Shown here piece by piece: positions 1-64,000 of a DNA stretch of 64,000 nt. The notes below the pieces were generated by a model, which searched no databases, was not told the DNA's origin, and was given only the letters and a program-made list of their open reading frames with translations. Position 1 is the first letter of the stretch. The number at the start of each line of letters is the position of its first letter. The DNA comes from Flavivirga sp. 57AJ16. Its GTDB lineage: Bacteria; Bacteroidota; Bacteroidia; Flavobacteriales; Flavobacteriaceae. Location of the stretch: the NCBI RefSeq assembly GCF_028736925.1, contig NZ_JAQZAT010000009.1:124001-188000 (forward strand). The letters run 5' to 3'. The translations under genes were made by a program, and so were the position numbers.

Positions 1-2
1 TA

Positions 3-110
3 GCCAACTTATATGGTAAAACGATTAAAGAAAGGGTTAAGGCATTAGTGAATATTGCACACCCGGATCATAGAGCATCTATTGATAAGGCCTATTATCA
101 ATTAATTTAA
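3..110 (+). CDS. Acetyl-CoA hydrolase/transferase family protein, C-terminal fragment (5' end outside window)
   Basis: An open frame runs from the window edge to a TAA at 108-110 and encodes 35 residues. They contain LYGKTIKERVKALVNIAHP followed by DHRASIDKA. This resembles the extreme C-terminus of the acetyl-CoA hydrolase / 4-hydroxybutyrate CoA-transferase family, where an LYGKS-like motif and an IAHPDHR motif close the protein. Such enzymes exchange or hydrolyse CoA thioesters in the cytoplasm. Only the tail is visible, so substrate and start cannot be judged. It converges on the next gene with 7 bp between the stop codons. Confidence 0.6.
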   Translation, partial: ANLYGKTIKERVKALVNIAHPDHRASIDKAYYQLI

Positions 111-117
111 GAAGGTA

Positions 118-522
118 CTATTTTAGAAAACTAAAGAGGCCTTTCTTTTTTTCAACCTCGGGAGGTTTTGTATTTGTGAGTAATTGATATATTTCACCCC
201 AACCTAAAAAACCTCCAATGTTTCTGTCGTCAATAAATAAATCGGCATTAATTTTTCTGCTTATATCATCAGTGTACACCTCTTCCGGAAAGCTTCTGTT
301 TACAGCATAAAAAAAGATACCGTGAACCTCACAGAATTTAACAGCTTCATTTAACCTTTCACCACTTCTGTAGGTCCATAATATAAGACGATGCCCATCA
401 TCTTGTAGCTTTTTTAAAGTTTCAAAAGCGAACAATATCGGTTTTCCTATTTTAGGATAGGCATCCTCAACAATAGTGCCATCAAAATCTATTGCAATTA
501 TGAGTTGATTGTTAAAATTCAT
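118..522 (-). CDS. HAD-like hydrolase, BT0820-type small family
   Basis: This 134-residue protein has HAD motif I as DFDGT at residues 12-16, with D12 as predicted nucleophile and D14 as acid/base. Motif II lies in LWTYRSGER near residue 48. An acidic FIDDRN motif near residue 97 would bind magnesium. It is a short HAD without a large cap domain, matching the small hydrolases often called BT0820-like in Bacteroidota. It is probably a cytoplasmic phosphatase of unknown substrate. A -7 element (CAAAAGTA on the plus strand, TACTTTTG on the coding strand) at 549-556 sits at promoter distance from the ATG. Confidence 0.8.
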   Translation of the reverse strand: MNFNNQLIIAIDFDGTIVEDAYPKIGKPILFAFETLKKLQDDGHRLILWTYRSGERLNEAVKFCEVHGIFFYAVNRSFPEEVYTDDISRKINADLFIDDRNIGGFLGWGEIYQLLTNTKPPEVEKKKGLFSFLK

Positions 523-548
523 ATCAAGTTATAAACTTGGGTTTACAA

Positions 549-556
549 CAAAAGTA
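549..556 (-). promoter_or_regulatory. Bacteroidota -7 promoter element for the HAD hydrolase
   Basis: The coding strand reads TACTTTTG, a match to the Bacteroidota -7 consensus TAnnTTTG, 27 bp upstream of the ATG. No clear -33 box was identified. Confidence 0.5.
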
Positions 557-578
557 CAATAATTTATTTTTTACTTAT

Positions 579-2096
579 TTAAACTAAGCTATGCTGCGTC
601 ATAGATTCTGGTTGTTCAAGCCCCATTAACTTTAAAATAGTAGGCGCCATATCACCTAAAATGCCATCTTTGATCGTTTTTAGTTCTTTATCGATTAAAA
701 TAACTGGAACAGGATTTGTTGTATGTGCTGTATTTGGTGACCCGTCGGGGTTTATCATAGTTTCACAATTTCCATGGTCGGCTATAAGTAATGTAGAATA
801 ATTGTTCTCTAAAGCGACATTGATAACATCTTCTACACATTTATCTACAGCTTCACAAGCTTTTATTGCTGCTTCCATAACTCCTGTATGACCTACCATG
901 TCGCCGTTTGCGAAATTTAAACAAACAAAATCTACCTCTCCTTTTTGAAGTTCAGGAATTAATGCATCGCGTAATTCGTAGGCACTCATTTCTGGTTTTA
1001 AGTCGTAAGTTGCTACTTTAGGGGAATTTCTTAGAATACGTGTTTCTCCATTAAAAGGTTCTTCGCGTCCACCGGAGAAAAAGAATGTTACATGAGGATA
1101 TTTTTCTGTTTCTGCTATGCGAATTTGTTTTTTATTATGTTTTTCTAGAACTTCACCTAATGTCTCGGTTAAATTATCTTTATTAAAAATAACATTTACA
1201 TTTTTATAAGTTTCATCATAATTTGTAAGTGTTACATAATGCAAATTCAATTTGTGCATGTTTTGCTCATGGAAATCGGTTTGTGATAGCGCTTCGGTTA
1301 ATTCTCTACCGCGATCTGTTCTAAAATTAAAAAAGATAACAACGTCCCCTTCCTTTATGCTTGCCTGAGGATTGCCAGATTCATCAACCATGATAATGGG
1401 TTTAATAAACTCATCCGTAATGTCATTTTTATAACTTTTTTGAATGGTCTCAGTGACATTAGTAGACTTTTCTCCATAACTATTAACCAAAGCATCATAG
1501 GCTAATTTTATACGCTCCCAACGTTTGTCTCTATCCATAGCATAGTAACGCCCCGTAACCGTAGCCAATTTACTATTGGTCTTTTCTAAATGACTTTCTA
1601 ATTCGGTAAGAAAACCATAACCGGATTTGGGATCTACATCACGACCATCTGTAAAGGCATGAACAAAAGTTTTTGTTAAACCAAAATCATTAGCGGCATC
1701 CAATAGTCCAAATAGATGATTAATATGAGAATGCACACCACCATCACTTAACAATCCTAAAAAGTGGACATCTTTGTCATTGGTTTTTGCATAGTTGAAT
1801 GCATCCACTAGTACCTTTTCGTTATTTAATGTTTTGTTTTTTACAGCTAAATTGACTTTTACCAAGTCTTGATAGACTATGCGTCCGGCACCAAGATTCA
1901 TGTGTCCAACTTCACTATTTCCCATTTGACCTTCTGGTAGTCCAACATGTAATCCATCAGTTCTTAACGTTGCGAATGGATATTTTTTATAAAGAGCATC
2001 TATAAAAGGTGTGTTTGCATGATCGATAGCAGAAACTTTAGGGTCTGGAGAATTGCCCCAACCGTCAAGGATCATTAAGATAACTTTTTTGTTCAT
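579..2096 (-). CDS. gpmI: 2,3-bisphosphoglycerate-independent phosphoglycerate mutase
   Basis: The enzyme interconverts 3- and 2-phosphoglycerate in glycolysis/gluconeogenesis using two manganese ions. The 505-residue length is normal. The N-terminus carries the metal-binding DGWG motif. The phosphorylated serine lies in GNSEVGHMNLGAGR near residue 62. Later motifs include the substrate arginines in FRTDRGREL and the metal ligands in ADHGNCE and HTTNPVP. The reading frame extends upstream to 2165, but the ATG at 2096 is preferred: family members start with M-KK-LxILDGWG, and a -7 box (TATATTTG) lies at 2120-2127, inside the extension. It is transcribed alone. Confidence 0.97.
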   Translation of the reverse strand: MNKKVILMILDGWGNSPDPKVSAIDHANTPFIDALYKKYPFATLRTDGLHVGLPEGQMGNSEVGHMNLGAGRIVYQDLVKVNLAVKNKTLNNEKVLVDAFNYAKTNDKDVHFLGLLSDGGVHSHINHLFGLLDAANDFGLTKTFVHAFTDGRDVDPKSGYGFLTELESHLEKTNSKLATVTGRYYAMDRDKRWERIKLAYDALVNSYGEKSTNVTETIQKSYKNDITDEFIKPIIMVDESGNPQASIKEGDVVIFFNFRTDRGRELTEALSQTDFHEQNMHKLNLHYVTLTNYDETYKNVNVIFNKDNLTETLGEVLEKHNKKQIRIAETEKYPHVTFFFSGGREEPFNGETRILRNSPKVATYDLKPEMSAYELRDALIPELQKGEVDFVCLNFANGDMVGHTGVMEAAIKACEAVDKCVEDVINVALENNYSTLLIADHGNCETMINPDGSPNTAHTTNPVPVILIDKELKTIKDGILGDMAPTILKLMGLEQPESMTQHSLV

Positions 2097-2119
2097 TTTT
2101 ACGAAAAATTTATGAGAAA

Positions 2120-2127
2120 CAAATATA
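2120..2127 (-). promoter_or_regulatory. -7 promoter element of gpmI
   Basis: The coding strand reads TATATTTG, a full TAnnTTTG match. It lies 24 bp upstream of the chosen ATG and inside the longer open frame, so it also supports the shorter start. Confidence 0.55.
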
Positions 2128-2342
2128 AAGAAGTTATATAAGATAATGCAGAAATAACGTTTCAAATACTAGTATTTTTGAGGCTTTTGTGAGGTTTTCA
2201 AAAAAGGAACCGTTCGGTTAATTATTTGTGAAGAAAAGTTAAAAATGTGTTATTTATTGTTTTTTTATGTAACAGATTAAAATTAATATCGTCTATTTAA
2301 TATATCAAAAAACGAAATCATAAATCAATTAAATCTTTCATC

Positions 2343-2753
2343 ATGAAAAAAACAGTCATTATTACAACCATGGCATTATGCTTCTCTATTGTAGCTGCCA
2401 ATGCCAAAACGATCACAGAAAACACTAACAATACTAATGTTGAGTTTGTATTTAAAGTGAACTCATTTTGCGTTTCAATCGCTAAAGGAGATCTAGAAAC
2501 CGTAAAAAAACTTATTGATAGGGGAGCAGATGTTAATGAAATGTCTAACGGAATGACCCCAATTATGTATGCCGCCAAATTTAATAGAACAGAGATCTTA
2601 AAACTTTTAATTGCAAAAGGAGCCAATATAGAAGCTAGATCTGCTAAAAAAATGACCGCATTAAAATATGCTGAATTGCATGGAGCAAAAGAAGCAGCAG
2701 CAATTTTAAAAGAAACTATAGCAGCAGCCAAAAAAGCTAAAAAGAGAAAATAA
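2343..2753 (+). CDS. Secreted ankyrin-repeat protein
   Basis: The 136-residue protein starts with a signal peptide (MKKTVIITTMALCFSIVAANA, cleavage after ANA near residue 21). Two ankyrin repeats follow: residues about 46-76 include AIAKGDLETVKKLIDRGADVN-like sequence, and about 77-110 include TPIMYAAKFNRTEILKLLIAKGAN. A partial third repeat with LKYAELHG comes next, then an Ala/Lys-rich tail (AAAKKAKKRK). Ankyrin repeats bind proteins, so an extracytoplasmic binding role is likely but the partner is unknown. A hairpin terminator follows at 2792-2816. Confidence 0.85.
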   Translation: MKKTVIITTMALCFSIVAANAKTITENTNNTNVEFVFKVNSFCVSIAKGDLETVKKLIDRGADVNEMSNGMTPIMYAAKFNRTEILKLLIAKGANIEARSAKKMTALKYAELHGAKEAAAILKETIAAAKKAKKRK

Positions 2754-2791
2754 TTATAAAGTAAATAGTTGTTTTAAGTTAGTTAATTATT

Positions 2792-2818
2792 AAAAGCCTT
2801 GGTTTTCAAGGCTTTTAT
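2792..2818. terminator. Bidirectional hairpin terminator
   Basis: A perfect 10-bp stem AAAAGCCTTG/CAAGGCTTTT with a 5-nt loop lies between the convergent ankyrin and M48 genes. The A- and T-tracts on either side would let it stop transcription in both directions. Confidence 0.85.
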
Positions 2819-2821
2819 GTT

Positions 2822-3589
2822 TTAGTTATTCTTGTACTTTTCTATAGCTTCTTGAATTTTTTCAATTCTGTTATCTGGATCTGGATGTGTGCTTTGAAAC
2901 TCTGGAACCCGATTGGGGCCGGCTGCCGCTTTTAAAATCTCCATGACACCAATCATTTCTTCAGGATTATAATCGGCTTTAATCATAAAAAGAACGCCAA
3001 GATCATCACTTTCCAATTCATCGTCCCTTCCATTGGTAAGCAGTGTGTTTTGACCAATATTATTTATGAGACCACCCATGTCTGCTCCAACAGAGCCAGC
3101 TGTTGTTAATCCTTGCCAATATTCACTTTCTGCTATTCTTTCTGCACTATGACGACCTAGAACATGTCCAATTTCGTGGCCTAAAACTCCTGCTAGTTGG
3201 TCTTCGTTTTTTAATTTAGAAAACAAAGCATAAGTTATAAATATCTGTCCTCCAGGTAACGCAAATGCATTAATAGTGTTAGGATCTGCCAATAAATGAA
3301 ATTCATATTGATAAGGTGTCTCTTTAGCGATACTGTTGTTAACTAATTTGTTTCCAACATTGTCAACCAAAGCTTGGTATTGATTGTTGGAATGTAGGCC
3401 TCCATGTTGCTCTGCCATTTGAGGTGCACTTTGTAATCCAATGGCAATTTCTTTATCGGGGGTCATAGATATATTTTGGGTTCTTCCTGTATAAGGATTT
3501 ACTTCTTGTTGACTACATCTTTTGAAAACAAAAAACAATGCGATAGCGGCACCTATCAATAAACGGACTTTAAAATTTTTTCCTCTCAT
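2822..3589 (-). CDS. M48 family zinc metalloprotease
   Basis: This 255-residue protein has an N-terminal hydrophobic anchor at residues 10-22 followed by a cysteine at 25. The sequence around that cysteine (VFKRC) is a poor lipobox, so membrane anchoring is likelier than lipidation. The peptidase_M48 domain carries the zinc-binding HEIGH motif near residue 137, within HEIGHVLGRH. A downstream ELESDDLG motif supplies the third ligand glutamate. Family members (BepA/LoiP-like) degrade or assemble envelope proteins in the periplasm. It is monocistronic and converges on the ankyrin gene. Confidence 0.88.
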   Translation of the reverse strand: MRGKNFKVRLLIGAAIALFFVFKRCSQQEVNPYTGRTQNISMTPDKEIAIGLQSAPQMAEQHGGLHSNNQYQALVDNVGNKLVNNSIAKETPYQYEFHLLADPNTINAFALPGGQIFITYALFSKLKNEDQLAGVLGHEIGHVLGRHSAERIAESEYWQGLTTAGSVGADMGGLINNIGQNTLLTNGRDDELESDDLGVLFMIKADYNPEEMIGVMEILKAAAGPNRVPEFQSTHPDPDNRIEKIQEAIEKYKNN

Positions 3590-3782
3590 TTTTTATATTT
3601 TAATGTAATTAAAAATATGAAATTTTTAAGCATTAAATTGGTTCATTTGGAATTAATACCAATTATGATACTAGTGCAAATAAAGACCATTTATATATTA
3701 GACCTCATATTTTATTAAAAGTCACAGAGATCATTATGGAAAATAAAATTAATTTTGGGGAGTCGTTTATAAAAAATAATCT

Positions 3783-4208
3783 ATGTCCATCGTATTTAAA
3801 ATTATAGAAAAAGAAAATATAAATTCTGTTATTCCTTTAGTACAAAAGTTAAATAATAATAAGGTTTCCTATGCTGTTCTAGAGCAACGTTTTTTAGAGA
3901 TGGTTACTCAAAATTATGAGTGTGCCGTGATATATGATGGTGATGATTTAGTTGGTGTTACAGGATTGTGGTTTTGTACGAGGCATTATTCTGGAAGAAG
4001 TATGGAGGTCGATCATGTTTATATAGACGAAGCCTATAGGGGAAAAGGTTTAGGTAAACAGTTTTTTGAATGGCTATATAACTATGCTTTAGAAAAAGGC
4101 TGTGAATCAGTAGAGTTAAATACATATGTGAGCAACTATGCTTCCCATAAGTTTTATTATAATGAAGGGTTTCATATTTTGGGTTATCATTTTTTTAAAA
4201 AATTGTAA
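3783..4208 (+). CDS. GNAT family N-acetyltransferase
   Basis: The 141-residue protein shows the GNAT fold signature. Beta-4 is VDHVYIDEAYRG, followed by the pyrophosphate-binding loop RGKGLGK near residue 90. The late motif LNTYVSNYASHKFYYNEGF matches the beta-5/alpha-4 region with the catalytic tyrosine. It transfers acetyl groups from acetyl-CoA to an unknown amine substrate. The gene sits directly upstream of tRNA-Gly and stops 51 bp before it, so the promoter elements for the tRNA fall in the short gap. Confidence 0.88.
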   Translation: MSIVFKIIEKENINSVIPLVQKLNNNKVSYAVLEQRFLEMVTQNYECAVIYDGDDLVGVTGLWFCTRHYSGRSMEVDHVYIDEAYRGKGLGKQFFEWLYNYALEKGCESVELNTYVSNYASHKFYYNEGFHILGYHFFKKL

Positions 4209-4213
4209 TTTTT

Positions 4214-4246
4214 TTTGCAAAAGAGTTGGCAGTTTATATATATTTG
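4214..4246 (+). promoter_or_regulatory. Promoter of tRNA-Gly
   Basis: A -33 box TTTG at 4214-4217 and a -7 box TATATTTG at 4239-4246 are separated by 21 bp, close to the Bacteroidota consensus. The -7 box ends 13 bp before the mature tRNA 5' end. Confidence 0.6.
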
Positions 4247-4259
4247 CAGCACAGATAAT

Positions 4260-4332
4260 GCGGGAGTAGCTCAGTTGGTAGAGCGTCAGCCTTCCAAGCT
4301 GAATGTCGCCAGTTCGAACCTGGTCTCCCGCT
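4260..4332 (+). tRNA. tRNA-Gly (anticodon TCC)
   Basis: The 73-nt sequence folds as a complete cloverleaf. The acceptor stem is GCGGGAG/CTCCCGC with discriminator T. The D-arm is GCTC-AGTTGGTA-GAGC, the anticodon stem-loop is TCAGC-CTTCCAA-GCTGA with anticodon TCC, and the T-arm is GCCAG-TTCGAAC-CTGGT. CCA is not encoded. A hairpin terminator follows at 4336-4364. The last 17 nt of the gene are repeated twice downstream. Confidence 0.97.
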
Positions 4333-4563
4333 CTTAAAAGCTCCGTAGAAATATGGGGCTTTTTTTATGACGCGCATTTTATTAGGAGTTTCTCTTTAAG
4401 GTGAGAAGTTTATCTTGAGCGTAGCCGAAAGGAACCTGGTCTCCCGCTCCAAAAGCTCCGTAGAAATATGGGGCTTTTTTTATGACGCGCATTTTATTAG
4501 GAGTTTCTCTTTAAGGTGAGAAGTTTATCTTGAGCGTAGCCGAAAGGAACCTGGTCTCCCGCT
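4316..4563 (+). repeat. Tandem duplication of the tRNA-Gly 3' end plus terminator
   Basis: The 17-bp tRNA tail GAACCTGGTCTCCCGCT occurs at 4316-4332, 4432-4448 and 4547-4563, a period of 115-116 bp. The intervening unit is also repeated almost exactly. It holds a hairpin terminator (AAAAGCTCC/GGGGCTTTT) and ends with the dodecamer GAGCGTAGCCGA (4417-4428 and 4532-4543). The only difference noticed is one extra base in the first copy. The third tail is followed by unrelated sequence. Confidence 0.9.
4336..4368 (+). terminator. Terminator of tRNA-Gly
   Basis: The stem AAAAGCTCC/GGGGCTTTT has one G-U pair and an 11-nt loop, and is followed by a T-run. A second copy lies at 4451-4480 as part of the tandem duplication. 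Confidence 0.8.
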
Positions 4564-4661
4564 CTAAAAGGGGATCAATCTCAAAAGTTGTGTTTAGGTA
4601 AAAGTTTTGGTCGATCTGAAAAGAAGGCCTGCCATTGACCTATACTGGTTTAACCCTCCTA

Positions 4662-4682
4662 AATTTCGACAAGGTCGAAATT
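4662..4682. repeat. Short perfect palindrome
   Basis: AATTTCGAC and GTCGAAATT are separated by 3 bp, just left of repeat element R1 copy A. It may be an intergenic hairpin repeat or the remnant of one. No gene is attached to it. Confidence 0.6.
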
Positions 4683-4699
4683 ATCCTCCCTTTTCAAAA

Positions 4700-4904
4700 C
4701 TACCGTGAGTACACATCTATAAAAAAGACACGAATGGCACAAATTCACACGAATCCAATACTTTACGGAATAGATTGGATACAGCAAAATATGAATCCCT
4801 AGTCTATATAGGCTTGAAATCTGTCGATAGTCTGAATAATTAGTGAAAATTTGTGCCATTCGTGTCCAATCTTTTTTTGTGCTTTATTTGTGTACACACG
4901 GTAG
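4700..4904. mobile_element. R1 repeat element, copy A (205 bp, MITE-like)
   Basis: The ends are imperfect inverted repeats: CTACCGTGAGTACACA on the left and TGTGTACACACGGTAG on the right. An inner inverted pair (GACACGAATGGCACAAATT) makes the whole element foldable. The 9-bp sequence TTTTCAAAA directly abuts both ends (4691-4699 and 4905-4913), as a target-site duplication would. Removing the element restores a perfect hairpin (TCCTCCC...GGGAGGA), so the target was itself a palindrome. No credible gene lies inside. Other copies are at 15252-15836 and 26067-26273. Confidence 0.75.
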
Positions 4905-5010
4905 TTTTCAAAAGGGAGGAGCAAGTCCGATTTGTATTTTCGGGTACAGTTTTTAATATGACCCCACATGTTGAACTAGCAGGGCTCTCTTAAATTTAAG
5001 AGGAGAAGAA

Positions 5011-5036
5011 TTCCAATTTTAAGCCTAAAATTGGAA
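5011..5036 (-). terminator. Hairpin downstream of pepE
   Basis: The perfect stem TTCCAATTTT/AAAATTGGAA has a 6-nt loop and lies 13 bp beyond the pepE stop. There is no long T-run on the minus strand, so it may be a weak terminator or a transcript-end hairpin. Confidence 0.5.
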
Positions 5037-5048
5037 GAAAGAGGTGTT

Positions 5049-5756
5049 TTATTTTAAGTGGTTTAGTTCAGTGCCAGGTGGTACCTCGTAAGGTGTCTTG
5101 TTACATTCAAAAACACGAGCTGTTAAATCCCCTTTTAGGATAATGGAATTCCCTTTTACATATAGCCAACTGCCTTCCCGCAAACCTATAACGGGCTGGG
5201 TATTAAAATTATGAAATTCTTTTATTCTGGTCTCTCTGGTTTCACCCATATGTTTACTGCCTTTATCGGGGTCTAAATAATGCGGATTAATGTTAAAAGG
5301 AACAAGGGCCAAGGCATTAAAATTGGGTGGATATACTATAGGCATATCGTTAGTTGTTTTTATTGTTAGCCCGCAAATGTTACTACCGGCACTTGTGCCT
5401 AAATATGGGGTGCCATTTTTTACAACAGTCTGTAAAGTGGTTATTAAGCCATGTTTATAAAGTTGATTTGTTAGGACAAATGTATTGCCTCCCCCCGTAA
5501 AGATGGCTTCCGCTTTTTTTATAGCATCCATAGGATTTTTATAAGTATGAATGCCCTTTGCATTTATATCGATTTTAGAAAAGGCCGTACGAACGATTTT
5601 AGTATATTCATCATGGGAAATACCGCCCGGTCTGGCGTAGGGAATAAACAGAATGTCTTTAACCCCATTAAAAAAAACGGCTAAATCATCTAAAATATAA
5701 TCCAAATAACCGCTTCCATGAACAGTTGAAGTACTGGCAATAATTATGTTTTTCAT
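5049..5756 (-). CDS. pepE: Alpha-aspartyl dipeptidase, peptidase family S51
   Basis: The protein resembles PepE, a cytoplasmic serine peptidase that hydrolyses Asp-Xaa dipeptides. The nucleophile serine lies in GTSAGSN, preceded by the oxyanion GGGNT motif in AIFTGGGNTFVL. Downstream, NPHYLDPD and the GETRETRIKEF motif fit the His and substrate-binding region of the family. The length (235 residues) is normal. The frame extends 5 codons upstream to 5771, but the ATG at 5756 aligns MKNIIIAST with the family's N-terminal beta strand. It stands alone between repeats and a divergent secreted-protein cluster. Confidence 0.9.
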   Translation of the reverse strand: MKNIIIASTSTVHGSGYLDYILDDLAVFFNGVKDILFIPYARPGGISHDEYTKIVRTAFSKIDINAKGIHTYKNPMDAIKKAEAIFTGGGNTFVLTNQLYKHGLITTLQTVVKNGTPYLGTSAGSNICGLTIKTTNDMPIVYPPNFNALALVPFNINPHYLDPDKGSKHMGETRETRIKEFHNFNTQPVIGLREGSWLYVKGNSIILKGDLTARVFECNKTPYEVPPGTELNHLK

Positions 5757-5880
5757 AATAAATGTTTTCACTGTAAAACTAACTATTAAAGACTAATATT
5801 AATAATATGTGTTAGAAATTTTTATAGGTTTAGGTGCTGAAAAGTCTAATAAAATTCTTATTTTCAATAAAAAACCAATT

Positions 5881-6687
5881 ATGAAAAAAACTATTTTCCT
5901 TCTTGCATTATTATCTACAATCTATATGACGCCCCAAAGTATTAAACGTGTTCAGGTTAACGGAAAAATAATTGTAGAGAGTAGTGATATCTCTGGTATC
6001 ACGATTTTTAATATATCATCAAAAAAAGGTGCTATTAGTGATGAAAATGGAGAATTCGCATTGCGTGTGGCTGTAGACGATTTAATTGAAGTAAGTGCTT
6101 TGCAATATCAAAATATTAATTTTAAGGTTAACGAGGATATTATTAAGTCTAAATCAATGAAACTTTTTTTAATTGAAGAAGTTCATAAATTAGAGGAGAT
6201 TATAGTATCTACAGAAGGGTTATCTGGAGATTTAAATACAGATATAAAAAAAGTCAATGCTTTTAAGCCTCAATTAGATGCCCTGTATTTTGGGATTAAG
6301 CATAGTGATGATTTCGATTTTAAGGATGATTACAAATCCGAAGTAAAGAATATTGGTATGAATTCCCAGCGTCAAAGAATGATCAACGGTCTTAATATAG
6401 TAAATGTAGTAGATCAATTATTGTTACCTTTATTTAGGTCTAAGGTTACTAACAAAAAAGAGTCTGGTGTTCCAGATGTCCCTGTAGAATCGATAAAATA
6501 TTATTTCGGATCTGAGTTTTTAGTCGATAATTTTAATATTCCAAGCCACAGAGTTGAAGAGTTTATAAGATTTGTTGAGCGTGGGGATTTTAACTTTTCG
6601 CTGCTTAATTATGGAAAAGAAATGGAGTTTCTTGAATTGTTAAATAAAAAAAGTGTGGAGTTTTTAAGTTTAAAAAAGAAAAAATAA
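5881..6687 (+). CDS. Secreted protein with carboxypeptidase-regulatory-like domain (paralogue 1 of 3)
   Basis: The ATG at 5881 is chosen because it starts a typical signal peptide (MKKTIFLLALLSTIYMTPQS); the open frame reaches back to 5809 without one. Residues about 22-100 form a CarboxypepD_reg-like beta-sandwich: VNGKIIVESSDISGITIFN, the turn KKGAISDENGEFAL, then a strand ending EVHKLEEIIV. The C-terminal half has no recognised domain and ends with a FNIPSHRVEEFIRFVER motif shared with the next gene. In Bacteroidota this beta domain usually sits at the front of TonB-dependent receptors, but here there is no barrel. Function is unknown; the periplasm is likely. Confidence 0.75.
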   Translation: MKKTIFLLALLSTIYMTPQSIKRVQVNGKIIVESSDISGITIFNISSKKGAISDENGEFALRVAVDDLIEVSALQYQNINFKVNEDIIKSKSMKLFLIEEVHKLEEIIVSTEGLSGDLNTDIKKVNAFKPQLDALYFGIKHSDDFDFKDDYKSEVKNIGMNSQRQRMINGLNIVNVVDQLLLPLFRSKVTNKKESGVPDVPVESIKYYFGSEFLVDNFNIPSHRVEEFIRFVERGDFNFSLLNYGKEMEFLELLNKKSVEFLSLKKKK

Positions 6688-6813
6688 TATTACTTAAGGT
6701 GTGGGTTGCATAAGTTCTTTTAAGTTTTAAGTTGTGTTTTAACAAAAATTTAAAATGGATTTTCAATTTATTTAAGAATTGAAAGGCGTTCTTTATACTT
6801 TAATTCTATCGAC

Positions 6814-7620
6814 TTGAAAAGAACATTAATCTCTTCTGTATTTATTTTTTTGTCACTTTATTTAAGTGGCCAATCCATAAATAGAATAGAAATAAAAGGT
6901 GTGCTTCTTTCCGCTACCAATGATGTTGAAGCTGTAACCATCTTTAATACCTCGTCAAATAAAGGTACCATCACCAATGATAAGGGTGAATTTATTGTTA
7001 AAGTGGCATTACATGATGTTATTGAAATTTCTGCATTGCAATTTCAGACCGTTTTTGTTACAGTTGATGCCGACGTTATTAAATCAAAACAGTTAAAAAT
7101 ACAATTAGTTGAGCAAATTAATCAACTAGACGCTGTGACACTTTCGTCTGGGCTCACAGGCAATATATTGGCAGATGTGGGGAATGTCAAAGTAGTTGAA
7201 CCTATACGGGTTGATATGGGTAATATAAACGAAGCTTTTGAATATAATGACGTCAAGGCTTTTGATAGAGAGGTTATTGATAACCATTTAAAGGCTGTAA
7301 TTAATCCTGAAGCACGTAATTATCTTCCGGACGCCGTAAAAATTCTTGAACTATTATTTAAAAAAGACCTATCTATTAAAATGAATCCATCCAAAGAGTA
7401 TGTAGAAGAGAAACCAAAAGATTTGTTGGATGTCTATAGTCGTAATTACATAAGTAAAAATTTTAATATACCACCAGATCGAGTTTCTGCTTTTGTTGCT
7501 TTTATAGAGCAACAAGGTATGGACATGGAGCTATATAAACGTGAAAATGAAATACGGCTTATAGCGTTTTTAATAAAACAAAAAAAGTTGTTCTTAAAAC
7601 TTCAAAATGTTAAAAATTAA
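6814..7620 (+). CDS. Secreted protein with carboxypeptidase-regulatory-like domain (paralogue 2 of 3)
   Basis: The start is a TTG at 6814, directly before a clear signal peptide (KRTLISSVFIFLSLYLSGQS). The beta-sandwich at about residues 22-100 repeats the plan of the upstream gene: GVLLSATNDVEAVTIFN, NKGTITNDKGEFIV, EQINQLDAVTL. The C-terminal motif FNIPPDRVSAFVAFIEQQ matches paralogue 1. The two share order and length and so arose by tandem duplication, although they are now quite diverged. It overlaps the next gene by 14 bp, so the two are probably translated together. Confidence 0.75.
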   Translation: MKRTLISSVFIFLSLYLSGQSINRIEIKGVLLSATNDVEAVTIFNTSSNKGTITNDKGEFIVKVALHDVIEISALQFQTVFVTVDADVIKSKQLKIQLVEQINQLDAVTLSSGLTGNILADVGNVKVVEPIRVDMGNINEAFEYNDVKAFDREVIDNHLKAVINPEARNYLPDAVKILELLFKKDLSIKMNPSKEYVEEKPKDLLDVYSRNYISKNFNIPPDRVSAFVAFIEQQGMDMELYKRENEIRLIAFLIKQKKLFLKLQNVKN

Positions 7621-8407
7621 GGTATTTCCAGTCATTTTTGCTTTGTTCCCTTTCCAGTCGTTTTTAGCTCAATCTATTGAAATATCTGGAAAAGTTCAAA
7701 GTAAATTAAGCGTTGAGGGGATTCATGTCATTAATAAAACGGCCCAGGTTTTTACCGTAACGAATGAGAGAGGCGCGTTTAAAATCAATGTTGCTTTAAA
7801 CGATTCTTTGGTGTTTTCATCCATTCAACATAAGTTAAAAAAAATGGTCATTTCTAAAGATGATATGTCTAATAAAGCCATTTTGGTAACATTGGAAGAA
7901 CAAATTAATGAGCTTGATGAGGTTATGGTAGGTAAGGTCTTAACAGGGGATTTACTTAAAGATATTGCCAGTATAGAAGGGAAGCCACCTATTAATTTTT
8001 TCGATGTTGGCATACCGGGCTACACAGGTAAAATAGCCACGCAAAGTGAACGCCGTTTGAGCGAAGCGGGAGAATTCAAGCCAAAAATGTTACTAGGATT
8101 ACTAGGGGGAGGTGTGCCTTTAAACCCTATATTAAATGGTATTTCCGGAAGAACTAAAATGCTAAAAAATCGCGTGGAAATTGAAACCAAAGAAACATGG
8201 ATGCACACTATAAAAGCAAGGTTTTCGAAAGATTTTTTTGCTATCAATCCATTAGATAAAGACTTGCGCATGGACTTTTTCTATTTCTGTGCAGATGATA
8301 AAAATTTTATTAAAAATTGTAAAAATAAAACCGACTTTGAAATATTGGTTTTTTTGAAGTATAAGTATAAACAGTATCTTAAAAATTTGCAGGTTGGGAA
8401 CGACTAA
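7607..8407 (+). CDS. Secreted protein with carboxypeptidase-regulatory-like domain (paralogue 3 of 3)
   Basis: The ATG at 7607 lies inside the end of the previous gene. The signal peptide is LKIKVFPVIFALFPFQSFLAQS. The N-terminal beta domain (ISGKVQSKLSVEGIHVINK, FTVTNERGAFKINV, EEQINELDEVMVG) is clearly related to the two genes before it. The middle differs, with a Gly/Pro-rich LLGLLGGGVPLNP stretch, and the C-terminal helix FAINPLDKDLRMDFFYF only loosely resembles their FNIP motif. It may act with its neighbours as a small envelope system, which is inference from tandem order alone. Confidence 0.72.
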   Translation: MLKIKVFPVIFALFPFQSFLAQSIEISGKVQSKLSVEGIHVINKTAQVFTVTNERGAFKINVALNDSLVFSSIQHKLKKMVISKDDMSNKAILVTLEEQINELDEVMVGKVLTGDLLKDIASIEGKPPINFFDVGIPGYTGKIATQSERRLSEAGEFKPKMLLGLLGGGVPLNPILNGISGRTKMLKNRVEIETKETWMHTIKARFSKDFFAINPLDKDLRMDFFYFCADDKNFIKNCKNKTDFEILVFLKYKYKQYLKNLQVGND

Positions 8408-8824
8408 TACTTATGGAATGCTTTTTGAGTGTCAAAATAATTACATTGAAGTGGTTTAAACTACCCAGTCAAGCTGAGCACATGTTTTTTGATTTAAGCG
8501 AAAAATAGTAATTTCCTGCCTGCGGCAGGCAGGTATTCCCAAATGAAGGCTTTTTTGCACTGTATAGCATCGCTATGGAGTAATAAAAAGATAAAATGTG
8601 GGGGTAAAAGGGTATTTTGCAGCCAATTATAAAAAGTTTAAACCGCTTCATTAGCAAAAAATATCTAGATGAAACGAACATTAATAAATTTTAAGCATTA
8701 TTTCACAAAAGGAAATGTTTAAAATTCCTGCCTGCCGGCAGGTTTAATGTGAGAGCGTAGCGGTTGCACACGTTCTCAATTTTATAAATAATTTATTATC
8801 AAATAATTACTAAAATTTAAACGT
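8408..8824. other. Intergenic region with two CCTGCC palindromes
   Basis: I see no gene in this 417-bp stretch. It holds two G+C-rich palindromes: CCTGCCTGCGGCAGGCAGG at 8515-8533 and CCTGCCTGCCGGCAGG at 8727-8742. The same CCTGCC core recurs at about 15309 and 25814, so this is a dispersed hairpin repeat. An ATAGCATCGYTATGG-like stretch near 8567 also occurs near 25752. Confidence 0.6.
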
Positions 8825-9328
8825 GTGAAATTTATTAAACCATTTTTGTTTTTTTTAATCATACCACTTTTAGCGTTTAATGGCCTCCATAAATATTATA
8901 TAAGTGTTACTCAAATTAATTTTATTGAAGAGAAACAGTCTGTACAAATAACAACAAGGATTTTTATAGACGATTTCGAAAGTTTGTTACGTGAACGTTA
9001 TGACGAATCTATAACCTTGGCAGGTAAAGATGAGCCCAAAATAGCCGACACTTATATTGGTAGATATTTAAAAGAAAGCATAAAGGTTAAGATTAATGAA
9101 AAAGAAGCCCATCTTACTTTTATAGGTAAAGAATACGATCAAGATATTATGCGTTGCTATCTAGAAATAGAAGGTGTTCGTAGTGTTAAGTCTTTTGAGG
9201 TTAGCAATAAGGTATTATTCGATTTATTTGAAGAACAACAAAATATTGTAAAGACAAAGATCAACGCCAAGCAAAAAAGTTTTATACTTATTCCGGAAAA
9301 GCATAATGCATTGTTAAAGTTTAATTAA
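8825..9328 (+). CDS. DUF6702 family secreted protein
   Basis: The start is a GTG at 8825, followed by a signal peptide (KFIKPFLFFLIIPLLAFNGLHKYY). The 167 residues match the DUF6702 pattern: HKYYISVTQINF, then EKQSVQITTRIFIDDFESLLRE, then a strand-rich half with DQDIMRCYLEIEG. In Flavobacteriaceae this protein is usually encoded just upstream of an M1-family metallopeptidase, as here. Function is unknown; it is probably an envelope protein. The 102-bp gap to the peptidase allows an operon. Confidence 0.78.
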   Translation: MKFIKPFLFFLIIPLLAFNGLHKYYISVTQINFIEEKQSVQITTRIFIDDFESLLRERYDESITLAGKDEPKIADTYIGRYLKESIKVKINEKEAHLTFIGKEYDQDIMRCYLEIEGVRSVKSFEVSNKVLFDLFEEQQNIVKTKINAKQKSFILIPEKHNALLKFN

Positions 9329-9436
9329 AACTAAGTTAAAAACTTGCCGAATTCATTATTTTCGAATCTTATTTTGTAATAAGCCAATATTATTGCTTAA
9401 TCCATCAATTTATCAAACAATACATAAAAGTTGACA

Positions 9437-11695
9437 ATGAAAAAACGTACTTATTATTTACTTTCTTTGGTTTTTGTTTTAACGAGCGTTTTTGCACAAG
9501 CGCAAGAAAAAACAAAGCCTCAAGGTCACACAGATCAGAATAAATTTAGGCAGATGAAAGATCTGTTGCCTACACCAAATAGCACCAGAACAGCTTCTGG
9601 CGCACCTGGTCATCAGTATACCCAACAGAAAGTTGATTATGTCATGGATATTCGTTTGGATGAATCTAAAAACCAGATTTTCGGTAATGAAAAAATAACA
9701 TATCATAACAATTCCAAAGATTATTTAGAATATTTATGGGTACAGCTTGATCAAAATATGAGAGCTAAAGATTCAAAAACTCCAGACATAAATTCAGATA
9801 AATTCAACAACACATTTAACGGACCGACTACCTTCACCAAGGACAATTTAAAGAAAAGGTTTGATGGAGGTTTTAACATTGAGGCTGTAAAAAATTCAGA
9901 TGATTCAGATTTACCCTTTATGATAAATCAAACAATGATGCGAATTAACTTACCTAAGCCATTAGCGCCGGGAGATGTTTTTAAGTTTCAAATAAAATGG
10001 TGGTACAATGTCAATAATCATATTGTCGAAGGAGGAAGATCTGGTTATGAGGCATTCCCAGATGGAAACAGTACGTATGTCATTGCTCAATTTTATCCAA
10101 GACTTTGTGTTTACGATAATGTTGAAGGCTGGCAAAATATGCAGTTTTGGGGTCGTAGTGAGTTTGCTTTGGAGTTTGGAGATTTTGATGTTAAACTAAC
10201 AGTTCCCGCAGATCACAAATTAGAAGCAACGGGGGTGCTACAAAACGAAAAGGATGTCTTGACAAAACAGCAACTTAAACGTTTTGAGCTGGCTAAAAAA
10301 TCGTATAAAGATCCTGTTTTTATTGTCACTCAAGAAGAAGCTGAAAAAGCAGAAAAAGAAAGAAGTACAAAAACAAAAACATGGCATTTTAAAGCAGATA
10401 ACGTAAGGGATTTTGCTTTTGCAACTTCAAGAAAATTTTTGTGGGATGCTATGGCAGTAGATATAAACGGGAGGTCTGTGATGGCTATTTCATTATATTC
10501 TAAAGAAGGAAACCCACTTTGGGAAGAACATTCAACAAGGGTTGTAGCCAATACATTAGAAGAATATTCTAAACTTACTTTTGATTACCCTTATAACAAA
10601 GCGGTTTCTGTACACGCACAAATGGGTATGGAATATCCTATGATTTGTTTTAATTATGGAAGGCCAAACCCAGATGGAACTTATTCAGAAAGGCTTAAAA
10701 GAGGGATGATTGGTGTTATTACCCATGAAGTTGGACATAATTTTTTCCCAATGATTGTAAATAGTGATGAGCGTCAATGGACATGGATGGATGAAGGTTT
10801 AAATTCGTTTGTAGAGACATTGGCGGAATTAGATTATGATCCCAATTTTATAACGGGTAACTTGCCTAAAGATATGGTTCCATATATGAGTGGAGACCAG
10901 AGTTTTATTTCTCCAATTATGTCACAAGGAGACTATGTACATCAATTTGGTCCTAATGCCTATGCCAAACCAGCAGCTGGATTATATATGCTAAGACATA
11001 CTATTATGGGACCGGAGCTATTCGATTATGCTTTTAGAACCTATTCAAAGCGCTGGATGTTTAAACACCCAACACCGGCAGATTTTTTTAGAAGCATGGA
11101 AGATGCTTCTGCCATGGATCTAGATTGGTTTTGGAGAGGATGGTTTTATACAACAGACTATTCAGATATAGGGGTTAAAGAAGTTAAAAGCTACTATTTA
11201 ACAGACAAACCAACTGAAAGAGCTAAAGAAGTTGCTAAGCTTAATAATTTAAATCTTGATGATTATAAAGATAAGTTGGTTTATTTTGCAGAAGCTGAAG
11301 AAGGAAAAAAACCTGAGGGAGCCATGAGCGCTTCAGATTTTCCAGCCTTAAATGATCACATAAATAATTTAAGTGATGAAGAAAAGTCACAGTTAGGTGA
11401 AGCACCAAAATATTTTTATGAAGTTACTTTCGAAAAACCTGGCGGGTTGGTAATGCCGATAATTTTAGAGTTAACCTACGAAGATGGTACTAAAGAGAGA
11501 AAAACATATCCAGCACAAATATGGAGGTATAATGAAAATGAAGTAAAAAAAGTTTTTAAAACTCAAAAAGCGATTACTAATATTGTAATAGACCCGGATT
11601 TAGAAACTGCCGATGTAGACCTATCGAATAATTCCTGGCCTAAAGAAGTACAGCAAAGTAATTTTGATCAGTTTAAAGAAAAGGTCAAAGGATAA
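9437..11695 (+). CDS. M1 family zinc metallopeptidase
   Basis: This 752-residue secreted peptidase has a signal peptide (KKRTYYLLSLVFVLTSVFAQAQ). After an N-terminal beta domain (YVMDIRLDESKNQIFGNEKI), the catalytic domain shows MGMEYPM in place of the GAMEN exopeptidase motif. The zinc site HEVGHNFFP lies near residue 434, with the third ligand 18 residues on in DEGLNSFVETLAE. The altered GAMEN motif makes specificity uncertain. It would act in the periplasm or outside the cell. The ATG at 9437 is preferred over a TTG two codons upstream. A strong terminator follows. Confidence 0.9.
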   Translation: MKKRTYYLLSLVFVLTSVFAQAQEKTKPQGHTDQNKFRQMKDLLPTPNSTRTASGAPGHQYTQQKVDYVMDIRLDESKNQIFGNEKITYHNNSKDYLEYLWVQLDQNMRAKDSKTPDINSDKFNNTFNGPTTFTKDNLKKRFDGGFNIEAVKNSDDSDLPFMINQTMMRINLPKPLAPGDVFKFQIKWWYNVNNHIVEGGRSGYEAFPDGNSTYVIAQFYPRLCVYDNVEGWQNMQFWGRSEFALEFGDFDVKLTVPADHKLEATGVLQNEKDVLTKQQLKRFELAKKSYKDPVFIVTQEEAEKAEKERSTKTKTWHFKADNVRDFAFATSRKFLWDAMAVDINGRSVMAISLYSKEGNPLWEEHSTRVVANTLEEYSKLTFDYPYNKAVSVHAQMGMEYPMICFNYGRPNPDGTYSERLKRGMIGVITHEVGHNFFPMIVNSDERQWTWMDEGLNSFVETLAELDYDPNFITGNLPKDMVPYMSGDQSFISPIMSQGDYVHQFGPNAYAKPAAGLYMLRHTIMGPELFDYAFRTYSKRWMFKHPTPADFFRSMEDASAMDLDWFWRGWFYTTDYSDIGVKEVKSYYLTDKPTERAKEVAKLNNLNLDDYKDKLVYFAEAEEGKKPEGAMSASDFPALNDHINNLSDEEKSQLGEAPKYFYEVTFEKPGGLVMPIILELTYEDGTKERKTYPAQIWRYNENEVKKVFKTQKAITNIVIDPDLETADVDLSNNSWPKEVQQSNFDQFKEKVKG

Positions 11696-11706
11696 AAAAA
11701 AGAATT

Positions 11707-11738
11707 AAAAGCCGATTTTTATAATCGGCTTTTTTTTA
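11707..11738 (+). terminator. Terminator after the M1 peptidase
   Basis: A perfect 11-bp stem AAAAGCCGATT/AATCGGCTTTT with a 5-nt loop is followed by a run of T. Confidence 0.9.
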
Positions 11739-11757
11739 TTCTAACAAAACAACTTAC

Positions 11758-11765
11758 TATATTTG
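11758..11765 (+). promoter_or_regulatory. -7 promoter element just before tatA
   Basis: TATATTTG matches TAnnTTTG and ends only 4 bp before the GTG start of tatA. If it is the real promoter, the transcript would be leaderless or nearly so. Confidence 0.5.
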
Positions 11766-11769
11766 CGTT

Positions 11770-12057
11770 GTGATACAACAAACTACATTTTTATTTATTA
11801 GTGGTGCAGAAATAGCATTTATACTATTTATTGTTATTATGGTTTTTGGTGCAGATAAGTTGCCAGAAATAGCCCGTGGATTGGGTAAAGGGATGCGTAC
11901 CCTAAAAGATGCCACTAATGATATTAAGCATGAAATTACCAAAACAGCCGAAAAAAACGATATTGATTTAAGTATCACTGATGATGTTAAGAAAGAACTT
12001 AACAAGGTTAAAGATGATTTAGACGATTTTACAGGCTCAGTAAAACGTAAGTTCTAA
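11770..12057 (+). CDS. tatA: Sec-independent translocase subunit TatA/TatE
   Basis: The 95-residue protein has a TatA layout: one transmembrane helix (residues about 8-26, GAEIAFILFIVIMVFG), the hinge FGADKLPEIARGLGKGM with its conserved FG and amphipathic helix, then a charged C-terminal tail. It forms the pore of the twin-arginine system, which exports folded proteins. The start is GTG at 11770; no later Met would keep the membrane helix. No tatC lies nearby. Confidence 0.93.
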   Translation: MIQQTTFLFISGAEIAFILFIVIMVFGADKLPEIARGLGKGMRTLKDATNDIKHEITKTAEKNDIDLSITDDVKKELNKVKDDLDDFTGSVKRKF

Positions 12058-12183
12058 TCTTCTGTAGGGATTATCTTTGTTAATTGCACGTCAACGTTTT
12101 AATTAGGTTTTCAACGAGTATTTTCAATTTCTCATTCATTGAAAAATATATTTACTACACCAAATCTAAAATGCTAACCAAAA

Positions 12184-14466
12184 ATGAAAACAATCCTACT
12201 TGTATGTTTTCTGTGCGCTATTAATCTATCTTTTCCTCAAGATGATAAGCACACTATATTTCAAATAGACAGTTTAAATTCCAATGCTTTACGTTTTTAT
12301 GATAATAATGAGATCGTAAATGCGCTATCTTCTATTGATCAATCTAAAAAGTTATCAGAGTCCATTAATGATATTTACGGCTGTGCATTGGCTAATTTTA
12401 TTCAAGGCCAAATTTATAGCTCTATGGAGGAGTACGATGCTGCCGAGAATAGATTTATTAGGTCACTTAAAAATTCATTAAAAATTGAAGATAATTATTT
12501 AATAGCAAGATCATACTTAAATTTAGGAAAGTTATATAAAAAAAAGAAACCATTAAAATTGTTACAAACTTACTTCGATCATGCTTTAAAGTATGTTTTA
12601 GACGGTAATGTTAAGGATCACAATAACTATGATAAACAACAAGATATCCTGTTTGAAATTCAAATTAATTTGAGCCAAATATATTTAGATAATAACTCAA
12701 TGGAAAAAGCATTGATCCATCTTTTAAGAGCAGAGGAGAGTTTGAATGATTATGTGGTAGATTCAGATGCTTATGCCTATTTAAAGTATACGCAAGGATT
12801 ATATTTCATTAAAAAAGAATTGTTTAACAATGCGAGTAAAAAATTCAATGAGGCATTAGTATTGTTAGAAAAAAACAATCAAGTTAAAAGACAACACTAT
12901 AACTTGCTTTTACCCAATATCTATAAGGAATTAGCCTTTTCTTTTGAGAAGCAGGGCTTAAATAAGCAGGCATATAATGCACTATTGAAATATAATGATT
13001 ATATGCACCAATATAGAGCAGAGACACAATCCGAACGAAAGTCTATTGCAAAATCAGAATTTCTTATTGAAGATTATAAAAAGGATGCTCAAATAGCAAA
13101 TACAGAACGGATACATCAAGTTGAAATTACTAATAAAGTAAAAAACTTAAATATTATTATTACGATCGCCTTATTTCTGTTTCTTGTATCATTAATTACA
13201 GTATATAGGAGTTATATTTCTAAAAGAAGGTTAACCAATATCTTAAGAGATCGGAACGAGGAATTGGAAATTGCTCGAAATGAAGCTGTGAAATCATCAG
13301 AGTTGAAATCTAAATTCATATCAAATGTAACACATGAATTAAGAACACCTCTTTACGGTGTTGTTGGCGTGACCTCATTGCTTCTTGAGAAAAGTGATTT
13401 AAGTAAGAGTGAGACTAAACTTTTAAATTCACTAAAGTACTCGGGAGATTATTTGTTAAATCTTATTAATGATATTTTACAGGTAAGTAAAATTGAATCA
13501 CATAAAATAGAATTAAAAGATACCTCCGTTAATTTAAAAACATTAGTAAAGAATATTGTGGACTCTTTTGATTTTAGGTTAAAGGAAACCAATAATAAAA
13601 TTAATGTATTAATAGATGAAGGACTGCCACGGTATATAAAATGTGATAATGTAAGACTGTCCCAAATTTTAATCAATTTAATAGGAAACAGTATAAAGTT
13701 TACCGAAAGCGGGTATATTGACCTTAGGGTAAGAATGATAAATAAAAATAAAAAAGAAGTTGGTATACGTTTTGAAATTGAAGATAATGGATGTGGAATA
13801 CCGAAACATAAATTTGATACTGTTTTTGATAATTTTTCCCAATTAGATGAAAACAATAATATTAACTATCAAGGTACGGGACTGGGACTTTCTATTACCA
13901 AAAACCTGGTGGAATTATTTAAAAGCAAAATTGAACTAGAAAGTGAAGTAGGAGTTGGTAGTAAGTTTAGTTTTAATATCACTTTTAGAATAGATCACGT
14001 TGTAAAGAATAAGCTGGAATCTAAGAACGAGATAGAAGAAGAAGATAAATTATTAAATAAAAAATATAAGATTCTTGTTGTAGAAGATAATAAAATAAAT
14101 CAGGTCGTTACACAAAATTTATTAAAAAAGGCTAATTACGAATCTTTGGTTGTTAGTAATGGTTTGGAAGCATTAAACGCAGCTAAAAATAATAAGTTCG
14201 ACCTTATTCTAATGGATATTAATATGCCGATTATGAATGGTAAGGAGGCCACGAATCACATCAGGGAATTTGATGTTAATATTCCTATTATAGCCCTAAC
14301 TGCATCTGATGTTGATAGTGTAAAAAACGATTGTAATGGTATTGGCTTTAATGATATTATTTACAAACCATTTGATACTTATGAGTTTTACCAGATCATT
14401 GAAACAAATATTCAATTTAGTAAATTAAAGCTGTCTAAATCTATAAAAACTCGCTTAGCGGTATAA
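12184..14466 (+). CDS. TPR-containing hybrid sensor histidine kinase/response regulator
   Basis: The 760-residue protein begins with a signal peptide (MKTILLVCFLCAINLSFPQ). A periplasmic TPR region covers about 25-300 and a single membrane helix about 317-338 (IIITIALFLFLVSLITVY). HisKA has the phospho-acceptor His in FISNVTHELRTPLYG near 385, and HATPase_c has the N-box in INLIGNSIKFTES and GTGLGLSI. A C-terminal receiver (about 630-750) has phospho-Asp in LILMDINMP. The TPR domain probably senses a protein or peptide and the receiver a phosphorelay, but no partner regulator is adjacent. A close architectural relative lies at 33102-35345. Confidence 0.93.
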   Translation: MKTILLVCFLCAINLSFPQDDKHTIFQIDSLNSNALRFYDNNEIVNALSSIDQSKKLSESINDIYGCALANFIQGQIYSSMEEYDAAENRFIRSLKNSLKIEDNYLIARSYLNLGKLYKKKKPLKLLQTYFDHALKYVLDGNVKDHNNYDKQQDILFEIQINLSQIYLDNNSMEKALIHLLRAEESLNDYVVDSDAYAYLKYTQGLYFIKKELFNNASKKFNEALVLLEKNNQVKRQHYNLLLPNIYKELAFSFEKQGLNKQAYNALLKYNDYMHQYRAETQSERKSIAKSEFLIEDYKKDAQIANTERIHQVEITNKVKNLNIIITIALFLFLVSLITVYRSYISKRRLTNILRDRNEELEIARNEAVKSSELKSKFISNVTHELRTPLYGVVGVTSLLLEKSDLSKSETKLLNSLKYSGDYLLNLINDILQVSKIESHKIELKDTSVNLKTLVKNIVDSFDFRLKETNNKINVLIDEGLPRYIKCDNVRLSQILINLIGNSIKFTESGYIDLRVRMINKNKKEVGIRFEIEDNGCGIPKHKFDTVFDNFSQLDENNNINYQGTGLGLSITKNLVELFKSKIELESEVGVGSKFSFNITFRIDHVVKNKLESKNEIEEEDKLLNKKYKILVVEDNKINQVVTQNLLKKANYESLVVSNGLEALNAAKNNKFDLILMDINMPIMNGKEATNHIREFDVNIPIIALTASDVDSVKNDCNGIGFNDIIYKPFDTYEFYQIIETNIQFSKLKLSKSIKTRLAV

Positions 14467-14475
14467 TATTGATAG

Positions 14476-15120
14476 CTATTTAATCTTTCTGCTAATTGTC
14501 AGCCCATCTCTAATAGGTAAGACCACCGTTTCAACTCTATCGTCATTTTTTAGAAGTATGTTATATTCTATTAATGCTTTTGTAGCGGTGTCATCTGGTT
14601 TTAGGTCCTCAAGTACTTTGCCGCTCCAAAGAACATTATCGGATAGAATAATACCTCCAGGGTTTAATTTATCAATAACGCTATTGAAATAGTTGGGGTA
14701 GTTTTCTTTATCGGCATCAATAAAAACCAAATCGAAAGCTATATCCAGGCTTGGAATGATTTCTAAAGCATTTCCCGTATGCTGAAAAATTTGATTTCCA
14801 TAATTGGACTTATTAAAATACTTTCGTTGAAAGTCTGTTAATTCTTCATTTATATCAATGGTATGCAATACTCCAGAAGCTTGTATGCCCTCTGCCAAAC
14901 ATAATGCAGAATAGCCGGTATAAGTTCCTATTTCCAAAATATTTTTTGGGTTTATTAGTTTAGAAATCAAACTTAAAAGGCGTCCTTGATAGTGCCCGCT
15001 AAGCATACGTGGTTGCAATATTTTTTGATAGGTTTCTCTACTAAGCTGCTGTAATAATTCTGGTTCGTTTTCAGAATGTTTTACAACATAATCTTCCAAT
15101 GTTTCAGGTATAAAATGCAT
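14476..15120 (-). CDS. Class I SAM-dependent O-methyltransferase (COMT-like)
   Basis: The 214-residue protein has the SAM-binding motif LEIGTYTGYSALCLAEG near residue 58. It then has the acidic ribose-binding loop HTIDINEE and the metal-binding DLVFIDADKENYPNYF typical of cation-dependent O-methyltransferases of the catechol/caffeoyl-CoA type. DNVLWSGKV supplies the second metal ligand region. Substrate is unknown. Its stop lies 9 bp from the convergent hybrid kinase stop. Confidence 0.92.
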   Translation of the reverse strand: MHFIPETLEDYVVKHSENEPELLQQLSRETYQKILQPRMLSGHYQGRLLSLISKLINPKNILEIGTYTGYSALCLAEGIQASGVLHTIDINEELTDFQRKYFNKSNYGNQIFQHTGNALEIIPSLDIAFDLVFIDADKENYPNYFNSVIDKLNPGGIILSDNVLWSGKVLEDLKPDDTATKALIEYNILLKNDDRVETVVLPIRDGLTISRKIK

Positions 15121-15183
15121 GAATAATCATTAATGGTCACCAGATATCATTTTTTTAATGACAAGTGAAATTAGTCATGCAAA

Positions 15184-15251
15184 TATAGCTAAGTCGCTAT
15201 AAAATGGCATAGAATATTTAGAAATAAAAAATTGAAGTTCAAGATAAAAAG
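15184..15251 (+). repeat. Half copy of palindromic element R2
   Basis: About 67 bp beginning TATAGCTAAGTCGCTATAAA is nearly identical, in inverse orientation, to the right half of the R2 element at 41245-41406. It runs straight into the truncated left end of R1 copy B through an A-rich junction, so the two repeats have been fused. Confidence 0.8.
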
Positions 15252-15836
15252 ATTGGACACGAATGGCACAAATTTTCACTAATCTATTCAACGAGAGTTC
15301 GATTTAAAACCTGTCTGCCGACCAGGCAGGCAAGGGCGTTTTTAACAATAAATTCACTAATAAAGCGATTTATCGCCTTGAGCCTTTCGTCTTTTAGTTT
15401 ATACTGACAGACTGTGTCGTAATTCAAAACACATGTTTGAGATTGCCTTATTTGAATTTCTTCTCGGGCACCCTCCCGAGTGTTTTTCGCTAAAAAAGGC
15501 GAAAGTGCTAATTGTGACACAGTCTGCGAAGTCGAAGTACTCAAGATAAACTAAAGTCGAAAGGTCATTAAAACCAGCTATTTAAATGGGTTTCGACATA
15601 ACCTGTGCTGAGTTTACCGAAGTGCTCAACCTGACAACCAAGATTAAATCATTGATAGTCAGATTAATACTATTATGCTTATATCGAACTCTCGTTATTC
15701 AGTCTATTTACAGATTTCAAGCCTATATAGACTAGGGATTCATATTCGTGCTATATCCAATTCTATTCCATAATGTATTGGATTCGTGTGAATTTGTGCC
15801 ATTCGTGTCTTTTTTATAGATGTGTACACACGGTAG
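15252..15836 (-). mobile_element. R1 repeat element, copy B, inverted, truncated and split by a nested element
   Basis: In inverse orientation to copies A and C. It begins with GGACACGAATGGCACAAATT and ends with TGTGTACACACGGTAG at 15836. About 30 bp of one end are missing, where it joins the R2 half copy. It is interrupted at 15290-15696 by a separate inverted-repeat element. The body, including CTATATAGACTAGGGATTCA, otherwise matches the other copies. Confidence 0.75.
15290..15696. mobile_element. Nested 407-bp inverted-repeat element with 4-bp target duplication
   Basis: The termini are perfect 14-bp inverted repeats, AACGAGAGTTCGAT and ATCGAACTCTCGTT. The sequence ATTC directly flanks both ends (15286-15289 and 15697-15700), and removing one copy plus the element rejoins R1 copy B smoothly. 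Inside is a second inverted pair (CAGACTGTGTC near 15409 and GACACAGTCTG near 15517). A minus-strand frame at 15284-15544 crosses the terminus and is not credible as a gene. It looks like a non-autonomous insertion element. Confidence 0.7.
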
Positions 15837-15870
15837 TGCCGGCAAGGCAGGGTCGGTTTTAAGATTTTTT

Positions 15871-16956
15871 TTAATTAGCTAGAATTCTATTTGCTAATTC
15901 TTGTTTCGCAGTATCATCATCCCCAAATAACCACCGTAACACATTGGCTTCCCAAATGTCGTCATATTGTTTATTGTTGATAACATTCTTTTCTATGGCT
16001 AGATCCAACAGTTTTCCGGGATAAGAAGATTGTGCATCGCTTTCCATTTCACCTAAAGGGTAGGGGTCGTCTAATCCCATAATGACTTGATTGCTACCTT
16101 GACGATCTATCATAAGTTTTAACGAATCGGTATCATGTACCAAGGTGTCAAAATAAATATTTGGATGTCCAACGGCCTTTCTTGGGTGGTGTTTCCCTTT
16201 AAATAAATCGGGTCTGCCATCGAAACCTTGAATACGTCTCCCTAAATTCATCTGTGCCAGTTGACCACCATGTGCGAAACAGGTTCTTATGTTTGGGAAA
16301 CGTTCTTGCATACCATTTAATGTATAAAAATGATAAGCATCTCCACATTGTGCGAGCATCCATATTAAATGAAATCGCCACGAGGAGTTTTCCAGATTTA
16401 TCATTTTATCACCATCATACGGGTGTATTTCGATAGCTAATTTATATTCATTGGCCAGTTCAAAGATAGCATCGTTTTCTTGGTCAAAAACAGAACGCCA
16501 TTGCCCAATGGAATCCATAAAATGAGTTGGCAAACAAAGCACTTTCATATGCAATTGTTTCACACAGCGTTCAATTTCATATAGGGCGCCATGTATAAAC
16601 CCAGGGTGGACTACAAATCCACAGGTAAATTTATTAGGATGATTATGCTGTACTTTTGCATTGAAGTCGTTTTGAAAACGGAGTGCTTTTTTCATTTCTT
16701 CTAAGCGCAGACCATTGCCATAAAGTTGTGATAGGTTTAAAACAACGGCATGATCTAATCTGTTACGTTCCATCCATTCTAATTTCTCATGTAAAAAGAA
16801 ACTGGAATCTGTAACAGGTCTACTCCATCCTTTTTGAAGCATATATTTGCGTTCATCATCTACCCAAAAAATTTCTTTTTCTTTCATGAACTGTGGAATA
16901 TCCTCAGGATAAGGAAGTAAATGAGAATGTCCATTAATACGAAGTTTACGTGCCAT
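15871..16956 (-). CDS. Amidohydrolase, 2-amino-3-carboxymuconate-6-semialdehyde decarboxylase type
   Basis: This 361-residue amidohydrolase-fold protein has the metal motif HSH in RINGHSHLLPYPED near residue 9, a second metal/catalytic region in FAHGG near 229, and the late aspartate in MGLDDPYPLGE. ACMSD decarboxylates the product of 3-hydroxyanthranilate ring cleavage to aminomuconate semialdehyde. The family also contains other decarboxylases and hydrolases, but the neighbouring 3-hydroxyanthranilate dioxygenase 9 bp upstream makes the ACMSD role the best reading. It is the last gene of the kyn operon and ends 35 bp from the repeat pile-up. Confidence 0.85.
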   Translation of the reverse strand: MARKLRINGHSHLLPYPEDIPQFMKEKEIFWVDDERKYMLQKGWSRPVTDSSFFLHEKLEWMERNRLDHAVVLNLSQLYGNGLRLEEMKKALRFQNDFNAKVQHNHPNKFTCGFVVHPGFIHGALYEIERCVKQLHMKVLCLPTHFMDSIGQWRSVFDQENDAIFELANEYKLAIEIHPYDGDKMINLENSSWRFHLIWMLAQCGDAYHFYTLNGMQERFPNIRTCFAHGGQLAQMNLGRRIQGFDGRPDLFKGKHHPRKAVGHPNIYFDTLVHDTDSLKLMIDRQGSNQVIMGLDDPYPLGEMESDAQSSYPGKLLDLAIEKNVINNKQYDDIWEANVLRWLFGDDDTAKQELANRILAN

Positions 16957-16965
16957 ATTTTTTAT

Positions 16966-17490
16966 TTAAACTTGTTTAGGAGCTTCCATTTTTGTACCGC
17001 ACTTATTGCAAGTACATTTTTCTTCGCTAGAGTAGTATTTGTCGAAAATCTTGGGCATATCGGTTTCTATATTATCCAACTTAAATTTCTCTCTATATAA
17101 TAAATTATTGCAATTTTCACAGTACCACTCTAAGGCATCTTCCATTTTTTTAGAGCGTGGATACTCAATGACCAAGCCAACGGTATTAGCTTGGCGTTGT
17201 GGAGAATGCGGTACTTTTGGTGGTAACAGATAGATATCACCTTCTTTGATATGTACATCTTTTTGGTTACCGTCATCTATGATTTTTAAAACCATATCGC
17301 CTTCAACCTGATAGAAAAACTCTGGGGTTTCATTATAATGATAATCTTTTCTGTTATTGGGACCACCAACAACCATCACAATAAAATCACCGTCTTTCCA
17401 AACACATTTATTACCAACAGGTGGTTTTAAAAGGTGTCTATTTTCTTCAATCCAGGCTTTAAAATTTAATGGTGAAACTAATTTGCTCAT
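16966..17490 (-). CDS. nbaC: 3-hydroxyanthranilate 3,4-dioxygenase
   Basis: The cupin enzyme opens the ring of 3-hydroxyanthranilate with O2 using an active-site ferrous ion. The 174 residues include the ligand region KDYHYNETPEFFYQVEGDM (His and Glu) and the third ligand His in PPKVPHSPQR. The bacterial C-terminal rubredoxin-like iron site is intact: CENCNN and CTCNKCG. Length is normal. The stop lies 9 bp before the ACMSD-type start. Upstream is a 139-bp gap filled with two hairpin repeats. The symbol follows the 2-nitrobenzoate pathway name; haaO or kynC would also be used. Confidence 0.95.
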   Translation of the reverse strand: MSKLVSPLNFKAWIEENRHLLKPPVGNKCVWKDGDFIVMVVGGPNNRKDYHYNETPEFFYQVEGDMVLKIIDDGNQKDVHIKEGDIYLLPPKVPHSPQRQANTVGLVIEYPRSKKMEDALEWYCENCNNLLYREKFKLDNIETDMPKIFDKYYSSEEKCTCNKCGTKMEAPKQV

Positions 17491-17629
17491 AGAAAGCCCC
17501 TTTTAATCTCCCTTGAGGGGGGAGAAACTCAAATTGGGTGTTTGAGTTTTTGTTAAACATCGTATTTTATATAAAGATACTATATTCATATATTTTTTCC
17601 TCTTCCTTTGGGAAGGTTAGGATGGGTTT
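17491..17629. repeat. Two hairpin repeats between the SDR and dioxygenase genes
   Basis: A CTCCCTTGAGGGGGGAG palindrome lies near 17508. A CCTTTGGGAAGG-type hairpin lies near 17603 and is of the same general kind as the palindrome translated inside valS. They sit within the operon and could attenuate transcription or stabilise segments of mRNA. Confidence 0.55.
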
Positions 17630-18412
17630 TTACAAGCTTTTTGTTCGTCCACCATCCACTGGAACATTAATGCCATTAACATAACTAGCGGCTTCACTTG
17701 CCAAAAAAGTAATAACACTGGCCATTTCTTCGGGTTTGGCAAAACGATTAACAGGCGTATGGCCTTTCATGATTTTGCTCATCTCTTCAACTGAAGTATC
17801 GGCATTTTTTGCTTTAATTTCAATGATTTCCGATAAACGTTCTGTTTCTGTGAAACCAGGTAGTACATTGTTTACGGTAATACCAAAAGAGGCCACCTCA
17901 CTTGATAAGGTTTTACTCCAATTACCAACAGCACCTCGAATGGTATTGCTAACACCTAGACCTGGAATGGGTTCTTTCACAGAAGTGGAAATAACATTTA
18001 TAATTCTTCCAAACCCTTCCTCCTTCATAAATGGGATGGTCGTTTGGGCTAGTACGTGATTGCATTTAAGGTGTTGTATAAAAGCATTTTCAAACTCTTC
18101 TAAACTAGCCGTTAGAATATGACCGCTTTTTGGACCACCGGTATTATTGACAAGGATATGAAATCCATGATTTCTATCTATAAACTTGATGACCTTTTCT
18201 TGTAAATCCCTGGGATCTGAAAAGTCTGCTACAATAAAACTATGGTTTCTGTGTTTAGGTAATGCTTCTAAAACAGCTTTAAGCTTATCTCTATTTCTGG
18301 CAACTAAAGTGACATTCACACCTTCTTGAGCCAATGCTATAGCCGTAGCTTTACCAATGCCTTGTGTGCTCCCACAGACCAAAGCGTTTTTATTATTTAA
18401 GTTTAGGTTCAT
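17630..18412 (-). CDS. SDR family oxidoreductase with a non-canonical active site
   Basis: The 260-residue Rossmann protein has the NAD(P) motif GSTQGIGKA near residue 14, NNTGG in place of NNAG, and a C-terminal YVNGINVPVDGG typical of classical SDRs. The catalytic Ser region is VISTSV, but the expected YxxxK is replaced by GVSNTIRGAV, so both the Tyr and Lys are missing. Its place inside the kynurenine operon suggests a step on or beside aminomuconate breakdown, but no standard step needs an SDR. It may be a non-reductase member or act on a side product. Confidence 0.8.
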   Translation of the reverse strand: MNLNLNNKNALVCGSTQGIGKATAIALAQEGVNVTLVARNRDKLKAVLEALPKHRNHSFIVADFSDPRDLQEKVIKFIDRNHGFHILVNNTGGPKSGHILTASLEEFENAFIQHLKCNHVLAQTTIPFMKEEGFGRIINVISTSVKEPIPGLGVSNTIRGAVGNWSKTLSSEVASFGITVNNVLPGFTETERLSEIIEIKAKNADTSVEEMSKIMKGHTPVNRFAKPEEMASVITFLASEAASYVNGINVPVDGGRTKSL

Positions 18413-18442
18413 ATTATTTTTAATATTATTTCAATTCAAAAG

Positions 18443-18462
18443 ATTCCTGCCTTCGCAGGAAT
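18443..18462. repeat. ATTCCTGC palindrome at the aldehyde dehydrogenase stop
   Basis: ATTCCTGC/GCAGGAAT with a 4-nt loop overlaps the first base of the stop codon of the aldehyde dehydrogenase. The same hairpin occurs at 20710-20729 at the RidA start. Confidence 0.75.
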
Positions 18463-19901
18463 TAATATTTTATGCATACATTTTTTGCTTCGGTAAAAAA
18501 ACGTAATGCTTCAAAGCCACCTTCCCTGCCAACACCAGATGCTTTAACGCCTCCAAAAGGTGTTCTTAAATCACGGAGCATCCATGTGTTTACCCAGACA
18601 ATGCCAGCTTGCAATTGGTGACTCATTCTCATGGTACGCTTTAGGTTATTTGTCCATAATGTTGCCGATAATCCATATTTAACCTTGTTAGCCATTTGTA
18701 AGACGTTATCTTCAGTGTTAAACGGCATAATGGTTACCACTGGGCCGAAAATCTCTTCTTGGTTTACCCTGCATTCATCAGTAGCTACTTCAATAACTGT
18801 AGGCTCTAAATAATAGCCGTCTTCATAATCGGTAACAATGACTTTATTACCTCCACAAAGAATGGTGCCGTTTTCTTTTTTAGCCATGTTAATGTATTGT
18901 AATACTTTTTCTAGATGTGGTTTTGAAACTAAAGCCCCAATATTTGTGTCTTCTTTTGAAGGGTGACCAATTTTAAGTTTTTTGACTTTTTCGACAAAAT
19001 CAGTTTTAAATTTTTCATAAATGGCCGCTTCTACAAAAATGCGGCTTCCGCATAAACAAATTTGACCTTGATTGGCAAAAGAAGAACGGACCGTTGTTTC
19101 CAGCATATCATCATAATCACAATCGGCAAAAATGATATTTGGGTTTTTACCACCAAGTTCTAGGGATAGTTTTTTAAACATAGGTGCTGCAACTTTGGCA
19201 ATATGGGCCCCTGTTGCTGTACCGCCTGTAAACGAAATAGCCTTAATGTCCGGATGTTCTATAATGGCTTGTCCCGTTGTGTTGCCTAAACCATGAACAA
19301 TGTTTAAAACGCCTTTAGGCAATCCTGCTTCTGTGCAGATTTCCCCTAATAAATAAGCCGTCACAGGTGTTATTTCACTTGGTTTGGCAACGACACAATT
19401 TCCTGCAGCAATGGCTGGGGCAATTTTCCATGTAAAGAGATAGAGTGGGAGGTTCCAGGGAGAAATACAGCCTACTATGCCAATAGGTTGACGTAATGTG
19501 TAATTTATAGCATCATGGCCAACACTTTCGTGACTTTCACTGGCAAATTGTGTAATGGCATTTCCGAAAAAACGAAAGTTACTTGCCGCTCTAGGAATAT
19601 CGACGGTTTTTGCCAAACTGATAGGTTTGCCATTGTCCTTACTTTCGGCCTCGGCAAATCGTTGTAAATTGGCATCTAGTAATTCTGAAATCTTGATTAA
19701 AATTTTGCTGCGTTCATCTATAGTGGTCTGGGACCAGAGGGGAAAAACAGACTTTGCAGCGATATAGGCATTTTCTATATCATCTTTTGATGAGTTTGGT
19801 ATTTGCCCGTAGATTTTACCATTAGCAGGGCAATAGTTGTCAATCCACGCGTCATTGACGGGCGGTGAAAATTTACCGTTTATGTAGTTTTGAACATTCA
19901 T
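18462..19901 (-). CDS. Aldehyde dehydrogenase, 2-aminomuconate semialdehyde dehydrogenase type
   Basis: This 479-residue NAD-dependent ALDH shows every key motif: the proofreading IGCISPWNLPLYLFTWKIAPAI stretch with its catalytic Asn, the general base Glu in LELGGKNPNI, and the nucleophile Cys in NQGQICLCGSR near residue 281. In the kynurenine pathway it would oxidise 2-aminomuconate 6-semialdehyde to 2-aminomuconate. It is similar in plan to AmnC/NbaE and human ALDH8A1. Its ATG overlaps the stop of the GIY-YIG gene. A palindrome lies 13-28 bp upstream, in the place where ribosome binding is decided. Confidence 0.92.
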   Translation of the reverse strand: MNVQNYINGKFSPPVNDAWIDNYCPANGKIYGQIPNSSKDDIENAYIAAKSVFPLWSQTTIDERSKILIKISELLDANLQRFAEAESKDNGKPISLAKTVDIPRAASNFRFFGNAITQFASESHESVGHDAINYTLRQPIGIVGCISPWNLPLYLFTWKIAPAIAAGNCVVAKPSEITPVTAYLLGEICTEAGLPKGVLNIVHGLGNTTGQAIIEHPDIKAISFTGGTATGAHIAKVAAPMFKKLSLELGGKNPNIIFADCDYDDMLETTVRSSFANQGQICLCGSRIFVEAAIYEKFKTDFVEKVKKLKIGHPSKEDTNIGALVSKPHLEKVLQYINMAKKENGTILCGGNKVIVTDYEDGYYLEPTVIEVATDECRVNQEEIFGPVVTIMPFNTEDNVLQMANKVKYGLSATLWTNNLKRTMRMSHQLQAGIVWVNTWMLRDLRTPFGGVKASGVGREGGFEALRFFTEAKNVCIKY

Positions 19902-20251
19902 TGGTTTGTCTGGTCGAGCGCAGTCGAGACCGGCTCGCTTTCCAAATTATATTTTGAATGGGATGCCTTTCTGCATGCAGCTAAAATTTGTAACATATTA
20001 AAATTTTTGTTAGCTAAAGCCAACTTCTCCTTTGCCCTCCAATTTTTAATCTTCTTCTCGAAAGAAATGGCCTGATTAATATCGTTAAATTCCTGATGAA
20101 AAACTAATTTTAAAGGTCTTCTCTTAAAAGTGAAACCATTTTTATTAAGCCCATTTTGATATTTTTCAAAACGTCTTGATAAATTATTTGTAACTCCAGT
20201 ATAGATTAGTCCTTCTGAACATTTTAATATGTATACATCATCGGTTTTCAT
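19898..20251 (-). CDS. Small GIY-YIG nuclease domain protein
   Basis: The 117-residue protein has a GIY-YIG fold: first strand VYILKC (the GIY position), second YTGVTNNLSRRF (the YIG position plus catalytic Arg), then RRPLKLVFHQEF and the conserved Glu in AISFEKKIKNWRAKEKL. It belongs with the stand-alone UvrC N-terminal-like nucleases that are multi-copy in Flavobacteriaceae. The last residues (PVSTALDQ) are encoded by a palindromic repeat, and another copy of that repeat lies 9 bp before the ATG. It interrupts the kynurenine operon and has no evident metabolic role. The TGA overlaps the next gene's ATG. Confidence 0.88.
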   Translation of the reverse strand: MKTDDVYILKCSEGLIYTGVTNNLSRRFEKYQNGLNKNGFTFKRRPLKLVFHQEFNDINQAISFEKKIKNWRAKEKLALANKNFNMLQILAACRKASHSKYNLESEPVSTALDQTNQ

Positions 20252-20275
20252 TATAAAGCTCTCGACTGCGCTCGA
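19914..20275 (-). mobile_element. GIY-YIG gene bracketed by inverted dodecamer repeats
   Basis: TCGAGCGCAGTCGAGA at 19914-19929 and its exact reverse complement TCTCGACTGCGCTCGA at 20260-20275 enclose the GIY-YIG coding sequence. The core GAGCGCAGTCGA (allowing Y at two sites) recurs at least five more times in the window without a nuclease gene. The 362-bp unit lies between the RidA and aldehyde dehydrogenase genes of a pathway operon. It looks like a candidate self-moving repeat unit. Confidence 0.55.
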
Positions 20276-20294
20276 GGAAACATTTTAATTAATA

Positions 20295-20702
20295 TTACAG
20301 CTTCTTATAGGCTATTACTTTAATTTCCACAACCAAATCTGGATGAGGTAATTGGTGAACGGCTACTGTGGTACGCGTGGGACCGGTCTCTACATCAAAA
20401 AATGCTGCATATGCTTTGTTATAACCAGCAAAATCGTTCATGTTTACTAAAAAAGATGTAACATCGACCACATCCTTTAATGTGGCGCCTTCTTTTGTTA
20501 AATTCTTTTCTATATTTTTTAGTACCTCACGGGTCTGTACTTCAATATTTAAACGTTTGGTACCCATGTCGTCAATAATATCCACCCCAGCAATGGTATT
20601 ATCTGCTCTACGCGAACTGGTTCCCGAAACAAATATAAAATCGCCTACACGTTTGGTATGTGGATAGGCCCCTCTTGGTGTTACTTTCTCTGTTTCTTTC
20701 AT
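20295..20702 (-). CDS. RidA family deaminase, probable 2-aminomuconate deaminase
   Basis: This Rid-family protein ends with the conserved [24 protein letters not shown], whose Arg binds the carboxylate of the substrate. Its N-terminal [24 protein letters not shown] is also standard. RidA-type proteins release ammonia from enamines, and in 3-hydroxyanthranilate pathways a member converts 2-aminomuconate to 4-oxalocrotonate; the operon makes that role likely. The ATG at 20702 is chosen over 20711 because the upstream ATG is formed by the end of an inserted palindrome. Length is 135 residues. Confidence 0.85.
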
Positions 20703-20709
20703 ATTTTTC

Positions 20710-20729
20710 ATTCCTGCGAAGGCAGGAAT
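20710..20729. repeat. ATTCCTGC palindrome at the RidA start
   Basis: ATTCCTGC/GCAGGAAT with a 4-nt loop overlaps an in-frame ATG upstream of ridA. The repeat therefore supplies a false start codon and covers the leader. Confidence 0.75.
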
Positions 20730-20973
20730 CCCATAATTTTAGTTTCTATTTCAATTTCATCCTACTGTCTTCAGTTTCAAAAAAAATGAAGGAGTCGTTT
20801 TGGAATACCATTTCATTAATGTTTTAGATCTCCCTAATATTTCTATATTCGTTTTTGCTTGTTCAAAAAACCTTCGACTACGCTCGGGATAAACCAAGTC
20901 AAGGGATTTTTTAGTTTTATTATGCGAGTTTTAATGCCATTTTATTTCTAACTAACTCCTAACTTCCAACTCC

Positions 20974-22395
20974 CTAACCCCTTTTCAATCCAGCAATTTT
21001 ATCTTCATCCAAAATGTCTTGAGTGGCTATTTTAACCTTTTCCAGGACCTCTTTTAATGCCTCTTTTGTCATATTGGCCGCAGTTGGGATATCCTTATCT
21101 ACTATCATATTCAAAATGGCTTTATCCTGTGCACGTCCTCTTGTCATGGCTTCATGATAACTAATATTTTCGTTAAAAGTAACCAAAGCGTATTTTGATG
21201 AATATTCATCTGGAAAATGCTGCTCTAAAGCCATCTCTAATTTACGCTTTTCTTGAAATATAGGATTGGCAACATGATCTCTCATTTCATAAAAGTTATC
21301 TATAGCCAGGTCCGCAATAGCGTCGGTGTTTTTTTTGCGGGTTGCCTCATAGGTTTTAAATACAGTTTCCCAGTTCTCTAAACCTTGATCCAAAACAGCA
21401 TCGAATTCTACGACATCTTCAAAAGAGGCATTCATGCCCTGGCCGTAGAACGGAACAATAGCATGTGCGGAATCACCCATTAATAACGTATTGCCTTTAT
21501 AATGCCAGGGCGAGCATTTTACAGTACCTAATGCAGCTGTTGGATTATTAAAGAAATCTTCAACAAGATTTGGCATTAACTGTAAGGCATCCGGGAACTC
21601 CTTTTCAAAGAATTCTGTAACAATTTCCGGGGTCGTTAAATTATTGAAATGGTATGTGCCTTCATCATAACTTAAAAATAATGTGACCGTAAAGCTGCCA
21701 TCTAAATTTGGTAGGGCAATAAGCATAAAATCACCGCGGGGCCATATATGTAATGCATTTTTATAGGTTTTATAATCGCCTGTTTTGGTTGGTAGGATAC
21801 TTAATTCTTTATAACCATGCGTTAAATAGTCCTGCGAAAAACTGAATAAGAATTTTTTGGCTAGGTAATAACTCTTGCGCATGGCAGAACCAGCACCATC
21901 TGTAGCGATAATAACATCGGCATCTTCTACAAATTCCGATTTTGTTTCATAATCTTTAAATAATGCCGTTGTTTTTTTGAAATCGACCGATTTGCATTTT
22001 TTATTGAAATAAATGGCAACATTTTCATGCTTTTCTGCTTCGTCCAAAAGTAAAGCATTGAGACCTCCACGAGAAATGGAGTTGATATATTCATGGTCAC
22101 GTCCGCTATAATTTGATAAAAAAGTATGGCCTTCTCTATCATGGATCATACGGCCTTTCATGGGAATGCAAAGCGCTTTTACCTTATCTTCAATACCAAC
22201 CAGTTTCATGGCTTTGTTACCACGATCTGAAAACGCTAAATTTATAGAACGCCCTGCACTAATATCCACTTTGCGTAGGTCTGAACGCATTTCGTAAACC
22301 GAAACGTTATAACCTCTTTGGCCCAAACGTAAAGCCAAGAGCGAACCGCAAAGACCGGCACCTATAATGAGTATGTTTTGTTGTCTATCTTTCAT
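20974..22395 (-). CDS. kmo: Kynurenine 3-monooxygenase
   Basis: This FAD-dependent hydroxylase converts kynurenine to 3-hydroxykynurenine with NADPH and O2. The dinucleotide-binding motif GAGLCG lies at residues 12-17 within ILIIGAGLCGSLLALRLGQRG. The second FAD motif is DADVIIATDGAGSAMRKSYY, and the third is LLMGDSAHAIVPFYGQGMNASFEDV near residue 310. The 473-residue length is normal. The substrate-contacting N-terminal RSINLAFSDRG is also present. It sits between kynU and ridA, with repeat-filled gaps of 112 and 271 bp. Confidence 0.96.
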   Translation of the reverse strand: MKDRQQNILIIGAGLCGSLLALRLGQRGYNVSVYEMRSDLRKVDISAGRSINLAFSDRGNKAMKLVGIEDKVKALCIPMKGRMIHDREGHTFLSNYSGRDHEYINSISRGGLNALLLDEAEKHENVAIYFNKKCKSVDFKKTTALFKDYETKSEFVEDADVIIATDGAGSAMRKSYYLAKKFLFSFSQDYLTHGYKELSILPTKTGDYKTYKNALHIWPRGDFMLIALPNLDGSFTVTLFLSYDEGTYHFNNLTTPEIVTEFFEKEFPDALQLMPNLVEDFFNNPTAALGTVKCSPWHYKGNTLLMGDSAHAIVPFYGQGMNASFEDVVEFDAVLDQGLENWETVFKTYEATRKKNTDAIADLAIDNFYEMRDHVANPIFQEKRKLEMALEQHFPDEYSSKYALVTFNENISYHEAMTRGRAQDKAILNMIVDKDIPTAANMTKEALKEVLEKVKIATQDILDEDKIAGLKRG

Positions 22396-22450
22396 TTTGT
22401 CATTCCTGTGAAGGCAAAAATCTTATTAGTTAAACTTATAATTTATAATG

Positions 22451-22501
22451 GATTCCTCTCCTTCTCACACATCGACTGCGCTCTGTGGGATAGTGAGGAA
22501 T
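22451..22501. repeat. Large hairpin repeat between kynU and kmo
   Basis: ATTCCTC and GAGGAAT arms enclose an inner CACACA/TGTG stem and the dodecamer core TCGACTGCGCTC (22472-22483). It is a member of the same dispersed hairpin family as the repeats that bracket the GIY-YIG gene. Confidence 0.65.
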
Positions 22502-22507
22502 GGCAAA

Positions 22508-23770
22508 TCAATTGAGTATTCCTTTTAATTTATCAACCATATGATAGACATCTTGAAATGAATTATAAAGCGGTGTAGGGGCGCAACGAATCACATCGGG
22601 AGCTCTCCAATCACTTATTACCCCAGTTTCTGTTAACTTATCATGTAATCTTTTATTAGCATTCAAAACCTGAATGGATAGCTGACAGCCACGATTTTCT
22701 GGATTTGCAGGGGTTATTATTTTAATAGTATCTTCTCCTAATTGTTTTAACAAAAACTCAAAGTAACCAGTTAGTCTTTTAGATTTATCGGTCAGTTTTT
22801 TTATGCCTACTTCATTGAAAATATCTAAAGATGCCCTAATAGCGGCCATTGATAATATAGGGGGGTTGCTAAGTTGCCACCCTTCAGCACCTGGAAGTAC
22901 ATCAAACTCGTGACGCATATTAAAACGGGTTTGTTTATTATGGCTCCACCAACCTGCAAAACGATTTAAGTCTTTGTTATACGCATGTCTTTCATGTACA
23001 AAGCAGCCTGCTAGACTCCCTGGGCCGGAATTTAAATACTTATAGGTACACCAAACAGCAAAATCTGCACCAGAATCATGTAAATTAAGTGTTACATTTC
23101 CAGCGCCATGGGCACAATCAAACCCCACGATACAATCGTGTTTATGTCCAAGTTCTGTAATACGTTTTAAATCGAAATACTGTCCTGTGTAATAGTTTAC
23201 GCCACCAATCATTACCAATGCCACTTCGTTTCCATGTTTTTCTAGAATGGCTTCTAAATCCTCGTAATGCAATAGTGCTTCATCCTTTCTGGGTTTCCAG
23301 AGAATTAAACCTTCTTTTTCGTCAAAACCATGATGCCGTAATTGTGATTCTACAGCATATTTATCAGATGGAAAGGCGTCGCTTTCAATGATTATTTTGT
23401 AGCGTGTTTTTGTTGGTTTATAAAATGATACCATCATAAAATGCAGATTGGCGGTCAATGTATTCATGGTAACGACTTCAATAGGTTTTGCGCCAACGAC
23501 ATTTGCCATGCTTTTGGTTAAAAACTCATGATACGGCAACCAAGGGTTTTTTGCCTCGGTATGTCCTTCTACACCTAAATTAGCCCAATCTTCCAATTCT
23601 TGATCTATATATGCTTTTGTTTGTTTTGGTTGCAGCCCGAGCGAGTTCCCCGTCATATAAATCAGTTCATTGCCATGTTTGTCCTTAGGGATATGAAATC
23701 GATTGCGGTAATTAGAGAGTTCATCTAATTCATCTTGCTGCTTTGCGTAATCTAAAGTTACTTTGTGCAT
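22508..23770 (-). CDS. kynU: Kynureninase
   Basis: This PLP enzyme cleaves kynurenine or 3-hydroxykynurenine to (3-hydroxy)anthranilate and alanine. The PLP lysine lies in WCTYKYLNSGPGS near residue 242. The cofactor-binding Asp lies in IVGFDCAHGAGN, and the substrate region HERHAYNKDLNRFAGWWSH is typical. The 420-residue length is normal. It is the first gene of the minus-strand kyn operon and lies divergent from an IclR regulator whose leader contains a palindromic operator candidate. Confidence 0.97.
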   Translation of the reverse strand: MHKVTLDYAKQQDELDELSNYRNRFHIPKDKHGNELIYMTGNSLGLQPKQTKAYIDQELEDWANLGVEGHTEAKNPWLPYHEFLTKSMANVVGAKPIEVVTMNTLTANLHFMMVSFYKPTKTRYKIIIESDAFPSDKYAVESQLRHHGFDEKEGLILWKPRKDEALLHYEDLEAILEKHGNEVALVMIGGVNYYTGQYFDLKRITELGHKHDCIVGFDCAHGAGNVTLNLHDSGADFAVWCTYKYLNSGPGSLAGCFVHERHAYNKDLNRFAGWWSHNKQTRFNMRHEFDVLPGAEGWQLSNPPILSMAAIRASLDIFNEVGIKKLTDKSKRLTGYFEFLLKQLGEDTIKIITPANPENRGCQLSIQVLNANKRLHDKLTETGVISDWRAPDVIRCAPTPLYNSFQDVYHMVDKLKGILN

Positions 23771-23852
23771 TTTAAAACCAGTAGTTTAATATTGAAATTT
23801 CATAATTATACTAATGAAAAGGTTGCTTGATTTTATAAAAATACAAAAAAAC

Positions 23853-23878
23853 GTTTCACTATATGAAACACTGTTTCA
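23853..23878. promoter_or_regulatory. Candidate IclR operator in the kynU-regulator divergent region
   Basis: Two overlapping perfect dyads share one arm: GTTTCA-N5-TGAAAC (23853-23869) and TGAAAC-N3-GTTTCA (23864-23878). IclR regulators bind short palindromes of this size, and the site lies between the two divergent genes. It is the most likely target for autoregulation and for control of the kyn operon. Confidence 0.65.
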
Positions 23879-23954
23879 AAATTAATACTTATTTTTGAAT
23901 AACAAAAATTATTTTACCATTCGATACAAAGGAAGGGTTAACAAATATGCTACA

Positions 23955-24725
23955 ATGAAAGAAGTTGATAAAAATTTGAATTTATCCGTAATCAAAGCTT
24001 TTAAGCTTTTGGATGTGTATATGAATAATAAGCAAGAATGGGGGGTGCGTGAATTGGCAAAGAAAACGGGATATAATAAAACGACTACTTACCGCTTGTT
24101 AAGTACATTAGAGTCTTTGGATATTGTACAAAAGAATGATGATGATAAATATATTTTGGGGCTTAAGTTATTCGAATTGGGGAATTTGGTATCTGTACAT
24201 AAATCACTAAGGAACTATTCTAGAGCTCCTTTAGAGACTATTGCTAAAGATATTAAAGAAACAGTACATTTTGGGGTGTTAAGTAATCATCGGGTATTGT
24301 ATTTAAATAAAGCAGAGAGTGAATTGGGATTAAAGGTAAGTACGCAAATAGGATCCTACCAACAGGCATATTGTACCGCTTTAGGGAAAGTGCTTTTGGC
24401 TTTTTCGCCTACAGATCAAATTTTAGATTATTTAAAAAATGTAAAGCTAGATGCTCATACCACGAATACCATAATAGATTCCAAAGCTTTGTTGGGCCAT
24501 CTGGAACATATAAGAAAAGAAGGTTATGCACTGGATATGGAAGAGCTTGAAATAGGCCTTATTTGTATCGCTATACCTGTATTTAATAAAAATAAAGAAG
24601 TTGTTGCGGGTATTAGTGTCTCGGGACCATCAAGTAGATTTAAACCTGAAAACGTACAATCCTACTTATCCATTATAAAAAAGGGTGCTTTGGAAATAGA
24701 AAACCATATACGTGATTATAATTAA
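23955..24725 (+). CDS. IclR family transcriptional regulator
   Basis: The winged helix-turn-helix is at residues about 10-70: SVIKAFKLLDVYMNNKQEWGVRELAKKTGYNKTTTYRLLSTLES. The C-terminal IclR effector domain has the HFGVLSNHRVLYLNKAES strand, the AYCTALGKVLLAF motif and the late GISVSGPSSRF strand, as in the family. Divergent placement next to kynU suggests it responds to kynurenine or a pathway product. The frame reaches back to a TTG at 23895; the ATG at 23955 is preferred because it starts 9 residues before the domain. Length is 256 residues. Confidence 0.9.
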   Translation: MKEVDKNLNLSVIKAFKLLDVYMNNKQEWGVRELAKKTGYNKTTTYRLLSTLESLDIVQKNDDDKYILGLKLFELGNLVSVHKSLRNYSRAPLETIAKDIKETVHFGVLSNHRVLYLNKAESELGLKVSTQIGSYQQAYCTALGKVLLAFSPTDQILDYLKNVKLDAHTTNTIIDSKALLGHLEHIRKEGYALDMEELEIGLICIAIPVFNKNKEVVAGISVSGPSSRFKPENVQSYLSIIKKGALEIENHIRDYN

Positions 24726-24749
24726 ATTTTATCTGTTATCCATTTTGCA

Positions 24750-24950
24750 GAGGTAGTCAGAAAAGTGTCATTCAGAATATTACCGAGAAACAAAATATAT
24801 TTTGTTAAGAAGGTAGCAGCGAAGCTGTGAAGAATCTCTTAAAAACATAATATATTGTTTTACTAAACTATAAGATTCTTCGCTATAGCCTGTACTGAGC
24901 GTAGTCGAAGTACTCTGAATGACAAAATATATTACTTTTCAGACTGCCTC
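24750..24950. mobile_element. R5 inverted-repeat element (201 bp)
   Basis: The ends GAGGTAGTCAGAAAAGT and ACTTTTCAGACTGCCTC are inverted repeats with two mismatches. Inside are another inverted pair around AAGATTCTTC/GAAGAATCT and the dodecamer GAGCGTAGTCGA at 24897-24908. No coding frame is credible. It occupies most of the 315-bp gap between the IclR and CDGSH genes. Confidence 0.65.
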
Positions 24951-25040
24951 TATTATAACAGAACTAGTATTAGCTGTCACCGTCAAACGCCAATATTTTG
25001 TATCATTTTTATTTAGTATCTTTAGTAAAATCTTGATGTT

Positions 25041-25460
25041 ATGGGTAAAGTCAAAGAATATTCAAACGGAGAAACGACCGTTGTCTGGGAAGCAGAAAAA
25101 TGCATACATTCAGCAATTTGCGCTAAAGGCTTATCGAGCGTCTTTCTGCCAAAAGAACGGCCGTGGATTAAAATAGATGCGGCTTCCACAGATGCTATTG
25201 TAAACCAGGTCAAGCAATGTCCTTCTGGTGCGTTGCGTTATTATATGAATGCAGAAAACGATAAAACCTCGGAGGTTTTAGAGACAAAAGTTGAGGTTTT
25301 AAAGAATGGGCCATTGTTGGTTTATGGTACGTTGAAGGTAACTCATAGAGATGGTTCTCAAGAAACTAAAAACAAAACGACAGCGTTTTGTAGATGTGGT
25401 GCTTCTGCCAATAAGCCTTTTTGTGATGGTGCCCATGTTACTACTGGGTTTAGGGATTAG
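25041..25460 (+). CDS. Divergent 4Fe-4S ferredoxin-like plus CDGSH iron-sulfur protein
   Basis: This 139-residue protein has two iron-sulfur modules. Residues about 10-70 are a mono-cluster ferredoxin-like domain (Fer4_19 type) with cysteines in CIHSAICAKGL and VKQCPSGALRYY. Residues about 90-135 contain the CDGSH signature CRCGASANKPFCDGAH, which binds a 2Fe-2S cluster through three Cys and one His. Such proteins are thought to act in electron transfer or oxidative-stress response; partners are unknown. A strong terminator follows at 25529. Confidence 0.9.
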   Translation: MGKVKEYSNGETTVVWEAEKCIHSAICAKGLSSVFLPKERPWIKIDAASTDAIVNQVKQCPSGALRYYMNAENDKTSEVLETKVEVLKNGPLLVYGTLKVTHRDGSQETKNKTTAFCRCGASANKPFCDGAHVTTGFRD

Positions 25461-25528
25461 CTGCGCTTATCATTTTGGGTGCTCCCCATTATAGCGGTTT
25501 CCTAAAATTAAGTTTTACTTGAAAAGAA

Positions 25529-25562
25529 AAAGCACTTCAGTCTAACACAGAAGTGCTTTAAT
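25529..25562 (+). terminator. Terminator after the CDGSH gene
   Basis: A perfect 10-bp stem AAAGCACTTC/GAAGTGCTTT encloses an 11-nt loop, which can pair further. Confidence 0.8.
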
Positions 25563-25813
25563 ATATATAGACGCAAAATGCGGAAAGTTCCATCTATACC
25601 TAATATACGATTTTAGTCGTAGGTTGGATTTTTTTGTTGCAGAAAAAATTATATTTTAAGATTTGTGACAGTATTATCTCCCATTTGAAGGTGAAATGTT
25701 GTATTAAAGCCGATGTTATTTTAAAATCTAAAAACGCTGTGACTGTATTGCATAGCATCGTTATGGCATTTATGAGCAAGGTATTTGGATTTTAAAAAGC
25801 CTGTACGCAACTT

Positions 25814-26422
25814 CCTGCCTGCCGATGAGCTACGGTGTACCCACAAATAATATAAATAATCACACCAAGTTAATTAGTATCTATTTTGTACCAAAGGCTT
25901 GTCCGAGACGTGTTCCTCCCTTTTTAGCAAAAAAAGGAGGAGGCTGTATGTGGTAACATACAGACGGAGGGTTTGTTTTTTAGAGTGTTCTTTTCTTGTT
26001 TAATTTGTCAAACGCCCCTTTCTTTTCCTCCTGGCGTCGAAAAATTCATCCCTTCTTTTGCTGAAGCTACCGTGAGTACACATCTATAAAAAAGACACGA
26101 ATGGCACAAATTCACACGAATCCAATGTTTTATGGCATTGATTGGACTCGGCATGAATATGAATCCCTAGACTATATAGGCTTGAAATCTGTCGATAGGC
26201 AGAATAATTAGTGAAAATTTGTGCCATTCGTGTCCCATCTTTTTATTGCGCATTATTTGTATACACACAGTAGTTCAGCTGAAGCGGGGAGGTGGTTCAA
26301 TGATACGGCATTACTGCATAATAACGCCTGTCTGTCGTGAAAGCTATTGGCATATCCATTTAACTGCGGACAAAATAGTTCCTTAAAAGATGTGGGCACA
26401 CCGTAGTTGTCGGCGAGGCAGG
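25814..26422. mobile_element. R4 inverted-repeat element (about 609 bp) containing R1 copy C
   Basis: The left end CCTGCCTGCCGATGAGCTAC and right end (reverse complement beginning CCTGCCTCGCCGACAACTAC) are inverted repeats over about 32 bp, continuing into GGTGTRCCCACA. The interior has smaller hairpins: a TCCTCCCTTTTT/AAAAAAAGGAGGA stem near 25915 and GTATGTGGTAACATAC near 25950. R1 copy C lies inside. No protein-coding gene is visible in the 1,007-bp gap (25461-26467) that holds it. Confidence 0.55.
26067..26273. mobile_element. R1 repeat element, copy C (207 bp)
   Basis: It has the same orientation and layout as copy A: CTACCGTGAGTACACA at the left and TGTATACACACAGTAG at the right, with the inner GACACGAATGGCACAAATT pair. 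The flanks TTTTGCTGAAG (26056-26066) and TTCAGCTGAAG (26274-26284) match at 9 of 11 positions, which may be a decayed target duplication. Confidence 0.72.
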
Positions 26423-26467
26423 GATTGGGTAAATGAGTCGATATGCAACATTTTATTCAAGTTGGTA

Positions 26468-27142
26468 TTAGTCTTGATCAAGGCCGATTTTTATATTGGT
26501 AAAGTTAAGGTTCCAGTTTGCATCTGCTTTTTTATGCTCTAAAGCGATCTTGATACCATTAAAATCTTGATAGTTTTCAAAAGTTGTAATCATAGACGGT
26601 TCGTTAGAGTTTCCTTCTCTGAAAATCCATTCTTTAATTAAGAAATCATTCCCATAATAGATGTCGTAGGCATCACCAGGGGTATAGCCTCCTTCTTTAG
26701 AATAGGTCAAGGTTATTTTGTTCATTGTTTTTTTGCTAATTGGAGCGATTTCTTTTTTAGGTTCGGAAATGCTTAAGCCTTCATCCCAAATGAGTTGAAA
26801 TGGTACTAATAACCAGTATTTATCGTTTATAAAACCACTATCTGTTTTGGTTAAAGTGGAATCGATTTTTGTTCTATTATAGCTAATGGTGTCGTTTTTA
26901 TTGATGGCAATAACAGCATTTGTTTTAGGTTTCCAGATCCAAGTTCTTTCAAAATGACTACTATCTTTATCGACATTAAAAGTAAAATTAATATTGGCCA
27001 CATGTTTCCAATTTTCAAAACCATGGGCATTAGCTATTTTTTCTGCAATAGTGAGCGGTTGGTTTTCAGGCATTTTTTCTTGTTTTTGTCTACAGGAAAA
27101 ACTTAATGAAATGATGAGAGCAATAAAGATGTATTTTTTCAT
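26468..27142 (-). CDS. Hypothetical lipoprotein
   Basis: The 224-residue protein starts with a lipoprotein signal (KKYIFIALIISLSFSCRQK, Cys at about residue 17). The mature part is beta-rich with many aromatic residues (ISYNRTKIDSTLTKTDSGF, EGGYTPGDAYDIYYGNDF, FENYQDFNGIKIALEHK). The repeated strand-turn pattern suggests a LolA/LolB-like half-barrel such as the Bacteroidota DUF6503 group, but I do not recognise it firmly. It is divergent from the following methyltransferase. Confidence 0.75.
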   Translation of the reverse strand: MKKYIFIALIISLSFSCRQKQEKMPENQPLTIAEKIANAHGFENWKHVANINFTFNVDKDSSHFERTWIWKPKTNAVIAINKNDTISYNRTKIDSTLTKTDSGFINDKYWLLVPFQLIWDEGLSISEPKKEIAPISKKTMNKITLTYSKEGGYTPGDAYDIYYGNDFLIKEWIFREGNSNEPSMITTFENYQDFNGIKIALEHKKADANWNLNFTNIKIGLDQD

Positions 27143-27212
27143 AATCGAAATTTTTAGTAAAGATATAGAACATTCAATAAGATGTTTTATCTTGAGGGAT
27201 TAAATTTTTATT

Positions 27213-28013
27213 ATGGATACTCATGCTGTTTATTTTAATGCTAATAAAGCGACCTGGAACGATAAGGTAAAAGTACACGCTAAGAGCGATATGTATCATT
27301 TGGATGCTTTTAAGAAAGGTAAATCTTCTTTAATGCCTTATGAGTTGGAAGCTTTGGGAAGTGTAAAAGGTAAGGCGCTTTTACATTTGCAATGCCATTT
27401 TGGACAGGATACGTTAAGTTGGAGTCGGTTAGGGGCTAAATGTACCGGTATCGATTTAAGTGACGAAGGTATTAGGTTAGCGCAAAGCTTAAATGCAGAA
27501 CTAAATTTGGATGCTGAATTTGTTTGCTGTAATGTTTTGAATACTTCTAGTTTTATAAAAGATACATTCGATATTGTTTTTACAAGTTATGGTGTGATTG
27601 GTTGGTTGCCCGATTTAAAACCTTGGGGGCAAATGATTGCCGAACGTTTAAAAAAAGGGGGGACCTTTTTTATGGCTGAATTTCATCCCATTGTTTGGAT
27701 GTTCGATTATTTAGAAGGTAAGCCGGTTATGAAATATGGTTATATGCAGGATGAGGTTATCTATGAAGAATATGAAGGGACTTATGCCAATCAGGAATCA
27801 AAAATGGTCAGCAAGGAATATGGGTGGAATCATGGTTTGGGCGAAGTGGTTTCTGCTTTGACCGAAGCAGGCTTGCATATTGAGTATTTAAAGGAATATG
27901 ATGAAAGTCCTTATGATGTTTTACCAAATTTGGAGAAAACAGCATCTGGAATGTATGCCACTAAAGATAAATTGTATCCTTTAATTTTTACGTTGAAAGC
28001 TGTTAAGCTATAG
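27213..28013 (+). CDS. Class I SAM-dependent methyltransferase
   Basis: The 266-residue protein has motif I as GKALLHLQCHFGQDTLSW near residue 52, the acidic loop CTGIDLSDEGI, and motif IV as DIVFTSYGVIGWLPD. It is in the methyltransferase_11/25 group. HLQCHFGQDT in place of the common DLGCGTG is a variant that keeps the glycine. The C-terminal part (EYDESPYDVLPNL) is typical of a small-molecule methyltransferase subfamily in Bacteroidota. Substrate is unknown. Confidence 0.9.
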   Translation: MDTHAVYFNANKATWNDKVKVHAKSDMYHLDAFKKGKSSLMPYELEALGSVKGKALLHLQCHFGQDTLSWSRLGAKCTGIDLSDEGIRLAQSLNAELNLDAEFVCCNVLNTSSFIKDTFDIVFTSYGVIGWLPDLKPWGQMIAERLKKGGTFFMAEFHPIVWMFDYLEGKPVMKYGYMQDEVIYEEYEGTYANQESKMVSKEYGWNHGLGEVVSALTEAGLHIEYLKEYDESPYDVLPNLEKTASGMYATKDKLYPLIFTLKAVKL

Positions 28014-28204
28014 GTTGAGAATGCTTCGTATGAGGTGGTATTCGTTTAATGGTTGGGCTATGGTTTTCGTTGCGGAATTATCTGCGAGGACTATTCCGAG
28101 AGGATCAAGCTATCATTGCAAGATAAGAATTTTCTGTAGGGAGTTCCGTCACAATAAATTATGGCTGTTGTTGTATGTAGGTTTTTTAATCACTTTAATA
28201 ATGG

Positions 28205-28936
28205 TCACGAATTGAGCTCTTGAATTAACTCAAGTTGTCCATTGATTTGACTAATCATTAACTTTTTTGAAAAAGATTTAGGTCTGTTTTGATATTGGTA
28301 TTCAAATTCAATTGCGTATTGACCATTTTCTAAATGTTCACTGTTAAATCCAATTTGAGGTGCCCTAGCCACTCTTCTGTATATTACCTTCCTGTTTTCG
28401 TAAGGTTCCAATAATAAATCAGTCCTCAAAGTTTGGTAATCCCCTAAAAAGTCAATATTTATTTTCTGTTGACGGTCATAAATTATTGGTTGTCTCATTA
28501 GGCATTCACTACCATCAATAAATCGAGTCCCGTTAATTTTATTTATTCGAACTGATTCAATTCCGTTTTTAATCAGAATTGGAATTTCAAAAGTATATTC
28601 GGGATCGTTACTATTCTTCTTTTCTTCGTTCCAAAGAATCCAACTCTTTTTATCCGAAATTTCAAAGATTAAGTATTTCTTCTTCCTTTCATTTATGAAG
28701 ACCAGATACAAGATCATTATTCCTGATAGAATCAGAACAGTTGCCGTAATAATCTGAATATTGGTTAACTGCGATGAAGTTTCAATATTTATATTAAGTA
28801 AAATTGTCCCAAATATGAATTCCCAAAACCCTGGAATTAGAATAGAAACACCGAGACTAATAAATCCAAGTCCTACTTTGATCCATCCACGTTTTAGGAA
28901 GTAATTCTTTATTATCTGCAAAATTGGATATTTCAC
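28205..28936 (-). CDS. Orphan two-helix membrane protein
   Basis: I do not recognise this 243-residue protein. Residues about 16-48 (IKVGLGFISLGVSILIPGFWEFIFGTILL) and 60-82 (IITATVLILSGIMILYLVF) are membrane helices. The remainder is a soluble, strand-rich domain with YLIFEISDKKSWILWNEE and RRVARAPQIGFNSEH. The layout resembles a small membrane-tethered sensor or effector. The flanking sequence has many short fragments, so it may be recently acquired. Confidence 0.65.
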   Translation of the reverse strand: MKYPILQIIKNYFLKRGWIKVGLGFISLGVSILIPGFWEFIFGTILLNINIETSSQLTNIQIITATVLILSGIMILYLVFINERKKKYLIFEISDKKSWILWNEEKKNSNDPEYTFEIPILIKNGIESVRINKINGTRFIDGSECLMRQPIIYDRQQKINIDFLGDYQTLRTDLLLEPYENRKVIYRRVARAPQIGFNSEHLENGQYAIEFEYQYQNRPKSFSKKLMISQINGQLELIQELNS

Positions 28937-29048
28937 TTCTTGGTTTTAGCTTGCATACAATGCAAAAATAAAGTTCTATCTCAATGAACTTTATCGGTTG
29001 TAAACGAATTTAGTTGAAAATTTTTACAAAATCAAGTTTGAGTTAAAA

Positions 29049-29711
29049 CTAATAGTGATCCTCTTTTAATAATTCTTTTGGAAATTTAGCTTTAAACCTA
29101 TTTAATCTGGGAATGGATACATTCTTTATATAGGGGTGATTTGGGTGTAGCTTTTCATAATCCTGATGATAATCTTCAGCAACCCAAAATTTTTGAAACG
29201 GATAGATTTCTGCAGCAATTTTAACACCTAATTCTTTAGCTAAAGCTTCTTTTTTCTTTAAAATGATCTGTTTTTGTGCGTCATTTTGATAAAAAATAAT
29301 AGAGCGGTATTGAGAACCTCTATCATTGCCTTGTCCGTTTACCTGTGTGACGTTTTGCGACCCAAAGTACACATCAACCAAAGTTTCAAAGCTTACCACC
29401 TTAGGGTCGTAAATAATTTCAACAGCTTCTGCATGTCCTGTTCTTCCTGTATTGCTTGTCTGGTAAGTCGGATTTTTAGTATGTCCGCCAGAATATCCAG
29501 AAATGGATTCTTCAACGCCTTTTACACTTTCATAAATGGCTTCTACGCACCAAAAACAACCACTGGCAAAATAGGCCCGGGCTTTTCCATTTTTTAAAGG
29601 GACTGCTACAGGTTCTGCATTGATAATAGCTTGTTGCTTGGCATTTACTTGTGCCGTGTTTTGACAACTGAATAAAAGGGCTATAATAAATAGTGGCATG
29701 ATGTTTTTCAT
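29049..29711 (-). CDS. msrA: Peptide-methionine (S)-S-oxide reductase, lipoprotein form
   Basis: MsrA reduces methionine-S-sulfoxide in proteins. The catalytic Cys lies in YFASGCFWCVEAIYE near residue 54, with SGYSGGHTKNPTY and GHAEAVEIIYDP following as in the family. A lipoprotein signal (KNIMPLFIIALLFSCQNTAQ, Cys at residue 16) indicates an envelope-anchored version. The 220 residues are complete. The resolving-cysteine region found in some MsrA proteins is not obvious at the C-terminus. Confidence 0.94.
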   Translation of the reverse strand: MKNIMPLFIIALLFSCQNTAQVNAKQQAIINAEPVAVPLKNGKARAYFASGCFWCVEAIYESVKGVEESISGYSGGHTKNPTYQTSNTGRTGHAEAVEIIYDPKVVSFETLVDVYFGSQNVTQVNGQGNDRGSQYRSIIFYQNDAQKQIILKKKEALAKELGVKIAAEIYPFQKFWVAEDYHQDYEKLHPNHPYIKNVSIPRLNRFKAKFPKELLKEDHY

Positions 29712-29941
29712 ATAGAATATACTTTTATTTCCTTGAAAAAGGAAATCTTATTAATTTTTACTTTACAATAGACGGAAAAAAATATGAAACCTTAAAAAGT
29801 AGATAAGAAAAATTTCTTTCATAGTCGGTACTCGACAGGAGGGGTGCCAATTTTATAAATTGCCACACGAAAGGATTCGTGCGGCAGGGAGGGATAGAAA
29901 AGTTTACAATGAATTTATCTTGACTTTTCGTTTCAATAAAA

Positions 29942-29970
29942 AAAGCCTTCATAGTTATGAAGGCTTTAAA
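29942..29970. terminator. Hairpin terminator downstream of the CT398-like gene
   Basis: The perfect 11-bp stem AAAGCCTTCAT/ATGAAGGCTTT has a 4-nt loop and A/T runs on both sides. It would serve the minus-strand gene ending at 29989. Confidence 0.85.
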
Positions 29971-29988
29971 AATATATTTTAAAATGGA

Positions 29989-30768
29989 TTATAGTTTTGA
30001 AAACAGTTTTTCCATTTTTGCTTTTTGTTCTTCAGCTAAAGCGGCGTCTACCAAAATTCTGCCACTGTGCTCATCTGTAATGACTTTTTTACGTGAAGCA
30101 ATTTCTACTTGTACTTGAGGCGGTATTGTAAAGAAAGATCCTCCAGAAGCTCCTCTTTCGATAGGTACAACAGCTAAACCATTTTTAACATTTAAACGAA
30201 TTCTATTATAAGCAGCTACTAAACGCTCTTCAATTTGAGTTTTGTAAGCTTCCGATTTTTCGATTAAAGCTTGCTCTTCTTTTTCTGTTTCAGATAAAAT
30301 GGCATCTAACTCACCTTTTTTGTGCTTTAAATGTGTTTCACGTTCTTTTAAACGACCTTTTGTCTCGGTAATAACTTCTTTTTTCTGCTCAATTTGAGCC
30401 TTGAATTCTTTAATATGCTTTTCAGCTAATTGAATTTCTAATTCTTGAAATTCAATTTCTTTAGTCAAGGAATTATATTCTCTGTTATTTCTAACATTTT
30501 TTTGTTGCTCGCTGTACTTTTTTATTAAAGCTTTAGACTCTTCAATAAGGTTTTTCTTAGAGGTAATATCATTATCGATTACTTCTAAACTAGCAACAAG
30601 TTTTTCTAATCTTATGCTTAGTCCAGCAACTTCATCTTCTAAATCACGAACTTCTAAAGGAAGTTCTCCACGAACATTTCTGATTTCATCTATACGAGAA
30701 TCTATTAGTTGTAAATCGTATAAAGCTCTTAAGCGCTCTTCTACAGTTACTTCTTTCTTTTTAGCCAT
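29989..30768 (-). CDS. CT398-like coiled-coil protein with a cysteine-less zinc-ribbon position
   Basis: The 259-residue protein is a long charged antiparallel coiled coil (residues about 15-190), followed by the C-terminal region of the C4-type zinc ribbon family. The family's IPPQ and SGRIL framework is preserved (GGSFFTIPPQVQVEI and ITDEHSGRILVD), but none of the zinc-binding cysteines remain. Homologues bind nucleic acids or flagellar/secretion partners. It is 3 bp downstream of nif3 and probably co-transcribed with it, a pairing common in Bacteroidota. Confidence 0.85.
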   Translation of the reverse strand: MAKKKEVTVEERLRALYDLQLIDSRIDEIRNVRGELPLEVRDLEDEVAGLSIRLEKLVASLEVIDNDITSKKNLIEESKALIKKYSEQQKNVRNNREYNSLTKEIEFQELEIQLAEKHIKEFKAQIEQKKEVITETKGRLKERETHLKHKKGELDAILSETEKEEQALIEKSEAYKTQIEERLVAAYNRIRLNVKNGLAVVPIERGASGGSFFTIPPQVQVEIASRKKVITDEHSGRILVDAALAEEQKAKMEKLFSKL

Positions 30769-30771
30769 ACT

Positions 30772-31866
30772 TTAAAAATACTTAACAGGATTGGTAGTTA
30801 TCTTTGATAAAACGACTGCAAAATTAGTGATTTTTTTTGTAAGATATGCTACTAAAAGATTTTTTGTGAACTGTTCGCTTTCATAATGTCCTATATCTGC
30901 CAAAAGAATGCGGTTTTCCGCGGTAAAAAAGTCATGATATTTTAAATCTGAAGTTATAAAGGCATCAGCACCAGATGTTTTAGCTGCTTCAATGGCGAAA
31001 CTGCCAGACCCTCCTAAAACGGCTATTTTTTTTATTGGTTTGTTTAAAAATGAAGAATGCCTAATACATGCTGTATTCATTTTGGTCTTTATATGGTTTA
31101 GGAAGCTGGACGCATCCATGGGATCTTTTAATTCGCCTACCATGCCCATACCAATACTTTGGTTTTTATTTTCGAGCGTGGTTATCTCATAGGCAATTTC
31201 TTCATAACTGTGGGCATCAAAAAGGGTATTGATAACAGTTGGTTCTAAATGTTTAGCATAGGTAAACGTAACTTTAGTTTCTATTTCGGTATGTGTTTTT
31301 CCTTTTTCTCCTTTTGTTGGATTGGAGCTTTCATTGCCCTTAAAGGTGCCGTAACCTTCTACGTTAAAACTACAATCGCTATAATTACCTATGCTTCCAG
31401 CGCCTACATTAAATAAAGCTGCTCGTAATTTTTCTGCTTCATCTTTTGGGACATAGGTCGTTAGTTTTTTAATCGTTTGAGATTGCGGAATTAAAATATG
31501 TTTATTGGTTAGCTCCAATTGATTGCAAATCATATCATTTACACCTTGCAAGGCATTATCCAGAGCAGTATGCATACTGTAAATAGCAATATCGTGTTTG
31601 ATCGCTTTCATAACAACACGCTCTACATAATTCTTCCCCGTTAGTTTTTTTAAGCCTTTAAAAATAATGGGATGAAAACTAACAATAAGATTACAGTTTT
31701 CTTTTATGGCTTCATCTACAACAGCCTCTAGGGTGTCCAATGTAACAAGAACACCTGTTATTTTTTCATTTTTGTTACCAACTAAAAGCCCAACATTGTC
31801 AAAATCTTCAGCGTAAGCTAATGGCGCTAATTCTTCTAAGTGGTTAATAACGTCTTGAACAATCAT
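30772..31866 (-). CDS. Nif3-like dinuclear metal centre protein (DUF34)
   Basis: The 364-residue protein has the NIF3 metal-binding motifs: DNVGLLVGN near residue 23, SFHPIIFKGLK near 65, SMHTALDNALQGVNDMI near 97, and the late DIGHYESE motif. An inserted domain around residues 130-240 (the YqfO/PII-like insert) makes it the long form. Members form hexamers with two metal ions. They are predicted hydrolases, and a GTP-cyclohydrolase role has been proposed for some. It is the first gene of the pair with the coiled-coil protein. Confidence 0.9.
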   Translation of the reverse strand: MIVQDVINHLEELAPLAYAEDFDNVGLLVGNKNEKITGVLVTLDTLEAVVDEAIKENCNLIVSFHPIIFKGLKKLTGKNYVERVVMKAIKHDIAIYSMHTALDNALQGVNDMICNQLELTNKHILIPQSQTIKKLTTYVPKDEAEKLRAALFNVGAGSIGNYSDCSFNVEGYGTFKGNESSNPTKGEKGKTHTEIETKVTFTYAKHLEPTVINTLFDAHSYEEIAYEITTLENKNQSIGMGMVGELKDPMDASSFLNHIKTKMNTACIRHSSFLNKPIKKIAVLGGSGSFAIEAAKTSGADAFITSDLKYHDFFTAENRILLADIGHYESEQFTKNLLVAYLTKKITNFAVVLSKITTNPVKYF

Positions 31867-32094
31867 AGTATTTGTGTTTAATTAAAAAAGAATTCTCCAA
31901 CGTTCTACGTTGGAGTTTCCATTTAATACCAATTATCATTCCCGTAAAAACGGGAATCTAAAATATAAAGAATTTGGGGTTTTGTCTCAATGACCATAAT
32001 GAAACGTTTAAAATACCTTTATAGCGCTACCTTAAGGGTCGTTCGTTTCAGAAATTCTTTTATTTTCAAAGATAAAATAATTACATTCGTTGCA

Positions 32095-33105
32095 ATGAAT
32101 TTTTTGCGTTACATTTTGTTTCCTATTGTTCCTATTTACTATTTGGTAACATGGTTAAGGAATAAGTTATATGATTTTGGAATTAAAAAGTCTAAATCGT
32201 ATGGGCTTCCTGTGATTTGTGTTGGTAATTTAAGTGTGGGAGGTACAGGAAAAACACCTATGATCGAGTATTTAATCAATCTTTTAAAAAATGATTATTT
32301 GGTAGCTACTTTAAGCCGAGGTTATAAACGAAAAACAGTGGGGTTCCAATTGGCGAATGAGGGATCTACTGTTGAATCGATAGGAGATGAACCTTTTCAG
32401 TTTTATAATAAGTTTAAAAATAAAGTTTACGTAGCTGTCGATACAGATAGAAATAACGGGATTAAACAGTTACGATCCATGACTAACCCGCCGGAAATTA
32501 TTTTACTTGATGATGCTTTTCAGCATAGAAAGGTAAAAGCTGGATTTAATATTTTGCTAACCACTTATAATAATCCATATTATAAAGATATTGTTTTACC
32601 TACCGGTAATTTACGTGAACCTAGAAGTGGTGCAAAACGAGCTCATATTATTATGGTTACCAAATGTCCAAAAGATCTGCATGAATCCGAAAAGAAAACC
32701 ATCTTACAGCAAATAAATCCGGAAATTAATCAGCAGGTGTTTTTTAGTTCGATTAGCTATTCAAATAATGTTGTTTCTGCTAATACGACCAGATCTATTG
32801 AAGAGTTGGGCGAGTTTACTTTGGTTACGGGTATTGCAAATGCATCTCCTTTAGTTGGCTTTTTAAATGGGAAAGGTTTAAAGTTTGAGCATTTACATTT
32901 TAAAGATCATCATGAATTTTCAAAACAAGATATTCTTGAGCTAAATAAAAGGGCATTGATAGTAACTACAGAAAAGGATTTTATGCGTTTAAAACAATAT
33001 AGGTCTTTAAAGAACAAATTATTTTATCTGCCCATTAGCATGGATGTTAATGATGAGATAAAAATAAATAAGTTGATACAGGATTTTTTAAAATCCAGGA
33101 ACTAG
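32095..33105 (+). CDS. lpxK: Tetraacyldisaccharide 4'-kinase
   Basis: LpxK phosphorylates the lipid A precursor DS-1-P at the inner membrane. The Walker A motif is SVGGTGKTPMIEYL near residue 48, preceded by one N-terminal membrane helix (NFLRYILFPIVPIYYLVTWL). LSRGYKRKT and EILLLDDAFQHRKV are the family's switch motifs. The frame opens 105 bp upstream, but the ATG at 32095 starts the canonical membrane helix. The 336-residue length is normal. Its stop overlaps the convergent kinase stop by 3 bp. Confidence 0.95.
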   Translation: MNFLRYILFPIVPIYYLVTWLRNKLYDFGIKKSKSYGLPVICVGNLSVGGTGKTPMIEYLINLLKNDYLVATLSRGYKRKTVGFQLANEGSTVESIGDEPFQFYNKFKNKVYVAVDTDRNNGIKQLRSMTNPPEIILLDDAFQHRKVKAGFNILLTTYNNPYYKDIVLPTGNLREPRSGAKRAHIIMVTKCPKDLHESEKKTILQQINPEINQQVFFSSISYSNNVVSANTTRSIEELGEFTLVTGIANASPLVGFLNGKGLKFEHLHFKDHHEFSKQDILELNKRALIVTTEKDFMRLKQYRSLKNKLFYLPISMDVNDEIKINKLIQDFLKSRN

Positions 33106-35345
33106 GCTGTAGCAGATCGATCTTTATTTGCTGCTAAAGCGTTATAAAGTTTTTTCTCGAACTCTTCTTGTTTAAATGGTTTTGGAATAATATCAGTAAA
33201 GCCAGCTTCTTCAAATTCATGCATTTTATCTTCAATGGTGACAGCCGTTAGGGCAAAAATGGTTAACTCCTTATCAAAAGATCGAACTCTTTTGGTCGCT
33301 TCCATGCCGCTGATGCCAGGCATATGAATATCCATTAAAATAATATCGTATTTGTTAGCCTTGATCATTTCGACAGCTTCTTCACCATTGTCTACTATAT
33401 CACATTTAAGACTCATTTTAGTAAGAATCTTTTTGGTAATCATTTGATTTATTTTATTGTCTTCAACAACCAAAATCTTAACATTGGTCAAATCTAGTTT
33501 ACTTGTATCCCCATCAAAATAAGTTACTTTGTTTTCTTTTGCTTCTTCTACAGAAGTGTACTCAAGAGGTATTTCAAAGTAGAATGTCGTTCCTTTTTCT
33601 AATTCACTTTTTACGTAAATTTTTCCTTTTAGGATATCAATTAACCCTTTTACGATAGAGAGTCCTAGACCCGTACCACCATATTTACGATTTATTTGAA
33701 TAGAGCCTTGTGAAAAGCTCTCAAACATATTGTCCTGTTTTTCTTGACTAATGCCAATACCATTATCTTCTACTTCAAAACGCAAGGTGTAAACATTCTC
33801 TTTTTCCTCTATTTTATAAGCTCTAATCCAAATATCGCCATCTTTGGTAAACTTAATGGAGTTCCCAATTAAATTAATGAGGATTTGAGAGATTTTTAAT
33901 TGATCGGCAATAAAGTTCTCTGGTAAATCGGTATCGTACTCAAAATGAATTTTAACATTGTTATCTAGTGCAGAATTGTTAAGTGCTAAAACAATATTGT
34001 TTATTTTCTTTTTTAAGTTGAACGATTCTGGTTCAATGTCAACTTTATTTGCTTCAATTTTATTTATTTGAAGAATATCATTAATAAACGTTAAGAGGTA
34101 ATCCCCAGAAAATTTTAACGATTTTAAATGCTGAACTTGTTCAGGTTTTGGGTTTTCATCCAATAACATGTTACTTAACCCGGTAACCGCATAAAGAGGT
34201 GTACGTAATTCGTGAGTAACCGTAGATAAGAAATTAGCTTTGGTTTTTGATGCTAATTCCGCTTTTTCTTTAGCAATAATAAGTTCTCCATTTTTTTTAT
34301 GAAGCATATTATTGGTTTTAAGTCTAATGTTGTTGTTTTTGTAGAGCGATAAGGTTAACAGTGATAATATGGTTATTAAAGCAACACTTAAAATAGAAAT
34401 TAAAGTGCCCAGGTTTTTATCGTCTTCGGCTTTTTCTAATTTTTCTTCGATCTCATCATTCTTTTCATTGGCCAGGTTTAATAGGTCCAGTGTTGATAGA
34501 TCTTGAGCGTTCGAAGAATTTAAACGTATTAAGGCTCTTATAGAATCAGAAAGTTTTAAATGCTTATATAAATATTCTCTGGAAAGTTTGAAATCTTCCA
34601 GGGCTTTATATATATTACTAATAACGAACAAGCCCTCATTTTGTATACTTTTAAAGTTGTTTTCTTCGGTGATTTCCAGACCTTCATTAGCTAGGGCCAA
34701 AGCTTTTTCGTAATCACCTAATTTACTATAAACGATACCATGTTTAATCAGGGCATCACTTAGAACTTCTTTGTATTCACCTTTTTTAGCCTGTGCCACA
34801 GATTGTTCAATAATGTCCCTTGCTTTTTCATAATCTTTTAAAAACATATAAGTTTTACCTTCACAGAGAAGCACTTCAGCCAATTTTTCGTTTAAACCTT
34901 CTTCCTGAAATTTTGACTTTGCTGCGGTGTAAGAGTCAAGAGCCTGTTCATAGGCCTCTTTTGCTAAATAAACATCTCCAAAAATTTTATAGGATTTACC
35001 TAGGTTTTTGTTATCGTTAATAATTCTTTGTACTTCAATTGCTTTATTAAGATATTTTATAGCGTTGTCTTCCTTTTCAATTATGAGCTGAAGTTTTCCT
35101 TTAATAGTATAAATAACTCCAATGCTTTTCTTATTATTCGATTTTTCTGCTAATTTTAAGGCTTCATCCAGGTTTTTTTGAGCGTCATAATAGTTATATT
35201 TCTCAAGATCGGCTTGAGCTTGCTCCATACGATAATTGATTTCATTTTGCTGAATCTCAGGGTCGTCATCCATTGTTTTTTGTGACGAAGCACTCAGGCA
35301 AAATAACATGACTATAACGTATATGTAGTTCTTAACTTGGGACAT
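33102..35345 (-). CDS. TPR-containing hybrid sensor histidine kinase/response regulator
   Basis: The architecture matches the kinase at 12184-14466: signal peptide (SQVKNYIYVIVMLFCLSASSQ), periplasmic TPR repeats over about 30-290, a membrane helix near 315-338, HisKA with the phospho-His in FLSTVTHELRTPLYAVTG, HATPase_c with INLIGNSIKFTKDG and GTGLGLSIV, and a receiver with the phospho-Asp in IILMDIHMPGISG. The ATG at 35345 begins the signal peptide; an earlier ATG adds seven residues. These hybrids are common in Bacteroidota but the stimulus is unknown. Confidence 0.92.
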   Translation of the reverse strand: MSQVKNYIYVIVMLFCLSASSQKTMDDDPEIQQNEINYRMEQAQADLEKYNYYDAQKNLDEALKLAEKSNNKKSIGVIYTIKGKLQLIIEKEDNAIKYLNKAIEVQRIINDNKNLGKSYKIFGDVYLAKEAYEQALDSYTAAKSKFQEEGLNEKLAEVLLCEGKTYMFLKDYEKARDIIEQSVAQAKKGEYKEVLSDALIKHGIVYSKLGDYEKALALANEGLEITEENNFKSIQNEGLFVISNIYKALEDFKLSREYLYKHLKLSDSIRALIRLNSSNAQDLSTLDLLNLANEKNDEIEEKLEKAEDDKNLGTLISILSVALITILSLLTLSLYKNNNIRLKTNNMLHKKNGELIIAKEKAELASKTKANFLSTVTHELRTPLYAVTGLSNMLLDENPKPEQVQHLKSLKFSGDYLLTFINDILQINKIEANKVDIEPESFNLKKKINNIVLALNNSALDNNVKIHFEYDTDLPENFIADQLKISQILINLIGNSIKFTKDGDIWIRAYKIEEKENVYTLRFEVEDNGIGISQEKQDNMFESFSQGSIQINRKYGGTGLGLSIVKGLIDILKGKIYVKSELEKGTTFYFEIPLEYTSVEEAKENKVTYFDGDTSKLDLTNVKILVVEDNKINQMITKKILTKMSLKCDIVDNGEEAVEMIKANKYDIILMDIHMPGISGMEATKRVRSFDKELTIFALTAVTIEDKMHEFEEAGFTDIIPKPFKQEEFEKKLYNALAANKDRSATA

Positions 35346-35372
35346 TTTATTAAATATTGCTAACAAATATAA

Positions 35373-36389
35373 TTATTTTATCGATAAAATACACTTTTTT
35401 TCCGACAAATTGCATATTAGGTCAATTATCCGTTTAGAATAACCGGTTTCATTGTCATACCAACCTATTATTTTTACCATGTTTCCAATGACAGAGGTCA
35501 TACCTGAATCAAAAACACAAGAATGCGTATTTCCGACAATATCAATTGAAACAATAGGGTCTTCAATATACTCTAGAATACCTTTATAATGATTTTTAGA
35601 AGCTTCTTTAAAAGCATTATTAATATCCGCTATAGAGACATCTTTTTTTACATTAAAGGTAATATCGGTTAGAGAACCATTTATCACTGGTACTCTTATG
35701 CCACAACCGCCTATAACATCTGATAAGTCTGGGAATATTTTAGTAAGCGCTTTTGCCGCTCCTGTTGTGGTAGGTACAATAGATTGACCAGCAGCTCTTG
35801 CACGGCGTAAATCGCGATGTGGTTGATCATGTAAACTTTGATCGGTGGTATAGGAATGAACCGTAGTAATATAAGCCTGGTTAATACCACAAAGTTTATT
35901 GATAACATCAATCATAGGAGCCGCATTATTAGTAGTGCATGATGCATTGGAAATGATGGTTTCAGAACCATCAATACTACTATCGTTAACACCTATAACT
36001 ATGGTTTTTATAGTATCCTCTGAAGATGGAACACTTAAAATAACAGATTTAGCACCATTGTTTATGTGGTTTTGTAGCTCTGAAGTTGTTTTGAATTTTC
36101 CAGTAGATTCAATAACAAAATCTATATTATAGGGGCTCCAATTAACGGTTTTTGGATGCTTGCTATTTAGTAAAGGAATTTTTTCTTCATTTACAATAAT
36201 GTGACGATCATCGTACGATACGATACCATTAAACAACCCATGAACACTATCATATTTAAGAAGGTGACTTAGCGTTTTGGTATCTGCTAAATCATTAATA
36301 GCGACAACCTGTATATTTTTATAATCTTGAAGTAATCTAAAAACACGTCGACCTATTCTCCCAAATCCATTAATTGCAACCGTAATCAT
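35373..36389 (-). CDS. gap: Type I glyceraldehyde-3-phosphate dehydrogenase
   Basis: GAPDH links glyceraldehyde-3-phosphate to 1,3-bisphosphoglycerate with NAD. The NAD motif NGFGRIGRRVFRLL opens the protein and the nucleophile Cys lies in SNASCTTNNAAP near residue 154. HSYTTDQSLHD and RRARAAGQSIVPTTTGAAKA are substrate-binding motifs. The second motif Cys (usually SCTTNC) is Asn. The length is 338 residues. It is 4 bp downstream of lipA and probably co-transcribed with it. Confidence 0.95.
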   Translation of the reverse strand: MITVAINGFGRIGRRVFRLLQDYKNIQVVAINDLADTKTLSHLLKYDSVHGLFNGIVSYDDRHIIVNEEKIPLLNSKHPKTVNWSPYNIDFVIESTGKFKTTSELQNHINNGAKSVILSVPSSEDTIKTIVIGVNDSSIDGSETIISNASCTTNNAAPMIDVINKLCGINQAYITTVHSYTTDQSLHDQPHRDLRRARAAGQSIVPTTTGAAKALTKIFPDLSDVIGGCGIRVPVINGSLTDITFNVKKDVSIADINNAFKEASKNHYKGILEYIEDPIVSIDIVGNTHSCVFDSGMTSVIGNMVKIIGWYDNETGYSKRIIDLICNLSEKKCILSIK

Positions 36390-36393
36390 AATT

Positions 36394-37272
36394 TTAATTA
36401 ATGTGTTTTTGTGCTCGGTAAGAAGATCTTACCAAGGCACTACTTTCAACATGGCGGAAACCTAGTTCAAGACCAATTTCCTCATATTCCTTAAACTGAT
36501 CTGGATTTATAAACTGTTTTACGGGTAAATGTTTTTTGCTGGGTTGAAGGTATTGGCCAATGGTAACGACATCGACATCATTTGCTTTTAGATCGTGAAG
36601 CGTAGCAATAACTTCCTCTCTGGTTTCTCCCAGACCAAGCATAATACCGGATTTTGTACGTCTTTGACCTTGTTGCTTTAGATATTTTAAAACGCCTAGA
36701 CTTCTATCGTATTGAGCTTGTATGCGAACTTGACGGGTTAAGCGTCTAACAGTTTCAATATTATGGGACACCACTTCTGGAGCTACCTCTATAATTCTGT
36801 CTATATGTTGCTCAATACCTTGAAAATCGGGGATTAAAGTTTCAAGGGTCGTTTCGGGATTCATTCTGCGTACTGCTTTAACAGTTTCAGACCACATAAT
36901 ACTTCCCATGTCTTTTAAGTCATCCCTATCAACACTTGTTAAAACGGCATGTTTTATTTTCATGATTTTTATAGACCGCGCTACTTTTTCAGGTTCATCC
37001 CAATCTACAGTTTCTGGTCTTCCGGTCTTTACACCGCAAAAGCCACAAGAACGGGTGCAAACGTTTCCCAGTATCATAAACGTTGCAGTACCTTCTCCCC
37101 AGCATTCACCCATGTTTGGGCAGCTACCGGAAGTACAAATAGTATTTAGTTTATATTTATCAACTAAGCCCCTAAGTTCGGTATACTTTTTACCAGTTGG
37201 AAGCTTAACACGAAGCCATTTTGGCTTTGCTTGTCGTTCTGGCAGTATATTTGAAGCAGTTTCTGAATTCAT
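36394..37272 (-). CDS. lipA: Lipoyl synthase
   Basis: LipA is a radical-SAM enzyme that inserts sulfur into octanoyl chains on the lipoyl carrier proteins. The auxiliary cluster motif [12 protein letters not shown] (CX4CX5C) and the radical-SAM CTRSCGFC (CX3CX2C) are both intact. The late RSSY motif ([11 protein letters not shown]) supplies the Ser ligand. The 292-residue length is normal. A -7 box (TATCTTTG on the coding strand) at 37291-37298 lies 18 bp before the ATG. Confidence 0.97.
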
Positions 37273-37290
37273 ACATTAAAAAATAAAGCG

Positions 37291-37298
37291 CAAAGATA
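37291..37298 (-). promoter_or_regulatory. -7 promoter element of lipA-gap
   Basis: The coding strand reads TATCTTTG, a TAnnTTTG match, 18 bp upstream of the lipA ATG. Confidence 0.5.
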
Positions 37299-37321
37299 CA
37301 AATAATGCTTTTAAAAGTACT

Positions 37322-38566
37322 TTATAAAGTGACGAGGTACCAGATACTAAATCCTATTAAAAAAGTAATTCCCAACCAGCTTAAAATATGTAGTTGTTTG
37401 GACGGTCTCCAATCTTTGGGAGTATATTTACTGGAAATCAGGCGATAATTAATAATCGCATAAAAAGGAGCTGTTATAAAAGATAAAATGGTCGCTATTT
37501 TAATAAGGAACCCCATTTCTGATGCAAAAAAGAAAAAGATACAAATGGTTCCCATGGCCAATAAGATGATCCAAAAATTATAGTTGAATTTTGAGGATGT
37601 ATTAAAAAGTAATTGTGTGCTTTTGCTCATAGCTCTTGGTGAAGCATCTAAGGCTGTTAGTGTTGTGCTAAACATGGTTGTAAAAGCTGCAATGCCAATA
37701 ATTATATACGCCCAATCTCCCAGATTACTGGTATACATTTTTATTAATTGATTAGAGAATACACTAGCGGAACTACTAAATGTTTCACCATTATTAAACA
37801 TCACCAATGCTCCTAATAAAAGAAACCCAATACCTAAAAAGATAGTACCTATATAGCCAACATTAAAATCAAATAATGCCGATTTGGTATTGTATTTATT
37901 AATAGCCTTCTTTTTTTCGATACACCAGAGTGATTGCCATACAGAAATATCTAAAGGGGCCGGCATCCAACCCATAAAGGCAATTAAGAAAGCTATTTCT
38001 AAGCTGTTGTTTGGCAACGTTTGAGTAAAAGAGATTGTGTTGGAATTATCAGATATAGCCATACTTACAGCAATTAAGGTGCTAATGGTTAATGTAAAAA
38101 TGATAATTTTCATTAATTTATCTAGTAATCTATACTTACCGATCATGAGTAATAATAAACAAATGGATGTAATAATAACGGTCCAGATTTCAGTACTGGT
38201 TATAACCTTATTGCCAATTTCAAAAGTTGGAAAATCACCAAAAAGAGAAGAAGCCAAACCAGCAGTTACTATAGTTACCGCTGTTTGAATGGTAAACATA
38301 GTGGCTAAACTTAGTATGTAGTAGGCCGTTAAGACCCCATTTCCTAATTTGTGATAGCCATCTAATAAGCTTTCCCCGGTAGCAGTGGCATAACGAGGGC
38401 CAAATTGAAAAAATGGATACTTAAATAGGTTTACTAAAAGTAAGGCCCAAAGTAGCCCTAAACCAAAATCTGCACCTGCACGGGTAGACTGCACTAAGTG
38501 CGATACACCAATAGCTGCACCTGCAAATAATAGGCCTGGACCTAAATTTTTGAGTTTGGTAGTCAT
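37322..38566 (-). CDS. Nramp-family-like membrane transporter
   Basis: The 414-residue protein has about 11 membrane helices and clear Nramp-family framework, including GPGLLFAGAAIGVSHLVQST near the start and AFMGWMPAPLDISVW in TM6. In true Nramp proteins the first unwound helix holds DPGN and the sixth holds MPH, the metal ligands. Here they read SHLVQ and MPAPLDIS, so the ion is probably not the usual Mn or Fe. Its ATG directly abuts the ECF sigma stop, so it is the last gene of a four-gene unit. Confidence 0.82.
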   Translation of the reverse strand: MTTKLKNLGPGLLFAGAAIGVSHLVQSTRAGADFGLGLLWALLLVNLFKYPFFQFGPRYATATGESLLDGYHKLGNGVLTAYYILSLATMFTIQTAVTIVTAGLASSLFGDFPTFEIGNKVITSTEIWTVIITSICLLLLMIGKYRLLDKLMKIIIFTLTISTLIAVSMAISDNSNTISFTQTLPNNSLEIAFLIAFMGWMPAPLDISVWQSLWCIEKKKAINKYNTKSALFDFNVGYIGTIFLGIGFLLLGALVMFNNGETFSSSASVFSNQLIKMYTSNLGDWAYIIIGIAAFTTMFSTTLTALDASPRAMSKSTQLLFNTSSKFNYNFWIILLAMGTICIFFFFASEMGFLIKIATILSFITAPFYAIINYRLISSKYTPKDWRPSKQLHILSWLGITFLIGFSIWYLVTL

Positions 38567-39112
38567 TTATTTTTCTCGAATAATTTCAGCAAGTAATTTT
38601 TTTGCGCGCAGTAGTTTTACTTTAACATTATTTATTGGTTCCCCCAATTTCTGGGAGATTTCTTTATAGCTTAATTCTTGAAAATAGCGTAAGTTTATAA
38701 CTTCTTGATAATGCGGCTTTAATTTCTTAATGTCCCGTAAAAGCTTTGCTAAATGCTGTTCGGTTATTAGTTTATCCTCGGGAGAAGGCGATTCATCTAA
38801 AATTTGATAAACGGATTTATCATCGTTGGAAACAATTTGGGAAATGGAGTGCTTTTCTTTCCGTAATAAATCAATATGAATGTTTTTAGAGATGGTAATT
38901 AACCATGTTTTAAATTTATAATTGTCATCAAAAGTCTCAATTTTATCAAATGCTTTAGAGAATGTTTGAATGGTAATATCTTCCGCATCATTTTCATTTT
39001 GAATGCGTTTTAATTGAAAACCATACACATCGTCCCAAAAGAGATCTAATAAATAATTAAACGCTTTTTGGTCGTTTTCTTTTGCACGTTTAATGGCTTT
39101 GTTTATTTCCAA
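38567..39112 (-). CDS. ECF RNA polymerase sigma factor
   Basis: The 181-residue protein has sigma region 2 (AIKRAKENDQKAFNYLLDLFWDDVYGF, then the -10 binding NDAEDITIQTFSKAFDKIETF) and region 4 with the helix-turn-helix LPHYQEVINLRYFQELSYKEISQKLGE-like segment (here LKPHYQEVINL). No anti-sigma gene is next to it. It sits between a GT2 glycosyltransferase, which it overlaps by 10 bp, and the Nramp-like carrier, so it may be regulated by transcription of this unit. Confidence 0.92.
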   Translation of the reverse strand: MEINKAIKRAKENDQKAFNYLLDLFWDDVYGFQLKRIQNENDAEDITIQTFSKAFDKIETFDDNYKFKTWLITISKNIHIDLLRKEKHSISQIVSNDDKSVYQILDESPSPEDKLITEQHLAKLLRDIKKLKPHYQEVINLRYFQELSYKEISQKLGEPINNVKVKLLRAKKLLAEIIREK

Positions 39113-40215
39113 TAATTAGGTTTTGATATAAGATTATTTATAAAGATAGTTAATTGTACAATAATTAGAAAAACTTCAAGGAAGGGAAGTAGTACTAACA
39201 GATCGTTTTCTTTCAATTTCCTTGAAGATATTCCAAAAATAATATATTGAAAAATAATTCTGAGTAAAAATAAAGATAAAACAATATGCCAATGGTATGT
39301 TGTTATGAGCAAGACAATTGCAAAAATCCAAAATAATAGTTGGGAACTGTAAATTAAAGTAAGCAAAATTTTATGCTTTAATTTATAGTACTTTGCTGTC
39401 GATACGTGACGCCTTTTTTGTTTAAGCCAATCTTTAAAAGTAGTTTTTGGAATGGATTCTGTAAAACCATTTTTTAAAAAACAGATAGCGGTGTTCTTTT
39501 TGTTTGCTATTTGGTTAACAAATAAGTCGTCATCTCCAGACTTTACTTTTATATGATTAATAAAGCCATTGTTTTTGAAAAACTTATCTTTTGTATAGGC
39601 TAAATTTCTTCCAACACCCATATAAGGTATTCCTGATTTTGCAAAAGAAAGGTAATGCACTGCCGTTACTAATGTTTCAAAACGGATGAGCTTGTTTAAC
39701 AAGGAGTTTTTAATTTTTGAATAGCCGCCATAACCTAAAACAAGTTGTTTCTCTTCGCTAAAATGACTGCTCATATGCTTGATCCAATATTTAGAAGCAG
39801 GTTTACAGTCGGCATCAGTAAATAAAAGAAACTCATTCTTTGAAGCCTTAATACCAAGAGTTAAGGCATATTTTTTATTTCCCCAAAAAGCTTCGGTGCT
39901 TTTAACGTTTACTATTTTGATGTTTTCGTGTTGACTCGCAAATCGTTCCATGATTTTTAATGTATTATCATGCGAAGCATCATTAATGAGAACAATTTCA
40001 AAATTTGGATAGTCTTGGTTTATAACAAAGGGTAAAAACTTTTGCAAGTTTTCGGCTTCGTTTTTAGCACAAATAATAACTGAAACGGCTAGGTCTTTTG
40101 GCGTTTTTTTTTCTTGCTTAAGAACAGCAAACTTTATGAAGAAAAAAAGATAAAAAATGGCTTGAATAACAACTACAGCAATAAATGCGTAGAAAATAAA
40201 ATCAAGAAATACCAT
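39103..40215 (-). CDS. Membrane glycosyltransferase, family 2
   Basis: The 370-residue protein has an N-terminal membrane helix (about 5-28), a GT-A domain with VSVIICAKNEAENLQKFL, the metal-binding TDADCK near residue 137, KSGDDDLFVNQ, and the QKRRH (QXXRW-like) motif, then two or three C-terminal membrane helices. It would add a sugar to a membrane-linked acceptor, such as a carotenoid or glycolipid; the substrate is unknown. It lies 6 bp downstream of the small Cys protein. Confidence 0.9.
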   Translation of the reverse strand: MVFLDFIFYAFIAVVVIQAIFYLFFFIKFAVLKQEKKTPKDLAVSVIICAKNEAENLQKFLPFVINQDYPNFEIVLINDASHDNTLKIMERFASQHENIKIVNVKSTEAFWGNKKYALTLGIKASKNEFLLFTDADCKPASKYWIKHMSSHFSEEKQLVLGYGGYSKIKNSLLNKLIRFETLVTAVHYLSFAKSGIPYMGVGRNLAYTKDKFFKNNGFINHIKVKSGDDDLFVNQIANKKNTAICFLKNGFTESIPKTTFKDWLKQKRRHVSTAKYYKLKHKILLTLIYSSQLLFWIFAIVLLITTYHWHIVLSLFLLRIIFQYIIFGISSRKLKENDLLVLLPFLEVFLIIVQLTIFINNLISKPNYWK

Positions 40216-40221
40216 AAATGA

Positions 40222-40425
40222 TTATGAATGTTGAGGTTCATTACAATCAGCAAATTGATCTGGAGTTTTTCCACAGAAACCACAGGCTTCACCATCTTTG
40301 TTTAGCATGGGGTTCTGGCTTGCACAAGTACCAGAAAATTTGCCGTCTTTTTTTGTCCAAATTTTAACAGCAATTCCGGCAATGCCCAACCCTAATAAAA
40401 TGATAGTTATTAAAAAAAGTTCCAT
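40222..40425 (-). CDS. Small membrane protein with a conserved cysteine pattern
   Basis: The 67-residue protein has one N-terminal membrane helix (residues about 3-22) and a short C-terminal tail with four cysteines in GTCASQNP, ACGFCGK and FADCNEP. This resembles small flavobacterial membrane or secreted proteins of unknown function, and the CGFCG pair could bind metal. It is the first gene of the unit with GT2, ECF sigma and the Nramp-like carrier. A -7 box lies at 40442-40449. Confidence 0.75.
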   Translation of the reverse strand: MELFLITIILLGLGIAGIAVKIWTKKDGKFSGTCASQNPMLNKDGEACGFCGKTPDQFADCNEPQHS

Positions 40426-40441
40426 TATGAATTATTTTTTA

Positions 40442-40449
40442 CAAAGATA
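40442..40449 (-). promoter_or_regulatory. -7 promoter element of the small Cys protein/GT2/sigma/carrier unit
   Basis: The coding strand reads TATCTTTG, a TAnnTTTG match, 16 bp before the ATG. Confidence 0.5.
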
Positions 40450-40557
40450 ATGCTTTTCATTAAAAATGGTGCTGAATATGGCGAGGATATACATGGAGTG
40501 ACGGATTTCATTATTTTGTGTCCAATTGTAAGATACTAACTAATTAAATTAATATTT

Positions 40558-41244
40558 ATGAAAAAAATATTTGCAGAATTTTTTGGAACATTTTGGCTTG
40601 TTTTTGGAGGTTGTGGTAGCGCTGTTTTTGCAGCTGGTTATCCAGAGTTAGGAATAGGCTTTGTTGGTGTAGCACTAGCGTTTGGACTTACCGTATTAAC
40701 TATGGCTTATGCAGTGGGGCATATTTCTGGCGGACATTTTAACCCTGCGGTATCTCTTGGTTTATGGGCAGGAGGGAAGTTTGAAGCTAAAGACTTGTTA
40801 GGCTATATTATGGCACAATTAATAGGTGCTGTGGTGGCTGCAGGAGCATTGTATTTAATAGTAATAAACAAATCTGATTTTGTTACAATTGGAGGTTTTG
40901 CAGCTAATGGTTATGGTGATTTATCTCCTGATGGCTATTCCATGACGGCAGCATTAATAGCAGAGTTTTTATTAACGGCTTTTTTCTTATTAATTATTTT
41001 AGGAAGTACTCATGTTAGCGCGCCTAAAGGGTTCGCTCCCATTGCTATTGGTTTGGGCTTAACATTAATACATTTAATAAGTATTCCAATAACAAATACA
41101 TCTGTTAACCCAGCACGTTCTACGAGTCAGGCCTTATTTGCAGAAGGTGCTTTTGCTTCTCAACTTTGGTTATTTTGGGTTGCTCCAATTGCAGGCGCTA
41201 TTGTGGCAGGTTTTATACATAAGACATTATTTGACAAAGAATGA
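40558..41244 (+). CDS. aqpZ: Aquaporin Z
   Basis: The 228-residue six-helix channel has both NPA motifs ([11 protein letters not shown] near residue 63 and [14 protein letters not shown] near 183). The second motif region with Arg and the narrow-filter residues (Phe and His early, Arg after NPA) fit a water-selective aquaporin more than a glycerol facilitator. It sits in the inner membrane. It stands alone; the R2 palindromic element begins immediately at its stop. Confidence 0.96.
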
Positions 41245-41406
41245 TATAGCTAAATCAATATAAAATAACATGAACCTTCAGATTAAAAAACCGAATTTCT
41301 TCGTTAAAAATACTCGCCGTAACTAAGCTATGCCTGCGCTTTTTATCTTGAACTTCAATTTTTTATTTCTAAATATTCTATGCCATTTTATATCGACTTA
41401 GCTATA
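41245..41406. mobile_element. R2 palindromic element, full copy (162 bp)
   Basis: The arms TATAGCTAAATCAATATAAA (41245 onward) and the reverse complement of ATGCCATTTTATATCGACTT... at 41380-41406 are inverted repeats with a few differences over 27 bp. The left arm begins one base after the aqpZ stop. The right half of the element, in inverse orientation, recurs at 15184-15251. No frame is coding. Confidence 0.7.
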
Positions 41407-41498
41407 GTTAAAATTTTTACCGCGAGGTTCAAACTGACATAAATTTTCTTATCCAAGATTCGCGTTATTTAATCATGTTAATGAGAGTTAATTATAGC

Positions 41499-41539
41499 AA
41501 AAAGCCCCGTTTTAATTACTAAAACGAGGCTTTTTTATG
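41499..41539. terminator. Hairpin terminator between R2 and the anti-sigma gene
   Basis: The stem AAAAAGCCCCGTTTTA/TAAAACGAGGCTTTTT has one mismatch and a short loop, with a T-run on one side and an A-run on the other. It may end both aqpZ and the minus-strand anti-sigma transcript. Confidence 0.85.
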
Positions 41540-41566
41540 TGATGTTAATAAATTCGATGTTATTTA

Positions 41567-42355
41567 TTACTGTAAGCTAATTGCCGCTACTTTATTTTCC
41601 ATAGAAGCTATCTTGTTTCCACCTTTTGGTTCAATAGTAATATTTAAAGCAAGCGCATTTTCAGCGTACGGAATAGACATAAGTTTTCTGTCGGCTTCAT
41701 TTAAAATACCTAAGCTTACCATTTTACCTTGCAGGTCAGCCCATATTTGGTAGCATTGCTCCTCAGGTAATTGAGGTAGTGAAACCACATCGATCATCGA
41801 TGTTTTCTCCTTTGGATTTATGTAAGCAACCGTTTTTAAGTCTTTGGCTCTTTCATTTCCTGTGATGATGTACTTTTCAGTTTCTGGGTTATTGAGCTTT
41901 AATAATTGTCTCATGACATCGTCCAGCTTCTGATTGTTTTTTGCAATATCACTTCGCAAATCAAAAATTTCATCAACCACTACCTGATTTTCTTGAGATA
42001 GTTTTTGTTTTTGGGAATAGAAATGATAAGAGGTACCTGCAAAAATTAAAGCAGCAATACTGGCAGCTATGCTAAATTTATACCACGATTTGTATTTGCT
42101 TCTCGTGTTTAAATTTACAACTGGTTTTTCATCAAGCTCCTCTAAAATATTATCTAAGATGTTTTTGGGAGCTTCAACAGCATTACTTTTGGCTACAATT
42201 TCTAAATTGTATTGTAACGTGTTGTACGCATTCTGTACTTCTGGATATTTTGAAATATAAGATTCAACCATTTCTGTTTCTTCAGAAGTAGTTTTACCTA
42301 TTAGATAGTTTTCTAAAAGGCCAGAATTTAAAAAAGTAGTTATTTTCTCATTCAT
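41567..42355 (-). CDS. Anti-sigma factor, RskA-like
   Basis: The 262-residue protein has an N-terminal cytoplasmic helical anti-sigma domain (about 1-80, including LLENYLIGKTTSEETEMVESYIS), one membrane helix (about 88-108, FSIAASIAALIFAGTSYHF), and an extracytoplasmic RskA C-terminal domain with VSLPQLPEEQCYQIWADLQGKMVSLGIL. Such proteins hold the partner ECF sigma inactive until a signal or protease releases it. The partner is the gene 12 bp upstream. Confidence 0.92.
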   Translation of the reverse strand: MNEKITTFLNSGLLENYLIGKTTSEETEMVESYISKYPEVQNAYNTLQYNLEIVAKSNAVEAPKNILDNILEELDEKPVVNLNTRSKYKSWYKFSIAASIAALIFAGTSYHFYSQKQKLSQENQVVVDEIFDLRSDIAKNNQKLDDVMRQLLKLNNPETEKYIITGNERAKDLKTVAYINPKEKTSMIDVVSLPQLPEEQCYQIWADLQGKMVSLGILNEADRKLMSIPYAENALALNITIEPKGGNKIASMENKVAAISLQ

Positions 42356-42367
42356 GACTTTACTTAG

Positions 42368-42898
42368 TTAAGGATTGTAAATTTTTTTCAATTCACGTAA
42401 TCCAATTTTTAATCTCGATTTTATAGTTCCCAGCGGAATATCTAGTTCATCACTGGCTTCTTGTTGTGTCATACCCTCAAAAAAGAGCGCATTAATCACT
42501 ATTTGATACTTTTCATCAAGTGTATTTAGATGTGTTTTTATGTCTAAAACATCTTGATTTAGCGCATTCGATGTTATTTTATATACGGATGAAGTCTCTA
42601 TTTGGACTTCTTTACCACTTTTGTTTTTTTGCGATCTAACTTTATCTATAGCAGTATTGTACGCAATTCTATATAGCCAGGTAAATAGTTTGGCTTTACT
42701 GGAATCGTATTTTTTCGCATACCTCCATATCTTTACAAAACTTTCTTGCAGCACATCTTGGGCAGTATCGTCATCTGGTATTATTTTTTTGATAACACCG
42801 AACAGCGAATCCGAGTAACTTTCATAAAGTAGGGTAATGGCCTTTTTATCGCCATTTTCTAGGAAGTTTATTATTTCTTTTTCTGTTGATGAAATCAA
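42368..42898 (-). CDS. ECF RNA polymerase sigma factor (SigK-like) with adjacent anti-sigma
   Basis: The 176-residue protein has region 2 (LLYESYSDSLFGVIKKIIPDDDTAQDVLQESFVKIWR) and region 4 (LDEKYQIVINALFFEGMTQQEASDELDIPLGTIKSRL). The region 2 sequence and the adjacent RskA-like gene mark it as a sigma-70 ECF factor under anti-sigma control. A -7 box (TAACTTTG on the coding strand) lies at 42944-42951. Confidence 0.94.
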   Translation of the reverse strand: MISSTEKEIINFLENGDKKAITLLYESYSDSLFGVIKKIIPDDDTAQDVLQESFVKIWRYAKKYDSSKAKLFTWLYRIAYNTAIDKVRSQKNKSGKEVQIETSSVYKITSNALNQDVLDIKTHLNTLDEKYQIVINALFFEGMTQQEASDELDIPLGTIKSRLKIGLRELKKIYNP

Positions 42899-42943
42899 AG
42901 TAAATTTGGTTTAAACGATAAATCGATATGGTCGTAATTTTGC

Positions 42944-42951
42944 CAAAGTTA
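42944..42951 (-). promoter_or_regulatory. -7 promoter element of the ECF sigma/anti-sigma operon
   Basis: The coding strand reads TAACTTTG, a TAnnTTTG match, 45 bp upstream of the sigma ATG. Confidence 0.45.
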
Positions 42952-42965
42952 GAAATTTTTTTATA

Positions 42966-43979
42966 TTATAGGATATTTACTTCTGCTTCAATAGAAATAT
43001 CGAAAAGCCTCTTCACTGTTTTTTGTATTAATTTTGAAAGGTTTAAAAGGTCTGAACCCTTCGCATTGCCATAATTTACAAGTACTAGGGCCTGGTTTTT
43101 ATGGACGCCATAATCACCAAATTGCTTCCCTTTAAATCCCGCTTTTTCAATAAGCCAGCCTGCAGGGATTTTTACTTCATCTTCAGAAACTGGGTAACTT
43201 GGAATATCTGGAAAATTTTGTAATAAGGTACTGAAATTAGATTTAGATATTACTGGATTTTTGAAAAAACTGCCACCATTTCCTATTTCTTCTGGATTAG
43301 GAAGTTTGCTTTCCCTTATAGTTATAACTGCTTTTGAAACATCTTGAATGGTTGGTTGGGTAATATGCATGGCCTCAAGTTGAGAAGCGATAGCCCCATA
43401 GTTTATACGAAGTTTGTGATTCTTTTTACTAAGAATAAATGTCACACTGGTTAAAACATATTTCCCTTTAGCATGCTGCTTAAAAATAGAATTTCTATAA
43501 CCAAAATCGCAATGGGTTTTTGTAAACGTTTTTAACGTTTTTGTTTCTAATGAAATGGCTTCGCATGATACGAAAGTGTCTTTTAATTCAACACCATAAG
43601 CTCCAATATTCTGAATAGGAGCGGTACCCACATTACCAGGAATTAGTGATAAATTTTCAAGACCTCCAAAATCATTATCAAGGCACCAAAGTACAAATTC
43701 ATGCCAGTTTTCGCCTGCACTCGCTTTAATGGTAACGAAATCATCATTTTCAGAAATAGTTTCAATACCTTTTAAATTGATGTGTATAACAAGCCCTTCA
43801 AAATCTTTAGTAAGCAGTATATTACTGCCTCCACCTAATATAAGTTTGTTAGGATGCTCTTTAAGGGCTAAAACTTGCTTTAATTCATTTATACTGGAGA
43901 TAGAAATAAAAAATTTCGCCAATACATCAATACCGAAAGTATTGTATGGCTTTAAAGATATGTTCTGTTTTATATACAC
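42966..43979 (-). CDS. murB: UDP-N-acetylenolpyruvoylglucosamine reductase
   Basis: MurB reduces the enolpyruvyl group to make UDP-MurNAc for peptidoglycan. It is a type I enzyme: the FAD-binding LILGGGSNILLTKDF lies near residue 47, the Tyr-rich insert is present, and the catalytic Ser lies in IGNGGSFFKNPV near residue 233. The start is a GTG at 43979 that overlaps the stop of the upstream aminotransferase by one base, so translation is probably coupled. Length (337) is normal. Confidence 0.95.
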   Translation of the reverse strand: MYIKQNISLKPYNTFGIDVLAKFFISISSINELKQVLALKEHPNKLILGGGSNILLTKDFEGLVIHINLKGIETISENDDFVTIKASAGENWHEFVLWCLDNDFGGLENLSLIPGNVGTAPIQNIGAYGVELKDTFVSCEAISLETKTLKTFTKTHCDFGYRNSIFKQHAKGKYVLTSVTFILSKKNHKLRINYGAIASQLEAMHITQPTIQDVSKAVITIRESKLPNPEEIGNGGSFFKNPVISKSNFSTLLQNFPDIPSYPVSEDEVKIPAGWLIEKAGFKGKQFGDYGVHKNQALVLVNYGNAKGSDLLNLSKLIQKTVKRLFDISIEAEVNIL

Positions 43980-45169
43980 TAATTATTGTAAACTTTCAAA
44001 GCCTCTTTTAAAATGTTAACAGCTTTTATCAAACTTTCTTTTTTAAGTACGTATGCAATGCGTATTTGGTTTAGACCAACTCCCGGTGTGGAATAAAAAC
44101 CACCAGCAGGCGCTACCATTATCGTTTCACCATCAACATCAAAATGCTCTAAAAGCCATTGTGCAAAATCATCAGAATTTTTTACAGGAAGTTCAGCAAT
44201 GCAATAAAAGGCACCTTTGGGTTTTGCAACTATAACACCTTCTATTTTTTGCAATTCTGAAATTAAAGTATTTCTTCTATCAACATATTCTTTATTGACA
44301 TCATCAAAATAACTTTGTGGTGTATCTAGAGCAGCTTCACTGGCAATTTGAGCTAGTGTTGGAGGGCTTAAACGTGCTTGGGCAAATTTTAAAACAGTTT
44401 GTATAAGTGTTTTGTTTTTTGATACGAGGCATCCAACCCTAGCGCCACACATGCTATATCTCTTTGAAACAGAATCGATCATAATGGCATGATCTTCGAG
44501 CCCGGTTTCTTGCATGACAGAATAATGCGTGTTTCCATCGTATACAAATTCTCGGTACACTTCATCAGCAATTAAAAACAAATCGTGCTTTTTAACAATG
44601 GCCGCTAATTTTTGTATTTCTTCTTTAGAGTATAAATAACCTGTTGGATTTCCAGGGTTGCAAATTAAAATAGCTTTTGTTTTAGGCGTAATTAATTTTT
44701 CAAATGCTTCAATTGGAGGCAAAGCAAAATTATTTTCAATCTTAGAAATTACTGGAACGACCTTGACTCCAGATGCTGTTGAAAATCCATTGTAATTGGC
44801 ATAAAATGGTTCAGGGATAATAATTTCATCGTCCGTATCCATAATGCTTCCAAAGGCAAACAGAAGTGCTTCACTACCTCCAGTTGTTACAACAATATCA
44901 TCATGTGCAACATTAATATTGTATTTAGAATAATATGTTGAGATTTTTTGTCTGTATCCTTCAGATCCTTCAGATCTTGAATATGCCAATACGTCTATAT
45001 TGCTCTCTTTGACCGCTTGTATAGCAATTTTAGGAGTTTTAATATCTGGTTGTCCGATATTTAAATAATAGATGCTTTTTCCATTTTTTACAGCTTCTTC
45101 AGCATAAGGAACTAATTTCCGTATAGGTGATGCGGGCATTTGTTGCCCTTTTTTAGATATTGTTGGCAT
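43979..45169 (-). CDS. Class I/II PLP-dependent aminotransferase
   Basis: This 396-residue fold type I aminotransferase has the PLP lysine in IDSVSKRYSMCGARVG near residue 236, NPGNPTGYLYS near 176, IADEVYREFVYDG near 210, and a C-terminal RIAY motif with the substrate Arg. It most resembles aspartate/aromatic aminotransferases of the AspC-like group. Substrate is not certain. It is the upstream member of a pair with murB. Confidence 0.9.
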   Translation of the reverse strand: MPTISKKGQQMPASPIRKLVPYAEEAVKNGKSIYYLNIGQPDIKTPKIAIQAVKESNIDVLAYSRSEGSEGYRQKISTYYSKYNINVAHDDIVVTTGGSEALLFAFGSIMDTDDEIIIPEPFYANYNGFSTASGVKVVPVISKIENNFALPPIEAFEKLITPKTKAILICNPGNPTGYLYSKEEIQKLAAIVKKHDLFLIADEVYREFVYDGNTHYSVMQETGLEDHAIMIDSVSKRYSMCGARVGCLVSKNKTLIQTVLKFAQARLSPPTLAQIASEAALDTPQSYFDDVNKEYVDRRNTLISELQKIEGVIVAKPKGAFYCIAELPVKNSDDFAQWLLEHFDVDGETIMVAPAGGFYSTPGVGLNQIRIAYVLKKESLIKAVNILKEALKVYNN

Positions 45170-45272
45170 TGATTATAAATTATGCTGCAAAGTTGAGAAA
45201 ATTATCTTAATTTTTTTTTAAAAAACAGTACTAAATAAACAGGTTAACCTAAAAGATTCGTAAATTTATTCT

Positions 45273-46631
45273 ATGAAAATTGCATTCTTCTCACTTAAGG
45301 AGCTTTTAAATTTGATTTTGGTTTTTTTTTGCCTCTGTAATCTTAGTTTTTCCCAAAAAAAATTTTTCATTCAAAACAAAAAGCAGTCAGATAAAGTTAA
45401 ATTTCAATTAATTAATAATTTAGTTATAATTCCTGTTGAGGTTAATGATGTAAAACTGTCTTTTTTATTAGATACAGGAGTTAGTAAAGTCATCATTTTT
45501 AATTTTTTGAATGTATCAGATACACTAAAAATAAAGGATACCGAGACTATTTTTTTAAGAGGTTTAGGAGAAGGAGAATCAGTGGAAGCATTAAGGTCCA
45601 AAAATAATGTTTTAAAAATTGGAGATGCTGTTAAGTTAAATCAGGACTTATTTGCGATTTATGATTCTAATCTCAATTTTGCTCCCAGATTGGGTTTTCC
45701 GGTTCATGGCATTATTGGCTTCGATTTATTTAAGGATTTAGTAGTTGAAATAAATTACTCTAAAAAGGTTTTAAGGCTAACGGCTCCAGAAAAATATAGA
45801 TATAAAAAATGCAAAAAATGTGAAAGACTAAATTTGGAATTTTATAATGGGAAACCTTATATAAATGCTGAGGTCATGATGAATAGGAGAGAGGTACCTG
45901 TTAAATTGTTAATAGATTCTGGAGGAAGCGATGCTTTATGGTTGTTTGAAGATGACTCTTTGGGCATTAAATCCAGTAATAAATATTTTTATGATTTTCT
46001 TGGTCATGGTTTAAGCGGAAGTGTTTACGGGAAGCGTTCAAAAATTAGAACCCTTTCTTTAAAAAGCTTTGACCTTAATAAAGTCAATGTCTCATTTCCA
46101 GATTCAACATTTACGTCATTTGCAAGAAAACATAAGAGTCGTAGCGGTAGTTTGTCAGGCAATATTTTAAAGCGTTTTAATGTTATTTTCGATTATCGGA
46201 ACGCCATAATTACGCTCACAAAAAACCGCTATTTTAAAGAAGAGTTTCAATATAATAAAAGTGGTATAGAGTTAGCACACGATGGATTTAGATTGGTAAG
46301 GGAGAAAGATAAACCTGTTGGGAATAATAATGGGAGGCATGGAAATTCTCAAGACCAAAGCGGTACAAAAATTATAGTAGATCCTCAATATAAATTATCA
46401 TTAAAGCCAGCTTATGCTATAGTGGAATTAAGGCAGGGCTCTCCTGCCCAAAAAGCAGGTTTGCTTAAAGGTGACACCCTCTTGAGCATAAATAATAAGA
46501 GTACGCATCATTTTAAATTGCAAGAGTTAATTATGATGTTTTATGGTGATTCTGGTAAACGTATAAAACTAAAAGTAGAAAGAAATAAAAGGGTTTTGAT
46601 TTTTGATTTTTATTTAGAAGACCTATTTTAA
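45273..46631 (+). CDS. Retropepsin-like aspartyl protease with C-terminal PDZ domain
   Basis: The 452-residue protein starts with a signal/anchor (about 10-27, LNLILVFFCLCNLSFSQ). Two aspartyl half-domains carry the catalytic motifs: FLLDTGVSKVII near residue 67 and LLIDSGGSDALW near residue 216. A C-terminal PDZ domain (about 370-450) has the YAIVELRQGSPAQKAGLLKGDTLL binding groove. This combination is common in Bacteroidota and acts in the envelope. Its substrates are unknown. A terminator follows. Confidence 0.92.
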   Translation: MKIAFFSLKELLNLILVFFCLCNLSFSQKKFFIQNKKQSDKVKFQLINNLVIIPVEVNDVKLSFLLDTGVSKVIIFNFLNVSDTLKIKDTETIFLRGLGEGESVEALRSKNNVLKIGDAVKLNQDLFAIYDSNLNFAPRLGFPVHGIIGFDLFKDLVVEINYSKKVLRLTAPEKYRYKKCKKCERLNLEFYNGKPYINAEVMMNRREVPVKLLIDSGGSDALWLFEDDSLGIKSSNKYFYDFLGHGLSGSVYGKRSKIRTLSLKSFDLNKVNVSFPDSTFTSFARKHKSRSGSLSGNILKRFNVIFDYRNAIITLTKNRYFKEEFQYNKSGIELAHDGFRLVREKDKPVGNNNGRHGNSQDQSGTKIIVDPQYKLSLKPAYAIVELRQGSPAQKAGLLKGDTLLSINNKSTHHFKLQELIMMFYGDSGKRIKLKVERNKRVLIFDFYLEDLF

Positions 46632-46634
46632 TAA

Positions 46635-46669
46635 AAAAAGCTTAAACGGTACAGTCTAAGCTTTTTCAA
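46635..46669. terminator. Hairpin terminator between aspartyl protease and DUF1573 genes
   Basis: The perfect stem AAAAAGCTTA/TAAGCTTTTT with a 12-nt loop lies between two convergent genes and can serve both. Confidence 0.85.
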
Positions 46670-46690
46670 TTTTCTTTATGTTAAAGAGGT

Positions 46691-47116
46691 TTATTGCTGA
46701 ACGATACTTTTATCTTTCTTTTCTAAAACACTCTTTTTACTTGAGTCAACTACTAAACCTTTTATTTTTAGAGCAACAGTAGGTGTTTCTGCATTAGAAA
46801 TAACCGTTATTGTTTTTCTAATAGGGTTTACTCTATTGGTGTCGTATTTAACTTCAATTTCTCCGGTTTGTCCTGGTAAAATAGGATCTTTTGGTTTTTT
46901 GGGAATAGTACAACCACAACTAGATGAAACCTTAGAGATTATAAGAGGCGCATCACCAGTGTTTGTAAATTTAAAAACACGTACACCATTTGAACCTTTT
47001 TCAATAGTTCCGTAATCGATAGTGTCAGACTTAAATTCTATTTTTGCTACTTTATCTTGTGCATTTACAGATAAACTCATCAATCCGATAAATAAAATTG
47101 TAATTAACTGTTTCAT
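46691..47116 (-). CDS. DUF1573 domain secreted protein
   Basis: The 141-residue protein has a signal peptide (KQLITILFIGLMSLSVNAQ) and one immunoglobulin-like DUF1573 domain. The domain shows TIEKGSNGVRVFKFTNTGDAPLIISKVSSSCGCTIPKKP, with the hallmark paired cysteines SCGCT, and then PILPGQTGEIEVKYDTNR. Proteins of this type are abundant in Bacteroidota and are thought to be periplasmic or surface scaffolds; function is unproven. The C-terminal tail is Lys-rich. Confidence 0.92.
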   Translation of the reverse strand: MKQLITILFIGLMSLSVNAQDKVAKIEFKSDTIDYGTIEKGSNGVRVFKFTNTGDAPLIISKVSSSCGCTIPKKPKDPILPGQTGEIEVKYDTNRVNPIRKTITVISNAETPTVALKIKGLVVDSSKKSVLEKKDKSIVQQ

Positions 47117-47458
47117 TTGTCTATTTTTAATTGTTTTTTTAAGGTCAAATAATGAACATTTCCAGTTATTATTAAAGCTTAGTCATGTTCATTTTATTAC
47201 TTTTAATTTCATGTCAAACATACTTACTTTTTCTACAATCTACAAAAATATTAGATATAATGCAGAGATGTTAACATATTCAACCGAGTTAAAAGTACAT
47301 ACAACTTTTCTGAAATAAGCCCATATTTTTGTTAAAATGTGCAAAAACCTTTGTTATCTAGATGAATATTATAGTTTTCATTCGTTAATATTTATTTTTT
47401 TACTGTTAGATATAGCCCCGTTATTTAATGCCATTCGCTTAATAAATCCTATTTATTA
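47117..47458. other. Intergenic region upstream of valS
   Basis: I see no gene, repeat or RNA fold in this 342-bp AT-rich stretch between divergent genes. The promoter evidence for valS lies just beyond it, at 47481-47511. Confidence 0.5.
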
Positions 47459-47480
47459 ATGAAATTAATAGCAATGCTCA

Positions 47481-47511
47481 TTTCACAGAAAAAGAAATAT
47501 AAGTACTTTTG
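47481..47511 (+). promoter_or_regulatory. Promoter of valS
   Basis: A -33-like TTTC at 47481-47484 and a -7 TACTTTTG at 47504-47511 are 19 bp apart. They lie inside the longest open frame upstream of valS and support the ATG at 47543 as the start. Confidence 0.55.
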
Positions 47512-47542
47512 CACATTAATTGTTCAAAAACTATTCCAAAGT

Positions 47543-50236
47543 ATGCAAATACCTTCAAAATATGAAGCAAGTCAGGTAGAAAGTAAGTGGTATGATTACT
47601 GGATGGAGCATAATTATTTTCATTCAGAACCAGATGAAAGGGAACCATATACTATTGTGATACCTCCACCAAATGTAACTGGGGTTTTGCACATGGGGCA
47701 TATGCTTAACAACACCATTCAGGATGTGTTAATTCGTCGTGCACGTCTACAGGGCAAAAATGCTTGTTGGGTACCTGGTACAGATCATGCATCTATTGCA
47801 ACGGAGGCCAAAGTGGTTGCTAAATTAAAAGAAGAGGGTATTGATAAAAACGATTTATCTCGTGAGGCCTTTTTAAAACATGCCTGGGATTGGACCCACA
47901 AATATGGAGGTGTTATTTTAGAGCAACTTAAAAAATTAGGGTGTTCTTGCGATTGGGAACGGACTAAGTTCACCATGGATGATGACATGAGCGAAGCAGT
48001 CATCAAGGTATTTGTAGATTTGTTTAATAAAGGTTTAATTTATCGCGGTTACCGTATGGTAAATTGGGATCCTGAAGCAAAAACAACCTTGTCTGATGAA
48101 GAGGTTGTTTATGAAGAACGTCAAGGGAATTTATATTATATTCAGTATAAAATCCTCACCCCGGCCCTCTCCAAAGAAGAGGGAGCGCATACAGCCTCCC
48201 CTGCTTTGGAGGGGTTGGGGGAGGAATACTTAACGATAGCTACGACGCGTCCTGAAACTATTTTTGGTGATACAGCTATTTGTATTAATCCCAATGATGC
48301 ACGTTTTACGCACTTAAAGGGAAAAAAAGCTATTGTGCCTATATGTAATCGGGTCATTCCTATTATTGAAGATGATTATGTAGATGTTGAGTTTGGTACA
48401 GGTTGTCTTAAAGTAACACCAGCACATGATGAAAACGACAAGACTCTAGGCGATAAGCATAAGCTGGAGGTTATAGATATTTTTAATGAAGATGCTTCTT
48501 TAAATAGCTTTGGATTGCATTTTGAAGGTCAAGATCGTTTTTTAGCCAGAAAAGCAGTTGTTAAAGAATTAGAAGCAACAGGTGTTTTAGTTAAGACGGA
48601 AACCCATACTAATAAAGTAGGAACTTCAGAAAGAACAAAAGCGGTTATTGAGCCACGTTTAAGCGATCAATGGTTTCTAAAAATGGAAGACTTGGCGAAA
48701 CCAGCAATTAAAGCGGTTTTAGGCGAAGATCCTGAAATTAATTTATTTCCTAAGAAGTTCGAAAACACCTATCGCCATTGGATGGAAAATATTCGTGATT
48801 GGAATATTTCACGTCAATTACTTTGGGGGCAGCAAATTCCAGCTTATTACTATGGTGAAGGAAAAGAGGATTTTGTAGTAGCAGAAAATATTGATATAGC
48901 AATAGATCTAGCTAGAGTTAAAGCCAAAAATGTTAATCTAAGAAAAGAAGATTTAAAACAAGAAACGGATGCTCTAGATACTTGGTTTAGCTCATGGTTA
49001 TGGCCAATAAGTGTTTTTGATGGCATAAGAAATCCTGAAAATAAGGATATTAAATACTATTACCCAACAAACGATTTGGTAACGGGACCGGATATTTTAT
49101 TCTTTTGGGTAGCGCGTATGATCATTTCGGGGTATGAGTATAAAGGCGATAAACCGTTTAATAATGTGTATTTAACGGGCTTGGTTCGTGATAAGCAACG
49201 ACGAAAAATGTCTAAACAACTTGGTAATTCGCCAGATGCTTTAAAGCTTATAGAAGCATATGGAGCCGGGGGTGTTCGTGTTGGATTGCTATTAAGTTCT
49301 GCTGCAGGAAACGATTTAATGTTTGATGAGGCACTTTGTCAACAAGGGAAAGGTTTTGGGAACAAAATTTGGAATGCTTTTCGTTTAGTTGATGGTTGGA
49401 AAGTTGATGACCATATAGAACAGCCAGAGTCGAGTAAAATAGCTATAGATTGGTATGAGTCTAAATTTCAGAAAGCTTTAATTGAGATTGAAGATCATTT
49501 TAGTAAATATAGATTGAGTGATGCACTAATGACTACCTACAAACTTATTTTTGATGATTTTTGTGGATGGTTCTTAGAAATGATCAAACCAGCTTATCAA
49601 AAACCAATTGATACCAAAACGTTAAAAAGTGTTATTGCTATTTTTGAGGATAATTTAAAAATAGTACACCCTTTTATGCCATTTTTAACGGAAGATATTT
49701 GGCATTATATAGCAGAGAGAACTCCAGAAGAAGCTTTAATTGTTGCCAAATGGCCAGAATCCAAACAGGTTAATGAGACTTTAATTAATGAGTTTGAATT
49801 TGCTTCGGAGGTTATTTCGGGGATTAGAAATATTAGAAAACAAAAAAATATAGCTTTTAAGGATGCTATTGGGCTTTCTTTAATTAATAATGAAAAGGGC
49901 CATGCGACATTTGACAGTATTATTTCTAAGTTAGGAAATTTAGAAAACATCGATTATGTTTCTAATGCTGTTGATGGTGCTCTGACTTTTAGGGTAAAAT
50001 CCAATGAGTATTTTATACCTATGGCAGGTAGTATTGATGTGGAGGCAGAAATTAAAAAATTAACAGAAGAATTAAACTATACAGAAGGCTTTTTAAAATC
50101 GGTACAAAAGAAACTTTCCAACGAGCGCTTTGTTGCTGGAGCACCAGAACAGGTGGTTGCTAGCGAGAAGAAAAAAGAAGCAGATGCCCTGGCAAAAATT
50201 GAAACACTCAAAGCAAGCTTGGAGAGTTTGTATTAA
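47543..50236 (+). CDS. valS: Valine--tRNA ligase with in-frame repeat insertion
   Basis: This class I synthetase charges tRNA-Val. The HIGH signature is PPPNVTGVLHMGH near residue 45. The KMSKS loop is DKQRRKMSKQLGNSPD. The C-terminal coiled coil (IDVEAEIKKLTEELNYTEGFL) is typical. The start ATG at 47543 gives 897 residues; an extra 28 codons upstream lie after the promoter and are ignored. In the N-terminal part of the editing (CP1) domain a stretch of about 25 residues (ILTPALSKEEGAHTASPALE...) separates LYYIQYK from EYLTIATTRPET, where homologues have only a short loop. It is encoded by a palindromic repeat. Confidence 0.97.
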   Translation: MQIPSKYEASQVESKWYDYWMEHNYFHSEPDEREPYTIVIPPPNVTGVLHMGHMLNNTIQDVLIRRARLQGKNACWVPGTDHASIATEAKVVAKLKEEGIDKNDLSREAFLKHAWDWTHKYGGVILEQLKKLGCSCDWERTKFTMDDDMSEAVIKVFVDLFNKGLIYRGYRMVNWDPEAKTTLSDEEVVYEERQGNLYYIQYKILTPALSKEEGAHTASPALEGLGEEYLTIATTRPETIFGDTAICINPNDARFTHLKGKKAIVPICNRVIPIIEDDYVDVEFGTGCLKVTPAHDENDKTLGDKHKLEVIDIFNEDASLNSFGLHFEGQDRFLARKAVVKELEATGVLVKTETHTNKVGTSERTKAVIEPRLSDQWFLKMEDLAKPAIKAVLGEDPEINLFPKKFENTYRHWMENIRDWNISRQLLWGQQIPAYYYGEGKEDFVVAENIDIAIDLARVKAKNVNLRKEDLKQETDALDTWFSSWLWPISVFDGIRNPENKDIKYYYPTNDLVTGPDILFFWVARMIISGYEYKGDKPFNNVYLTGLVRDKQRRKMSKQLGNSPDALKLIEAYGAGGVRVGLLLSSAAGNDLMFDEALCQQGKGFGNKIWNAFRLVDGWKVDDHIEQPESSKIAIDWYESKFQKALIEIEDHFSKYRLSDALMTTYKLIFDDFCGWFLEMIKPAYQKPIDTKTLKSVIAIFEDNLKIVHPFMPFLTEDIWHYIAERTPEEALIVAKWPESKQVNETLINEFEFASEVISGIRNIRKQKNIAFKDAIGLSLINNEKGHATFDSIISKLGNLENIDYVSNAVDGALTFRVKSNEYFIPMAGSIDVEAEIKKLTEELNYTEGFLKSVQKKLSNERFVAGAPEQVVASEKKKEADALAKIETLKASLESLY
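48152..48225. repeat. Palindromic repeat inserted in the valS coding sequence
   Basis: The arms TCCTCACCCC...CTCCAAAG and the reverse complement of CTTTGGAGGGGTTGGGGGAG form an imperfect inverted repeat of about 22-24 bp, enclosing a small CCCTCT/AGAGGG hairpin. The 74-bp element is in frame and is translated. Short CTTTGG-type hairpins near 17603 look like members of the same intergenic family. Confidence 0.8.
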
Positions 50237-50274
50237 GTGTTCAGTGTTCAGTCGCAGTATGCAGTCTTCAGTAG

Positions 50275-50673
50275 GCAGTCTGGGTATCCAATATTCAATT
50301 TTAATTTCTTTTGACTATGTAGTACAAAGTATTAAAAATTAAATATCAGGCCTCCGTAGATGGATTCAATTTCGGATTCGATTTCGGCTTCAGTTTCAGT
50401 TTTCAGTAAGCAGTAAGCAGTCTGGGTATCCAATATTCAATTTTATTTCTTTTGACTATGTAGTACAAAATATTAAAAATTAAATATCTGGTCTCCAGTA
50501 GATGGATTCGATTTCGACTTCGATTTCAATTTCAGTTTTCAGTAAGCAGTCTGGGTATCCAATATTCAATTTTAATTTCTTTTGACTATGTAGTACAACG
50601 TGTTAAAAATTAAATATCAGGTCTCCAGTAGATGGGATTCGATTTCGACTTCAATTTCAGTTTTCAGTATAGC
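50275..50673. repeat. Three-copy tandem repeat of about 129-142 bp
   Basis: Copies begin at 50275, 50417 and 50546 with GCAGTCTGGGTATCCAATAT. Each continues with a GACTATGTAGTACAA stretch, a GTCTCCAGTAGATGG stretch and runs of TTTCAGTTTTCAG. The first unit has a longer linker (142 bp versus 129 bp). The last unit extends into the end of the DUF192 gene and supplies its stop codon. Together with the CAGT-rich lead-in at 50238-50274 it fills the whole gap between valS and the DUF192 gene. Confidence 0.9.
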
Positions 50674-51151
50674 TAATACTGTCACCAACCGAAAGGGACC
50701 AAGTGTCTACTAAACCAGCATTGATTTCCAGTACATACTTAGCGGGAAAATTAGAGGGCAAAGAGCTTTCATCGAATGGTTGGGCATTTTTTTGAAAGCT
50801 CACGATGCTTTTGTTTTCGTTTATAAAAATTAAATCTAAGGGTATTTTGGTGTTCTTCATATAAAAGAAACGTTCTCTAACATCATCAAACACAAATAAC
50901 ATGCCTTGTTTTTGGTCCATGGAATTTCTATACATTAATCCTGTTTGAACATCAAAATCGGTATCGGCTATTTCAATGTCTAGGGTTACCTGTGTAGAAT
51001 CAATGGACTTAAAAATAGTAAGTTCCCCTTCCTTTTTAAAAGTGACTTCGGTCTGTTTTATGATTTTTTTATTGTCTTTACAAGATGATAGGGTTAAAAT
51101 TAAACCGCTTGAAATTGCAAAAGTTACTAAAGAGAAACGTTTTAAGAACAT
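50657..51151 (-). CDS. DUF192 family lipoprotein
   Basis: The protein starts with a lipoprotein signal (FLKRFSLVTFAISSGLILTLSSCKD). The DUF192 domain covers most of the rest: VTLDIEIADTDFDVQTGLMYRNSMDQKQGMLFVFDDVRERFFYMKNTKIPLDLIF. The ATG at 51151 is preferred over a TTG extension. Its last residues (TEN and stop) come from the tandem repeat that follows. It lies 1 bp from the lgt stop, so the two are probably co-transcribed. Function is unknown. Confidence 0.85.
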   Translation of the reverse strand: MFLKRFSLVTFAISSGLILTLSSCKDNKKIIKQTEVTFKKEGELTIFKSIDSTQVTLDIEIADTDFDVQTGLMYRNSMDQKQGMLFVFDDVRERFFYMKNTKIPLDLIFINENKSIVSFQKNAQPFDESSLPSNFPAKYVLEINAGLVDTWSLSVGDSISYTEN

Positions 51152-51152
51152 C

Positions 51153-52082
51153 TTATTTAACAGCTGTTTTTGGTTTGTAAACAAACATAAAATATAGACC
51201 AATAATAATAAATGGTATACTAAGCCATTGTCCTGTATTTAAATTAGCCCAATTAATATATTCATCGCCTTGAGGTTCTTTGGTAAACTCGACAAAGAAA
51301 CGAATGGTCCATAATAGGATTAAAAACAATCCGAATAGAAAACCGGTTTGATCTCTTTTTTTGGTTTTTGAATAGAAATACCATAAAATTAAAAACACAA
51401 AAATATAGCAGAAAGATTCGTATAGCTGTGCGGGATGTCTATAGGGTACTTTTTCAAGTAATTCTGCAAACTGAGGGTTCTCGGTTACGGCGTTATATGC
51501 CTGTTGAACGTCTTTAATGCCTGTAAGCTGAGTGATTTGACTCTTGTAGTATTCGTCTTGAATAAAACGAACACCCAAACCAGATTCGGTAACCTTTCCA
51601 ATAATTTCAGAATTGATAAAATTCCCAATTCTTATAAAAATGGCTCCAGAAGCCACAGATATAACAACACGATCTAAAACCCATAATAATGATTTGTATT
51701 TGTATTTTTTGCGATAGAGATACATGCCTATTATGATACCAATAGCTGCCCCATGACTTGCCAATCCTTGAAAACCGGTAAATTCAAAACCACCTTTAAA
51801 TTTAAATGGTAGAAAAATACTAAAAAAGTCCTGTGATATTAATTCCGATTGATAAAATAGAACATGTCCTAAACGTGCGCCCAACATGGTTGCTAATACG
51901 GTGTAAATAAACAAAGGATCTAGATAGTCTAAAGATACTTTTTCTTTAGTGAAAATACGCTTCATAATATACCAACCTATTATAAAGGCGACCACCCACA
52001 TAAGACTGTAGAAATGCAATTTGAAATTGCCAACAATGTCAATTCCGGTTATAGGGTTCCAATCAAATTTTAATACATGCAT
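51153..52082 (-). CDS. lgt: Prolipoprotein diacylglyceryl transferase
   Basis: Lgt adds a diacylglyceryl group from phosphatidylglycerol to the lipobox Cys, the first step of lipoprotein maturation. The 309-residue multi-pass protein has the catalytic His in GLASHGAAIGIIIG, the substrate Arg in GARLGHVLFYQ and the R-IGNF-N-E motif (FIRIGNFINSEIIG). HPAQLYESFCYI matches the second signature. The neighbouring DUF192 lipoprotein and cyclophilin-FKBP lipoprotein depend on it. Confidence 0.96.
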   Translation of the reverse strand: MHVLKFDWNPITGIDIVGNFKLHFYSLMWVVAFIIGWYIMKRIFTKEKVSLDYLDPLFIYTVLATMLGARLGHVLFYQSELISQDFFSIFLPFKFKGGFEFTGFQGLASHGAAIGIIIGMYLYRKKYKYKSLLWVLDRVVISVASGAIFIRIGNFINSEIIGKVTESGLGVRFIQDEYYKSQITQLTGIKDVQQAYNAVTENPQFAELLEKVPYRHPAQLYESFCYIFVFLILWYFYSKTKKRDQTGFLFGLFLILLWTIRFFVEFTKEPQGDEYINWANLNTGQWLSIPFIIIGLYFMFVYKPKTAVK

Positions 52083-52093
52083 ACGTTTTGTTT

Positions 52094-53221
52094 TTACTTT
52101 AAAAGTTCAAGAATTTCGACTTCGAAAATGATATTGGATTTTCCAGGAATCCCTCTACTTCCAGCTTCTCCATAAGCCAAATGGTATGGAATGAATAATG
52201 TTGCTTTATCTCCAACGCTTAATTGCTGTAAGCCTTCTTTAAAACCAGGAATCATACTGGCATCAGGACCAATACCCGCATTAATTGGTTGATATTTGTC
52301 TGCTGCTTTGCGTTTTTCATTTACAGCGTCTAGAGCTTCGGCAATTTCTAGTTTACTGGTTTGAAATAGTTCTCCATTTTCAAAATATACTGCGTAGTGT
52401 GTGAGCACTTCAGCGTTTTCCGGTAATTTTTCTCCAGTGCCTTTTTCTGTGATAACATATTGTAAACCTGAAGATAACGTAATAGCTTCAGCTTTTTGTT
52501 TGTCGAATTTCTCTTTGGAAGCTTTTATAATGGCTTCTTTTTTGGCTTGCTTTTCTTTTTCTTTGCGTTCTGCTTCAGCAAAATGATTGTTAAACGTGTT
52601 TGGAGCATCAAAGGATTTGGCATCTTTGCCTTTTCTAATAATGTTTAATTCTTTAATAACGACATCCTCTACAGGCCTGTTGCCAGCTGCCGTTTTTACA
52701 TTAGAAATACTGTCCTGGACATCTATGCCAATAACTAGCTCTCCAAAAACATTATACCCATTATCTAAGTGCGGTTTTGGAACTTCTGTAATGAAAAATT
52801 GACTCCCATTGGTATTACGTCCAGAGTTTGCCATAGACAAAATACCAGGCTTGTCATGCTTTAAGTCTGGATGAAACTCATCCATAAATTTATACCCAGG
52901 ACTACCTCCACCAGTACCTGTAGGGTCTCCACCTTGAATCATAAATTCATTAATAACCCTATGGAAAATAAGTCCGTTATAGAATTTTTTTTCTTTATAA
53001 ATACTGTCTACCATCGTGTTGGTGCCTTCTGCTAATGAAACGAAATTAGCTACTGTTATGGGTGCTTTTTTGTGTTCTAATTTTGCAACCATAATGCCTT
53101 TTGTAGTAATAAATTCTGCATATATACCATCTTCAAGATCAGGATATTGGGCTTTGCATGAAGCTAAAATTAATAAAGAAATGGTTAATGAAATTTTGAC
53201 TGCTTTTTTTAAAAGGTTCAT
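52094..53221 (-). CDS. Fused cyclophilin-FKBP peptidyl-prolyl isomerase lipoprotein
   Basis: The 375-residue protein is a lipoprotein ([22 protein letters not shown]) with a cyclophilin domain at about 35-200 ([21 protein letters not shown] and [25 protein letters not shown]). A short charged helix follows, then an FKBP domain at about 245-375 ([65 protein letters not shown]). Two unrelated isomerase folds are joined in one envelope chaperone. It lies next to GldI, another FKBP. Confidence 0.94.
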
Positions 53222-53222
53222 T

Positions 53223-53765
53223 TTAATTAGTTTGATTTTGGGTAATTGAATTTACTGTAACTTCACAAATTATAGGAGTATTGCTACCTATTTTGTTTTC
53301 ATCTCCATAATAACCATATGCTTTTTGTGAAGGGAAAAGAAAAGTAACGGTTTCACCAGTTTTCATTAGTTTTAAGCCTTCTCGTAAACCAGTAAATAGT
53401 TCTTCTTTGTCCATGGCATAGTTTTGCGTTTTAATATCTTCTTTAGAATATATGAGGTTGCCATCTAATGCTTTTATATTGTAATTATAGTTAATAATAT
53501 CACCGAAAAGAGGTGTTTTTAAAGTATCTGTTTCTATTTTATGGTTGTAATAATACCAGAAACCACTTTCTGAAGCTATATAGTTTATGTTTTGCGCTTC
53601 CATAATTTTTTCTATGGAAATTTGTTCTTGAGCAATCAGTTTTTTATTGCGTTCTACCGAAGCATCTATAAAAGAGCCCGTTTTTACCGATATGGGGCGT
53701 CGGGCTTCAGTTGTTTTACAGTTTAATGCCATTAAAACAATGGCCAATGTTAGTAATTTATTCAT
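53223..53765 (-). CDS. gldI: Gliding-motility FKBP-type isomerase GldI
   Basis: The 180-residue lipoprotein ([19 protein letters not shown]) carries an N-terminal helical spacer and one FKBP domain at about 75-175 ([69 protein letters not shown]). This is the pattern of GldI, a periplasmic folding catalyst needed for gliding in Flavobacterium johnsoniae. No other gld gene is in the window. It overlaps nrnA by 8 bp and lies 1 bp before the cyclophilin-FKBP gene. Confidence 0.88.
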
Positions 53766-54777
53766 TATTTAGGGCTTTATTATAACTAGGCAATATACTA
53801 ATAAATTTAGCAACTGTATCTTCTAGTGATAAATAGCTTTTTCCTCCAGCAGCGTTGGTATGACCACCACCTTCAAAATGCGCTCTGGATAATTCATTAA
53901 CAGAAAAATGGCCTTTAGAACGTAATGAGATCTTTATGATGCCTTCTTGTTTATCTTCAATGAAAATAGCAGCTAGTACTGTATTGTTTAATGACAAGGC
54001 ATAATTTACAACACCTTCTGTATCGCCTTTTTTATAATTATATTTATGCAGTTCTTCTTGTGTAAGTGTAATATAAGCGGTTCTTGATTCTGGGATAACT
54101 TTTAAATTCCTTAGCGCACATCCCAGAAGTTGCAAACGTTCGTAGCTATTGGTGTCATAAACATTGTTATGGATTTCTGTATTGTTAGCGCCTTTTTCAA
54201 TAAGTTGAGCTATTATTTGGTGTGTTTTACTGGTTGTGGATAAAAACCTAAAAGAACCAGTATCGGTCATAATACCAACATATAAACAGGTAGAAATGTT
54301 CGTGTCTACCAGATCTGTGTCGCCTAGCATGTCAATAAAATGATATACCATTTCGCAGGTAGAACTCATACTGGCATCACTAAAGGTGTATGTTGCATAA
54401 TCATCGGGAGCTTGATGATGATCGATCATAATTTTTAAGGCATCACTTTCAGTTAGTACAGTTTCCATATTACCAGTTCTGTGCAAAGCATTAAAATCTA
54501 AGGTAAATATAATATCTGCAGCTTCAATTAATGCATCACAATTTTTGGTCTGGGAATCATGTTTTAATATGATGTCGTTACCCGGAATCCATTTCAGGAA
54601 GGTAGGGTAATCATTAGGCACTATAACATTTACTTGGTGATTGCCTTTTATAAGATAATGATAAAGTCCAAGAGTAGATCCAATGGCATCACCATCTGGA
54701 TTTTTATGGGATACAATCACCATCTTTTTTTTAGAAGATAAAAGCTGTTTTATACTTGTAATATCCTGTCGGTTCAT
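53758..54777 (-). CDS. nrnA: DHH family phosphoesterase, NrnA-type
   Basis: NrnA-type enzymes degrade nanoRNA and 3'-phosphoadenosine 5'-phosphate. Motifs: SHKNPDGDAIGSTLGL near residue 22, TLDFNALHRTGN near 93, the DHH motif in IMIDHHQAPDDY near 116, and the DHHA1 GGGHTNAAGG in FEGGGHTNAAGGKSY near 305. The length of 339 residues fits. It is the first gene of the nrnA-gldI-PPIase group, divergent from ndk. Confidence 0.93.
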   Translation of the reverse strand: MNRQDITSIKQLLSSKKKMVIVSHKNPDGDAIGSTLGLYHYLIKGNHQVNVIVPNDYPTFLKWIPGNDIILKHDSQTKNCDALIEAADIIFTLDFNALHRTGNMETVLTESDALKIMIDHHQAPDDYATYTFSDASMSSTCEMVYHFIDMLGDTDLVDTNISTCLYVGIMTDTGSFRFLSTTSKTHQIIAQLIEKGANNTEIHNNVYDTNSYERLQLLGCALRNLKVIPESRTAYITLTQEELHKYNYKKGDTEGVVNYALSLNNTVLAAIFIEDKQEGIIKISLRSKGHFSVNELSRAHFEGGGHTNAAGGKSYLSLEDTVAKFISILPSYNKALNNE

Positions 54778-55014
54778 AGTTGGCGAAGATACAATTTTTT
54801 AATCTGAATGCTATTTTAAAAAACCGTTAAAAAGCTTAAAACTATAATGGAATATTGGCTTTTTATAAGGATTCAGGATCATATTAGGTTAGCCTATCTT
54901 CTCGAAAATGAGGGGTTAATTAAAATAAAAATAAAACAATATAACGCGTTTTTTTTTGTAATAACTTAAGACATCATGAGGTTTTAATACATTATATTGG
55001 TTTACAATTTATTG

Positions 55015-55045
55015 GTTGTTTTTAATTAGAAATACACTACTTTTG
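55015..55045 (+). promoter_or_regulatory. Promoter of ndk
   Basis: A -33-like GTTG at 55015-55018 and a -7 TACTTTTG at 55038-55045 are separated by 19 bp, 21 bp upstream of the ATG. Confidence 0.6.
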
Positions 55046-55066
55046 CAGCAAAATTAAAATAATAAA

Positions 55067-55486
55067 ATGGCAACAAACAGAACATTTACAATGCTTAAGC
55101 CAGATGCTGTTGAAAAAGGACACATTGGCGCAATATTAGAAAAAATTTCAGCTTCAGGATTTAGAATCGTAGCAATGAAATTAACACAAATGACAAAAGC
55201 TGATGCTGAGGCATTTTATGCCATACATAATGAGCGTCCATTTTTTGGAGAATTAGTCGAGTACATGACACGTGGCCCTATTGTTGCTGCTATTTTAGAA
55301 AAAGACAATGCTGTTGAAGACTTTAGAACATTAATAGGAGCAACTAATCCTGCTGATGCTGCCGAAGGCACTATTCGTAAGCTTTATGCAGCTTCAATTG
55401 GTGAAAATGCTGTACATGGAAGTGATAGTGATGATAATGCAGCTATAGAAGGGGCTTTTCATTTTTCTGGTAGAGAGATGTTTTAA
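55067..55486 (+). CDS. ndk: Nucleoside-diphosphate kinase
   Basis: Ndk transfers the gamma-phosphate between nucleoside di- and triphosphates through a phosphohistidine. The 139-residue sequence starts with the family's [15 protein letters not shown]. The catalytic His is in [13 protein letters not shown] near residue 116. [19 protein letters not shown] forms the active-site groove. A clear promoter and terminator flank it, so it is a single-gene transcript. Confidence 0.97.
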
Positions 55487-55515
55487 GTTGTTAAAAATTA
55501 TAAATGAACAAAAAG

Positions 55516-55561
55516 GAGGGTGAATTCTAAGTTAAACTCCAAAGAATTCACCCTCTTTTTA
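55516..55561 (+). terminator. Strong terminator of ndk
   Basis: A perfect 13-bp stem GAGGGTGAATTCT/AGAATTCACCCTC with a 14-nt loop is followed by a T-run. Confidence 0.92.
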
Positions 55562-55629
55562 TTTAAGAAACGGATTGTAACTATTCTTGCTCTTAATGAT
55601 GAAGCAATCTTAATGTCTTTAATTGGGTA

Positions 55630-56433
55630 TTAATGATTACTAAGTTGTTTTTTTAAAGCTTCTTCAACTATTTTACCCTGCTCTCTAACAATCATTTTAA
55701 TAGTGTTTCCTGTGCCGTCTTTAACAAACTCAAAAGTTAAAGGGGCTTCTTTACTGAAGAATAATGATTTGGATTGCGGATACACTGTAACCAGCATTTT
55801 ACCTGCTTTAATTTGAAGCAACCCTGTCTTTTTTGTAACGATTACAGCTCCTGAATTCGGTGCTAGGTATTCACCAAGAAAAGTATCAAGCAAGTCGTTA
55901 GGTAATGAAATTTCTTTTTTGTCGAGGTTTTGTGGTGGATTCTTATGGTCATAACTCAAAACACGTGTCATTTTCCACAAGCCATCTTTTAATTGCCACA
56001 CATGTGTGAATTTAGCAATGCCATCTAAATATTCTGGATTGTTGTTTTCGGTAATATAAAATGTATGATCGCCAGAAATGATGGCGCCATAATTATTTAT
56101 GGGATATATTTTTATGCTGCCTTTAACAGCTTCCCGTCTTAACCTCCAATTGTTTTTTTGACCGCATAAGTTCTTTTTTGATGTTTTTAAAAATGTTTCG
56201 GCTCCTTGTATTAACCCGTTTTTATCATGATAAAATTCCAGATCATCCGATACATAATTTTTCATTATGTTAAAATCACAGGTATTAAAACCTTTCCAGA
56301 ACATACTATCATGATAAGTGATGATGGATTCCAACTCCTGTCTGTCTTTAATTTGATTTTGAGCGTTTGAAATAGTTACTGTTAGTAGTAGTGTAGTAAA
56401 TAAGAACACCGTCGTTTTTTTTGTTTTTACCAT
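55630..56433 (-). CDS. Secreted SnoaL/DUF4440-like protein
   Basis: The 267-residue protein has a signal peptide (KTTVFLFTTLLLTVTISNAQ). Residues about 35-160 form a nuclear-transport-factor-2-like (DUF4440) fold: MFWKGFNTCDFNIMKNYVSDDLEFYHDKNGLIQG, then THVWQLKDGLWKMTRVLSYDH. The C-terminal part (about 180-265) has short strands typical of DUF3471-like tails. The fold includes enzymes and ligand-binding proteins, so activity is open. It converges on ndk. Confidence 0.85.
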   Translation of the reverse strand: MVKTKKTTVFLFTTLLLTVTISNAQNQIKDRQELESIITYHDSMFWKGFNTCDFNIMKNYVSDDLEFYHDKNGLIQGAETFLKTSKKNLCGQKNNWRLRREAVKGSIKIYPINNYGAIISGDHTFYITENNNPEYLDGIAKFTHVWQLKDGLWKMTRVLSYDHKNPPQNLDKKEISLPNDLLDTFLGEYLAPNSGAVIVTKKTGLLQIKAGKMLVTVYPQSKSLFFSKEAPLTFEFVKDGTGNTIKMIVREQGKIVEEALKKQLSNH

Positions 56434-56503
56434 TTTTTTTGATTGATGAATAAATATTTATGCTGCTAAGACGACCATATGGATTAGATAGTTACATAAA
56501 ATA

Positions 56504-56534
56504 AAAAATCCCGTAACAATGTCAAGGGATTTTT
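56504..56534. terminator. Hairpin upstream of the SnoaL-like gene
   Basis: The stem AAAAATCCC/GGGATTTTT has a 13-nt loop. It lies between the divergent ends of the SnoaL-like promoter and the cold-shock gene terminator, and may stop read-through from the latter. Confidence 0.6.
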
Positions 56535-56582
56535 GTTTTGAAAGAGATCATACTTTCAATTACACACAATTAATTCCATAAA

Positions 56583-56614
56583 AAAAAGTCTACCAAATAA
56601 ATGATAGACTTTTA
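56583..56614 (-). terminator. Terminator of the cold-shock gene
   Basis: AAAAGTCTA and TAGACTTTT, with A/T runs on both flanks, form a hairpin 24 bp beyond the cold-shock gene stop. Confidence 0.75.
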
Positions 56615-56637
56615 ACTGTAATTGTTAAAGTATATTG

Positions 56638-56829
56638 TTAGATTACTTTTACGTTTACGGCGTTTAATCCTTTTCTACCTTCTTGTAGATCGAATTCTAC
56701 TGCATCACCTTCACGAATTTCATCGATAAGTCCTGAAATGTGTACAAAATGTTCTTTGTTGTTGTCGTCTTCAACGATGAATCCAAAACCTTTAGAATCA
56801 TTGAAAAATTTTACGGTACCTTTACTCAT
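56638..56829 (-). CDS. Cold-shock domain protein
   Basis: The 63-residue protein is a single cold-shock OB fold with the RNA-binding motifs RNP1 (DSKGFGFIVED) and RNP2 (EHFVHISGL). It binds single-stranded RNA or DNA and is likely a CspA-like RNA chaperone. Length is slightly short of the usual 65-70 residues. A -7 element and a long leader suggest that its transcript has a regulatory 5' region. Confidence 0.95.
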   Translation of the reverse strand: MSKGTVKFFNDSKGFGFIVEDDNNKEHFVHISGLIDEIREGDAVEFDLQEGRKGLNAVNVKVI

Positions 56830-56855
56830 GTTATGTTTTATAAAAAATTAAGTCA

Positions 56856-56863
56856 CAAATATA
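56856..56863 (-). promoter_or_regulatory. -7 promoter element of the cold-shock gene
   Basis: The coding strand reads TATATTTG, a TAnnTTTG match, 26 bp upstream of the ATG. Confidence 0.55.
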
Positions 56864-56925
56864 ATATAAATAATAATAGCTTTTTGGTTTTATACGAAAA
56901 TTTTGTATAAAGTTTGTTTTTATAA

Positions 56926-57222
56926 TTATCGGAATACCAGTTTTTTAATGATTTCTTTCTTTAATTCTTCGTTAAGCATGTTGATTATTTTTTGTTTGCC
57001 ATAACTTAATTCTTCTCTAAGAACGCTTGAGGTTAGTTGTACATAAAGCGTGTCTCGCTCTAGGTTTACCGATGTTGTATAGTTATTCACACCATTACCC
57101 ATTAGGTTGGCCCATGCCTCAGCTACATGGACTTTATTTAGGCCTTTTTCTAATTTATTGGTTTCTACAAATTCTTTTAATGCATCTTGGATGCTAATAT
57201 GTTCGTTGTTACGTTTTGCCAT
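56926..57222 (-). CDS. DciA/DUF721 family protein
   Basis: This 98-residue protein begins AKRNNEHISIQDALKEFVETNKLEKGLNKVHVAEAWANLMGNGVNNYTT and then has VQLTSSVLREELSYGKQKIINMLNEEL. That is the DUF721/DciA pattern, in which the domain recruits the replicative helicase in bacteria lacking DnaC. The neighbouring recF, 282 bp away on the same strand, fits a replication role. The ATG at 57222 is chosen over an upstream frame extension to 57270. Confidence 0.85.
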   Translation of the reverse strand: MAKRNNEHISIQDALKEFVETNKLEKGLNKVHVAEAWANLMGNGVNNYTTSVNLERDTLYVQLTSSVLREELSYGKQKIINMLNEELKKEIIKKLVFR

Positions 57223-57504
57223 TAGATTTGTTCTCTTAGTAAATGACTTGAAGCTAAATACTGAAGTCAAATAATTTTGTGCATGTTTTTCTTGTTGATA
57301 TCAATCATTGAATACTAATTCAAGATTTTTCGCTTTAAAACTACTAAAATTATAATTTTTAAAGTGTTCGACGGATTTAAGAAATTTTAATTTTCCCTTA
57401 AAACGACATACAGTTGCATAAGCTGTTTGTATAGAGTAGTGCTTGTCAATACTTGGCTGTAAGGTAGTGTTTTTCAGGATTCGTTGAAAATATATATTAA
57501 AATT

Positions 57505-58584
57505 TTAAAGTCTAAAAATTTCATAAGATTGATGCACTTGCTTTACTGCCGCTTCTGTGCGTTCTGCATGGGTGTCGCTTATAAATAGCTGCCCAAAATT
57601 CTCATCATCTACCAGTTTAATTATTTGGGCGACACGGTGTTCGTCTAATTTATCAAAAATGTCATCTAGCAATAGAATGGGGTTTACGCCACTTTGTGCC
57701 TTTATAAAATCGAATTGTGCCAACTTTAGTGCAATTAAAAATGATTTTTGCTGACCTTGACTCCCAAATTTTTTAATAGGATGCTCTTCAATATTAAAAT
57801 GTAAATCATCTTTATGGATTCCAACGCTCGTGTACTGTAGTGCTTTGTCCTTATTAATGCTATTTTTTAACAATGTGTTTAAATCAGTTTCAAATAAATC
57901 GCTATGATATTTTAGGCCTACCATTTCCCTACCATTACTAATAGCTTCGTATCGTGACTTAAAAATGGGAATAAACTCCTTTAAAAAGGTATCCCGTTTT
58001 TCAAAAATACGAGTGCCAAAATCTGTTAGTTGCTTATTGTAAACTTCTAAAGTGTCATTGTTAAAGGTGTGGTTTAAAGCAAAATATTTTAGTAAGGCAT
58101 TCCGTTGGGCCAGGATCTTATTATAATTGATTAAATGGCTTAAATAGGTCTTGTCGCTTTGTGAAATAACACTATCTATAAACTTTCGTCTGGTATCGCT
58201 ACCTTCAATAATTAAATCCCTATCGGCTGGCGAGATAATCACTAAAGGCAAAAAACCAATGTGTTCACTAAATTTTTCGTAAACTTTAGCGTTGCGCTTA
58301 ATAACTTTCTTTTTTCCCCGCTTTAGGCTAATGATTATCTTTTCGGTTTTACTGTCTTTTTCATAATCACCATTAATCACAAAAAAATCTTCATTATGCT
58401 TTATATTTTGTGTTGCCACGGGATTAAAATAACTTTTCCCGAAGGATAAATGGTAAATAGCATCAAGTATATTGGTTTTTCCAATACCATTGCTGCCCAC
58501 AATGCAGTTTATTTTAGCATTGAAAGTAAATGATTTACTGTCAAAATTTTTATAATTAAGTAACGAAAGGGATTTTAAAATCAT
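57505..58584 (-). CDS. recF: DNA replication and repair protein RecF
   Basis: RecF is an SMC-like ABC ATPase that loads RecA with RecO and RecR at gaps. Walker A is [22 protein letters not shown] near residue 30. The ABC signature region is [19 protein letters not shown], and Walker B is [16 protein letters not shown] near residue 310. The 359-residue length is normal. It follows the DciA-like gene on the same strand, a grouping common in Bacteroidota. Confidence 0.95.
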
Positions 58585-58907
58585 ACAAAAGCGACTTATG
58601 CCGATTGAATTTTTAAGATATCGTATAAATAAATTGAATTGTTTTTTGATTCATTGAGTTTAAAAATCTAAGCATAGTTATGGCTGTGGTTTTATTTTTA
58701 AATGAAAAGTAAGCGAAAAAGACCTGTGCTCAACGTGATTGGGTAAACTATTTATATGTGACATTTTAATGTTAAATCGGTATTATGGGCTATTTAGTTG
58801 CTAAACTCTTTAAAAGAAGTGCAAATTATTGAAAAATATCAAATAAATACCCTTTTAGTTATGAAGAAAAATTATATTTTTGCGGCGCATTAATATATAG
58901 ATAGAGC
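58585..58907. other. Intergenic region upstream of the TPR protein
   Basis: I see no gene in this 323-bp AT-rich stretch between the divergent recF and TPR genes. A -7 TATTTTTG at 58875-58882 lies 25 bp before the TPR ATG. Confidence 0.5.
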
Positions 58908-59678
58908 ATGGCGACTTACAATAAAAGAGGATACAAACCAAAAAATAAAGTAGAGAAAGAACAAAACATTGAAGAGGACTCTACTACTGCGGAAGTTTTT
59001 AATACACTTGATGAGACAGCTTCTAAAACAGAAGCATTTGTTGAAAAAAATCAGAAATACATTTTTGTGATCATTGGACTTGTTGCAGTCATTGTTTTAG
59101 GGTCTTTAGCCTATAAGGAATTTATAGCAAAACCTAAGCAAATATCTGCTATGAACGATATGTTTCAAGCACAAAAATATTTTGATCAGGCAGTTACAGG
59201 TGTTGAAAAAGACTCGTTGTACAATTTGGCCTTAAATGGAGGAGAAGGAAAATTTGGGATGTTAGATGTCATTGAAGAGTACAGTGGTACACCATCAGCG
59301 AACTTAGCTAATTATTACGCTGGAACTGCATATTTAAGATTAAAGGATTATAAAAAAGCAGTTGAGCATTTAGAGAATTTCAAAAGTGATGACGAAATAT
59401 TAGCGCCCATAGCAAAAGGAAATATTGGAGATGCTTTTGTACAATTAAATCAGCCAGATGAAGCTTTAGGGTATTATGAGCAAGCTGCTGAAATGCGCAA
59501 TAATGAATATACAACACCCATGTATTTATTTAAAGCAGGGACCGTTGCCCTGGATTTAGGGAAGGCAGATAAGGCCTTGACCTATTTTAAAAGAATTAAA
59601 GAAACATATTCTAATTCGGTAGAGGCGTCTAAAGTAGATGTTTTTATAGGTAAAGCTCAAGTGTTGGCAAATAAATAA
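58908..59678 (+). CDS. YfgM-like tetratricopeptide-repeat membrane protein
   Basis: The 256-residue protein has a charged N-terminal tail, one membrane helix at about 50-70 (YIFVIIGLVAVIVLGSLAY), then TPR repeats facing the periplasm. The repeats have PSANLANYYAGTAYLRLKDYKKAVEHLENF, then GNIGDAFVQLNQPDEALGYYEQAAE, then KAGTVALDLGKADKALTYFKRIKE. This layout matches YfgM/Tol-Pal-like proteins that join chaperones to the SecYEG translocon, but the assignment is by plan only. It is 1 bp before ribH. Confidence 0.82.
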   Translation: MATYNKRGYKPKNKVEKEQNIEEDSTTAEVFNTLDETASKTEAFVEKNQKYIFVIIGLVAVIVLGSLAYKEFIAKPKQISAMNDMFQAQKYFDQAVTGVEKDSLYNLALNGGEGKFGMLDVIEEYSGTPSANLANYYAGTAYLRLKDYKKAVEHLENFKSDDEILAPIAKGNIGDAFVQLNQPDEALGYYEQAAEMRNNEYTTPMYLFKAGTVALDLGKADKALTYFKRIKETYSNSVEASKVDVFIGKAQVLANK

Positions 59679-59679
59679 T

Positions 59680-60165
59680 ATGGCTACGGTAAATAAAAAT
59701 TTATCCGATTACGATAAAACAACAATCCCAAACGCGAATAAATTTCGGTTTGGGATTGTTGTTTCTGAGTGGAACGATACAGTCACTGAAGGGCTTTATG
59801 AAGGCGCCTATAATACTTTAATAGAAAACGGCGTATTGCCAAATAACATTATTAGATGGGATGTGCCAGGTAGTTATGAACTTATCTATGGCAGTAAAAA
59901 AATGCAAGAGCAAATGGTAAATGCTGTGATTGCCATTGGTAGTGTTATTCAAGGTGAAACAAAGCATTTCGATTTTGTTTGTGAAGCGGTATCTCAAGGC
60001 ATAAAAGATTTAAATGTGAGAGGAGAAATACCTGTTATATTTTGTGTACTTACAGATAATAATATGCAACAAGCTATAGAGCGCTCTGGTGGTAAGCATG
60101 GCAATAAAGGTACTGAAGCCGCTATTGCTGCTATTAAAATGGCCGAGTTGCGGAGGAATAGTTAG
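59680..60165 (+). CDS. ribH: 6,7-dimethyl-8-ribityllumazine synthase
   Basis: RibH condenses 5-amino-6-ribitylaminouracil with 3,4-dihydroxybutanone phosphate. The FGIVVSEWNDTVTEGLYEGA segment, the WDVPGSYELIYGSKK motif, the phosphate-binding AIGSVIQGETKHFDFV and the late KGTEAAIAAIKMAEL all fit. The length (161 residues) is normal for the icosahedral or pentameric enzyme. It follows the TPR gene by 1 bp. No other rib gene is nearby. Confidence 0.96.
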   Translation: MATVNKNLSDYDKTTIPNANKFRFGIVVSEWNDTVTEGLYEGAYNTLIENGVLPNNIIRWDVPGSYELIYGSKKMQEQMVNAVIAIGSVIQGETKHFDFVCEAVSQGIKDLNVRGEIPVIFCVLTDNNMQQAIERSGGKHGNKGTEAAIAAIKMAELRRNS

Positions 60166-60215
60166 GTTAGTGGGCAGTCTCAGTAAGCAGTATTCAGTAT
60201 TCAGTGGGCAGTGTT

Positions 60216-60839
60216 CGGTAATTAATTCTTGGTATAGAGCGAATTCAAAAATCGTTAATCGTCAATCGTTATTCTAAAATCGATTTGTTTTTTCGGTAAT
60301 TAATTCTTGGTATAGAGCGAATTCAAAAATCGTTAATCGTCAATCGTTATTCTAAAATCGATTTGTTTTTTCGGTAATTAATTCTCGGTATAGAGCGAAT
60401 TCAAAAATCGTTAATCGTCAATCGTTATTCTAAAATCGATTTGTTTTTTCGGTAATTAATTCTCGGTATAGAGCGAATTCAAAAATCGTTAATCGTCAAT
60501 CGTTATTCTAAAATCGATTTGTTTTTTCGGTAATTAATTCTCGGTATAGAGCGAATTCAAAAATCGTTAATCGTCAATCGTTATTCTAAAATCGATTTGT
60601 TTTTTCGGTAATTAATTCTCGGTATAGAGCGAATTCAAAAATCGTTAATCGTCAATCGTTATTCTAAAATCGATTTGTTTTTTCGGTAATTAATTCTCGG
60701 TATAGAGCGAATTCAAAAATCGTTAATCGTCAATCGTTATTCTAAAATCGATTTGTTTTTTCGGTAATTAATTCTTGGTATAGAGCGAATTCAAAAATCG
60801 TTAATCGTCAATCGTTATTCTAAAATCGATTTGTTTTTG
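60216..60839. repeat. Eight tandem copies of a 78-bp repeat
   Basis: Copies begin at 60216, 60294, 60372, 60450, 60528, 60606, 60684 and 60762, with exact 78-bp spacing. They are almost identical: the noticed difference is CTTGG in copies 1, 2 and 8 against CTCGG in 3-7. Each holds a heptad run (AATCGTT AATCGTC AATCGTT). There are no variable spacers. The array fills most of the 789-bp gap between ribH and the next gene, after a CAGT-rich lead-in at 60172-60215. Confidence 0.95.
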
Positions 60840-60954
60840 TTAACAATTTTTGGCATTTCAAGCTCTGTTTTCTCCCTATTTTTAAGTATTTTTGAAGAAC
60901 TTGTCTTAGACTGCAAAGTTTAAGATTAGTTCATTATTAAGAGCATTATAGAGT

Positions 60955-61188
60955 TTGTTTAAACAGCGTAAAAATAGAACCTTTCAGTACCAACCTAGAT
61001 TTTCTAAGGAAAATCGTACGGATTTGGATTCGGATAATACATCTGAGACTAGGGATTTTGTTTCCAAATGGCGGCGACAAAGCGAGAATAAGATAAAAGT
61101 CAAAGGTGCCTTACCTGTAAAAACTTTAATTTTAGCTTTGGTATTATTATTGCTTTGTATGTATGTATTAGAAAAGAAATACATGTAA
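60955..61188 (+). CDS. Small membrane protein, paralogue 1, upstream of mutL
   Basis: The start is a TTG at 60955, the first in-frame start before KQRKNRTFQYQPRF. The 77-residue protein has an N-terminal KNRTFQYQPRF motif, a charged middle, and a C-terminal membrane helix at about 55-72 (LPVKTLILALVLLLLCMYVLE). The next gene has the same plan. Such proteins are often misnamed riboflavin synthase in databases; I do not accept that label. Function is unknown. Confidence 0.7.
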   Translation: MFKQRKNRTFQYQPRFSKENRTDLDSDNTSETRDFVSKWRRQSENKIKVKGALPVKTLILALVLLLLCMYVLEKKYM

Positions 61189-61206
61189 CCTAAAAGCTTA
61201 GAAATT

Positions 61207-61494
61207 ATGGGAATTTTAAAATTACGGAAAAACAAAAAGTTCAGTTACACACCACGTTATTTTGATGATAAAGGAGCTGGAAACCCTTTTGAAATCAAGC
61301 ATAAGTTTGACGAACATAGAGTGACGGTTGGCAATGATAAAGGATTAAAAGCAAAATTTAATAATGCTATAGATGATTTTAAAAACAATCCAGACAAAGA
61401 GGTTAACAAGCGTGTTTTAATAATTGTAGCCTTTCTTGTTTTAATATTTCTTTTTATTATCGATTTCGATTTATCTATATTCTTTTCTAAGTAA
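61207..61494 (+). CDS. Small membrane protein, paralogue 2, upstream of mutL
   Basis: The 95-residue protein has the N-terminal LRKNKKFSYTPRYFDDKG motif, similar in place to the upstream gene's KNRTFQYQPRF. The middle is charged and the C-terminus has a membrane helix at about 70-88 (VLIIVAFLVLIFLFIIDF). It ends 3 bp before the mutL ATG, so the two are probably co-transcribed. The conserved position by mutL in Flavobacteriaceae does not reveal its function. Confidence 0.78.
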   Translation: MGILKLRKNKKFSYTPRYFDDKGAGNPFEIKHKFDEHRVTVGNDKGLKAKFNNAIDDFKNNPDKEVNKRVLIIVAFLVLIFLFIIDFDLSIFFSK

Positions 61495-61497
61495 TAC

Positions 61498-63342
61498 ATG
61501 GCAGACATTATCCAGCTTTTACCCGATCATGTAGCTAATCAAATAGCCGCAGGAGAAGTTGTACAGCGCCCGGCATCCGTTGTAAAAGAACTGCTTGAAA
61601 ATGCGATTGACGCAGGCGCTTCAACTATTAAACTTATTATAAAAGATGCAGGAAAAACATTAGTACAAGTTATTGATGATGGAAAGGGGATGAGTGCTAC
61701 CGATGCCCGTCTAAGCTTTGAGCGTCATGCCACTTCTAAAATTCGTACTGCCGATGATTTATTTCAATTGCATACAAAAGGATTCCGAGGAGAAGCTTTA
61801 GCAAGTATAGCTGCCATTGCCCACGTAGAATTAAAGACAAAGCAAGAACAAGATGACGTTGGGACTGCTATCGTTATTGAAGGTAGTAATGTTGTATCCC
61901 AAGAAGTGGTGGTGACACCAAAAGGGACATCCATTTCTGTAAAGAACCTTTTTTTTAATATTCCTGCGCGACGCAATTTTTTAAAGTCAAATACGGTTGA
62001 ATTGCGTCATGTTATTGATGAGTTTCATCGTGTGTCATTAGCGCACCCTAATATTAGTTTTGCTTTGTATAACAATGGAAGCGAATCTTTTAATTTACCA
62101 ATTAGTAACTATAGACAGCGTATCGTAAACATTTTTGGGAATAAAACCAATGAAAAACTGGTGCCAGTTGAAGAAAATACAGAGGTTCTAGAAATTTCGG
62201 GATTTGTTGGTAAGCCAGAATTCGCTAAGAAAACAAGAGGGGAGCAGTATTTTTTTGTAAACAATCGCTTTATTAAAAGTGCTTATTTAAATCATGCGAT
62301 AGCCTCTGCTTTTGATGGTTTATTAAAAAGTGGTACACATCCAAGCTATTTTTTAAATTTAGAGGTAGATCCGCAAACGATCGATATTAATATACATCCC
62401 ACAAAAACGGAAATTAAGTTTGATGACGAGCATACGCTGTATGCCTTGCTGCGTTCGGCAGTGAAACATAGTTTGGGACAATTTAATATTGCCCCTGTTT
62501 TAGATTTTGAAAGAGATCCAAGTCTTGATACGCCATATAGCTATAAAAACAATGAGACAAGCGTTCCCAAAGTAGAAGTGGATAGAAGTTTTAATCCATT
62601 TCAAGAGGAAACAAAAGCCAAGGGAACATCTTATAAAAAAGAACCTGCTGCAAATTGGGAAAGTTTATATGTTGGATTAGAATCTAAAGGTACAAAAACA
62701 CACCATGATTTTAGTGAAGTACATTTTGAAAGTGAAGAATCTACAGCTTCTATTTTTGATGATGAAAAACAAATAGAAAATGTAAATACAACGTATCAGC
62801 TTCATAATAAATATATTGTAAGTACTATTAAATCGGGGATGTTGGTTATAGATCAACATCGTGCCCACCAACGTATTGTATACGAAGAGCTTCTTAAAAA
62901 TATGACCATTAAAGGAGCGATAAGCCAGCAATTGTTATTTCCGCTGCAGTTACATTTTTCAACACAGGAAATTACTATTGTAAAGCAATTAAAAGACGAT
63001 TTAGAGAATACAGGATTTGTTTTTTCAAACTTTAATGATGAGTCTCTTGAAATTACCGGTGTTCCGGTATCGGTTCCAGAAAGTGAAGTGTCCATTATTT
63101 TGGAACAATTAATTAGTGATGTAGAAAATGAGGTGCCAGATAGTAATTTTAGTGCTATCGATTTATTGGCAAAGTCAATGGCAAAAAGTTTAGCTATAAA
63201 AACAGGGCAGTCATTACAGAAAGATGAACAAGAACATTTGGTAAATAAGCTGTTTGCTTGTAAAGAACCAAATATTACACCTGCTAACAGATCAACGTTT
63301 ATTACGCTAAGTGTTGATGAGTTGGATAAAAAATTTATATAG
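61498..63342 (+). CDS. mutL: DNA mismatch repair protein MutL
   Basis: MutL couples mismatch recognition to strand removal. The GHKL ATPase motifs are intact: VVKELLENAIDAGA near residue 30, QVIDDGKGM, and TKGFRGEALASIAA near 93. The C-terminal dimerisation domain is complete at 614 residues. Its endonuclease motif DQHAxxExxxxE reads DQHRAHQRIVYE, with the first Glu changed to Gln, and no CPHGRP motif is visible. This suggests that the endonuclease step may be absent. It is followed 3 bp later by the rhomboid gene. Confidence 0.96.
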   Translation: MADIIQLLPDHVANQIAAGEVVQRPASVVKELLENAIDAGASTIKLIIKDAGKTLVQVIDDGKGMSATDARLSFERHATSKIRTADDLFQLHTKGFRGEALASIAAIAHVELKTKQEQDDVGTAIVIEGSNVVSQEVVVTPKGTSISVKNLFFNIPARRNFLKSNTVELRHVIDEFHRVSLAHPNISFALYNNGSESFNLPISNYRQRIVNIFGNKTNEKLVPVEENTEVLEISGFVGKPEFAKKTRGEQYFFVNNRFIKSAYLNHAIASAFDGLLKSGTHPSYFLNLEVDPQTIDINIHPTKTEIKFDDEHTLYALLRSAVKHSLGQFNIAPVLDFERDPSLDTPYSYKNNETSVPKVEVDRSFNPFQEETKAKGTSYKKEPAANWESLYVGLESKGTKTHHDFSEVHFESEESTASIFDDEKQIENVNTTYQLHNKYIVSTIKSGMLVIDQHRAHQRIVYEELLKNMTIKGAISQQLLFPLQLHFSTQEITIVKQLKDDLENTGFVFSNFNDESLEITGVPVSVPESEVSIILEQLISDVENEVPDSNFSAIDLLAKSMAKSLAIKTGQSLQKDEQEHLVNKLFACKEPNITPANRSTFITLSVDELDKKFI

Positions 63343-63345
63343 ATT

Positions 63346-64000
63346 ATGATGATGAGGATTTCAGAAACCGTTAAACATTTATTGATCATTAATGTGATTA
63401 TGTTTATTGGTACTTTAGTAGTTGGTCAAGATTTATTTTTTGATTGGTTTGCGATGCATTTCCCGAAAAGTGATGCTTTTCAATTATGGCAAATCATCAC
63501 GCACATGTTTATGCATGGCGGAATAACACATATTTTATTTAATATGTTTGCGCTTTGGATGTTTGGTACGCCCGTAGAGCAGGCTTTAGGTTCTAAGCGG
63601 TTTTTGTTTATCTATATTTCCGCTGGACTGGGAGCTGTTGCATTGCAAGTAGCGTATTATTATTTTGATTTTTATCCTTTATTGAGTAATATCTCCGATT
63701 TGGGATTTTCATCGGATATTATTAAGAGTATAGTTAATTTAGATATTGTTGATTACAATATTAGTGGTAAAGGTTATTTTAGTCAGGAAATATTTGAGAA
63801 TAAATTGCTTTCACTTTTTACTGATAATAACTTAGATAAAAGCTTATTGAACCAAAACTCTTTTAATAGCTTGTATGAAATGAATGTTATTACTCATAAC
63901 AGTACCATGGTAGGGGCATCGGGCTGTATTATGGGTATTCTAGCGGCATTCGGTATGATGAACCCTAACGCGGAACTTATGCTGATTTTTTTACCAATTC
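63346..64000 (+). CDS. Rhomboid family intramembrane serine protease (3' end outside window)
   Basis: The partial protein begins at an ATG at 63346 (two more ATGs follow). It has a first membrane helix (HLLIINVIMFIGTLVVG), then WQIITHMFMHGGITHILFNMFALWMFG, the conserved TM2 motif region. The nucleophile Ser is in MVGASGCIMGILAAFGM near residue 191. The segment between TM3 and the Ser helix is unusually long, about 85 residues, and polar. The His of the dyad and the C-terminus lie beyond the window. Confidence 0.92.
   Translation, partial: MMMRISETVKHLLIINVIMFIGTLVVGQDLFFDWFAMHFPKSDAFQLWQIITHMFMHGGITHILFNMFALWMFGTPVEQALGSKRFLFIYISAGLGAVALQVAYYYFDFYPLLSNISDLGFSSDIIKSIVNLDIVDYNISGKGYFSQEIFENKLLSLFTDNNLDKSLLNQNSFNSLYEMNVITHNSTMVGASGCIMGILAAFGMMNPNAELMLIFLPI

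Follow-up and report, generated by a model that had tools for sequence, protein, structure and literature searches.

The stretch of DNA analysed here, hereafter the window, comprises 64,000 nucleotides of Flavivirga sp. 57AJ16, the genome of which is referred to as G000. On its minus strand it carries an operon resembling the kynurenine-degradation (kyn) operon, in which a small GIY-YIG nuclease gene is located between a RidA-like and an aldehyde dehydrogenase (ALDH) gene. Profile checks of the operon neighbours covered the RidA-like, aldehyde dehydrogenase and FAD monooxygenase genes only; the names of the other kyn operon genes are presumably KYNU, SDR, HAO and ACMSD. The genes and repeats concerned are the following:

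18443..18462, strand unassigned: ATTCC-type hairpin, in the intergenic gap that follows the aldehyde dehydrogenase gene.
18462..19901, minus strand: aldehyde dehydrogenase gene (PF00171), the host operon gene downstream of the nuclease; from reading frame and profile.
19898..20251, minus strand: GIY-YIG nuclease gene, 117 aa; from its open frame, PF01541, UPF0213 matches and purifying selection.
19907..19931, plus strand: repeat at the 3' end of the unit, its TGTC tag intact; core at 19914-19929, overlapping the last codons of the nuclease.
20260..20282, minus strand: repeat at the 5' end of the unit; core at 20260-20275, outer tag decayed to TGTT (TGTC in relatives, by comparison with sister genomes).
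20295..20711, minus strand: RidA-like gene (PF01042), the host operon gene upstream of the nuclease; from reading frame and profile.
20710..20729, strand unassigned: ATTCC-type hairpin, at the 5' end of the RidA-like gene.
20874..20885, minus strand: solitary core copy (GAGCGTAGTCGA), between the RidA-like and FAD monooxygenase genes.
22472..22483, minus strand: solitary core copy, between the FAD monooxygenase gene and its upstream neighbour.
24897..24908, plus strand: solitary core copy, outside the operon.

The unit is delimited by TCGAGCGCAGTCGAGA at 19914-19929 and by its exact reverse complement at 20260-20275, and measures 362 bp, as the initial annotation had described. A TGTC tag borders the repeat on its outer side; the one at 19907-19910 is intact, whereas that of the opposite end has decayed to TGTT. 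The nuclease stop codon and the aldehyde dehydrogenase start codon overlap as ATGA at 19898-19901, and the two genes may be translationally coupled in the window genome. When up to two mismatches were allowed, the 14-mer TCGAGCGCAGTCGA was counted four times in the window, against 0.02 expected from shuffles; its exact form occurs seven times in the window genome, the pair of the unit accounting for two of these, against none for the reversed control. Likewise, the core GAGCGNAGTCGA has 134 copies in the 4.9-Mb genome and none for its reversed control. Five copies lie in the window, three of them outside the unit, in agreement with the earlier remark that the core is scattered over the window without a nuclease gene. 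That remark had also spoken of short palindromes; as hairpins, the two repeats of the unit fold weakly (z-scores 0.42 and -0.59; 5-bp stems, 6- or 12-nt loops). The window also contains a paired inverted repeat of another kind (GACACGAATGGCACAAATT...), about 140 bp across at 4727-4866 and 26094-26234 and once 554 bp across (15256-15809), which recurs in L260 (about 18996-19131); it has no obvious gene of its own and looks like another small mobile element.

The window reading frame matches PF01541 with an E-value of 5.5e-15 (55.9 bits, against a curated cut-off of 22.6; positions 4-76 of 78), which upholds its identification as a GIY-YIG nuclease. The catalytic residues of these enzymes are a Tyr, a Tyr-x-Gly, an Arg and a Glu; in an eight-row alignment that includes the window protein, Y11, Y22, G24, R32 and E69 are invariant. 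The closest solved relatives by sequence are the UPF0213 structures 1zg2 (E 1.6e-7) and 1ywl (E 7.7e-5), which, however, are annotated as hypothetical proteins only, in a listing that mentions no repeat association. Purifying selection was detected both in the kyn-type subfamily, to which the window gene belongs (dN/dS 0.09-0.21 for six pairs from four intact orthologs), and in a related subfamily with ATTCC-type repeats (median dN/dS 0.02 for 28 pairs, at high dS). Overall, PF01541 matches were present in 39 of 40 surveyed genomes, UvrC-type long frames being counted.

After a search of 249 genomes of the host's bacterial family with a profile of the kyn-type nuclease, we inspected the best locus from each of the 30 genomes that scored highest, using a relaxed core defined as GAGC, 2-3 bases and GTCGA. 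This core lies on both sides of the gene with its tags outward at 23 of the 30 loci, and on at least one side at 29, whereas both repeats point inward at two. Five of these loci also contributed to the query alignment, having been picked partly for their repeats; when they are excluded, the core is found on both sides at 19 of 25 loci and on at least one side at 24. Bracketing in other genera, which had been proposed as a check, is thus well supported. Judging from tblastn positions, half of the 30 units reside in the kyn operon, in five different gaps: between the RidA and ALDH genes (eight), between ALDH and SDR (three), after ACMSD (two), between KMO and RidA (one), and before ALDH without RidA in reach (one). 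In the protein tree, a single clade of 21 rows (support 99/91) takes in all 15 residents and six units that were not observed near kyn genes; the gap labels are intermixed within this clade, where inner support is weak. As far as sequences can tell, this would fit one old arrival in the kyn operon followed by local moves, and transfer between species would be compatible too.

We then compared the RidA-ALDH gap in 12 genomes of the genus, G000 included. An open unit is found in G000, G004, G005 and G007, and disrupted ones in G001 (in-frame stop) and G009 (frame ending at 74 aa). Moreover, the unit is internally deleted in G008, reduced in G006 to both repeats with hardly any gene, and truncated at its 5' end in G002, while G003, G010 and G011 have none. 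At this gap, G003 and G011 (L052 and L060) carry a solitary ATTCC-type hairpin where other genomes have the unit, as if intergenic repeats replaced one another there. In G004 the TGTC tags are intact on both sides. The 3' repeat had been noted to supply the final codons of the nuclease, which is correct for the window genome; in G004 and G007, however, the stop codon lies just before the repeat, and such read-through is therefore a local feature.

A second unit (L041, at the C9 site of G000) is intact in that genome, with a perfect 31-bp inverted repeat. At the same site, G003 has a repeat, a gene remnant and a repeat of another type, G006 has a single repeat, and the unit is absent from the other nine genomes of the genus. 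The decay series at the kyn and L041 sites imply that paired and single repeats can be remnants of nuclease units. By eye, neither a clean empty site nor a target-site duplication was found at the kyn and C9 sites, where the alignments are too diverged for exact boundaries, and at a further site, in G005, the right flank was recovered in none of the 11 sister genomes, so that no clean insertion boundary emerged. Compared with an intact empty recognition site, the sister sites are decayed, of a different type, or too diverged. Overall, the suggested comparison of orthologous kyn operons yielded staged decay in sister genomes and five gaps elsewhere, but no clean empty site.

Other small GIY-YIG genes of G000 are bracketed by other repeats. 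With the threshold for an inverted repeat between gene flanks placed at a score of 15, 5 of the 17 GIY-YIG genes that this genome contributes to a set from its taxonomic order (order set) pass, the kyn gene included, and several further ones show diverged hairpins by eye. According to the initial annotation, lack of a flanking dodecamer at the other GIY-YIG genes of the genome would point to a chance association. Most of them do lack it, because they have repeats of their own or lie next to tRNA genes, and that test was therefore too narrow. The order set as a whole comprises 131 genes taken from the matches listed, leaving out UvrC-like and other long frames, the G025 hit, a stop-containing G000 copy (C12:63164) and the G001 kyn pseudogene. 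In this set, 49 of the 131 small GIY-YIG genes reach the inverted-repeat threshold, compared with 2.0% of pairs permuted across genomes. Direct repeats are frequent too (72/131), and 52 of the 93 nuclease genes longer than 90 aa remain below the threshold.

The arrangement extends to many phyla. In a scan of named genomes, limited to the best 80 of at least 565 relatives, two of which were dropped for too little flank, a strong inverted repeat spans the gene at 55 of 78 loci, among them all seven Bradyrhizobium-titled ones. In the control, such a repeat was found for 11 of 432 non-overlapping neighbour reading frames; four of the ten best of these frames are themselves small GIY-YIG genes by sequence, and hence at least four of the 11. 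In arms such as TGTCATTCCTGCGCAGGCAGGAATCCA, the tail points to the gene and the GTC tag faces outward. Among these same loci (from the best 80 of at least 565), both flanks have an outward GTC-tagged hairpin at 40 of 78 and an inward one at 5 of 78; the corresponding numbers for the 432 controls are 3 and 1. Near-identical copies of a unit also occur within one genome. A census of tagged hairpins in 464 kb of G000 gave 11 at score 7.5, against 6 in one shuffle, and 9 against 1 at score 8, and these few strong hairpins indicate that they do not form a huge population in G000.

The shortest genes follow a different pattern. A tRNA gene lies within 250 nt of 25 of the 38 GIY-YIG genes of up to 90 aa in the order set, always on the same strand (25/25), compared with 1 of the 93 longer genes. 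In 23 of these 25 cases the opposite flank has a direct repeat (score of at least 20), frequently a partial copy of the tRNA or its terminator. In G000 the class is represented by L040, L043, L048 and L049; these genes and their relatives encode GIY-YIG proteins of about 80 aa, and the tRNA genes next to them are intact (Pro, Leu, Val, Arg, His and others). This tRNA-adjacent class suggests that small GIY-YIG elements may have structured sites in common.

In G000, cores also occur in pairs 44-45 nt apart. These were considered as free REPIN-like elements and rejected, as the eight copies inspected lie inside one MITE; a ninth, different core pair likewise lies between inverted repeats. The MITE has the terminal inverted repeat CAATGTCATTAAGTTAAGG, target duplications of about 9 bp by eye and a pair of GAGCGCAGTCGA cores inside. 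The eight G000 copies inspected are in L264 (about 14572), L273 (about 13272), L282, L291, L296, L298, L302 and L306.

The relation between nuclease and repeat was evaluated in 7937 gene pairs from different genomes that share no detectable outer flanks. Nuclease similarity correlates with flanking-repeat similarity (rho 0.32), whereas within-genome permutations gave a mean of 0.06 and a maximum of 0.13. Similar repeats are found in 0.7% of the pairs with low protein similarity and in 98% of those with high similarity, although the top class may be inflated by orthologous loci whose flanks have diverged beyond detection. Moreover, among the 249 genomes of the family, the ATTCC hairpin is found in 32 of 33 genomes with a strong cognate nuclease and in 65 of 216 without it (AUC 0.92). 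The GAGCG core occurs in all 47 genomes that have a strong kyn-type nuclease and in 127 of the 202 that lack one (AUC 0.90). The crossed pairs reach AUCs of 0.69 and 0.77. In a joint rank regression with both nucleases, the cognate terms have t values of 9.7 and 9.3 and the crossed ones of 3.2 and 3.8. A stricter set of 198 genomes, with one genome per genus and without the query genomes and the genus of G000, gave cognate AUCs of 0.90 and 0.93 against crossed ones of 0.71 and 0.77, and t values of 7.6 and 8.7 against 3.4 and 3.6, statistics that are not fully corrected for phylogeny. Each of the two nuclease subfamilies thus tracks its own repeat more strongly than that of the other, in a double dissociation. 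Both subfamilies are patchily present among the 249 genomes, and 13 genomes have at least ten ATTCC hairpins without a strong cognate nuclease; in six of these the search gave no match at the cut-off.

These repeats recall the CGTC REPs. As defined in PMC3733652, such elements have CGTC, TGTC or CCTC as their tag; the stem begins with AT and is 8-9 bp long, the loop measures 4-5 nt, and the tail is CCA-like. Members include the neisserial dRS3 and the rickettsial RPE-4 and RPE-6, Bradyrhizobium is named among the hosts, and these REPs are said to 'apparently lack a dedicated transposase' (PMC3733652). Going by that definition, the ATTCC-type repeat TTGTCATTCCTGCGAAGGCAGGAATCCACT of the related units agrees in its TGTC tag, 8-bp stem starting with AT, 4-nt loop and CCA tail (z -4.03), and hairpins such as TGTCATTCCTGCGAAGGCAGGAATCCA fit the published elements as well. 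The window repeat, in contrast, shares with them the tag and differs in stem, loop and tail, which makes it at best a relative of the CGTC REPs as they are described there. In the open-access full-text literature, outside of which lie most subscription papers and all preprints, no report was found that links GIY-YIG genes with REPs, and the available passages of PMC6006769, which cites the CGTC REP paper, make no mention of GIY.

Comparison with the REP/RAYT systems (REPtrons, REPINs and GTAG REPs) shows both likeness and difference. In both, inverted and tagged palindromic repeats frame a small nuclease gene, further copies of them are scattered through the genome, and enzyme lineage and repeat type correspond. 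However, the enzyme is here a GIY-YIG nuclease instead of the Y1/HUH tyrosine transposase that a REPtron encodes, and the tags are of GTC instead of GTAG type. Genes of the RAYT-like family (PF01797) are present in all 12 genomes of the genus, and one could imagine that a RAYT or another transposase moves the repeats, with the GIY-YIG genes merely sitting between them. More than 60 matches yielded 30 RAYT-like loci, two of which are clipped; at the 28 with full flanks, neither the ATTCC hairpin nor the GAGCG core was found (0/28), which strongly disfavours a RAYT as the mover of these repeats. Such a mover would also leave the match between nuclease and repeat unexplained, and we regard this explanation as very improbable. 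One of the 28 loci has a third repeat type (CTGAACTTG) on one side, and eight carry inverted repeats of other sequence; these eight (L380, L382, L389, L392, L393, L395, L398 and L399) have their own inverted repeats across the gene, several of them CCGCTAAACTGTGTTTAGTGGCG, unlike those of the GIY-YIG genes.

Based on these results, we consider it probable that the window contains a selfish REP-nuclease unit, composed of a GIY-YIG gene and two inverted, outward-tagged repeats, which would resemble a REPtron without RAYT. The observations behind this reading are the bracketing, the orientation of the tags, the match between lineage and repeat, their co-occurrence, the staged decay and the different gaps of one operon. 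The nuclease would recognise its cognate tagged repeat and nick or cut it; repair of the break would place copies of the entire unit, or of just its repeat, at other sites; and units would later lose the gene by internal deletion, leaving paired and then single repeats. The same logic may apply to numerous subfamilies of small GIY-YIG nucleases that each have a repeat of their own, among them the hairpins that fit CGTC REPs. The initial annotation had compared the nuclease with REP/RAYT, on a different fold: bracketing at 23 of 30 loci, an AUC of 0.90, occurrence in other phyla and the 0/28 at RAYT-like loci argue for such a partnership, whereas 'mobilises or maintains' belongs to the conditional part of the reading.

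GIY-YIG nucleases are the classic homing nucleases, and free-standing homing endonuclease genes such as the phage T4 Seg genes are, like the present one, GIY-YIG genes in intergenic gaps and probably selfish. The repeat could accordingly be a homing site: the nuclease would cut a pre-existing solitary repeat, and the repeat-flanked gene would be copied in by homologous recombination. Solitary repeats are plentiful, and sister genomes carry them at the C9 site of G000 and in the kyn gap; however, those at the C9 and kyn sites look like remnants or are of another type. Moreover, complete inverted repeats at both ends would be unusual for homing into one site, and to our knowledge homing genes are not bracketed by inverted palindromic repeats at both ends. 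We consider homing possible, although it appears less plausible than a selfish REP-nuclease unit; the present data are compatible with both. A host function is in our view unlikely. Here, a resident, selected nuclease would trim or resolve structures at repeats, or the locus would be repeat-regulated, without any spreading. It could draw on the strong purifying selection in the ATTCC-type subfamily, on the persistence of the kyn-type unit in the same operon in many genera, and on REPs being known as regulatory hairpins (PMC3733652). Nevertheless, it is difficult to reconcile with frequent gene loss and decay in sister genomes, patchy presence, changing gaps and sites, and near-identical copies within one genome. 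As repeats are dispersed in many genomes, common intergenic repeats might also lie next to small genes by chance, but the neighbour-gene, permuted and reversed-pattern controls, together with the double dissociation, lead us to reject chance juxtaposition, the probability of which we regard as negligible.

Taking the selfish REP-nuclease unit beyond this locus, we lean, by a small degree, towards the broader proposal that small GIY-YIG nucleases are the missing enzymes of the CGTC REPs. They would represent a second, HUH-independent REP-nuclease partnership, extending from Bacteroidota and Bradyrhizobium to candidate phyla, each lineage with its own palindrome, and accompanied by a sister class of nucleases of about 80 aa that would use tRNA genes or terminators as structured targets. 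If this holds, the GIY-YIG partner would be a candidate enzyme for the CGTC REPs and would explain part of their spread. In addition, the arrangement of a repeat plus a nuclease would have been reached at least twice in bacteria, with unrelated folds, and a role would be found for a very common class of small, mostly uncharacterised GIY-YIG genes.
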